This document shows, one piece after another, positions 1 to 29,734 of a stretch of 29,734 nt of DNA (position 1 is the first letter of the stretch; each line of letters begins with the position of its first letter). The DNA comes from a virus. Location of the stretch: the IMG/VR virus record IMGVR_UViG_3300044621_002434, positions 1 through 29,734 of that record, one strand, 5' to 3'. The position numbers and the translations under genes are program-made. The notes under the pieces are model-generated. The model was not told where the DNA came from and did no database searches. It saw only the letters and a list, made by a program, of their open reading frames with translations.

Positions 1-2
1 TT

Positions 3-206
3 ATTGATGGAGAAGGACGTTTCTACATTGACGAAACCAGTGACCGTGTTCGTTTGACCGAAGATCTCTGGACGACTCGCCGTCCCAAACCGCCGAGCTT
101 GAAGGAACAGGCGCTTGAAGCTTTGGATGAAGAGCAGGCTGAGCTGAGCATCCAGAATTACAAGCTCATCCGCGCTGTACTTGAATCTCTACCCGATCAC
201 GAGTAG
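3..206 (+). CDS. Hypothetical protein, 3' part only
   Basis: An open frame enters from the left edge and stops at TAG 204-206, leaving 67 C-terminal residues. The piece is acidic and probably helical at its end (LEALDEEQAELSIQNYKLIRAVLESL), which would suit a short coiled coil. The N-terminus lies outside the window and no family is recognised. It is followed 19 nt later by another small plus-strand gene, so the two are probably co-transcribed up to the terminator at 447-475. Confidence 0.6.
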   Translation: MDGEGRFYIDETSDRVRLTEDLWTTRRPKPPSLKEQALEALDEEQAELSIQNYKLIRAVLESLPDHE

Positions 207-225
207 TCGCTTCCCCTAATCACTC

Positions 226-435
226 ATGACTGACCAACAAAAACTTCAACGCCTTCTTTCCAAGATTCGGGAAACTGCAAATCGCGAGCACTGCCTTGAC
301 GAGTGTGGCGATGATTACTGTTCTGCAGACAATGGCAATTATGATGATGCCTTTAGCGATGGAACAAACTATGGCGAGATTGCGTTTGCTCGTGAACTGC
401 TTCAGTGTATTACCGACGAGCCTGAAGCCCAGTAG
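226..435 (+). CDS. Small acidic hypothetical protein (69 aa)
   Basis: The ORF runs from ATG to TAG and lies 19 nt after the previous gene. The protein is very acidic, with a basic helical N-terminus (residues 1-20) and an Asp/Asn/Gly-rich middle carrying three Cys residues (HCLDECGDDYC). The Cys spacing could bind a metal, but this is not a recognised zinc site. No family is recognised. An intrinsic terminator follows 12 nt after the stop, so this looks like the last gene of its transcript. Confidence 0.6.
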   Translation: MTDQQKLQRLLSKIRETANREHCLDECGDDYCSADNGNYDDAFSDGTNYGEIAFARELLQCITDEPEAQ

Positions 436-444
436 TCACCTTCT

Positions 445-615
445 CTAAAAAGCCCCATCAGGGGCCTTTTCTTTTGCCCAAGTATGATCTCCAGGAATTG
501 GTTCCATTGAAGCTTCCCATGAATCGTAGTCTGGTTCATTGCGAGGATCATAGATTTCCCCACTTGCCATCCATCGTTTAAGCCTTTCTCTTTCCTGCTC
601 TGCAGAAAGCTTCAT
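445..615 (-). CDS. Small hypothetical protein (56 aa), minus strand
   Basis: ATG at 615-613 and TAG at 447-445 give a 56-residue polar protein that begins MKLSAEQERERLKRWMASGE. It has a charged N-terminal helix and an acidic, Trp/Pro-containing tail. Its last codons overlap the hairpin at 451-466, which then acts as the terminator in both directions. It lies downstream, on the same strand, of the ncRNA candidate at 665-871, but a terminator (663-686) separates them. There is no clear Shine-Dalgarno sequence. The natural amino-acid composition favours a real gene, but this is uncertain. Confidence 0.4.
   Translation of the reverse strand: MKLSAEQERERLKRWMASGEIYDPRNEPDYDSWEASMEPIPGDHTWAKEKAPDGAF
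447..475. terminator. Bidirectional intrinsic terminator
   Basis: The stem GCCCC-ATCA-GGGGC is preceded by an A-run and followed by TTTTCTTTT, so it can terminate the plus-strand gene ending at 435. Read on the minus strand, it gives GGGGCTTTTTAG at the end of the 445-615 gene. Confidence 0.75.
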
Positions 616-662
616 GATCGGCTGATCTTGTATTGCGCGAGTCTAGCTAGCAAGGTATAGGC

Positions 663-686
663 AAAAGAAAAAGGGCCGCAAGGCCC
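663..686 (-). terminator. Intrinsic terminator of minus-strand RNA
   Basis: Read on the minus strand, the stem GGGCC-TTGC-GGCCC is followed by CTTTTTCTTTT, a good U-tract. On the plus strand the tail is only CCTCTCTTT, so the minus direction is the better one. Confidence 0.7.
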
Positions 687-871
687 CCTCTCTTTACACC
701 CTCCGATTTTTCTGTTTCCCATCAGTTGCGTAGGGAGATGATGCGCCTCGCAGGAGACCATGCAAAAACTCCTTGGCTAAGCCATACGGCTTCGCCCGCA
801 TCATCAGAAACGCCCATCCTCACGGCTCGCCCGAAGACGAGGGCAGCAATTAAGCGGCCAGGGCCGAGTGC
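665..871 (-). ncRNA. Candidate structured small RNA (about 205 nt)
   Basis: An extended -10 promoter (878-886) and a minus-strand terminator (663-686) bracket about 205 nt with no convincing gene. The RNA can fold into a multibranch shape. A closing stem of 9 bp pairs GATGATGCG (737-745) with CGCATCATC (797-805). Inside it are a hairpin at 775-796 (GGC and AAGCC pairing around a loop of 4, one mismatch) and a 5-bp stem AGGAG/CTCCT (752-756, 769-773). Outside it, further short inverted repeats lie at 823-870. Short ORFs exist on both strands (31 and 45 codons), but their composition is unconvincing. Function is unknown. The promoter sequence recurs at 15607-15615 ahead of another structured RNA. 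Confidence 0.45.
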
Positions 872-877
872 CTAGAA

Positions 878-886
878 ATCATAACA
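878..886 (-). promoter_or_regulatory. Extended -10 promoter, minus strand
   Basis: On the minus strand the sequence is TGT-TATGAT, an extended -10 of the sigma-70 type. The -35 is weak (TTGCTG at 19-nt spacing). The surrounding 15 bases (gaaatcataacacga on the plus strand) recur exactly at 15604-15618, again in minus orientation, which supports a functional element. Confidence 0.55.
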
Positions 887-984
887 CGATGCGTCCGTTC
901 GGCAGCAACGAGCAGTTTCATGGCACAATGGGCATTGCCTTGTCGGAGACGGCATGGCCCTCGCTAGTTCTTTTGTTCTTCTTG

Positions 985-1332
985 ATGAAACGTTTTCTTT
1001 TTTCTCTCCTGCTGCTCTGCCCCTTCCAGACGCAAGCGGCAACGCTCCAATGTGGCTACGCAAGTTTCTACGGCACAGAGGGTTATCACGGCCAACGCAC
1101 TGCCAGCGGTGAAATCTTCAATGCCTACGGCCCAACGGCTGCTCACAAAAGCCTTCCCTTTGGCACCCGCGTCAGAGTGACTGACCAAGCCAGCGGCAAG
1201 AGCACGATTGTAAAAATCAATGACGACGGCCCACACGTGCCAGACAGGATCATTGATTTGAGCTACGGTGCCTTTGCTCGCATTGCTCCGCCATCGCGAG
1301 GTGTTACAAAAGTTTGCATTTCAAAGCTATGA
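985..1332 (+). CDS. RlpA-like secreted double-psi beta-barrel protein
   Basis: The 115-residue protein starts with a Sec-type signal peptide (residues 1-19, MKRFLFSLLLLCPFQTQAA, AxA-like cleavage; the Cys is not in a good lipobox). The mature part is one RlpA-type double-psi beta-barrel: ASFYG, HGQRTASGE, TAAHKSLPFGTRVRVTD and INDDGP, then RIIDLS. The His in TAAH and the Asp in NDDGP are the usual active-site positions of RlpA lytic transglycosylases. The SPOR domain of bacterial RlpA is absent. ATG 985 is chosen because the signal peptide begins there, although an open frame extends upstream. A role in cell-wall opening or lysis, or in modifying the infected cell's envelope, is inferred. It overlaps the next gene by 4 nt. 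Confidence 0.8.
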   Translation: MKRFLFSLLLLCPFQTQAATLQCGYASFYGTEGYHGQRTASGEIFNAYGPTAAHKSLPFGTRVRVTDQASGKSTIVKINDDGPHVPDRIIDLSYGAFARIAPPSRGVTKVCISKL

Positions 1333-1526
1333 AAGACGCAGCTTCCTTCCTGCTGGTGAGCCTCATCTTTGGACTAGGCGCCTTTGCCATTGCAGCTTCC
1401 CCTAACGTGTTGCCCAACAAGGAAGGCTTGGCCAAGTGCATGCTCCTGCATCCTGAGCGCTACTGCCGCATTGCCAACGGCTTCCCCGTGCCAAGGCTTG
1501 ACAGCCCCGCTCAACTGAGTCTATAG
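1329..1526 (+). CDS. Small exported hypothetical protein (65 aa)
   Basis: ATGA overlaps the stop of the RlpA-like gene, so the two are translationally coupled. Residues 1-25 form a signal peptide or single membrane helix (ASFLLVSLIFGLGAFAIA) with an AxA-type cleavage site before SPNVLP. The mature part of about 40 residues has two Cys (CMLLHPERYC) that could form a disulfide in the periplasm. No family is recognised. Sharing a transcript with a secreted DPBB protein suggests a joint envelope function, possibly lysis. Confidence 0.65.
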   Translation: MKDAASFLLVSLIFGLGAFAIAASPNVLPNKEGLAKCMLLHPERYCRIANGFPVPRLDSPAQLSL

Positions 1527-1544
1527 TTCCTTCGGAATGTTTGC

Positions 1545-1576
1545 GGAGCCTCCCACGCGGGGGCTCGCCTTTCTTC
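1545..1576 (+). terminator. Intrinsic terminator
   Basis: An imperfect GC-rich stem, GAGCCTCCC-ACGC-GGGGGCTC, is followed by GCCTTTCTT. It closes the RlpA-like gene pair. Confidence 0.6.
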
Positions 1577-1609
1577 CGCTTCCATACTCCCCCTGGCGAC
1601 AGGTTCCTC

Positions 1610-1939
1610 ATGGACAAAACCTCCCGCATTAAACAGTTCATTTTCAATGCTGGCCACAGCATTGTGAGCGTAGAGTTCATCAAGGCAGATGGCTCTGTTC
1701 GCAAGCTTCAATTTAATCCTTGGGACACTAAAGAAATCAAGGGCGAGCGTTCACTTCGTGATCGCTCTAAGGGAACTCCAGAGGAGTTCCACGGCACTGG
1801 CACAGCAGTGAAGAAGCCCAGCATTGTTCGTTGTCGTGATTTCTCCATTGCTCGCAAGGAAGGGCAAGGTGCTTGGCGTTCGTTTGATTGTGAGCGTGTG
1901 ACAAGCATCAAAGCTAATGGTCAAACTCTCGTCTTCTGA
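1610..1939 (+). CDS. Small phage protein with FxKxDGxxR motif (109 aa)
   Basis: A beta-rich protein beginning MDKTSRIKQF. Residues 15-35 (VSVEFIKADGSVRKLQFNP) match the hallmark of short cyanophage and T4-type proteins, where VxFxKxDGxxR is followed by a KxxKG segment and a C-terminal strand of the form FDCERVTSIKANG. Function is unknown; a small SH3-like barrel is likely. ATG 1610 is preferred to earlier codons because it follows the terminator at 1545-1576 and begins a natural N-terminus. The next gene starts 4 nt after the stop. Confidence 0.6.
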   Translation: MDKTSRIKQFIFNAGHSIVSVEFIKADGSVRKLQFNPWDTKEIKGERSLRDRSKGTPEEFHGTGTAVKKPSIVRCRDFSIARKEGQGAWRSFDCERVTSIKANGQTLVF

Positions 1940-1943
1940 AGCC

Positions 1944-2150
1944 ATGCCTCTCACCAAAACGCAACAAGCCATTGCCAAAATGGTTTCTGACAATGCCAAG
2001 CATAAATGGCAAGACTATAGTTCTAATGATCGTTCTTCTGCTCGCTCTTTTATTCTTTCCCGCGTTAATAAGCCCGCTTATAAAAAGAAACGGGATTTGC
2101 TAATCACGCTTGCAGATGCTTTGCAAGATGACATTTGGAAAGTGCTTTAA
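1944..2150 (+). CDS. Small basic helical protein upstream of a HicA-like toxin
   Basis: A 68-residue Lys/Arg-rich, alpha-helical protein (MPLTKTQQAIAKMVSDNAKHKW...). An ATG at 1917 in the same frame would overlap the previous gene; ATG 1944 directly after that gene's stop is simpler. Its TAA overlaps the ATG of the HicA-like gene (TAATG), so the two are tightly coupled, as toxin-antitoxin pairs usually are. It does not look like HicB (no RNase H-like strands), so an antitoxin role is only a contextual guess. Confidence 0.6.
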   Translation: MPLTKTQQAIAKMVSDNAKHKWQDYSSNDRSSARSFILSRVNKPAYKKKRDLLITLADALQDDIWKVL

Positions 2151-2341
2151 TGGCTCTCAAGGACAATAGACGAGAATTGTTTGCGCTTGTTAAAAAACAT
2201 GGCTTTGTTTTGCATAGACAAACAAAGCATTATGTTTTTAAGCATTCTTCTGGCAAAACACTAGTGTGCAGCAAAAGCACTACAGACAGGCATAGCTTGA
2301 AGAATGTGGAGCGCGACATTAAACGGATGCTTGCCGGCTAA
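2150..2341 (+). CDS. HicA-like mRNA interferase toxin (63 aa)
   Basis: The length and pattern fit the HicA/YcfA dsRBD-like fold: an N-terminal helix (residues 5-16), the strand KKHGFVLHRQTKHYVF, a second strand KTLVCS, and a C-terminal helix SLKNVERDIKRML. His27 in TKHYVF lies where HicA places its catalytic His (usually GSHH/GSHY). The usual Pro-His strand is replaced by CSKSTTD, so activity is uncertain. HicA enzymes cleave mRNA when free of antitoxin. The gene overlaps the previous gene by 1 nt and is followed by a candidate promoter and a ribbon-helix-helix gene. Confidence 0.6.
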   Translation: MALKDNRRELFALVKKHGFVLHRQTKHYVFKHSSGKTLVCSKSTTDRHSLKNVERDIKRMLAG

Positions 2342-2346
2342 GCCAT

Positions 2347-2355
2347 TGCTATAGT
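2347..2355 (+). promoter_or_regulatory. Extended -10 promoter candidate
   Basis: TG-C-TATAGT lies 22 nt before the ATG of the RHH gene, in the only gap between the HicA-like and RHH genes. No good -35 is visible. Basis: consensus match only. Confidence 0.4.
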
Positions 2356-2377
2356 CTGTGCTTGTAATACCATCTCC

Positions 2378-2605
2378 ATGGCGTCCCGATCCCACCCGTT
2401 GACTGTCCGAATGACAGAAGAAGAAAAACTGGTACTTCAAGAGGCGTCTAAAAGCCTCGGGATGTCCAGAAATGCTTTCATTAGGCTCGCTGCTCTTGGG
2501 TGGGTCGACCAGCTTCTGTCCCAGAACTCCTTATCGCTATCCTCCAATTCGCTTCATGAACAATTTTCGTGCAAACTGGCTACCTTACGCGCTCGTCAAA
2601 ATTGA
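2378..2605 (+). CDS. Ribbon-helix-helix DNA-binding protein (75 aa)
   Basis: Residues 7-45 fit a ribbon-helix-helix unit of the CopG/MobC type: the strand HPLTVRMTEEE, helix 1 KLVLQEASKSLG, the turn MSRNAF and helix 2 IRLAALGWVDQLL. Such proteins bind DNA as dimers and often act as antitoxins or autorepressors. The last 30 residues are Ser/Gln-rich and probably disordered. The 3' end overlaps the next gene out of frame by 50 nt. It lies directly after the HicA-like gene but behind its own promoter candidate, so it may or may not be the partner of that toxin. Confidence 0.7.
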   Translation: MASRSHPLTVRMTEEEKLVLQEASKSLGMSRNAFIRLAALGWVDQLLSQNSLSLSSNSLHEQFSCKLATLRARQN

Positions 2606-2885
2606 CGACGAACAGGGCGGATGGATTCCACTCAATCGCCATTACAAGCCGTTGGGAATGCCTTCGCGGACGTGGGTGGACTATTCTTCTGTTCCAGTTG
2701 AGTGTCGCATTAAAAACATTAGCTCAGCTACGGCAAAGCGCTTATCTTGGAAACAAGAAGGCCACGATGTAAACGAATCAATGATTTTCCTTTACAACGA
2801 TAGGTGTATTCCCACGGGGTCAAAGAAAGATTGGCTCGCTTATAGCGCAAAACTTGACATCATTTCCTCACTTAAAACTTTCTAG
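2556..2885 (+). CDS. Hypothetical protein (109 aa)
   Basis: A protein starting MNNFRANWLPYALVKIDDEQ, with segments GGWIPLNRHYKPLGM and AKRLSWK and a C-terminal KKDWLAYSAKL. The LPY-(6)-D-(n)-W/Y-LNR-YKPLG pattern looks like a family of small conserved phage proteins, but I cannot name it. ATG 2556 lies inside the RHH gene (50-nt overlap in another frame). A later start would remove the conserved-looking beginning, so 2556 is kept. Confidence 0.55.
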   Translation: MNNFRANWLPYALVKIDDEQGGWIPLNRHYKPLGMPSRTWVDYSSVPVECRIKNISSATAKRLSWKQEGHDVNESMIFLYNDRCIPTGSKKDWLAYSAKLDIISSLKTF

Positions 2886-2890
2886 AAACC

Positions 2891-3316
2891 ATGGGACAAG
2901 CACAGCGTCGAAAGCAGGAGTTTCGCGATTTGCGTGAATTCTCTGATGAACGTTTTTTATGTGTCGATCAAGTTAAAAACGGAATCTGGCCGGTAGATAA
3001 ATCAGAACGCCCTCGCGTTTTCCATCCAGATGTTATCTGGCAAAAGCTCCATCCATCCATCACGGTAAATAAAAATGAACTGGTTACGGCATTTATTGAA
3101 TACTGCAGGGCGGTTCATGTCTTGTGGGCCAATGAAGGATTGGAACCAGTTACAATTTCTCCAACTGAAGCGATGCGCGAATACATCAAGCAGATTGCAC
3201 AACAACATGGGTGCAGCGAAATGGAATGGGCGATTGAGCAGGCGGCATTGCTTGGTCCATCAAGTGATTGCTTGATTGATATGGCCGCTCATGGAATTTG
3301 TGGTTGGATGTGTTAA
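2891..3316 (+). CDS. Hypothetical protein (141 aa)
   Basis: Starts 5 nt after the previous stop (GAAACCATGG). The protein is largely helical: a basic N-terminus (MGQAQRRKQEFRDLREFSDE), an FHPDVIWQKL segment and a mixed C-terminal half ending in CGWMC. No motif of a known enzyme is seen. A strong terminator (3343-3369) closes the transcript, so this is the last gene of the 1610-3316 group. Confidence 0.6.
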   Translation: MGQAQRRKQEFRDLREFSDERFLCVDQVKNGIWPVDKSERPRVFHPDVIWQKLHPSITVNKNELVTAFIEYCRAVHVLWANEGLEPVTISPTEAMREYIKQIAQQHGCSEMEWAIEQAALLGPSSDCLIDMAAHGICGWMC

Positions 3317-3342
3317 TTACTGGTTTTGTAACGTTTTATGAC

Positions 3343-3369
3343 AGGCCCCGGAAACGGGGCCTTTTTTTT
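3343..3369 (+). terminator. Strong intrinsic terminator
   Basis: A perfect 7-bp stem, GGCCCCG-GAAA-CGGGGCC, is followed directly by eight T. The stem ends at 3361 and the box TATTGTT begins at 3371. Confidence 0.9.
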
Positions 3370-3370
3370 G

Positions 3371-3377
3371 TATTGTT
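3371..3377 (+). promoter_or_regulatory. TATTGTT box after terminator (copy 1)
   Basis: TATTGTT begins exactly 9 nt after the terminator stem and 27 nt before ATG 3398. The stretch ATTGTTC-CC-TTGTTCGC is nearly identical to copy 2 at 4384 (two differences in 17). The box may be a -10 element (4 of 6 matches to TATAAT) that restarts transcription. Confidence 0.45.
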
Positions 3378-3397
3378 CCCTTGTTCGCGCCCAAACC

Positions 3398-3658
3398 ATG
3401 GCCACCATCCCCACCATCCACCTCAACGGCACTGGCTTCACCACGCTCAGAGACGAATACGCTGCTGCCTACGATGCCATCGGAAAGGCAATGGAAGCAC
3501 TTGCTGCAGCCACGCTCAATGGGCGCGATTACTATCCGCAGGAACCTGGCGCTTATTACAAGGCTCGCGCTGAGCGTGATGAAGCCCTAGACAAGCTTCG
3601 TGATGCCAGTATTTACGTTGGCGAAATGCTCGCTGGCATCTGCGACCAGCAACGATAG
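3398..3658 (+). CDS. Conserved small phage protein (86 aa)
   Basis: Begins MATIPTIHLNGTG and continues as a helical protein (LRDEYAAAYDAIGKAMEALAAATLNGRDYYPQ). The IPTIHLNGTG start and the NGRDYYPQ motif followed by an RAERDEAL helix are familiar from small proteins of unknown function in many environmental phages. The frame is open further upstream through the terminator, but ATG 3398 (AAACCATGG) starts the conserved part. The preceding terminator and TATTGTT box suggest its own transcript. Confidence 0.65.
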   Translation: MATIPTIHLNGTGFTTLRDEYAAAYDAIGKAMEALAAATLNGRDYYPQEPGAYYKARAERDEALDKLRDASIYVGEMLAGICDQQR

Positions 3659-3665
3659 TAGAGCT

Positions 3666-3691
3666 GGGCTAGGCTTCACGAGGCCTAGCCC
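3666..3691 (+). terminator. Hairpin, possible terminator or processing site
   Basis: GGGCTAGGC and GCCTAGCCC form a perfect 9-bp stem, 7 nt after the stop of the 3398 gene. The tail is TTGCGGC, without a U-run, so termination is uncertain. Confidence 0.5.
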
Positions 3692-3755
3692 TTGCGGCGT
3701 GCTCTATCGCCGGCAACGCCTCAATGAAGAAATCATTGGGAACACCAATACTATC

Positions 3756-3956
3756 ATGCCTTTTCCCATTGGAACCCTCGTTGATCTTTACGATTCAGGC
3801 TTCAAACAATGGAGAGGCGAATATACGGTGGTGAAAATAACGGAAACTGGCCTCTACAAGATTAAAAATACCAAGACCAATAGTCAGCAATTCGTGAAAG
3901 AAACTGCCCTCCGCATTGGCAGACTTGGCCCGTTCTCAATAAAGAGCCTCTATTGA
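3756..3956 (+). CDS. Small beta-rich protein, possibly SH3-like (66 aa)
   Basis: ATG 3756 begins MPFPIGTLVDLYDSG. The pattern of short strands (GTLVDLYD, GEYTVVKITETG, LYKIKN, SQQFVKETALRI) fits a small SH3/KOW-like barrel that could bind nucleic acid or protein. This is read from the strand pattern only. The upstream frame crosses the 3666-3691 hairpin and has no natural N-terminus. Confidence 0.55.
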   Translation: MPFPIGTLVDLYDSGFKQWRGEYTVVKITETGLYKIKNTKTNSQQFVKETALRIGRLGPFSIKSLY

Positions 3957-4005
3957 CAATATTACGGAATGCAACAAAGGCTGCTGCAGCCTCCTGGCAA
4001 GCTGG

Positions 4006-4012
4006 TATTGTT
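4006..4012 (+). promoter_or_regulatory. TATTGTT box, variant context
   Basis: TATTGTTC follows an imperfect hairpin (AGGCT...AGCCT, 3978-3992) at 13 nt rather than 9, and lies 40 nt before ATG 4052. It may be a diverged copy or chance. Confidence 0.25.
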
Positions 4013-4051
4013 CTCTGCATGGGCGGCGACGCCTTCCTTCGCTTTCCTTCC

Positions 4052-4342
4052 ATGGTCTCCTATTCCATCCTTTGCACCAACTCCCGCAATGGCGGTCAGT
4101 GCGAGCTTCTCATTGACGCTGCCTCTCCTGAGCGGGCTCAGCGGCACGTTGCAGATTCCCGCCCCTCCTACATCATCAAGACCATTGAGCCTGTAGAGCG
4201 TAAGTTCATCTGCTATGGCTTCTGCCGTAGAAATGAGCGTTATGACGCCCTTGGCTATATCACTTTTTCTGCTGAGCAAGCCCGTTCTATTTGCCAGCAG
4301 CTCCATCCCGACTTCGCCATTGATCGCGTTGAGCTTGGGTGA
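4052..4342 (+). CDS. Hypothetical protein (96 aa)
   Basis: Starts MVSYSILCTNSRNGGQCELLIDAASPERAQRHV. The alternation of strand and helix (YSILCTN / ASPERAQRHVADS / YIIKTIEPV / FICYGFC / FSAEQARSICQQL) fits a small alpha/beta sandwich with five Cys. No family is recognised. The frame is open upstream to 3953, but the chosen ATG follows a TATTGTT box and a C/T-rich leader like its neighbours. A terminator with copy 2 of the box follows. Confidence 0.6.
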   Translation: MVSYSILCTNSRNGGQCELLIDAASPERAQRHVADSRPSYIIKTIEPVERKFICYGFCRRNERYDALGYITFSAEQARSICQQLHPDFAIDRVELG

Positions 4343-4355
4343 AGCTTTGTAACAA

Positions 4356-4378
4356 AGGGGCTGGCGACAGCCCTTTTC
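4356..4378 (+). terminator. Intrinsic terminator
   Basis: The stem GGGCTG-GCGA-CAGCCC ends at 4373 and is followed by TTTTCGTT. The box TATTGTT begins 9 nt after the stem. Confidence 0.75.
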
Positions 4379-4382
4379 GTTC

Positions 4383-4389
4383 TATTGTT
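4383..4389 (+). promoter_or_regulatory. TATTGTT box after terminator (copy 2)
   Basis: Same spacing (9 nt from stem end) and same following sequence (TTGTTCGC) as copy 1. ATG 4410 lies 20 nt downstream. Confidence 0.45.
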
Positions 4390-4409
4390 CTTTTGTTCGC
4401 AACAAAACC

Positions 4410-4649
4410 ATGCACCGCCCCTACGAAGGCCACAGAGACTCCCCCTATCTCGCCAAGCTTGAAGCTGATCGCCAAGCGCAACACAGTGGCTACGGCATTC
4501 AGCAATACCTTTGCGCTGATGGTTCCCGCAAGTGGGAAGCTTATGGCTGGGAACGCTTAACCGAGCTTTCCATCCACACCACTAGCTACGGCATCTTTGA
4601 CCATAAATGGCAAGCTGAACAATTCTTCAACAACATCATCCACGCCTGA
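4410..4649 (+). CDS. Hypothetical protein (79 aa)
   Basis: Starts MHRPYEGHRDSPYLAKLEADRQA after a leader shared with the 3398 gene (TTGTTCGC...AAACCATG). It is rich in aromatic residues (YGIQQYLCADG, WEAYGWERL, YGIFDHKWQAEQFF). Tyr/Trp-rich short proteins of this kind are common in phage accessory regions, and I cannot assign a family. The next gene starts 2 nt after its stop (TGATCATG), so the two form an operon. Confidence 0.6.
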   Translation: MHRPYEGHRDSPYLAKLEADRQAQHSGYGIQQYLCADGSRKWEAYGWERLTELSIHTTSYGIFDHKWQAEQFFNNIIHA

Positions 4650-4651
4650 TC

Positions 4652-4981
4652 ATGAACGCTTCCATCAAACAATCCTGGATTGATGCCCTTCGTTCTGGTA
4701 AATACGAACAAGGCAGAGAAAGCCTCTGTAACAATGGCAAATTCTGCTGCTTGGGCGTACTCACCGATCTCTACATTCAAGCCACTAATCAACAATGGCA
4801 TCATGACGTTGGTGGCTGCTACAGCTTTGAAACTGAAGGAGGCATTCTTCCTCTGTCAGTGCAGCAATGGGCAGGATTAGATGTGCCCAATCCTTATCTT
4901 GCTGGCTATTACGTCAGTAGCTGGAATGATGAAGGGACAAACTTTGAAGAGCTTGCTGCTCTTATTGAAGAACACCTTTGA
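4652..4981 (+). CDS. Conserved phage protein, ALRSGKY/CCLGVL type (109 aa)
   Basis: Carries the full pattern of a widespread but uncharacterised phage family: WIDALRSGKYEQG, then NNGKFCCLGVLTDLY, LPLSVQQWAGL, an asparagine-rich WNDEGTNFEELA segment and a C-terminal IEEHL helix. Paired Cys in FCCLGVL are typical of it. Function is unknown to me. It sits in a run of closely spaced genes (2 nt before it, 12 nt after it). Confidence 0.7.
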   Translation: MNASIKQSWIDALRSGKYEQGRESLCNNGKFCCLGVLTDLYIQATNQQWHHDVGGCYSFETEGGILPLSVQQWAGLDVPNPYLAGYYVSSWNDEGTNFEELAALIEEHL

Positions 4982-4993
4982 TTCTCTGCAATC

Positions 4994-5221
4994 ATGACTT
5001 TCCCTTGCAAGCTCATCCTTGATGATGAATACGGCATTCCTTATGCCGCAAAGCTTTTCTCTTCCATTGAAGAACTCTACGATGAAATACATGCTCTTGA
5101 TGAGCTTCTTGATGAAGCTTCCGTAAGCAGAGCCTATGTCATTAGAGGAGCGCTAGATCAGCTCAAGCAGCTTGCTCATGACATCGAGCTTGAAGAAGAA
5201 CAATTGCCAGACGGCTCATGA
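4994..5221 (+). CDS. Small acidic hypothetical protein (75 aa)
   Basis: Starts MTFPCKLILDDEYGIPYAAKLF. A beta hairpin-like start is followed by two acidic helices (SSIEELYDEIHALDELLDEA and VIRGALDQLKQLAHDIELEEEQL). Its TGA overlaps the next ATG (ATGA), showing translational coupling. No family is recognised. Confidence 0.6.
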   Translation: MTFPCKLILDDEYGIPYAAKLFSSIEELYDEIHALDELLDEASVSRAYVIRGALDQLKQLAHDIELEEEQLPDGS

Positions 5222-5367
5222 TTCCCTTCACCATTGTTGCCCATAGACAAGGGCAACGCCGCACGCTTCAACTATTAGCCAGAGACCAAGCTTCTGCCAT
5301 TCTCTCTGCTCAAGAGCTTCTTCCTGGCTGGTTTCTTTCCGTTCCTTCGCTTTCTCCACAATGGTGA
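5218..5367 (+). CDS. Short hypothetical protein (49 aa)
   Basis: ATG 5218 overlaps the stop of the previous gene (ATGA), and the frame runs 49 codons to TGA 5365-5367, overlapping the next gene's start by 7 nt. The product starts MIPFTIVAHRQGQRRTLQLL and has an alanine-rich helix and the tail LPGWFLSVPSLSPQW. The double overlap with genes on either side is the main reason to believe it. Confidence 0.5.
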   Translation: MIPFTIVAHRQGQRRTLQLLARDQASAILSAQELLPGWFLSVPSLSPQW

Positions 5368-5660
5368 CCATCAAGACCTACCAAGACAACGGCTACTATT
5401 TCCCTCCCACCAAAGGCTCCTATCAAGCCGCTTCGCTCCAGCAGCTCATCTTCCACATTCGCCAAGCAATGGAGGATAGAGAGGACGTGGTGGCCGTTTA
5501 CGGCCCTGATGGCTCCTGCAAGGGCATCTGGAACCGCGAGCTGGAAGGTCACGTGGATAGCGCTGGTGATACCATCGTCGATCACGAAGGCTATGAGCTG
5601 CTACGCCCTGGCACTAGGGAGAAATGGATGTGGCACCACCTCCAGGAGCTTGTGGCCTGA
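5361..5660 (+). CDS. Hypothetical protein (99 aa)
   Basis: Starts MVTIKTYQDNGYYFPPTKGSY, with a helix SLQQLIFHIRQAMEDREDVV and a strand VVAVYGPDGSC followed by IWNREL. It reads like a small alpha/beta protein and has no recognised motif. It ends the gene run 4410-5660 and is followed by three consecutive hairpins. Confidence 0.6.
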   Translation: MVTIKTYQDNGYYFPPTKGSYQAASLQQLIFHIRQAMEDREDVVAVYGPDGSCKGIWNRELEGHVDSAGDTIVDHEGYELLRPGTREKWMWHHLQELVA

Positions 5661-5665
5661 TTGAA

Positions 5666-5748
5666 GGAGCATCTTGGATGCTCCATTCCTGAACCCTGTT
5701 CAGGCATTGTTTCGTTTTGTTAACGAGGGGCCTCCAGGCCCCTTTCTG
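5666..5748 (+). terminator. Three hairpins in a row; the third is a terminator
   Basis: Hairpin 1: GGAGCATC-TTG-GATGCTCC (5666-5684). Hairpin 2: CCTGAAC-CCT-GTTCAGG (5688-5704). Hairpin 3: GGGGCC-TCCA-GGCCCC (5727-5742) followed by TTTCTG. Only the third looks like a terminator; the first two have 7-8 perfect pairs and tiny loops. Confidence 0.7.
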
Positions 5749-5751
5749 CTG

Positions 5752-5758
5752 TATTGTT
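5752..5758 (+). promoter_or_regulatory. TATTGTT box after terminator (copy 3)
   Basis: Again exactly 9 nt after the end of a GC-rich stem (5742). The following bases differ from copies 1 and 2 (ATCTCACGAGG). ATG 5797 is 38 nt downstream. Confidence 0.45.
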
Positions 5759-5796
5759 ATCTCACGAGGCGCGAGCCTCTCCTCTGCTTCCCCACC

Positions 5797-6051
5797 ATGG
5801 AATTCCTTGTTAACGCTGGCGGCATTCTCATCAAGCACGATGAAGAGCAGCTCATTTCCCTCATCGCCAAATTCATCAACGAAGGCAAGCCTGGTTCTGG
5901 CTTCTTCATTAAAGACGTGGGCTGCATTGCTAAGCATGAAGATGGCCAAATGATGATGGGCCGCAAAATGGAAACTCTCAGCCGCCTTTTCAACAAAACC
6001 AGCGACGATATTATGCACACGGTTAAGCGCTGGGCTTCTGAGGCTGCTTGA
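5797..6051 (+). CDS. Hypothetical protein (84 aa)
   Basis: Starts MEFLVNAGGILIKHDEEQLISLIAKFINEGK. It has a strand-turn-helix beginning, a basic middle (MMMGRKMETLSRLF) and a helical end (SDDIMHTVKRWASEAA). The frame is open upstream through the terminator, but ATG 5797 (CCACCATGG) matches the start context of neighbouring genes. No family is recognised. Confidence 0.6.
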   Translation: MEFLVNAGGILIKHDEEQLISLIAKFINEGKPGSGFFIKDVGCIAKHEDGQMMMGRKMETLSRLFNKTSDDIMHTVKRWASEAA

Positions 6052-6060
6052 ACTAGCAAG

Positions 6061-6077
6061 GGGCGCCCAAAGCGCCC
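6061..6077 (+). terminator. Hairpin, weak terminator
   Basis: GGGCGC-CCAAA-GCGCCC follows the 5797-6051 gene by 9 nt. The tail TGCTCTCCCCTCC lacks a U-run, so read-through into the next gene is likely. Confidence 0.5.
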
Positions 6078-6098
6078 TGCTCTCCCCTCCTTAAAACC

Positions 6099-6287
6099 AT
6101 GCAAAACGCTATTAACATTCTCGCCATCAGCAAGAAAGGCAAAAGCCGCATCGGCACTCGCCTCACCACTGGCATTGTTGAACAGGATCATCACGACAAG
6201 CTTTTCGTAGTGTTTCCTGAGCTAAATCAATGTCGATGGATAAAGAAAAACAACGATCCTGATTTTCGCATTGTTGAGGAAGATTGA
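6099..6287 (+). CDS. Small basic protein (62 aa)
   Basis: Starts MQNAINILAISKKGKSRIGTRLTTGIVEQDHHDKL. The strand-rich pattern (KLFVVFPELNQCRWIKKNNDPDF) suggests a small beta-barrel. Its stop shares one base with the ATG of the SSB-like gene (TGATG), so the two are coupled. No family is recognised. Confidence 0.6.
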   Translation: MQNAINILAISKKGKSRIGTRLTTGIVEQDHHDKLFVVFPELNQCRWIKKNNDPDFRIVEED

Positions 6288-6547
6288 TGAGCAGGCAAAT
6301 GACTCTCATTGGCCGTCTTGGCCCCATTCATTATCAAGAGCCTCCTGGAGGCTCTGCTCATGCGTCCTTTGACATTGTGATTGACAGAGGCTCTAAAACT
6401 ACTCCCGTGCCTTGTGAAGCATGGGGCATTCTTGCAGAACAAGCTTTTTCAATGGATGAGGGCAGTTTAATTGGCTTGATTGGCACGCTCACCATTGATC
6501 GAACTGTTCGCATTGAAACGCTTGAACACCTAGGTAGGCCTCTCTAG
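6287..6547 (+). CDS. SSB-like OB-fold protein (86 aa)
   Basis: The line-up with bacterial single-stranded DNA-binding proteins is good over most of its length: MTLIGRLG at the start, a strand FDIVIDRG where SSB has its second strand, TPVPCEAWG-ILAEQA in place of the usual awGk-lAe, and GSLIGLIGTLTIDR in place of GslV.veGrl. It is shorter than typical SSB (about 110 residues of OB-fold plus an acidic tail) and lacks the acidic C-terminal tip, so recruitment of partners through that tip would be absent. ATG 6287 overlaps the previous stop. A role on phage single-stranded DNA during replication is inferred. Confidence 0.55.
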   Translation: MSRQMTLIGRLGPIHYQEPPGGSAHASFDIVIDRGSKTTPVPCEAWGILAEQAFSMDEGSLIGLIGTLTIDRTVRIETLEHLGRPL

Positions 6548-6562
6548 CTTTCTCTTTAAGCT

Positions 6563-6589
6563 GGGGCCATCAGGCCCCTTTCTTTTTTT
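6563..6589 (+). terminator. Strong intrinsic terminator
   Basis: A perfect 6-bp stem, GGGGCC-ATCA-GGCCCC, is followed by TTTCTTTTTTT. No TATTGTT box follows this one. Confidence 0.85.
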
Positions 6590-6602
6590 GTCTTTCTCTC
6601 CC

Positions 6603-6959
6603 GTGCTTGCTCAAGCCTTCGCTTCTACCGTCATCGTTAATGCTCAAGGCAAGCCCTGGCAACCATCATCGTTTCCCACGTTTGTCATCACTGCTTGCTG
6701 CCCCTTCTCAGAGCCTCTAGACGACGCTGCCAATCTTGCCCTCCATCGTTCCCTTCAAAAGCGCCTGCAGCGGCTTCTAGGCGTTTTAATGGAGGAAGTG
6801 GTGGGGATGGCTCCTGATGGGAGCTGGAAAGAGCTGAGTTGGGCAGTGACAGGCATCAGCGAACAGCAAGCCATTGACCTTGGCAGGCTTTACTACCAAT
6901 GGGCCATCTTTCGCTTTGATGAAGAGGGGAGGACTATTCTTAGCTGCTGGCAAGACTAA
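6603..6959 (+). CDS. DUF3293-like protein (about 118 aa)
   Basis: The order of motifs fits DUF3293: a strand with FVITACCPFSEPLDDAAN, a helix of about 20 residues, VGMAPDGSWKELSWAVTGIS, then AIDLGRLYYQWAIFRFDEEG. Members are small proteins of unknown function found in bacteria and phages. The start is uncertain. There is no ATG. GTG 6603 is preferred because the TTG at 6588 lies in the T-run of the terminator, but that TTG would add 5 residues. It is the last gene before the repeat region. Confidence 0.55.
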   Translation: MLAQAFASTVIVNAQGKPWQPSSFPTFVITACCPFSEPLDDAANLALHRSLQKRLQRLLGVLMEEVVGMAPDGSWKELSWAVTGISEQQAIDLGRLYYQWAIFRFDEEGRTILSCWQD

Positions 6960-6983
6960 GCCGCCCCAGCGGCTGGAAAATTA

Positions 6984-7105
6984 GAACTGGACAAGGTTGT
7001 ATCTGTAGAAATTTTGGGACTCGCCAGCTTCCTATCAGGAAAAATTTTGGAACTAGCCAGGGTCGTATCTAGGGTCCGGCCAGAGTTCTATCAGGCTTCT
7101 TTTAT
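6984..7105. repeat. Degenerate tandem repeat, AAATTTTGG family
   Basis: Two clear units of about 33 nt contain AAATTTTGGGACTCGCCAG and AAATTTTGGAACTAGCCAG. Two shorter relatives follow, ending in GGCCAG and TATCAGG. Each unit also holds a TATC(n)GG element. There is no gene in this stretch. Confidence 0.6.
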
Positions 7106-7144
7106 ACCGTTTCATAATACTATTGTTTAATAACGCTACCGTTT

Positions 7145-7186
7145 TATGCGCCAAGCCGCATTATGGGCTTATGCGTCAAGCCGCAT
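7145..7186. repeat. Two copies of TATGCGYCAAGCCGCAT
   Basis: A 17-nt direct repeat with one difference (C/T), the copies separated by about 8 nt. Each copy has short internal self-complementarity (ATGCG...CGCAT), so each could fold into a small hairpin. Confidence 0.6.
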
Positions 7187-7212
7187 GGCCGAATTCTCTG
7201 CTCTAACTGTGG

Positions 7213-7560
7213 CGGCCTTAAGTGATGCCTACTCATGCGGGCCTTAAGTGATGCCTACTCGTGCGCCGGGGTTTGTGATGCCTACTGGCGCGCGCTGGTT
7301 TGTGATGCCTACTCGTGGCCGCCAGTTCTCCACCCTTACCTGCGCGCGCCAGTTCTCCACCCTTACTCGTGACGCGTGCTGGGTGATGCCTACCCTCGCG
7401 TGCTAGGTGATACCTACCCTCGCGTGCTAGGTGATACCTACCCGTTGCGCCAGTAGGCGAGCCTATGGTGTGCTGATTCCTGGCCAGTAGGTGATGCGAA
7501 CTGCGCGCGCCAGTAGGTGGCAATATTTGCGCCAGTATTTGCGCCAGTAAGTGATAATAT
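7213..7560. repeat. Tandem array of about 13 units, ~27-nt period
   Basis: The core GTGATGCCTACYC or a diverged form begins near 7222, 7248, 7275, 7302, (7329), (7356), 7383, 7407, 7431, 7457, 7491, 7517 and 7551. Spacing is mostly 26-27 nt, with two of 24 and two of 34. Cores are separated by GC-rich palindromic spacers (GCGCGCGC, ACGCGT, GGCC). Neighbouring units are most alike (1-2, 3-4, 5-6, 8-9), as expected from local duplication. Open frames through the array (for example minus 7233-7646) are Arg/His-rich repeats and are not taken as genes. Function is unknown; iterons of a replication origin, a packaging signal or a recombination-prone spacer are possibilities. Confidence 0.75.
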
Positions 7561-7621
7561 TTCAGATTGTGACAATCCGGCCGGATTGGGCCAGCCATGC
7601 CGTAGGTGCGCGCGCAGCGCT

Positions 7622-7732
7622 GGCACTGATAAGCCTGGCTTGTCATTGGGAGCGATTCCGGGCACTGATAAGCCTATCCGCTTATACGTGGCCTTTATCG
7701 CGCCTTCCTATCGGCGCTCTTTATCAGGGGTT
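7622..7732. repeat. GGCACTGATAAGCCT repeats
   Basis: GGCACTGATAAGCCT occurs at 7622 and 7661, each followed by further GATAAG/TTATC-type words (CCTTTATCGCGCC, CTCTTTATCAGG). This is the right end of the repeat-rich, gene-free region before ATG 7783. A NotI-like GCGGCCGC directly next to GAATTC lies at about 7737. Confidence 0.55.
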
Positions 7733-7782
7733 CACAGCGGCCGCGAATTCCCTTTATATGGGGCGTCCCTCGCAATTGAGCG

Positions 7783-8265
7783 ATGCTTGCCCCCACGCTT
7801 CCCGCCTTTATCGCTGGCACCCCAACACTGGCCGCGATGCTGGCCGTTGAGTATTTGGCCGCCCCTGCAGCAGTGCCCACCGATCGCGAGCTCGCGATGC
7901 TGCGCGGCTGGATTCGTGCGGAATTCCAGCGGATCCCCGTGATGGTGCGCTTTGAAGGCACCGATATCCCGCTCCCAGAGATGCTGCAGCGATGGAGCAC
8001 CAGCGGTGTGCTCTTTATCTCCATTGAAAGCATCTCCCATCCCTTCCTAACTGACGTGGAGAATGCATTATTTCGGGCCGTCCACGATTGGCACCACATA
8101 GTTGTGGACGCCGATTCCACACTGAACGGTGAAATACTCACGTTTGAGCATGCATGCACCACTGCACCTAGCGAGATCTGGTGGATGCTGCGCAGTGAGA
8201 TAGTTCTTCAGGCAGCCGCATGCATCGCCACAGGAGAATTCCAACCACAGAAGCTTGTGCGCTGA
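7783..8265 (+). CDS. Phage protein with RAVHDWHH motif (160 aa)
   Basis: The C-terminal half contains LFRAVHDWHH, then a strand IVVDADSTLNGEILTF and a helical end. FRAVHD-x-x-H followed some residues later by F-x-x-x-GE or similar is a pattern I know from phage proteins of unknown function, where HD..H and E could bind a metal. The N-terminal third is hydrophobic and Ala/Pro-rich (LPAFIAGTPTLAAMLAVEYLAAPAAVP). It lies first in a three-gene cassette behind the repeat region. The gene is richer in GC and six-base palindromes than its neighbours. Confidence 0.6.
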   Translation: MLAPTLPAFIAGTPTLAAMLAVEYLAAPAAVPTDRELAMLRGWIRAEFQRIPVMVRFEGTDIPLPEMLQRWSTSGVLFISIESISHPFLTDVENALFRAVHDWHHIVVDADSTLNGEILTFEHACTTAPSEIWWMLRSEIVLQAAACIATGEFQPQKLVR

Positions 8266-8306
8266 TTCTCTCCAAATTCTCGCAAATTCCCTCGCAAATT
8301 CTCACA

Positions 8307-8936
8307 ATGTCGCAACTTAGCCTCTCTCACGGTCACATCTTAGCGGTGTTCTTTAACGCAAATTCCGCCGAACTGCAGCATGGTGCGCAATGGTATGGGG
8401 ACGCCCTTAGATTCTGCGCAGCCGTTGCACAATCAACCGGCTTGTCAGTCTCGACCGTTGCTGGCGTGACTGCTGCACTTAGTCCAAACAACCGATGGAC
8501 GCAGAACCAGCGCGACGCTGAGCGTCTTTGCCGCGCCTTCTCTGCCGGTACCCTCGCGGATGCTGCAGCGCTAAAAGTGTCGACATTTCACGGAAACAAA
8601 CGAAAGGCCTTGCGAATTCTCTCCGGGGAATCCCCGTTAGACGTGCTAGGTGGTTTGAAAGTACGAGCGTTCTATGGTTGCATTCTCGACAACGATGCGG
8701 TGTGTGTGGATGGTCACGCCTACGCTATTTGGCTCGGCAGTTACGTACCCACAACCAAAACTCCTAAGATCAGCCCCAAATTATACGCTTCCATCGTTGA
8801 AGCTTATCGGCAGGCGGCCGTTACGATCAACCACGTTACCGGCGCAAATTACAGTGCCGCGCAAATTCAGTCTATAACTTGGAGTGTATGGCAGCGCATT
8901 CGCCGGGAAGTGCAAAGCGCTGGAGGAGCGGCATGA
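8307..8936 (+). CDS. Conserved phage protein, DUF7178-like (209 aa)
   Basis: The order of motifs is typical of a family of phage proteins: an N-terminal GAQWYGDALRFCAAVA helix, VAGVTAALSPNNRWTQNQRDA, then KRKALRILSGESPLDVLGGLKVRAFY, VCVDGHAYAIWLGSY, and a C-terminal QIQSITWSVWQRIR. The helix-hairpin-like LSPNxxWxxN and vDgHA segments recall a DNA glycosylase-type fold, but no catalytic role is established. ATG 8307 is preferred to earlier codons because the sequence before it (repeated CAAATTCTC) is low-complexity. The stop overlaps the next ATG by 3 nt (ATGA). Confidence 0.6.
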   Translation: MSQLSLSHGHILAVFFNANSAELQHGAQWYGDALRFCAAVAQSTGLSVSTVAGVTAALSPNNRWTQNQRDAERLCRAFSAGTLADAAALKVSTFHGNKRKALRILSGESPLDVLGGLKVRAFYGCILDNDAVCVDGHAYAIWLGSYVPTTKTPKISPKLYASIVEAYRQAAVTINHVTGANYSAAQIQSITWSVWQRIRREVQSAGGAA

Positions 8937-9124
8937 TCCGCTTAGCACTGACTGACAGCCAGGCCTTGGCAGTTCTAGCGGCCTTGGAAGCTTGGCAGAA
9001 TCAGCAGCCGTTGACGGCCTTGGAAACCCCCATAGGCAGGCTCACTGCAGCCGGAATTGCCGCCCCATACGCCACGGCCCTGGAAGCACTGGAAGCCCGC
9101 TACGGCCCTCTCCAGCGGCCGTAG
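8933..9124 (+). CDS. Small Ala/Leu-rich protein (63 aa)
   Basis: ATG 8933 overlaps the previous stop and has a good ribosome binding site (GGAGGAG, 7-8 nt upstream), which decides the start against earlier codons in frame. The product, MIRLALTDSQALAVLAALEAW..., is two Ala/Leu-rich helices around a short loop (PLTALETPIGRL). No family is recognised. A terminator follows 15 nt after the stop. Confidence 0.65.
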   Translation: MIRLALTDSQALAVLAALEAWQNQQPLTALETPIGRLTAAGIAAPYATALEALEARYGPLQRP

Positions 9125-9138
9125 GATGGCAAGCCTGC

Positions 9139-9168
9139 AAGGCCTCGCCACTAGGCGGGGCCTTTTGT
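9139..9168 (+). terminator. Strong intrinsic terminator
   Basis: The long stem AAGGCCTCGCC-ACTA-GGCGGGGCCTT (one G-T pair) ends in TTTTGTT. It closes the cassette 7783-9124. Confidence 0.85.
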
Positions 9169-9253
9169 TATGCGCAGTGTAGGGATCAGCAGCCATTTGC
9201 GAGCCCCTAGCACACTGCCAAACCCTTTGCGGCCTTTGTAACGTATTGTAAAA

Positions 9254-9271
9254 CTGTATCAACGGATACAG
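9254..9271. repeat. Inverted repeat CTGTATC-AACG-GATACAG
   Basis: A perfect 7-bp inverted repeat in the 9169-9375 gap, which holds no gene I can support. A shorter relative, GTATC-N5-GATAC, lies at 10438-10452. An operator-like role is possible. Confidence 0.4.
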
Positions 9272-9375
9272 ACGTGTGGCGCAGTAACAAGGCAAAAAGC
9301 AATCGGGGGGCGGCGGTATATGCTCTCAAAAGTGGCGTCATTTTTCATCTAGATTTTTCACCCAAGTATTTATAC

Positions 9376-9915
9376 CTAGCACTTACCCTTTAGCGCGTTA
9401 GCCAGCATTTTGATTTCATCTAGAGATGCAGCATTTTTAACAGTGTTAGCCCTGTAGCTAATAATCCACACATTGCCCTTTATGTATCCTTTACTGTTAT
9501 CAATGCGATCCAAGGAAGGGCTGTTAGGTAGAGGCACGGATTTTCCTTCTCTGCAACAAGACCATTCCAATGGCACGCCAAATACAGGGCAATTAGATGT
9601 GACAAGAGATCGGACATAGTCCACGTCAATGTTAAATTCCATGCCCTTGTTTTTAGCTCTAGTCCTAGCTGCACATGTCATATACATAGTTTGCATTTTT
9701 ATTGGATTCTGCTTTTCCCACCGAGTAGTCTTTTCTTGTTGGCAAATTTTGCAAAAACCATCCAAACCGTCGCGATTGTTTTTCCGCTTGAAAAATTCAG
9801 AAACCGGCTTAATCATTCCACACTTTGAGCATTTCTTTTTACCCTGACTCGCGAGCGAAAGCTGCTCCGCAAGTTGCTGATTATTCAGGCCCATGTCGGC
9901 AATGGATTTTGGCAA
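9376..9915 (-). CDS. HNH/endonuclease VII-like nuclease (179 aa)
   Basis: Residues 29-60 form a zinc ribbon (CSKCGMIKPVSEFFKRKN...GFCKICQQE). The C-terminal half has CPVFGVPLEW, then SLDRIDNSKGYIKGNVWIISYRAN, the common form of phage His-Me finger/HNH homing endonucleases (DRID replaces the central D-H region; GN-W-S-RAN is characteristic). Such enzymes cut DNA at a target and spread themselves between phages. It lies alone on the minus strand between gene-poor stretches, as a free-standing homing gene often does. No intron ends are visible around it. Confidence 0.75.
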   Translation of the reverse strand: MPKSIADMGLNNQQLAEQLSLASQGKKKCSKCGMIKPVSEFFKRKNNRDGLDGFCKICQQEKTTRWEKQNPIKMQTMYMTCAARTRAKNKGMEFNIDVDYVRSLVTSNCPVFGVPLEWSCCREGKSVPLPNSPSLDRIDNSKGYIKGNVWIISYRANTVKNAASLDEIKMLANALKGKC

Positions 9916-10099
9916 ATATTAACCAAGAAAAACCCAGTGGCACTATGCCGAAAGCAAGTCATCGCAGATGACGCCGCTTGAGGCATTTCAAGACAATAGG
10001 CAAGACGAATGAAGCCCCCAAAAGGGGCGGAATGATAAACAAAAGCGAAGCAGGACAATTTGCATCACTTTCCTTTCCATCGTTTAATTTCTTGAGAAA

Positions 10100-10117
10100 G
10101 GAGGCCTTAGGGCCTCC
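10100..10117 (-). terminator. GC-rich hairpin, likely minus-strand terminator
   Basis: GGAGGCC-TTAG-GGCCTCC lies 3 nt beyond the stop of the minus-strand 47-codon gene. The minus-strand tail is TTTCTC, a weak U-tract. The 9916-10120 gap otherwise holds only a further short stem (GCCCC-CAAAA-GGGGC, 10014-10028). Confidence 0.5.
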
Positions 10118-10120
10118 GTG

Positions 10121-10264
10121 CTAGACCTTCTTGATATAGAAAAAGCTTTTTAGTCCTCTCCTGGCAGCGACGCGCACGAAGGGAAGCCCTTTACTTAGGA
10201 ACAGGACCAGCCTTTTGTTTTTCGCTGCTCGGAGGGGAAGCTCGCCTTTGGGGCTCGCGGTCAT
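10121..10264 (-). CDS. Small basic protein (47 aa), minus strand
   Basis: ATG at 10264-10262 and TAG at 10123-10121 give MTASPKGELPLRAAKNKRLVLFLSKG..., ending RVAARRGLKSFFYIKKV. It is strongly basic with two hydrophobic stretches. It is believed because its codons end exactly before a hairpin. Its start codon lies inside an inverted repeat (10224-10275), which could affect translation. No Shine-Dalgarno sequence and no family are seen, so confidence is low. Confidence 0.35.
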   Translation of the reverse strand: MTASPKGELPLRAAKNKRLVLFLSKGLPFVRVAARRGLKSFFYIKKV

Positions 10265-10275
10265 GATCGAGCAGC
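10224..10275. repeat. Inverted repeat GCTGCTCG...CGAGCAGC
   Basis: Perfect 8-bp arms (10224-10231, 10268-10275) enclose the start codon of the minus-strand 47-codon gene and a GCTCGC direct repeat. Confidence 0.45.
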
Positions 10276-10296
10276 TTGCTTAGCTTTTTGTCAGTA

Positions 10297-10350
10297 GACG
10301 CTCCGCCCTTCGGGGCTACGCTCGCTTGAGGCTCTCGTCTGAGGAGCGTC
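10297..10350. repeat. Inverted repeat GACGCTCC...GGAGCGTC
   Basis: Perfect 8-bp arms (10297-10304, 10343-10350) enclose short stems of their own (for example GAG...CTC). The stretch 10265-10582 has no gene I can support; a TTG-started frame at 10326-10556 has an unconvincing composition. Confidence 0.45.
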
Positions 10351-10582
10351 GTCTTGCTGCGGAGCATTCCAAGCAGTTGTCAGCGGCTCCGCTAAGGCTA
10401 TCGTATCTCGCACTGTGGCTCAAATGTGGCTTTTTTGGTATCAGTAGGATACATTTCTCCAAATTTCTTCCGTTTTTCTTAAGATTTCAATGGGGAGAGG
10501 AGATGCGGCGGAAGAATGTATTAAAAACGACTTACACAGTTCTTGATAACGACTAGCGTGAGATGATCTTCGCAAAGCTTCT

Positions 10583-10774
10583 ATGTGGGGCCTTCCTGAT
10601 CGCCAGCCATTTAATATTGGCCCTTATAAATTGTGGCCATGTTTTAGCAAGCCAGAGTTTCAATGGTTTGCCGCTATTGGTGGAAAGCCGCATTATTTCC
10701 GCACGACGAACGAGGCTCGTCTGTTCGTGAATGATTTGCTTTCCATGGAAGACCCCGAGGGTCTTTGCGATTAG
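10583..10774 (+). CDS. Small hypothetical protein (63 aa)
   Basis: Starts MWGLPDRQPFNIGPYKLWPCF. It is aromatic-rich (FQWFAAIGGKPHYFRTTNEARLFVNDLL) and looks like a small beta-sheet followed by a helix. A perfect 7-bp hairpin (AAGACCC-CGA-GGGTCTT, 10749-10765) overlaps its last codons and is followed by TTTG, so it could also terminate. No family is recognised. Confidence 0.55.
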   Translation: MWGLPDRQPFNIGPYKLWPCFSKPEFQWFAAIGGKPHYFRTTNEARLFVNDLLSMEDPEGLCD

Positions 10775-10849
10775 AGCTGTTTGCTAAAATATTGTGAAGC
10801 GGCGACGTTGGCGCGTCCCGCCTCTGGCCACCTACTACATCTAGATGAC

Positions 10850-11428
10850 ATGGCAAAGCTAACACATCGCCCTCTTCCTCCATTGCAGCTCTTGGAGGAT
10901 TTGTTGATCCTTGACCCTGAAAGCCCGAGTTGGCTGTCTTGGCGCAATCCTCGTAGCAGGAAACTCAAGCCTGGTGACCATGCGGGATGGCAAGATAAAA
11001 GCGGAAGCCGTAACACTGGCTATTTTCAAGTGGGCGTCCGAATGGATGGAAAGGATGCTTTATTCCTCGGCCATCGCATTGTTTATTTTCTGCATTACAA
11101 GGTTGATCCAGGTGAATTCCAGATTGACCATATTGATGGGAATAAATTTAACCACAATCCATTAAACTTGCGCCTCGTTTCCGACTCTCAAAACAGGGCA
11201 AATGCGCCCAAACGAAATCAACGCACGTCAAGTCGATTTAAAGGCGTCTGCAGAAATAAGCGTTCGGAAAATAAACCATGGATGGCATACATTGATTGGC
11301 AGAAGAAACGCAAATACTTAGGCACTTTTGCCACTGAAGAAGAAGCTGCAATCGCCTACAACAAAGCTGCTTCTGAACTGCATGGATCGTATGCCTTTCT
11401 TAATGCTTTGATCGTTCCGGCTAGCTGA
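10850..11428 (+). CDS. HNH homing endonuclease with AP2 domain (192 aa)
   Basis: Residues ~20-60 carry the substrate-binding part (WLSWRNPRSRKLKPGDHAG, then GYFQVGV). Residues ~70-125 carry the HNH core: LGHRIVYFLHY, FQIDHIDGNKFNHNPLNLRLVSDSQN (DHIDG, NN-x-NLR-x-x-xxxxN). The C-terminal part has an AP2 DNA-binding domain: SSRFKGVCRNKRSENKPWMAYIDWQKKRKYLGTFATEEEAAIAYNKAA. This is the classic free-standing or intron-borne phage homing nuclease. ATG 10850 is chosen over an upstream TTG. It stands directly before nrdA, a frequent target of such elements. A hairpin (11419-11440) overlaps its end. Confidence 0.85.
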   Translation: MAKLTHRPLPPLQLLEDLLILDPESPSWLSWRNPRSRKLKPGDHAGWQDKSGSRNTGYFQVGVRMDGKDALFLGHRIVYFLHYKVDPGEFQIDHIDGNKFNHNPLNLRLVSDSQNRANAPKRNQRTSSRFKGVCRNKRSENKPWMAYIDWQKKRKYLGTFATEEEAAIAYNKAASELHGSYAFLNALIVPAS

Positions 11429-11456
11429 TTTGCGCTAGCCTGCTTTCGTTGGTCGC

Positions 11457-11479
11457 GCCCCGCACTGCGGGGCTTTGTT
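11457..11479 (+). terminator. Intrinsic terminator
   Basis: The perfect stem GCCCCGC-ACT-GCGGGGC is followed by TTTGTTG. It separates the endonuclease from nrdA; ATG 11485 lies 11 nt after the stem. Confidence 0.7.
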
Positions 11480-11484
11480 GTCTC

Positions 11485-12936
11485 ATGAGCTTGAAGGGAA
11501 AAGCAAAGTGCGAAATGATTGCTCGCACTGGTCGGGTGCAGGATTGGCTTAATGATCCGGAAGGGCGCTTGGCTGTAAGTTGCACTACGTTTGCAGTGGA
11601 AGACTCAATGGAGGGGACTGACGGCATTGAGGCGTCTTGGCGTTTCGTTAGCCACGCTCTTCGTAATGCTGCTGGTGCTGCTGTAAATCTTTCAAAGTTG
11701 CGTCCCAAAGGCGAAGAAAACGGAAAAGGACTTGTCGCCAGTGGCCCCGTAAGCTTTGCTGGCATCTATAGCAAGCTAAATGAAGTGTTGCGTCGTGGAG
11801 GAAAATTTAAAAACGGCGCTGTTACTTTGCATCTTGATTATGATCATCCTGACGCCATTGATTTCATTCAAGCCCCACGAACTGAACTTCCTTGGGTGAA
11901 GCGTTCTTTAACTGTTGACGAGCAGTTCATCGAGAAAGCTTCTCCTGCGCTGATGGAGGCGGTTTTGCGCGGCCTTGAAACTGGAGATTTGTGGCTAACC
12001 AAAAAACGTTTTGACAATAAAGGCGAGCGCATTTGGCCAAATGTTTGTGAAGAGATCTGGTTGAAGCATCGTGGTACTTGCTTGTTACAGCATGTAAATC
12101 TTGGCGCTTGCACCATGGAAAACCTTCAAGGGGCTTTTATTGAAGGCATGAAGCAGCTTTGTGAGCTGCATCCTGGCACTGGCGTTGGTGACACTGGAGA
12201 ATATCTTCCCCCTTCCATTGACAAGCAAGTAGGCCTCGGGATTCTCGGCCTTGCTAATTTCCTCTCCATCCATGGCATTAGCTACAAAGAGTTTGGCGAA
12301 GCCCTTGATGCGTTCTTGATGGACGACCCCCATCCTTGGGCTCACCATTGGACAGATACCGTGGCCGGAAAAGCCGTCTACGCTCTTTACAAGGGCATTG
12401 ATAGCGCTGCTGACATCGCTCGCGAGCATGGCATGGAGCGTGCTTTCTGCATTGCTCCTACCGCCTCTTGTTCTTACCGTTATCTCGACACGAAAGGCTT
12501 TACCACTGCCCCTGAAATTGCTCCTCCCATTGGTCGCATTGTTGACAGGGATTCGGGCACGTTTGGCGTGGAAACGTTTGACTATGGTGATGTAGAAATT
12601 GCCGCTGAAGTGGGCTGGACTAATTACAAGCGCGTTGCTGATGGCATCGTTTCGCTTTATCAACGCACTGGCCTTTTCCATGGTTATTCATTTAATTCGT
12701 GGAGCGATATGGTTATTTACGACGAAGCATTCCTGCGTGATTGGTTAGAATCTTCTCAGACGAGCCTCTATTACAGCCTGCAAGTCCTGCCTGATACTCA
12801 GCGTAAGGACGATGCATATGCTGCATTGGACGACGATTTTAAGAGCATGTTTGGCTTAGACGAAGAGTCTGAAGCTGACGGATCTTCTGCGTCTTGCAAT
12901 TTAGAGGCAGGTTTCTGCGCTAGCTGCGCTGAATGA
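11485..12936 (+). CDS. nrdA: Ribonucleotide reductase large (alpha) subunit, compact
   Basis: Reduces ribonucleotides for phage DNA synthesis. The 483-residue chain keeps all core sites: the redox Cys pair C33 and C199, the catalytic triad N186-x-C188-x-E190 (NVCEEI), the loop APTASCSYRYLDTKG for substrate phosphate, a tyrosine pair Y429-Y430 (TSLYYSL) for radical transfer, and a C-terminal C478-x-x-C481. It is far shorter than E. coli NrdA (about 760) and has no ATP cone. The CLLQHVNLGACTM segment looks like class II enzymes, but the Tyr pair and the adjacent beta-like gene argue for class I, as described for a cyanophage RNR group. ATG 11485 follows a terminator. Confidence 0.85.
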   Translation: MSLKGKAKCEMIARTGRVQDWLNDPEGRLAVSCTTFAVEDSMEGTDGIEASWRFVSHALRNAAGAAVNLSKLRPKGEENGKGLVASGPVSFAGIYSKLNEVLRRGGKFKNGAVTLHLDYDHPDAIDFIQAPRTELPWVKRSLTVDEQFIEKASPALMEAVLRGLETGDLWLTKKRFDNKGERIWPNVCEEIWLKHRGTCLLQHVNLGACTMENLQGAFIEGMKQLCELHPGTGVGDTGEYLPPSIDKQVGLGILGLANFLSIHGISYKEFGEALDAFLMDDPHPWAHHWTDTVAGKAVYALYKGIDSAADIAREHGMERAFCIAPTASCSYRYLDTKGFTTAPEIAPPIGRIVDRDSGTFGVETFDYGDVEIAAEVGWTNYKRVADGIVSLYQRTGLFHGYSFNSWSDMVIYDEAFLRDWLESSQTSLYYSLQVLPDTQRKDDAYAALDDDFKSMFGLDEESEADGSSASCNLEAGFCASCAE

Positions 12937-12946
12937 TAAAGAAAAA

Positions 12947-12968
12947 GGGGGCTTGCGCCCCCTTCGCT
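12947..12968 (+). terminator. GC-rich hairpin between nrdA and nrdB
   Basis: GGGGGC-TTGC-GCCCCC with the tail TTCGCTTTCC, a weak U-tract; partial termination is likely. Confidence 0.6.
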
Positions 12969-13000
12969 TTCCTCACACACCATTGAATGATACTACGACC

Positions 13001-13738
13001 ATGAACGCTGTCAAGAGCCCCTATCTGTCCATGATTTCTAAGAAGCGCCCCTGGCAGGCCGTGCCTGTTAGCAAGGGAAAGCTTAAGGAAGGTGGCGAGG
13101 ACACGATTTACAATCTGCTGGCTCTGCGTCATCTGGAACTGCCTGTGAAGGACTTTCTACAGCAGGGACTAGAGCGCGACCTTCCTGCTACGCCTGGCGT
13201 GGTTGAAGCCCTGCGTCATAACCAGGACGATGAGCAACGCCACGACGAGGCATTGAACTACGTGACGGCTGCCCATGGCACCAATGAGAAGGCCGAGAAG
13301 GAAGTGGCGAACATCCTTAAGGCATGGCAAGAGCATCCTGCCCATCCCATTTTGAAAGCAGCCATTCTTGAGCGGAGTATTTTCTTTGTTGCATTGCCGT
13401 TTTTCCGTTTCAATGGTGACATTGGCATTCGTACTGTGGCGGCTGATATTAGCCGGGATGAAATTACGCACGTAGGCGTGCATAGCCTTGTTGCTCGCGA
13501 GCTTGGCGAAACCGCTGGTCAGAGCTTGAACAAACTGCGTCGGGCCACTGCATTGTGGGCTTTTGATGCGCTGCAAGCCAGTAATGACAAATGGCTGAAC
13601 AAGGATTTCTGGCTGCGTCAGAGTGATAGCTTGTTCGAGAAGGGAAAAGCCGAAGAGCTAAATGATACGGCTCGCAGCAGAATGCCCAGTTTTTTCGAGG
13701 CTGCCAACAATGACCTGCCCCAGTACGGACGGGCATGA
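13001..13738 (+). CDS. nrdB: Ribonucleotide reductase small (beta) subunit-like, Tyr-less
   Basis: A 245-residue ferritin-like four-helix protein. Carboxylate/His ligands are visible: E78-x-x-H81 (EQRH), E124 (ILERSIFF, equal to E204 of E. coli R2), and E154-x-x-H157 (RDEITH, equal to E238/H241). The first ligand is E46 or D51. The residue at the radical-Tyr position (seven after E78) is Leu85; the nearest Tyr is Y87. So the cofactor is likely not a classical Tyr radical. It is shorter than usual R2 proteins (about 340-375). Adjacent to nrdA, behind a hairpin, it should form the alpha-beta enzyme. Confidence 0.8.
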   Translation: MNAVKSPYLSMISKKRPWQAVPVSKGKLKEGGEDTIYNLLALRHLELPVKDFLQQGLERDLPATPGVVEALRHNQDDEQRHDEALNYVTAAHGTNEKAEKEVANILKAWQEHPAHPILKAAILERSIFFVALPFFRFNGDIGIRTVAADISRDEITHVGVHSLVARELGETAGQSLNKLRRATALWAFDALQASNDKWLNKDFWLRQSDSLFEKGKAEELNDTARSRMPSFFEAANNDLPQYGRA

Positions 13739-13783
13739 TATAGTTAGTGGGTTCCCGCTCTGCTTTTGCATCGGGCCGATAGA

Positions 13784-13825
13784 GTCCAAGCCTCTGTTCG
13801 TCCTTGAGGCGCTTTATGCTTGGAC
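13784..13825 (+). other. Inverted repeat GTCCAAGC...GCTTGGAC
   Basis: Perfect 8-bp arms, with an inner CCTC...GAGG stem and an alternative pairing AAGCCTC with GAGGCgCTT. It may be part of a structured RNA in the 13739-14020 gap after nrdB. Confidence 0.4.
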
Positions 13826-13862
13826 CATCCACTCCCCTCCATGCTTAGCTCCTAGACGGAGA

Positions 13863-13893
13863 CCATTTTGTTGGCGCCAACAATATGGTTTTT
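13863..13893 (+). terminator. Near-perfect palindrome with T-run
   Basis: TTGTTGGCGCCAACAA (13868-13883) is a perfect 16-bp palindrome. The CCAT/ATGG flanks extend it past one mismatch, and TTTTTAGG follows. It fits a terminator for nrdAB, or an operator. Confidence 0.55.
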
Positions 13894-13922
13894 AGGGATG
13901 ACGCACAAACAGGAGGGGCCCT

Positions 13923-13992
13923 GACGGTTAAGTGTTGTGGTACACGTTGGGCAGATGGCCCAGAATGCTAGGTTCGATTCCTAGGGCTGTCC
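13923..13992 (+). tRNA. tRNA-like element, anticodon position GAU, non-canonical A33
   Basis: All arms can be drawn: acceptor GACGGTT with GGCTGTC (7 pairs, three G-U), a 3-bp D stem with GG in the loop, anticodon stem TTGGG/CCCAG, variable loop AATG, and a perfect T stem CTAGG-TTCGATT-CCTAG. The anticodon loop is CAGATGG, giving GAU (Ile), but position 33 is A, not U. No CCA is encoded. It may be a decayed tRNA-Ile or a tRNA-like structure. A TATGAT box (13993-13998) follows immediately. Confidence 0.45.
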
Positions 13993-14020
13993 TATGATGA
14001 GCTTTCTTCTCCATTGAACC

Positions 14021-14224
14021 ATGGCACGGTTTCGCATCGTACAAAAGCCTTCAGTATTAGATCCACGGAGGCCCATGTATGAAGTGCAGGAAAAAGAGCT
14101 TTGGTGGTGGAATTTTCGCAACGTGTTTCACGATTTAAATGAAGCTGAAGAGTGGACCATTAAAATAATCGAAAATATGGAGCGGCCATTTGTAAAAACT
14201 GGCGTGGTAGGTGAATATAAATAA
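14021..14224 (+). CDS. Conserved small phage protein (67 aa)
   Basis: Begins MARFRIVQKPSVLDPRRPMYEVQEKELWWW, a strand, turn and strand with PSVLDPRRPxYEVQE, then a helix LNEAEEWTIKIIENM and the tail VKTGVVGEYK. The RFRIVQ-PS-LDPRRP and C-terminal VxVVGEY pattern belongs to small proteins seen in many phages, with unknown function. Its stop overlaps the next ATG (TAATG at 14222-14226), so it is co-translated with the phosphoesterase. Confidence 0.6.
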   Translation: MARFRIVQKPSVLDPRRPMYEVQEKELWWWNFRNVFHDLNEAEEWTIKIIENMERPFVKTGVVGEYK

Positions 14225-14781
14225 TGAGTGCTTTCGTCACGAGCGACACTCACTTCGGTCACGCGAAGATGATTGATTTTGCTCGCCCCGATGGCGAGCC
14301 ATTGCGTCCATTTGCATCGTGTGAAGAAATGGACGAAACTATTATTGAACGATGGAACAAAAAAGTAGGAAAACGTGATACTGTCTACCATCTTGGCGAT
14401 GTGGTTATTCCTCGTGCATCGTTAAAGCTTCTTTCTCGGCTCAATGGAAGGAAAATTCTCATTCGCGGCAATCATGATCAAGGCGCATTAAAAGACTATT
14501 TGCCATATTTTGAAGACGTGAGGGGAGCATTTTTTCATCCTTGTGACAGCACTTTTCCTGGCGGTTTAATCTTCACGCATATTCCTGTACATCCATCGTG
14601 TTTGTCTGGGCATTACGCGGGCAATGTACATGGTCATTTGCATTGCCATCGTATTTTGGATGACAATGGGCAAATTGATAAGCGCTATTTCAACTGTTGT
14701 CTAGAAGTGAATGACTTTGCTCCAGTAGCATTTGAAAGGGTGAAGGATTATTTCCGTGACTCAAGAAAGACGCACGTTTAA
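14224..14781 (+). CDS. Calcineurin-like metallophosphoesterase (185 aa)
   Basis: All five signatures of a two-metal phosphoesterase are present in order: SDTHFGH near the N-terminus (D-x-H), LGDVV (GD), GNHD (IRGNHDQ), FTHIPVH (the H in the H-x-P region) and VHGHLH (GHLH). Such enzymes hydrolyse phosphomonoesters, phosphodiesters or nucleotides; the substrate here cannot be told. Phage members often act in DNA or nucleotide metabolism, which suits the neighbourhood of RNR. It overlaps the previous gene by 1 nt and the next by 26 nt. Confidence 0.85.
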   Translation: MSAFVTSDTHFGHAKMIDFARPDGEPLRPFASCEEMDETIIERWNKKVGKRDTVYHLGDVVIPRASLKLLSRLNGRKILIRGNHDQGALKDYLPYFEDVRGAFFHPCDSTFPGGLIFTHIPVHPSCLSGHYAGNVHGHLHCHRILDDNGQIDKRYFNCCLEVNDFAPVAFERVKDYFRDSRKTHV

Positions 14782-14995
14782 CACGCCCCTGCGTGAACCG
14801 CTCAACCCAATCATTTATCAATCATTGAGAGCCATTGATTGGCACAATGCTCAATTTTTCCGTACCATGGACCATTGGCATCTTGAAAAAGCTGCCATCA
14901 TTAGACAGTATGTAACAGAACTAAAGGCTTGGATTTATGGGCAGGAAGAAGCTATGGAGGGTGTGGGCAAAGGCTCTGGGGAACAAGGAGAGTAA
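14756..14995 (+). CDS. Small hypothetical protein, GTG start (79 aa)
   Basis: GTG 14756 lies inside the end of the phosphoesterase gene (26-nt overlap, other frame). The product starts MTQERRTFNTPLREPLNPIIYQSLRAIDWHN and is helical to the end (HLEKAAIIRQYVTELKAWIYGQEEA). No family is recognised. A strong SD (AAGGAG) for the next gene lies at its end. Confidence 0.5.
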   Translation: MTQERRTFNTPLREPLNPIIYQSLRAIDWHNAQFFRTMDHWHLEKAAIIRQYVTELKAWIYGQEEAMEGVGKGSGEQGE

Positions 14996-14997
14996 TT

Positions 14998-15120
14998 GTG
15001 ACAAGGAAGCAGATACAGTGGCAATTGTCCGCACTTTTATTTTTGCTTCTTATCTCATCACCAATTGCTTCATCATTGCCAATGCGATTGTCCACTGGCC
15101 AAAAGAAAAGCCCGCCGTAG
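14998..15120 (+). CDS. Small membrane or exported peptide, GTG start (40 aa)
   Basis: AAGGAG (14985-14990) sits 7 nt before GTG 14998, which decides this start. The product is VTRKQIQW then a hydrophobic segment LSALLFLLLISSPIASSL and a basic tail. A rival frame from GTG 15018 encodes another membrane-like peptide (FASYLITNCFIIANAIVHW) that ends at 15143 past the terminator stem. The SD supports the first, the more natural sequence the second; only one is likely real. Confidence 0.4.
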   Translation: MTRKQIQWQLSALLFLLLISSPIASSLPMRLSTGQKKSPP

Positions 15121-15127
15121 CGGGCTC
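15101..15127 (-). terminator. Minus-strand terminator of the tRNA/DUF4278-like transcript
   Basis: The stem GCCCGC-TACG-GCGGGC read on the minus strand is followed by TTTTCTTTT. On the plus strand it also ends the upstream small-gene run (CTCTTGTCTT). Confidence 0.8.
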
Positions 15128-15164
15128 TTGTCTTCAGCAATAAGCTTCAGAACCAAGGCATTGG

Positions 15165-15284
15165 TTAAAACCAATGAGGCTTAGGCACGTAGGCAACGCC
15201 GCGATAAACGAGCGAAGCCATTTGAGCTTCACGCAGACGAGCGGCTTTCTCAAGCTGCTGCTTGATTAGGGCAAGAGGGTTCAT
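15165..15284 (-). CDS. DUF4278-like small protein (39 aa)
   Basis: ATG at 15284-15282 starts MNPLALIKQQLEKAARLREAQMASLVYRGVAYVPKPHWF. The first half is an amphipathic helix. The second half, LVYRGVAYVP, is the core of the cyanobacterial DUF4278 motif (L-x-YRGVxY), here in minimal form. Function is unknown. It lies 87 nt downstream of the minus-strand tRNA and 38 nt before a minus-strand terminator, so it shares the transcript that starts near 15600. It is one argument for a cyanobacterial host. Confidence 0.6.
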   Translation of the reverse strand: MNPLALIKQQLEKAARLREAQMASLVYRGVAYVPKPHWF

Positions 15285-15370
15285 GATGGTTCCCGATGAT
15301 GCTGCCCCCGTTCCGTGGCAGCGAGCATGCGCCCCATCGCTGGGGTGAACGTATCTTCAGCTTAGCATGA

Positions 15371-15445
15371 TGCCCCTGACCAGATTCGAACTGGTACTCC
15401 TCTGGGCTTAAACCAGATGCCTGCTGCCAATTGGGCTACAGGGGC
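15371..15445 (-). tRNA. tRNA with UAA anticodon (leucine codon UUA), class I shape
   Basis: Acceptor GCCCCTG with CAGGGGC (7 perfect pairs), D arm GCCC...AGGC (three pairs plus a C-A mismatch) with GG in the loop, anticodon stem TCTGG/CCAGA with loop TTTAAGC (U33, anticodon UAA), variable loop GGAGT of only 5 nt, perfect T stem ACCAG-TTCGAAT-CTGGT, discriminator A73. No CCA is encoded. UAA should read the Leu codon UUA, and A73 fits Leu, but bacterial tRNA-Leu normally has a long variable arm, so the identity is not certain. Confidence 0.85.
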
Positions 15446-15600
15446 GTGAGGAGCAAAGGTGCTGAGAGCGGGGCTTCAATCCGCCTTTGCACAGCGTTTA
15501 ACCATGGGTCGGCCCATGGCCTTGGCTCCATTTTGTGGCAACGAACAGCATCCCCCGATACTGTTCTTTTAAAACGCTGGCCAGCGTGCTTCGCGAAAGC
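15446..15600 (-). ncRNA. Highly structured leader RNA upstream of the tRNA
   Basis: Between the promoter (start near 15600) and the tRNA lie four or five perfect inverted repeats and no gene. They are GCTT-x5-AAGC next to the start, the 14-bp palindrome ACGCTGGCCAGCGT (15574-15587), GAACAG...CTGTTC (15543-15566), CCATGGG-x4-CCCATGG (15502-15519) and GCAAAGG...CCTTTGC (15453-15459, 15484-15490) with an inner GCGG/CCGC. So dense a set is unusual for a plain leader. It may be a separate small RNA cut from the tRNA. Confidence 0.5.
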
Positions 15601-15606
15601 TTTGAA

Positions 15607-15615
15607 ATCATAACA
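15607..15615 (-). promoter_or_regulatory. Extended -10 promoter, minus strand (second copy)
   Basis: TGT-TATGAT on the minus strand, with ATGACG (15635-15630) as a -35 at 17-nt spacing (4 of 6 matches to TTGACA). Fifteen bases are identical to the promoter at 878-886. Confidence 0.6.
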
Positions 15616-15624
15616 CGACGATGG

Positions 15625-15867
15625 TCAGGCGTCATATTCTCTTAAGCTTTCACTGCCGTCATGGTCTGGCATGTAGTCATCAGTAGTAGCCTCCGCCTCC
15701 CAAGAGCGTTCAAGCTGCTCCTCTTCCTTCAGTCGCTTGGCATGGGCCTTGAGCTTCGGGAGTAATGTGGGGATGTATAGATGCTCGGCAGCAAGAAGCT
15801 GGAGAGAAGTTTGCTTGCTAGTGGGAGCGTTTTCTAATAGTGCTACGAGGAATTTGGTTTCCTGCAT
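15625..15867 (-). CDS. Helical protein downstream of terminase (80 aa)
   Basis: ATG 15867 gives MQETKFLVALLENAPTSKQTSLQLLAAEH, then a charged helix (PKLKAHAKRLKEEEQLERSWEAEA) and an acidic tail (DDYMPDHDGSESLREYDA). GTG 15888 would add seven residues; neither has a good SD. It is the last gene of the minus packaging block (nuclease, terminase, this one). A small-terminase role is conceivable for a small helical protein beside terL, but no helix-turn-helix is evident. The tRNA promoter lies at its 3' end. Confidence 0.5.
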   Translation of the reverse strand: MQETKFLVALLENAPTSKQTSLQLLAAEHLYIPTLLPKLKAHAKRLKEEEQLERSWEAEATTDDYMPDHDGSESLREYDA

Positions 15868-15919
15868 AGTTAATTTACAATAAGTCACTTCATGACAGAA
15901 CTATTGTTTGAAAATCATA

Positions 15920-17290
15920 CTAGGAGATTAGGCTTTCGATCCAGCCAATGTCATCATCTTTACTCGCGGCAAGAATGGCACCAGCCATTGCAAATGCCAA
16001 GTCGTCAATACCAGTGGCTTTGCCACCAGTTACACTCCATTGCCCACTTGGTTTATAGACCACCGTTAAGTTCTTAAGCTGCATAATTGCCTTCTCGTGA
16101 CGATAAATATTGATTTGTCCTGCATTGAAAAGTTCTCGCATTTTGCTGAAAGCTTTCATTTTTGAACTAACTGTCCAAGTGAGTTCTGTGATGGGCAAAT
16201 CACTAGCCAAGCTTTGAATGGTGCCAGCACTATTGAACTGGTCCATCACAATCGTGTCGAAAACGTATAGGCGATGCTGTTCTTTAATCCAATCTTCCAC
16301 TGCATTGATATTCACTTCCTTTCTTCCATTGATTTCAAAATCAGCTACGAACGAATGGAACTTATCCACGACGAGAGTGCCGTTTTCGTAGTGAACAATA
16401 CAAGCAGTGTAATCGTCGCGGCCAACGCCACCACGGGCGGGGTCAAGGGCAAGGACGTAAGCTCCTTGGAATTCAGGGCGTGGTGGTAGTGCTGCACGGC
16501 GATCATCAATACAAGCATCAATCACATCGCTATTGACTAGCGCCGAAAGATTGGAGGCGAATTGTGCTCCATACTCAACCTTAAACTTTTCGGGATCACG
16601 CTGTCTTTCTGTGTCAAGAAACTCTTGCGAAATATTGGGGTTCATCTCCCACGTTGGGAGATTCACTGCTTGCATGAAAGGGAAGCGCCCTGATGATGCT
16701 TCTTTGAAATGCTGGTAGAAAATACCATCGGTCAACCATGGAGAGGAAAGTTCAAGGATGCGTCCTTTTCCTCCGAACTGAGCAATGGCGGGTGAGAGTG
16801 CGTCATAAATGCCCCTTCCTCCGCTGTTTGCATCGCCTTCAGTGGCAAATGCAAGCTCGTCAAACACTGCTCCAGCGCAGGCAAGACCACGAGCCGCACG
16901 GCCTGATGTGGGAATAGCTTTGAATACGCAATTATTGCTGAGTTCAATGATGTCGGCAGTTTCGCGAACAATTTCTTGAGCGAAGGGACTTTCAATGATT
17001 AATTGGCGGATGTTGTTCAGAGCAATACGGGCCTGATCTTGGCTGTTGGCCACCGTCACCACGTACCATCGCTCCCCTTTTCTAACTTTGCGGCGATATT
17101 CTTCTTCCAGAACAAAGCACATATAGAGGCAAGCCACTGCGGCCATCAAGGTTTTGCCACTTCTTCTCCCCAAGGCCCACACTGCATGAGACTTTCCTGG
17201 CTGAAAAAATTCATCCAGAATGCGAGCCTGTGCTGGATAAAGCTCTAGACCGAGGGCGTGCTTAGCGAATTGACTGCAAGTAAGGTTCAC
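15920..17290 (-). CDS. terL: Terminase large subunit
   Basis: The ATPase-nuclease that packages phage DNA into the prohead. The 456-residue protein has Walker A GRRSGKT (residues 41-47), Walker B AVFDE (D144, E145), and an RNase H-like nuclease with acidic residues at D283 (LALDPARGG), D350 (IVMDQFNS) and D429/D430 (TGIDDLAFA). The motor signal SSPW (183) follows the Walker B block, as in other terminases. The start is GTG, four bases overlapping the stop of the nuclease gene (GTGA). It is transcribed away from the portal, which is unusual because most phages keep both on one strand. Confidence 0.92.
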   Translation of the reverse strand: MNLTCSQFAKHALGLELYPAQARILDEFFQPGKSHAVWALGRRSGKTLMAAVACLYMCFVLEEEYRRKVRKGERWYVVTVANSQDQARIALNNIRQLIIESPFAQEIVRETADIIELSNNCVFKAIPTSGRAARGLACAGAVFDELAFATEGDANSGGRGIYDALSPAIAQFGGKGRILELSSPWLTDGIFYQHFKEASSGRFPFMQAVNLPTWEMNPNISQEFLDTERQRDPEKFKVEYGAQFASNLSALVNSDVIDACIDDRRAALPPRPEFQGAYVLALDPARGGVGRDDYTACIVHYENGTLVVDKFHSFVADFEINGRKEVNINAVEDWIKEQHRLYVFDTIVMDQFNSAGTIQSLASDLPITELTWTVSSKMKAFSKMRELFNAGQINIYRHEKAIMQLKNLTVVYKPSGQWSVTGGKATGIDDLAFAMAGAILAASKDDDIGWIESLIS

Positions 17291-17781
17291 TTCAATAAAG
17301 ACAAAGAAAGTAGTTCAGTTTTGGGGGCAAAATATGCGAGGCGCCCACCTGCTGGATCTTTTTTCCATTGTTCCTTCATTGCATCACCAGCCTTGATCCA
17401 GCCATGGATGAGGGTAATGCGATTTTGAATCGTGACGAGCACCAATATCTTACCTGGACTTTCGTCTAGTTGCACTATTAAATCGTAATAATGTTTGGAG
17501 CGAGTTTTAACATCAATATTTGGAGGAAGATCCGCAGAGCCACGTTTTGCCTCTGTTTCTTGGTAGAGCTTATCTTCCATGCCAAGCATCACGGCGACTG
17601 CCATTTCTCCCGCAGCTCCGAGTAAGTGATGGCGCAGTGCTAAATCTCCATTCTCCGCTCCATTGTTCCTGCCTTTTCTGTTTTGCTTTTCATTGAGAGA
17701 CTGCCTGCGAAAAGCTTCATCACGAGCCCGTTGGCGCTGATCAGGAGTGAAGGCAAAGGTGAGTGGCATTAACCAGTCCAT
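17287..17781 (-). CDS. PD-(D/E)XK nuclease-like protein (164 aa)
   Basis: Residues 54-69 hold LGAAGEMAVAVMLGME (E59 in the first helix), then GSADLPPNIDVKTRS (D84 and D90-V-K92), followed by a LIVQLDE strand, an LVLVTIQNRITLIHGWI block and a KDPAGGRLAYFAP end. This order (E in helix, D, D-x-K, and a GWI strand) fits the PD-(D/E)XK nuclease core. It is translationally coupled to terL, suggesting a packaging-linked cut, debranching or processing of concatemers. It could instead occupy the place of a small terminase. The substrate is unknown. Confidence 0.6.
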   Translation of the reverse strand: MDWLMPLTFAFTPDQRQRARDEAFRRQSLNEKQNRKGRNNGAENGDLALRHHLLGAAGEMAVAVMLGMEDKLYQETEAKRGSADLPPNIDVKTRSKHYYDLIVQLDESPGKILVLVTIQNRITLIHGWIKAGDAMKEQWKKDPAGGRLAYFAPKTELLSLSLLK

Positions 17782-17855
17782 AATGGCCAGCTTCTACGGA
17801 CAATGTATCCAGGAATTAGACTAAAAGCAATACAACATAGCCATTAGCGTTCGTT

Positions 17856-20141
17856 ATGGAAGGCGAAGCAATTGATTTGGGGCATGCTACGGCAGGTGGC
17901 ATCCGTTCAGACGGCCTTCAAAACGTGCTGATTGGCATGGGGACTGGTCGTGATAAGAGTCAGTACACGAAAACTACGGCCACCGTCTTCCTGCCGCAAG
18001 AGGACCTTGAAAATCTCTATGGCGAATGGCTACCTCGTCGCATTGTTGACATCTACGCCGATCAAGCCACGAGGAAAGGCTTTAAAGTGTTGTTCGGTGG
18101 TGACGGCGTAAGAGCCGAAGAAGTGCAAGGCATTGAACAAACGATTGAAGACCTCTACATTCTTGAACAGCTCAACCTTGCAGCCAAAAACTCCCGCCTT
18201 TATGGGGGTGCTTGTCTACTTCTCTTTATTGACGATGGGCGTCCCGCTTACATGCCTGTCGATAAACGTAACATCCGTCGCATTGAAGAAATTGAATGTC
18301 TTGATAGATGGCAAATTGCCCCAGTTATCAACGAAGAAAACTTATACGACTATTCAAAAGCCACTTATTATCAGATCATCTCTGGAGATTTAATTAACGA
18401 GCCCACGCTCACTTATATTCATAAAGATAGGATTTTACGTTTTGATGGTGATTGGCTGCCTTATCGCGTGAGACAGCGTAATTATGGTTGGGGCATGAGC
18501 AGTTTGCAAACTGTTTATGACAGCTTCCGTCATTATTGGACGGGCCTTAATTCTGCTGCAACGCTTCTCACTGAATTTGACATTTTTGTGCATAAAGTGA
18601 GGGGCTTAGCTGCGATGCTTGCGGCTGGAAAGGAAAGCTCCATTCGTGATCGTTTGCAGGTGAATGATATGAGCAAGAGCATTTATCGCGGCTACGCGAT
18701 TGATGCTGAAAAAGAAGAGCTTGAATTTATTAGTCGGAACTTTGGCGGCATCGGGGAAATTTTAGAAAAGCTTCGCGTGGATATTATTGGCGCCAGCAAA
18801 ATTCCTCATACTGTTCTATTTGGCGAAAGCCCTGGCGGCTTGGGCTCCACTGGTCGCAGTGAAGAGCGTGATTTCGCAAAAACCTTAGCGGATTACCAAG
18901 GCACGCATTTTAAGCGTCCTGTCAAGAAGCTAATGGAATACATCATGCTTAGCAAAGAAGGCCCAACGAAGGGAGAGCTTCCCGAATCATGGCGCATCTC
19001 TTTCAATCCATTGTTCGAGCTTAATGAGCGCGAAATGGCTGACGTAAGGGCTCGCGTGGCGGCTGTAGATGGCCGTTACATTCAGCTTGGCGTGCTGAGT
19101 CCGAAAGAAGTGGCGGACGCTCGTTATGGTGGCTCTGAGTGGAGCATGGAGCTTACTCTGGATCCATCTGTCATTCGCGAGCTTCCCACTCAAGGCGGGG
19201 GTGGCTCCACTCAAAATGGGGGTGGAAATGGAGGCAAGCTTGCTGTTCCTCCTGGTGGGCGTGATCCAATGAATGAAGAAAATGGCACGCTTCCCATGGA
19301 TGGAAGCAGGGAAGTGGAAGACAGCCGGGAAGATAGTGCTGCTGGCCTTTTCTTGCCTCGTGATCTAGAAGAAATTCGTGGTGACGTAAAATTCACCGAT
19401 GCCGAGCTTCATTCTCGTGCGGTGAGTGCCGCCAAGGCAAAATTTAAAGTGTGGCCTTCTGCCTATGCAAGTGGCTATGTAGTGCAGCAATACAAGCAAA
19501 TGTACAAGAAGAAGCACGGATCCCTAGCTGGCGCCTTCAAGAGCGACGAAGGTGATTTGCACGCAGATGATCTTGACAGATGGTTCAAAGAAAAGTGGGT
19601 GAGGATTGGAGCCAATGGTGAAATCCTTGGCCCTTGCGGCGCTCGCGAAGAAAAGGAAGGCAAGCCTAAATGCCTTCCTCAGGCAAAAGCTCAGGCCATG
19701 AGCAAAGAAGAGCGTCAGACAATCGTGCGCCGCAAGCGAGCTGCAGATCCAGACCCTGAGCGTAAGGGACCGGCAAAAATGGTCAGCAGCAAAACGGACG
19801 CCCAAGATCCGAGTATTCACATGTACAAAACGCAACAAGAAGCTGAGGCCACTGCTGCGAAAATTGGATGCGAAGGCTATCACGTTGAGCAAACTGAAGA
19901 TGGCCCTGTTTACATGCCCTGCTCAACCCACGCTCTTTTTGAGAAAAAGCATAAAGAATTTGTATCTCAAAAACAAGATGCGATTGAACCCTTGAAAACC
20001 AGCGGACTCATTCTTGCTGATATTGACGAAGCTTCTCTCATTGATGAAGAGGACATTTCCGCTGCATTGAATCAATGGAAGGAGGAAGCGCCTGAGCGCT
20101 TCAAGGATATTCTGGAGGCAGAGGATGTCCAGCCTCAATGA
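17856..20141 (+). CDS. Portal protein (DUF1073 type) with C-terminal extension
   Basis: A 761-residue protein. Residues ~30-440 look like a DUF1073-type portal (LYGEWLPRRIVDIYADQATRKGF, HKDRILRFDGD, SKIPHTVLFGESPGGLGSTGRSEERDF). The portal forms the dodecameric DNA channel at one head vertex. A Gly-rich linker (~445-461) leads to a second domain (~511-625): AVSAAKAKFKVWPSAYASGYV, WFKEKWVRIGANGEILGPCG, KPKCLP, like DUF5872 or DUF6321 domains of viral proteins. A third Cys-containing part (~650-700, GCEGYHV, MPCSTHALF) follows. Typical portals are about 450-550 residues, so this is a fusion. It overlaps the next gene by 17 nt. Confidence 0.85.
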   Translation: MEGEAIDLGHATAGGIRSDGLQNVLIGMGTGRDKSQYTKTTATVFLPQEDLENLYGEWLPRRIVDIYADQATRKGFKVLFGGDGVRAEEVQGIEQTIEDLYILEQLNLAAKNSRLYGGACLLLFIDDGRPAYMPVDKRNIRRIEEIECLDRWQIAPVINEENLYDYSKATYYQIISGDLINEPTLTYIHKDRILRFDGDWLPYRVRQRNYGWGMSSLQTVYDSFRHYWTGLNSAATLLTEFDIFVHKVRGLAAMLAAGKESSIRDRLQVNDMSKSIYRGYAIDAEKEELEFISRNFGGIGEILEKLRVDIIGASKIPHTVLFGESPGGLGSTGRSEERDFAKTLADYQGTHFKRPVKKLMEYIMLSKEGPTKGELPESWRISFNPLFELNEREMADVRARVAAVDGRYIQLGVLSPKEVADARYGGSEWSMELTLDPSVIRELPTQGGGGSTQNGGGNGGKLAVPPGGRDPMNEENGTLPMDGSREVEDSREDSAAGLFLPRDLEEIRGDVKFTDAELHSRAVSAAKAKFKVWPSAYASGYVVQQYKQMYKKKHGSLAGAFKSDEGDLHADDLDRWFKEKWVRIGANGEILGPCGAREEKEGKPKCLPQAKAQAMSKEERQTIVRRKRAADPDPERKGPAKMVSSKTDAQDPSIHMYKTQQEAEATAAKIGCEGYHVEQTEDGPVYMPCSTHALFEKKHKEFVSQKQDAIEPLKTSGLILADIDEASLIDEEDISAALNQWKEEAPERFKDILEAEDVQPQ

Positions 20142-20805
20142 TCTTTCTCAATTTTCTGAAGCCATTGTTCGTTTTGATGAATCATCCTGGCGTTACGACC
20201 CTATCAGTGGTCGGTATCGCGGCGCTAATGGACGCTTTCTCAGCGCTCGCGCAGTGGAAGCACTGGTGGATGGTCGAATTAATAAGCTTGGCGCTGAGCT
20301 ACGGCGTTTTACACGTATGCTTAGCGCTGGTGATATTACGCTGGACCAATGGCAAGGAAGCGTGAGGGAAGCGCTTAAGCTTGTCCACGTACAGGCAGCA
20401 ATCATCGGCAATGGTGGCAGAGAAACCATGCGGGCAAACGACTGGGGGCGCATCGGGCAGCGTCTCCGTGTGGAATATGCTTACTTACAGGGCTTTGCTC
20501 GCGATCTTTTGGATGGCCGCGTTTCTAGTGCCATGGCTCTTGCTCGTATCGGGCTGTATGCTCAGAGCGTGCGAGGTAGTTTTTGGGAAGGCGCCAGTAT
20601 TCGTCAAGAAAAGCAAGGATACTCTCTAATGAGACGCATCCTTGATTCCCAGGCGAAGCATTGCCAAGATTGCCTTGACTATGCGGCTCGTGGCATGGTC
20701 CCCATTGGAAGCTTGCCTCTTCCTGGGCAACGCTGCGCATGCCGTGCTAACTGCCGATGCACCGTAAAATACTTCCGACAGCAAGCGCCGACTGTGGCAG
20801 TTTGA
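20125..20805 (+). CDS. MuF-like minor head / morphogenesis protein
   Basis: A 226-residue protein encoded directly after the portal, with ATG 20125 17 nt inside the portal's end and a GGAGG upstream. The first part is helical (RRFTRMLSAGDITLDQWQG, typical of phage MuF N-terminal regions). The C-terminus has Cys-rich CQDCLDYAARG...PGQRCACRANCRCTVKY, the usual zinc-binding end of this group. These proteins help assemble the head and can be injected with the DNA. No toxin domain is seen. Confidence 0.75.
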   Translation: MSSLNDLSQFSEAIVRFDESSWRYDPISGRYRGANGRFLSARAVEALVDGRINKLGAELRRFTRMLSAGDITLDQWQGSVREALKLVHVQAAIIGNGGRETMRANDWGRIGQRLRVEYAYLQGFARDLLDGRVSSAMALARIGLYAQSVRGSFWEGASIRQEKQGYSLMRRILDSQAKHCQDCLDYAARGMVPIGSLPLPGQRCACRANCRCTVKYFRQQAPTVAV

Positions 20806-20806
20806 G

Positions 20807-21529
20807 ATGGACGTTTTAGTTGGCAGCACGGGTCTCATTGGACAAGTGCTCCGTGAGGCGCATGAGTTTGGCGCCTGCTTCCATTCCAAAAACATTCACG
20901 AGGCTCCACTGCTTAAGGAGCCCATTGAAAGGCTGTACTTGGCTTGCATGCCAGCGGAGAAATGGAAAGCAAACGCTGCGCCACTGGACGACTTTGACAA
21001 TATGAATAACATCATTCAAAACATCCGACATCTTCCAAGCCCAGCGGAAGTCATTGTTTATTCAACGATTGACGTGCATGGGCAAACAGCGTATTATGCA
21101 GACGGCACGCCTGAAATTTTTGCTATTGACTACGGCACCAATCGCTACATCTTTGAAATGCTCGTGAAGGCGGTATTCCTTGATTCAGTGGTGACAATCA
21201 TTCGCCTTCCTGCATTGTTTCATCGCCTTATTAAGAAGAATATTCTGTTTGATCTATTGACAAACAATAATGTGGAGAAGATCAATGCAAACTCTGCCTA
21301 TCAATGGTATTGTTTAGATGATCTATGGAAGGACACGAAGAAAGCAATTAGTGGCACTACGAACGAATTTTACACAGCTCCCATTGAAACAGCGGAAATC
21401 GTTGAACGCTTCTTCCCTGACGCGAAAGTAGGCAGTGGACCACGCATTGAATACAACATTCCTCCATATAAATATGACAAGGCGAAGATAATGAAGAAGA
21501 TGGAGGCTTTTATCAATGCTTGGAATTAG
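20807..21529 (+). CDS. NAD-dependent epimerase/dehydratase-like protein
   Basis: A 240-residue extended SDR protein. The N-terminal strand and turn MDVLVGSTGLIGQ (G-x-x-G-x-x-G) binds NAD(P). The active-site neighbourhood is YSTIDVHGQ and DYGTNRYIFE, where the usual Y-x-x-x-K has Arg in place of Lys, which would weaken catalysis or reflect a variant. Such enzymes alter nucleotide sugars. It starts 1 nt after the MuF-like gene and overlaps the next by 14 nt; it opens a carbohydrate gene block. Confidence 0.75.
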   Translation: MDVLVGSTGLIGQVLREAHEFGACFHSKNIHEAPLLKEPIERLYLACMPAEKWKANAAPLDDFDNMNNIIQNIRHLPSPAEVIVYSTIDVHGQTAYYADGTPEIFAIDYGTNRYIFEMLVKAVFLDSVVTIIRLPALFHRLIKKNILFDLLTNNNVEKINANSAYQWYCLDDLWKDTKKAISGTTNEFYTAPIETAEIVERFFPDAKVGSGPRIEYNIPPYKYDKAKIMKKMEAFINAWN

Positions 21530-22256
21530 CGCTATCGGCTGGAAGGATGAAGAGGAGGAGCAGATTTTAAGCGCAAATGCTGGAGCGTTTAATGTGCTAG
21601 AAATTATTCCTGCGCGTATCTTTGCTCAAAACAAAGACTATGCCGATATTGCCAAAGAATACCGCGAAAGCTATGGGCTATGGGCCTATTCGGCGCAGGC
21701 TTTATTCTTTCAAAGTAACGTGCAAAGCTTTGAAGACACTGCAGCAGTGTCCGAGCATTTGTTAAAAGTGATCAGCCTTGGCTCCCTCATGGGAATCAAG
21801 CGCTTCGTACTAGGTAGCCCCGGCTTGAGAAAGGGAAGTCCTTCCTGTTTGATGAATGTTCTGAAGCGCATGGATGCAGTGTTGGATGCAAATGGAGCCA
21901 TTCTTTGCATTGAGCCTGTAGCGAAATGCTACGGAGGCTCTTATTTCTTCACAGTCAACGAGATTGTCAATCACATTGATTTTTGCAATTTGAAGAATGT
22001 TAAGACGATGCTTGACACGAATAACGCTTGGCTTCAAGGCGATAGCCCTAAAAAGCTACTGAATCATTATTGGCCATACATTGCTCACGTGCATATCAGC
22101 GACACTGACAATGGACCGCTGCTAAATAAATACGAGCACAGGCAAATTAAGGGAATGCTTGATGGTATTAACTACGAGGGCGCGATTGTGCGCGAGCTAT
22201 TTCAAGCCAAGAAGAATATGCGCGACTATCCGCTGTTCCGCAGCATTTACGCTTGA
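21516..22256 (+). CDS. Sugar isomerase/epimerase, TIM barrel (xylose isomerase-like)
   Basis: 246 residues in the order of AP endonuclease family 2 / sugar phosphate isomerase proteins: an N-terminal LGISAIGW, GAILCIEPVAKCYGG (the E of the first metal ligand), VKTMLDTNNAW (D-x-x-N-x), and YIAHVHISDTDNG (H-x-H-x-x-D). The metal-ligand positions E, D, H, D are visible. A sugar substrate is likely from its neighbours. It begins inside the SDR gene and ends 10 nt into the minus-strand FAD oxidoreductase (tail-to-tail overlap). Confidence 0.7.
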   Translation: MLGISAIGWKDEEEEQILSANAGAFNVLEIIPARIFAQNKDYADIAKEYRESYGLWAYSAQALFFQSNVQSFEDTAAVSEHLLKVISLGSLMGIKRFVLGSPGLRKGSPSCLMNVLKRMDAVLDANGAILCIEPVAKCYGGSYFFTVNEIVNHIDFCNLKNVKTMLDTNNAWLQGDSPKKLLNHYWPYIAHVHISDTDNGPLLNKYEHRQIKGMLDGINYEGAIVRELFQAKKNMRDYPLFRSIYA

Positions 22257-23224
22257 AACATGGCTTCTTTTGCCATCTCTTCGATGGCATAGATGCCTTG
22301 AATTTTGCCAGTGTAAAAAGACAGCAGATTATCCTGTTGCCTAAAAATGGGAACGCGTTGAGCGCTGGCGTTTTTGCATTTTGCTTTAATTGATACCACA
22401 AGGAATGCGTATTTAAAATAATCATGAAACTCGGACCAGTAGCGCACCACGTGATCCTCGATTAGCTGGCGCTTTTCCTTCAGTTGACCATAATTTTTGC
22501 TGAAACAATTTGTTTCTTTTTGCTCAATAACGCCAAGCTTCACATGACTCAGCGAGAACATTGAAGATCCGTATGGATAGATGGAGAACAGCTCGCCATC
22601 AATAAAAGTGAGTGCGCCGAATGGGGGCGTTTTGATGGGACGATAAACAAACATTGCCACTGCCTCAAAATAGTCCCCATCAAGAATTGGCAGCAAGGAA
22701 TTGTTTGTGCAATCAATGACGAAATCATAATCTTGCTTCAAAAAAGCAAGTGAATTGTCATTGATTTCATCCCTTCTCGCAATGGGAGCCAATAGCTCAT
22801 CAAAGTAATTGCCAGCGGCAGTTGGAGAAATATATTTCTCAATGGTATGTAGAAGCAGTGAGGAACGATTAAGGAAGTTCGCATCGGCTTCCGCGTGTGG
22901 CCAATCTTTAAAAATAAGGCGAATCGTTTCTGCGTCCAACAAGCTTTCGTCTTCTGACACTGCATAGAAATTATTCTGCACGTTTTCCGTTAGATGGCCA
23001 TAGTCCATCATGAACTGTTCAAACGTATTCCTGCACAACATGCGCGTGGCATGATTCCTGGCGTAGTGATAGCCATAGTGCAATCGGTTCTGATTGATTA
23101 ACGATGCTTCGGAGATGAGCATTTCATTGCGCTCAAACAAAGTCACATCGGCTTTGTTCATCAAGCGTGAAGCTAAATGGCACCCCGTCCAGCCACCACC
23201 GACGATTGCAATCTTAAGCGCCAT
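22247..23224 (-). CDS. FAD-dependent oxidoreductase (DAO-like)
   Basis: 325 residues, on the minus strand. The N-terminal MALKIAIVGGGWTGCHLASRLMNKADVTLFERN gives the Rossmann FAD motif (G-x-G-x-x-G then E). The motif NQNRLHYGYHYARN is typical of FAD proteins in bacterial surface-sugar clusters. Residues FVIDCTN mark the second FAD contact. The exact reaction (for example a mutase or sugar oxidation) cannot be told. Its start overlaps the stop of the next minus-strand gene (ATGA). It is the distal gene of a two-gene minus-strand operon. Confidence 0.75.
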   Translation of the reverse strand: MALKIAIVGGGWTGCHLASRLMNKADVTLFERNEMLISEASLINQNRLHYGYHYARNHATRMLCRNTFEQFMMDYGHLTENVQNNFYAVSEDESLLDAETIRLIFKDWPHAEADANFLNRSSLLLHTIEKYISPTAAGNYFDELLAPIARRDEINDNSLAFLKQDYDFVIDCTNNSLLPILDGDYFEAVAMFVYRPIKTPPFGALTFIDGELFSIYPYGSSMFSLSHVKLGVIEQKETNCFSKNYGQLKEKRQLIEDHVVRYWSEFHDYFKYAFLVVSIKAKCKNASAQRVPIFRQQDNLLSFYTGKIQGIYAIEEMAKEAMFQA

Positions 23225-23913
23225 CAAATGTCAATGCAAAGCGTTGGCTGCACTCCTTGCCAATTTGACTTGGCCTTGAATAAGTCCAACTGTGGGAAGT
23301 ATTCTATGCGGCGAGGCATGCCGGTTCCATAGACATCAGCATGCCCTTGATAGTTCCATTCATCTGGGCCATGCTTGTTTGGGTGGTAAAGGCCAGTAGG
23401 TGAATCCTGCAGTTTCCAGAGCATGTAGTCCTCGTTAGGCACTCCCCATTGTTTCCATGCTTGCAACGCCTGTGGTGAGCTGTCCATGTTCTTAATCGCC
23501 ATGAGACGGTCCTTATGGTGCATGAGGTAGTCCATGCTGTAAAGGCCAATGCTCATTGATGGTGTATGTTTCATCGCCACCTTCTCAAAACCTTCTGGAG
23601 GGTCGTAGGCAAGGCTTTTGAAGGCAGGCCCAGCAATGCAAGTGTCGTGAAGGAGAAACCAGAAGGGGCTTGTCAGATGGTGTTCAACAATTTCAATGAG
23701 GGGCGCGTATTCAAAAGAGTTTTGCGGAGTGCAAATCATCGGCACATCGCCATAATGGTCAATTTGCCAATTCTCTTGACCCCCATTGACGATCAAGATT
23801 TCGTCAGTACTGATACCTGCACGAGTGAGAGAAGGGATAATTACAGGCAGCGTATGAACAGCAAATTTATTACAGGTGCTAATGCAGAAGCGCACAGAAG
23901 ACGGTGGCAACAT
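23224..23913 (-). CDS. Glycosyltransferase-like protein (229 aa), GT-A type
   Basis: The N-terminus SSVRFCISTCNKFAVHTLPVIIPSL, then ILIVNGG, is the strand-helix-strand of a GT-A nucleotide-sugar fold; WFLLHDTC follows where these proteins carry a metal-binding Asp-containing strand. No typical DxD is present; HD is the nearest. The start is set by AAGGAG (7 nt before ATG 23913). It is the first gene of the minus operon; a TATACT promoter lies at 23934-23939. Function in carbohydrate transfer is inferred from fold and neighbours. Confidence 0.55.
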   Translation of the reverse strand: MLPPSSVRFCISTCNKFAVHTLPVIIPSLTRAGISTDEILIVNGGQENWQIDHYGDVPMICTPQNSFEYAPLIEIVEHHLTSPFWFLLHDTCIAGPAFKSLAYDPPEGFEKVAMKHTPSMSIGLYSMDYLMHHKDRLMAIKNMDSSPQALQAWKQWGVPNEDYMLWKLQDSPTGLYHPNKHGPDEWNYQGHADVYGTGMPRRIEYFPQLDLFKAKSNWQGVQPTLCIDI

Positions 23914-23933
23914 GACTTTCTCCTTGTGCCGTC

Positions 23934-23939
23934 AGTATA
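23934..23939 (-). promoter_or_regulatory. Minus-strand -10 (TATACT)
   Basis: TATACT on the minus strand lies 21 nt before ATG 23913 of the glycosyltransferase-like gene, in the 62-nt divergent gap. Confidence 0.45.
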
Positions 23940-23948
23940 GAAGCTGCT

Positions 23949-23954
23949 TATGAT
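23949..23954 (+). promoter_or_regulatory. Plus-strand -10 (TATGAT)
   Basis: TATGAT lies 21 nt before ATG 23976. Together with the minus -10 it makes a compact divergent promoter pair. Confidence 0.4.
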
Positions 23955-23975
23955 GACGAAGATTCCAAGAGAAAC

Positions 23976-25199
23976 ATGGCAAAAATTCTCTACGCTGGCG
24001 ACGCATTTGTAGAAACGGGATTTGGGCGAGTGGCCCAATACCTGTTACCTGCTCTGGATGAGAAGCATGAAGTGGTGGTGATGAGCACGAACTACCACGG
24101 TGACCCTCATCCCGAGGCGAAGAAATATAAGGTGTATCCAGCCATGCTGCATGGATCCGATCCGTTTGGGTCGCATCGCATTTCTGAAATCATTCAGAAG
24201 GAAAAACCTGATCTGGTATGGGTGACAAATGATATTTGGGTGGCGCTTACTTTATGGGACAGGGCGAAGCCATTCAAGGAGCAAATTGGGTTTAAATGGT
24301 TTGTTTACACTCCCATTGATTCCTATGGTTTATTTCCTGAGTTAAACGCGAAGATGCAAGAATGGGATGGTCTCGCCACCTATACGCTATTCGCAAATAA
24401 CGAATTAATTCGCATGGGTTATGACAAGACAGTTGACATCATCGGCCACGGCACTGATTTTGAAAAATTCTTTCCACTTGACAAGCAGCAATGTCGTCAA
24501 GAACTTGGCGTGCCGCAAGACGCATTTATCGTCTTCAACGGCAACAGGAATCAACCGAGAAAGCGCATTGACCTTACGCTGAAAGCTTTTGTTAAGTTCG
24601 CCAAAGATAAAGACGACGCTCGCCTGTGGTTAAACATGGGCAGCAAAGACTTGGGATGGGACATTATCCCGTTGTTCAAGCGAATTGCTCGCGACGAGGA
24701 GCTTGATCCTACTGGCAAGCTTATTCTTACTAGTCCTCATTTTTCCACTGATAATTGTTTGCCAGTGGAGCAACTGAACAAAGTATACAATGCGGTTGAT
24801 GTGGGCATCAATACTTGCATTGGTGAGGGTTGGGGCTTGGTCAATACTGAACATGGCTCCGTTGGCGTGGCGCAAGTTGTTCCCGACCATACAAGCTTGG
24901 CTGAAATTTTTGACGAACTGCCACGCATTACTTGCAACGCCTCTGAGACTGACCGCAATTATGGTCTTGAGCGTCTGCTTCCTGATCCCGAGAGTGCTGC
25001 AGAAATCTTGTCGTATTACTACGAAAACCGCAATGCACTGAAGAAAGACGGGCAATGGTGCTACAAGCGTTTGCATGAAGAGCCATTTACTTGGCCGTAT
25101 ATTCAGCGGCAGTTGCTTGGCGTGGTAGAACGCACTCTCAATGCAAAGGCCGCTGAGCCCGAATTTAAAGGCTTTGGCACTCCCGCAAAAATTGCTTGA
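23976..25199 (+). CDS. Family 4-type glycosyltransferase (GT-B)
   Basis: 407 residues. The N-terminal part (MAKILYAGDAFVETGFGRVAQYLLPAL) resembles GT-B donor/acceptor lobes with a loose Gly-rich loop. The C-terminal lobe has the GT4 motif block: NGNRNQPRKRIDLTLKAFVKF, then GEGWGLVNTEHGSVGVAQVVPDHTS (E-x7-E type, where E286-like Glu contact the nucleotide sugar). It transfers a sugar, probably to a cell-surface or virion glycan. It is the first plus-strand gene after the divergent promoter; the next gene starts 2 nt after its stop. Confidence 0.85.
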   Translation: MAKILYAGDAFVETGFGRVAQYLLPALDEKHEVVVMSTNYHGDPHPEAKKYKVYPAMLHGSDPFGSHRISEIIQKEKPDLVWVTNDIWVALTLWDRAKPFKEQIGFKWFVYTPIDSYGLFPELNAKMQEWDGLATYTLFANNELIRMGYDKTVDIIGHGTDFEKFFPLDKQQCRQELGVPQDAFIVFNGNRNQPRKRIDLTLKAFVKFAKDKDDARLWLNMGSKDLGWDIIPLFKRIARDEELDPTGKLILTSPHFSTDNCLPVEQLNKVYNAVDVGINTCIGEGWGLVNTEHGSVGVAQVVPDHTSLAEIFDELPRITCNASETDRNYGLERLLPDPESAAEILSYYYENRNALKKDGQWCYKRLHEEPFTWPYIQRQLLGVVERTLNAKAAEPEFKGFGTPAKIA

Positions 25200-25201
25200 T
25201 C

Positions 25202-25918
25202 ATGCAAATTTCACAAATCTTCCTTTCAACTGATCCGTCAGAAGCGCTTAGCCCTTTTCTAAAGCACGCTACGGGAACTATTGACGCATGCTTTTCCGAG
25301 GCGAAGCATGTTATTTACAACAGCGACTCACTTCGCGCCTTCATTGCTGATAACTATGAAGAAGAAGTGTTGTGGGCTTACGACACGCTCAAACCGTTTT
25401 CTTACAAAGCAGATCTTGGTCGTTTCTGCTTGCTAAACAAGCTTGGTGGCTGGTATTTTGATATTGGCGTGAGGGCTTTTAATGCAGTGGAGCTTGGTGA
25501 GCGCATCAAGTTTCTTGCCTTCCGCGACATTCAGCGTTTTAGCTATACAAGCTGGGCATGCGCTACGACAGTGCTTTATTCTCAGCCCGATAATCCTGCG
25601 TTGCAAACTGCCATTGAAATGATTGTGGCAAATTGCGTGCAACAATACTATGGCATCACTCCATTGTGTCCTACTGGCCCCACGCTGCTTGGTAAAGCTT
25701 TGGCAGCGAATGGAAGCCAAGCTGATTTTATTTATGGAGACTATCTTGAACTGACGCCCACTCACGGCCAAAAGAATAGGGCTTTCGTTCTGCCTGATGG
25801 CACGATCATGGCATGGAGTAAGCCTGCTGGCGGTGGCGATTTGACGGGACTTGGCGCTAAAGGCGTCAACAATTACAATGAGCTGTGGCAAGCTCGCAAG
25901 GTGTATGGCGATGATTGA
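25202..25918 (+). CDS. Gly_transf_sug (GT32-like) glycosyltransferase
   Basis: 238 residues. The key GT32-like segment is SYKADLGRFCLLNKLGGWYFDIGV (D71 and D87 positions). The usual D-x-D is D-I-G here, so the second Asp is missing. The C-terminus (ITPLCPTGPTLLGKAL) fits the family's acceptor region. ATG 25202 is chosen over a TTG 6 nt before it. The last codons overlap the next gene by 14 nt. Confidence 0.75.
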   Translation: MQISQIFLSTDPSEALSPFLKHATGTIDACFSEAKHVIYNSDSLRAFIADNYEEEVLWAYDTLKPFSYKADLGRFCLLNKLGGWYFDIGVRAFNAVELGERIKFLAFRDIQRFSYTSWACATTVLYSQPDNPALQTAIEMIVANCVQQYYGITPLCPTGPTLLGKALAANGSQADFIYGDYLELTPTHGQKNRAFVLPDGTIMAWSKPAGGGDLTGLGAKGVNNYNELWQARKVYGDD

Positions 25919-26621
25919 TAGCACAATCTATGCGGTTTGCATTGCTGGCGAGAAAGTGCGTTACACGGCCAAGTCTCGCATTGTGCCAATCATGGGGGGA
26001 AGTTATGCGTTAACTGACGACGAGCGCGAAAAATTGCGCTTAGAAGGCTATGTTTTCGACGACGAAAATGCTTTTCTTTCTGGGCTAAATAGTCGCTGTG
26101 GCGAACTGTCTTGCGTGCATTGGATGATTCGCAATGCCAATGAAAGCAATATTGGCAATGCCCAGTATCGGCGCAATTGGATAGAGCCACAAGGTGAATG
26201 GTATTGCCCAGAAACGCTTTACTTGCCTGAGCCTGCTCAATTTTCTTGTACTCTTGAGCAACAATTTTATGGAGGACATTCTGCTTTTGATGCACCAGCG
26301 ATCACGCGAGAATTGGCCGACACAAAAGAATGGCTGTTTTCTCGGGAAGAAATAGATCAGATATGGGCGCAGTCTTCATTTATTGGCTGCAACATGGCGC
26401 GTGGCCCACGGCAAAGTTATAAGCAGTTTATGGGAATTCTGCTTTCGGCATTGGGACCAATTTGGCTTAAGCATAAGGAGCATTTTCGTTCCATTAATGG
26501 TTATGACAAGCGTGCAATTGCTTTTATTGCAGAACGCTTGATTACTGGCATGGTTTTATGCAGGGATAGGATTTTGCCAGGCGTTAAGATAGCCACGGCT
26601 CCGATAGGATTTATTAATTAA
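25905..26621 (+). CDS. DUF4422-like glycosyltransferase (238 aa)
   Basis: The strand YAVCIAGEKV, then a distinctive LNSRCGELSCVHWMIRNANESNIGNAQYRRNW matches the DUF4422 hallmark (N-x-x-x-x-ELT-x-x-W-x-N...iG-x-x-HYRR), here with Q for H in the HYRR. The later half has AFIAERLITGMVLCR, also typical. ATG 25905 or ATG 25911 are both possible; the first has AAGG 4 nt upstream. It closes the carbohydrate block; the next gene begins 18 nt after the stop. Confidence 0.7.
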   Translation: MAMIDSTIYAVCIAGEKVRYTAKSRIVPIMGGSYALTDDEREKLRLEGYVFDDENAFLSGLNSRCGELSCVHWMIRNANESNIGNAQYRRNWIEPQGEWYCPETLYLPEPAQFSCTLEQQFYGGHSAFDAPAITRELADTKEWLFSREEIDQIWAQSSFIGCNMARGPRQSYKQFMGILLSALGPIWLKHKEHFRSINGYDKRAIAFIAERLITGMVLCRDRILPGVKIATAPIGFIN

Positions 26622-26639
26622 TTGCGCTCAAGCTTAATC

Positions 26640-26903
26640 ATGACTACAAAAGAAAAGCAAGCAAAAATTGCTCGTGTTCTTCGCGAATTTAAAGCTGGCA
26701 CTCTTAAGGGTAGTGGCGGTGAGAAAATTAAAGACAGAAAGCGTGCAATTGCCATTGCTCTTTCAGAAGCTGGTATGAGTCGTCAAGGTAAGAGCGATGC
26801 CTATTGGGACAATTATTTCATGACTCTTATTGGCGAAGAGGAAGAAGAAGAGGAAGAGGGCATGGAAGAAATGGAGGACGGTTCCTGCGGAAAAAAGCGC
26901 TGA
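26640..26903 (+). CDS. DUF6496-type protein; frameshift donor (87 aa)
   Basis: Residues 1-60 fit DUF6496: KIARVLREFKAGTLKGSGGEKIKDRKRAIAIALSEAGMSR. Then comes a run of Glu (EEEEEEEE). The last codons are GGA AAA AAG CGC TGA, containing the heptamer A AAA AAG in frame. A -1 slip there continues into the frame that ends at 27250, giving a 203-residue fusion. So this gene probably yields two products: the 87-residue form and the long form. It sits after the carbohydrate block and before the scaffold gene. Confidence 0.7.
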   Translation: MTTKEKQAKIARVLREFKAGTLKGSGGEKIKDRKRAIAIALSEAGMSRQGKSDAYWDNYFMTLIGEEEEEEEEGMEEMEDGSCGKKR

Positions 26904-26930
26904 GGGGTGACGCCGAAAGCTTTGCCCCTC
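26891..26930 (+). promoter_or_regulatory. Predicted -1 ribosomal frameshift site
   Basis: The slippery heptamer A AAA AAG is at 26891-26897. An SD-like GGAGG lies 13 nt upstream. The stem GAGGGG (26902-26907)/CCCCTC (26925-26930) starts 4 nt downstream. The 0-frame stop TGA is at 26901-26903. These are the three parts of a classic bacterial -1 signal (as in dnaX). Confidence 0.65.
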
Positions 26931-27250
26931 CTGCCGCTGTAAGAGCCGCTGCTCGCCGTGGCTTAGAACTACGCAAGAAACATGGCAAGGGAGGCTTGAC
27001 GACGCAGGAAGCGGGCAAGCAAGGCATTGGAAGCGGCGTTGCTCGTGCGACAAGCCTGGCCAATGGCGAGAAGGTGAGCTATGAGACCATTAAACGCATG
27101 GCCGCATTTTTCTCAAGGCATGCCAAGAACAAAAGTGGCGGAGAGGATGATGCTGGTTATATCAGCCATAATTTATGGGGCGGCGATGCTGGTAGGGCGT
27201 GGGCAAATCGCATCATTAAGATGGTAGAGAATCGCAGAAAAGACCAATGA
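26897..27250 (+). CDS. Frameshift extension domain of the DUF6496 gene
   Basis: In the -1 frame, 117 codons follow the slip: FAPPAAVRAAARRGLELRKKHGKGG, then IGSGVARATSLANGEKVSYETIKRMAAFFSRHAKNK, and YISHNLWGGDAGRAWANRII. The pattern (PP-x-V, A-x-RGLELR, RA-x-L-x-NG, RM-x-x-FF-x-RH, LWGG) is that of a common phage domain of unknown function. No good start codon precedes it in this frame: only TTG 26804 within the upstream gene, or the later ATG in KRMAAFF, which would cut the conserved part. That is strong support for frameshifting. Its stop overlaps the next ATG. Confidence 0.6.
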   Translation, partial: ALRGDAESFAPPAAVRAAARRGLELRKKHGKGGLTTQEAGKQGIGSGVARATSLANGEKVSYETIKRMAAFFSRHAKNKSGGEDDAGYISHNLWGGDAGRAWANRIIKMVENRRKDQ

Positions 27251-27558
27251 GCGAATACGTGCGTGTTATCGAAGAAGAAGACGAAGGCATTGGTCTTTTA
27301 AAGGCTCTCTCTATTCTTTCCGCTAACGAGCATCGCAACACTTCACGATGGGAACTAGTGGAGAAGCAGTGCTTTAAAAATGGACGACTAGATGAAACGC
27401 ACATCTATGTAATGAGCGTTTACGAAAAGCCCGACCCTCATTTTGAACCGACAAAGTTTTTGACGTTTGAAATTGAGGCAATGGCAAAGTCCTACATTAT
27501 GGAAGACATTGAAAATCAACTTGCCAGCATTCGCGGCGAAGACGATGATGAGGACTGA
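27247..27558 (+). CDS. Acidic hypothetical protein (103 aa)
   Basis: ATG 27247 overlaps the previous stop (ATGA). The protein begins MSEYVRVIEEEDEGIGLLKALSILSAN, contains alternating strands (TSRWELVEKQCF, HIYVMSVYEKP, KFLTFEIEAMAKSYIMEDIENQL), and ends in an acidic DDDED. No family is recognised. A hairpin follows 9 nt after the stop, between this and the convergent repressor gene. Confidence 0.6.
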   Translation: MSEYVRVIEEEDEGIGLLKALSILSANEHRNTSRWELVEKQCFKNGRLDETHIYVMSVYEKPDPHFEPTKFLTFEIEAMAKSYIMEDIENQLASIRGEDDDED

Positions 27559-27566
27559 CTATTGCG

Positions 27567-27595
27567 TTTCTTAATAAGCGCTTTTTATTGAGAAA
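27567..27595. terminator. Bidirectional terminator between convergent genes
   Basis: An 11-bp arm pair (TTTCTTAATAA with TTATTGAGAAA, one G-U) with a 7-nt loop. It is AT-rich, gives U-rich 3' ends in both directions, and sits in the gap between the plus gene and the minus repressor. Confidence 0.55.
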
Positions 27596-27596
27596 G

Positions 27597-27872
27597 CTAA
27601 TTGATCTTTGCAATGAATGATGGGTAGCCCATCAGCCACAGCACACTAATCCCATAGAGACCGCTGAGCGTGCGAATTTGTACGCAATCTGGCGGGGCTG
27701 TGCCTTTTTCAATGCGGCAATAAGAGCTTTGACTGATGTGAAGTTCTTTTGCTACGTCATGTTGCGTGAGTCCAGCATTAAGCCGAGCCTCCTTAATGCG
27801 GCTTGCAATAAGAATACGAGCTTCTTGGTGGGGAAGTTTAAGAGCATCCGTCGTGCTACGTGCCAAAAACAT
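27597..27872 (-). CDS. Cro/CI-type (XRE) transcription repressor (91 aa)
   Basis: A helix-turn-helix of the XRE family is plain at residues ~25-75: RIKEARLNAGLTQHDVAKELHISQSSYCRIEKGTAPPDCVQIRTLSGLYGISVLWLMG. The N-terminal ~20 residues (MFLARSTTDALKLPHQEARI) are extra. Start ATG 27872 is preferred to the GTG at 27875. A protein of this kind is usually a repressor in a lysogeny or maintenance switch, which is unexpected inside a head gene cluster. Its promoter and operator candidates lie in the next 60 nt. Confidence 0.85.
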   Translation of the reverse strand: MFLARSTTDALKLPHQEARILIASRIKEARLNAGLTQHDVAKELHISQSSYCRIEKGTAPPDCVQIRTLSGLYGISVLWLMGYPSFIAKIN

Positions 27873-27903
27873 CACGATGATTTATTCCGTTTTGCATAAG
27901 CCT

Positions 27904-27936
27904 ATAAAGTATAACATTCGCTTCTTGATAAAGTAT
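27904..27936. promoter_or_regulatory. Paired direct repeats ATAAAGTAT: repressor operator candidate
   Basis: ATAAAGTAT occurs at 27904-27912 and 27928-27936 (24 nt apart, about two and a third helix turns). The first overlaps a minus-strand extended -10 (TGTTATACT, complement 27908-27916) for the repressor gene. The second overlaps the first bases of the scaffold gene's ATG (27935). Binding there could repress both genes. Confidence 0.5.
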
Positions 27937-29134
27937 GAATATGAGCACCATTTCTTGCCGATACGATTTCTCTCCTATTGAGAAATACGAACTCACGCCA
28001 GAAGGTTATCTTCGGGCATGGGCTTCAATCGCACGCACTGGCATCCAACACTACACAGATAGTGATGGCTCCATTCGTCGCGAATATCGTCCTGAAACAG
28101 AAGTGGCGTCTCCCGATAGTCTTGCTTCATTCGCGGGCAAGGCAATCACTTCTGAGCATCCGCCTGTACTGCTCGATTCTGAGAATACTAAGGACTACCA
28201 AGTAGGCTTTAGTGGTACTGAAGTGGTGTACGACAATGGTTTTGTCAAGGCAGTGATGACAATCACTGACGAAGACACCATCAAGCGCATCATGAAAGGA
28301 GATGCTCGTGAGGTAAGCGCGGGCTATAGGGTGAATTATGATCCCACGCCTGGCGTTACAGAAAACGGTGAACATTACGATGGCATCCAAAAGGAAATCA
28401 TCGGCAATCACATCGCTGTTGTTCGTCGGGGCCGCGCTGGCCCGCAAGTGAAGCTTCATCTTGATAGGCAAGATGCTGCTGACCCATCATTGATCTCTAA
28501 TGGAGGAGACCATCTCATGACGGCAAAAGTCGTTTTTGATGGCGCCGAGTTCGAGGTGACTGAGAGCGTTGCTCTTGCAATCACCAAAGAACGCGAAGAC
28601 GCCAAAATGTCCTACGAGGACATGAAACAAAAGTACGATGAAATGATGTCCAAAGCTTCCAAAATGAAGGAAGAGATGGACGCCATGGAAAAGGAAATGC
28701 AAGGCAAGTGCGATTCCGCTGAGGGTCGTGCTGACGCCCTGGCTGAGCAGGTGGAAGAGCTGAAAGGCGAACTTGCTGCTGCTCAAGAAATCAACCTTGA
28801 TTCCATGGTTGAAGAGCGCGTGGCTCTCATTGAGAAAGCCAAGCCTGTCCTGGATTCTGCTTATGAATTTGCTGGCAAAACTGCCCGCGAAGTGATGGTT
28901 GATTCCATCAAAGCAGTGCGTGGTGACGAGCTTGATCTTTCTGAGAAGAGCGATGACTACGTGCAGGCAATGTTCGACACTCTTTCCGAAGGTCGTTCTG
29001 ACTCTGCCACCACTGACGAGCTGCGTAAAGCCGTAGCTTCCATTGCTTCTCCTGTTTCTGCACCCTCTGCCTATATGGATATGCTGCAGAATGCATGGAA
29101 GAAGCCCCTTTCCATCTCCAAGGAGGCTAAGTAA
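27935..29134 (+). CDS. Prohead protease/scaffold-like protein (DUF2213)
   Basis: A 399-residue protein. The N-terminal half (1-175) matches DUF2213, seen next to portal and capsid genes: YELTPEGYLRAWASIARTG, FAGKAITSEHPP, VSAGYRVNYDP, and HIAVVRRGRAGP. The second half is coiled-coil (residues ~210-275, MKQKYDEMMSKASKMKEEMDAMEKEM), then a helix-rich Ser/Ala end. This split (protease domain plus scaffold) matches proteins that shape and then mature the prohead. ATG 27935 is used; ATG 27941 is the alternative. The next gene starts 2 nt after the stop. Confidence 0.75.
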   Translation: MNMSTISCRYDFSPIEKYELTPEGYLRAWASIARTGIQHYTDSDGSIRREYRPETEVASPDSLASFAGKAITSEHPPVLLDSENTKDYQVGFSGTEVVYDNGFVKAVMTITDEDTIKRIMKGDAREVSAGYRVNYDPTPGVTENGEHYDGIQKEIIGNHIAVVRRGRAGPQVKLHLDRQDAADPSLISNGGDHLMTAKVVFDGAEFEVTESVALAITKEREDAKMSYEDMKQKYDEMMSKASKMKEEMDAMEKEMQGKCDSAEGRADALAEQVEELKGELAAAQEINLDSMVEERVALIEKAKPVLDSAYEFAGKTAREVMVDSIKAVRGDELDLSEKSDDYVQAMFDTLSEGRSDSATTDELRKAVASIASPVSAPSAYMDMLQNAWKKPLSISKEAK

Positions 29135-29136
29135 TC

Positions 29137-29697
29137 ATGGCCGTAACTTTCTCTGCTTCGGGCACTGCCTCCGCTGGTGGCGTGCAACAGAGCTATGCTC
29201 TGGAGCACACTGCACTGCTGGAAGGTCAACTGTCTGACATTCGCGACAACACCATCGGCACCTACATCAACGAAACTGGCGCTGTGCTGCCTTTCGGTAA
29301 TGTGGTTGTCTACAACACCGCTGGCACTGCTGCAAACTCTGCTGCTACCATCTCTGGCGCTTCTGACACCGTTCAGGGTATCAACGTTCTCACTTACGTT
29401 GATGAAACCGCTCTTGATTCCAACAACCGTCCTGGTGTGAAGAATCAGCAAGTGCTGAACGTGGCCAACGAAGGTGCAGTGGCTGTCTATGTGACCGGCG
29501 CTGTTTCGCCCACTTCGCCTGTGCGCGTGCTGTATTCCGCTAGCGGCACTGGCAAGGCTGGTCAATTCTCGCATGCTTTTGCTTCTGGCAAAACCGTTCG
29601 CCTCGCTGGCGCACGTTTCCTGAGCACCACCACTTCCAGCGGCATTGCAATTCTGGAGCTGAATGGCCCCAGCTTTACTCTTTCCGCTGATTCTTGA
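29137..29697 (+). CDS. Head decoration/cement-like structural protein (186 aa)
   Basis: A beta-rich, Ala/Thr/Ser-rich protein with phage virion character: HTALLEGQLSDIRDNTIGTYINETG, AVLPFGNVVVYN, TVQGINVLTYVDE, and an NVANEGAVAVYVTGAVSPTSPVRVLYS middle. The length, the GQLSD start, the DGVAV/VYV-type region and the position between a DUF2213 gene and the next head gene fit structural cement (gp24-like) proteins. Its low Cys and charge content fits a capsid surface protein. A strong SD for the next gene follows. Confidence 0.7.
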   Translation: MAVTFSASGTASAGGVQQSYALEHTALLEGQLSDIRDNTIGTYINETGAVLPFGNVVVYNTAGTAANSAATISGASDTVQGINVLTYVDETALDSNNRPGVKNQQVLNVANEGAVAVYVTGAVSPTSPVRVLYSASGTGKAGQFSHAFASGKTVRLAGARFLSTTTSSGIAILELNGPSFTLSADS

Positions 29698-29712
29698 TAG
29701 GAGGCCCTAACA

Positions 29713-29734
29713 ATGTCTGAATTCCGTATGGATG
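29713..29734 (+). CDS. Start of the next head gene, probably major capsid
   Basis: ATG 29713 is preceded by the good SD AGGAGG (29699-29704, 8 nt upstream). Only seven residues (MSEFRMD) lie in the window. The major capsid protein is the expected gene after a cement protein; this is inferred from order. Confidence 0.4.

Follow-up and report, generated by a model that had tools for sequence, protein, structure and literature searches.

A conserved XRE-type regulator gene divergent from the head maturation protease gene of Synechococcus siphophages, a candidate autoregulated switch beside a capsid-gene promoter

The virus record analyzed here (the window; 29.7 kb) covers part of the genome of an S-CBS4-like Synechococcus siphophage; its head-gene region resembles that of Synechococcus phage S-CBS4, with a protease that is 78% identical and a like gene order (terminase, portal, variable sugar genes, small genes, XRE, protease, cement protein, and major head protein). 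The XRE and DUF2213 protease genes form a divergent pair, with the protease heading the capsid-gene run (Table 1). An earlier note on this DNA had described a Cro/CI-like XRE repressor gene among head genes, beside a DUF2213 gene; Pfam matches to HTH_3 and PF09979 confirm a minus-strand XRE/HTH_3 ORF divergent from a DUF2213 gene; the DUF2213 gene, which the note called a scaffold gene, belongs to a family of head maturation proteases, and a scaffold-like C-terminal half of this protease is possible. The second ATG of the protease gene (27941) is the conserved start, while the first (27935) is missing from most relatives. In S-CBS4 (NC_016766.1, L002), the annotated head protease start (14239) lies 17 codons 3′ of an ATG (14188) that is conserved in relatives; by this comparison, the S-CBS4 start is probably misannotated. 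Upstream of XRE, positions 20807–25918 of the window contain sugar-metabolism, FAD-dependent, and glycosyltransferase-like ORFs; the set found there in S-CBS4 differs.

Table 1. Features at the XRE/protease locus (window coordinates).
Feature	Position	Strand	Remarks
A/T-rich hairpin	27567–27595		between convergent XRE and upstream gene; window clade
XRE/HTH_3 regulator gene	27597–27872	minus	91 aa from ATG 27872
Candidate operator palindrome TTATTC-CGTTTT-GCATAA	27882–27899		top of palindrome scan
Left ATAAAGTAT copy	27904–27912	plus	exact in only 13/92 spacers
XRE extended -10 box TGT-TATACT	27908–27916	minus	predicted start point about 27901, beside candidate operator
Protease extended -10 box TGA-TAAAGT	27926–27934	plus	6 nt before ATG 27941
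DUF2213 head maturation protease gene	27941–29134	plus	PF09979, 4.7e-44; PHROG 530, 1.6e-103

XRE is a small single-domain DNA-binding regulator of Synechococcus-type viruses. Both a profile match above the curated cut-off (Pfam HTH_3, 2.8e-10; 40.5 bits vs. a cut-off of 23) and a helical HTH fold place it in the XRE/HTH_3 family; the AlphaFold2 model (pLDDT 88.3) presents five helices, and its best fold matches are restriction-modification (R-M) controller proteins, ImmR, and the lambda and 434 repressors, with weak E-values, as is typical of small HTH domains. By sequence, the closest solved relative is ImmR of ICEBs1 (3.2e-07). The protein consists of a single HTH_3 domain with short tails and has no C-terminal oligomerisation/self-cleavage domain; residues 48–55 (QSSYCRIE) form the recognition helix, and an in-frame GTG at 27875 represents a possible alternative start. 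Purifying selection on XRE is strong (median dN/dS of about 0.01–0.07 within clades), and 12 of 13 large records contain no other HTH_3 match over the cut-off.

XRE was found divergent to the protease in all 227 loci with sufficient upstream DNA, and the pair was also present in 66 further, more distant loci (partly overlapping the 227). The protease is the XRE neighbor in all of these loci, and the neighbors in S-CBS4 are head genes. No relative examined lacked XRE, even at an XRE identity of about 50%; beside the distant DUF2213 proteases of four phages inspected, it was absent. The direct homologue in S-CBS4, gp021 (annotated as a transcriptional repressor; 49% identity), is likewise located beside the protease and differs from the window XRE in its recognition helix and operator half-sites; the literature searched gives no operator or function for gp021. 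One contig filed in a Rhodobiaceae MAG (NYTN01000090.1, L283), which is also in IMG/VR, carries the XRE/protease pair and is probably misbinned and of cyanophage origin.

The spacer between the two genes was compared across 92 distinct 76-nt stretches 5′ of the protease ATG. A palindrome scan (arm lengths 4–6, gaps 4–12, all offsets; three clades) returned its most symmetric shared feature at -58 to -43, extended to -59 to -42, and this palindrome (27882–27899 in the window) is the strongest symmetric spacer feature in all clades. Its center lies at -50.5 from the protease ATG in 85 of the 92 sequences and is shifted by 2 bp in five, which also have a second palindrome downstream; no clear operator was seen in L344 and L351. 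A fourth clade, found later, presents another palindrome, TGTTTC-N6-GGAACA, at exactly the same offset. Half-site class tracks recognition-helix class, with three classes each: SQSSY helices pair with TAKTC/GMATA half-sites, [DN]QATIS or [DN]QATVS helices with ATGC/GCAT, and GA[AS]TYC helices with TGTTTC/GGAACA, a co-variation made up of few independent events. On a score trained on these same sites, whose maxima shuffled genomes sometimes match, the palindrome ranks first genome-wide in 9 of 11 large records, with one slightly better site in each of G002 and G010. Between palindrome and protease, a minus-strand TAnnnT is found at -33 to -28 from the protease ATG (27908–27913 in the window) in 75 of the 92 spacers, and the XRE -10 box is the best -10 match among all minus-strand offsets. 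XRE therefore presents the sequence pattern of an autoregulator, i.e., a conserved palindrome beside its own predicted start point that co-varies with the recognition helix; this palindrome is likely the XRE operator.

A second, rightward -10 box precedes the protease. TAnnnT occurs at -12 to -7, exactly 6 nt before the conserved ATG, in every one of the 92 spacers, and is retained while the rest of the hexamer changes (TAAAGT, TACAGT, TATTTT, and TAGCCT), a pattern that fits a -10 box rather than a Shine-Dalgarno site; the latter was rejected, with TATTTT and TAGCCT substituting in one clade. The TG extension is missing from clade C. A -10 box 6–7 nt before the start codon is the sequence signature of leaderless genes: in Deinococcus-Thermus, experiments support a TANNNT box 6–7 bp upstream of the ORF as a promoter of leaderless genes (PMC12340547), and lambda cI is translated from an mRNA that naturally has no leader (PMC4965119). 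Synthesis of the head maturation protease from a leaderless mRNA is thus probable; read-through from the upstream head genes is another possible source of its transcript. The cement and major head protein genes 3′ of the protease carry strong Shine-Dalgarno sites (GGAGG); such sites are missing from many genes of the window phage, and their absence at the protease therefore says little. Neither predicted promoter was picked up when the region was scanned for consensus promoters, as expected for promoters that have no -35 box. A genome-wide late promoter of the form TGRTAAAGT...ATG was rejected, showing no enrichment elsewhere; together with the rank of the palindrome in the large records, the unrepeated motif makes control look local. 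Explanation by a phage-encoded sigma factor was also rejected, such a factor being present in only 1 of 13 records.

The direct repeats to which the earlier note had assigned an operator role do exist, as two exact copies of ATAAAGTAT (27904–27912 and 27928–27936), but the role itself was rejected because the repeats are not conserved: just 12 of the 92 distinct spacers of relatives have both copies in exact form, and S-CBS4 does not. The window contains no further exact copy; with one mismatch allowed, seven copies were found vs. 4.5 expected, which is near chance. The left copy shares bases with the XRE -10 box, which reads on the other strand, and the right copy overlaps the protease -10 box, so that the two can look alike without being operators. 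The right copy had also been described as covering the first bases of the DUF2213 gene; the ATG that it touches is the unconserved one. The conserved palindrome and the two opposed -10 boxes had gone unnoticed.

The divergent gene pair, the palindrome, the opposed -10 boxes, their fixed spacing, and the helix co-variation can all be read in the sequence. From these, we consider XRE to be probably a local switch under negative autoregulation, with a promoter that overlaps the one for the capsid genes. An XRE dimer would bind the palindrome just 3′ of its own start point and would shut off its own leftward promoter; a start near 27901 puts the candidate operator at about +3 to +20 of the XRE transcript, making autorepression the most direct prediction. 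The XRE promoter overlaps the rightward protease promoter, and RNA polymerase could hardly occupy both, so the two should exclude each other. By filling its operator, XRE would then probably hand the region to the capsid promoter and set its timing, and this handover is the effect on the protease that we prefer to infer. The predicted leaderless protease would be translated on other terms than the cement and capsid genes with their Shine-Dalgarno sites.

This arrangement recalls two known systems. The lambda O_R region (P_RM with leaderless cI; Cro/CI) likewise combines an XRE-type gene, divergent promoters, and palindromic operators between them, and in the lambda record cI, like the window protease, has an extended -10 box (TGA-TAGATT) 6 nt before its ATG. 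However, lambda has three operators where most lineages here have one, the O_R2 center is at -42 rather than -50.5, and the leaderless gene is the repressor in lambda and, by prediction, the head protease here; XRE also has no C-terminal oligomerisation domain and no early genes nearby, and does not belong with the lambda-type CI proteins. The R-M controller proteins C.BclI, C.AhdI, and C.Csp231I are, like XRE, small single-domain HTH proteins and give the best fold matches, with low sequence identity (15–24%); R-M controllers are autoregulators whose palindromic operators lie within their own promoter and whose transcripts are leaderless (PMC4824078). Unlike these, XRE has no restriction or methylase genes beside it (its neighbor is the head protease) and, in most lineages, a single operator; with no linked restriction endonuclease gene, it falls outside the R-M controllers. 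We tentatively suggest, as a possibility that we hold to be rather doubtful, that cyanosiphophages have put a divergent switch like that of lambda to use outside lysogeny, in which an autoregulated, R-M-controller-like XRE timer first limits itself and then turns on the leaderless protease promoter, so that capsid assembly would be timed and protease dosage kept low relative to capsid protein.

The earlier note's proposal of a switch that holds back capsid production survives best as to the switch, given a pair that is universal in the clade, the purifying selection, and the fixed operator spacing to both promoters. Holding back is the less supported part: in the window lineage, the candidate operator lies 5′ of the protease core promoter and just 3′ of the XRE start point, so self-repression of XRE is better supported. 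Direct repression of the capsid promoter by XRE, with late genes held back until XRE is diluted or removed, is judged unlikely; it would account for the fixed spacing between operator and protease promoter, and it is plausible in the lineage whose spacers carry two palindromes in tandem (L130, L131, L151, L255, and L259), where the second, at about -39 to -22, lies over the protease -35 region. This tandem site is limited to one small lineage, however, and occlusion is improbable in the window lineage, whose only operator is upstream of the protease core promoter.

We consider it quite improbable that XRE is the lysogeny repressor of a temperate phage or, as the earlier note had also offered, a relic of one; XRE conservation argues against decay. 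The fold of XRE is of the CI/Cro type, XRE is the only HTH_3 regulator over the cut-off in most large relatives, and 4 of the 15 large relatives (G003, G004, G006, and G007) have a tyrosine integrase gene, with G003 and G004 being close to the window. Against this, there is one local operator, which adjoins a head gene and is not near early genes; no integrase was found in S-CBS4 or in 11 of the 15 large records, among them the close relatives G002, G010, and G014; the five large records closest to the window comprise two with an integrase and three without; and a scan of 84,980 species genomes with low-sensitivity patterns returned only one short MAG contig. A lysogeny role for XRE is possible in the integrase carriers. 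The integrase genes themselves (L164, L165, L166, and L167) suggest temperate cousins or mobile insertions; that of L165 adjoins a long glycine-rich tail-like ORF.

Less probable still is that XRE is a moron, i.e., transcriptionally autonomous with its own promoter and terminator and unrelated to head-gene control, a suggestion that fits the inverted gene, its own promoter, its absence from the four phages with distant proteases, and the 3′ hairpin, but that is disfavored by the presence of XRE in all relatives examined and by the interlocking of its promoter with the protease promoter at fixed spacing. The hairpin was seen in the window clade and in no other, and is therefore at most a local terminator; a conserved terminator after XRE was rejected.

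Little has been described of how cyanosiphophages control their late genes. For the study of binding specificity, this locus gives a precisely placed candidate operator, a pair of predicted start points, and a natural helix/operator series. If XRE is the autoregulated switch favored here, a CI/Cro-type circuit would serve virion assembly rather than lysogeny. Operator-like sites were also observed away from the spacer: G009, which belongs to the tandem-palindrome lineage, has an extra TATTC-N6-GAATA palindrome far off in the genome (L186:32–47), and a second operator-like site, TATTCAGTGTCGCATA, is located far from the XRE gene in G010 (C1:47294–47309, L198), with a counterpart in the close relative G002.
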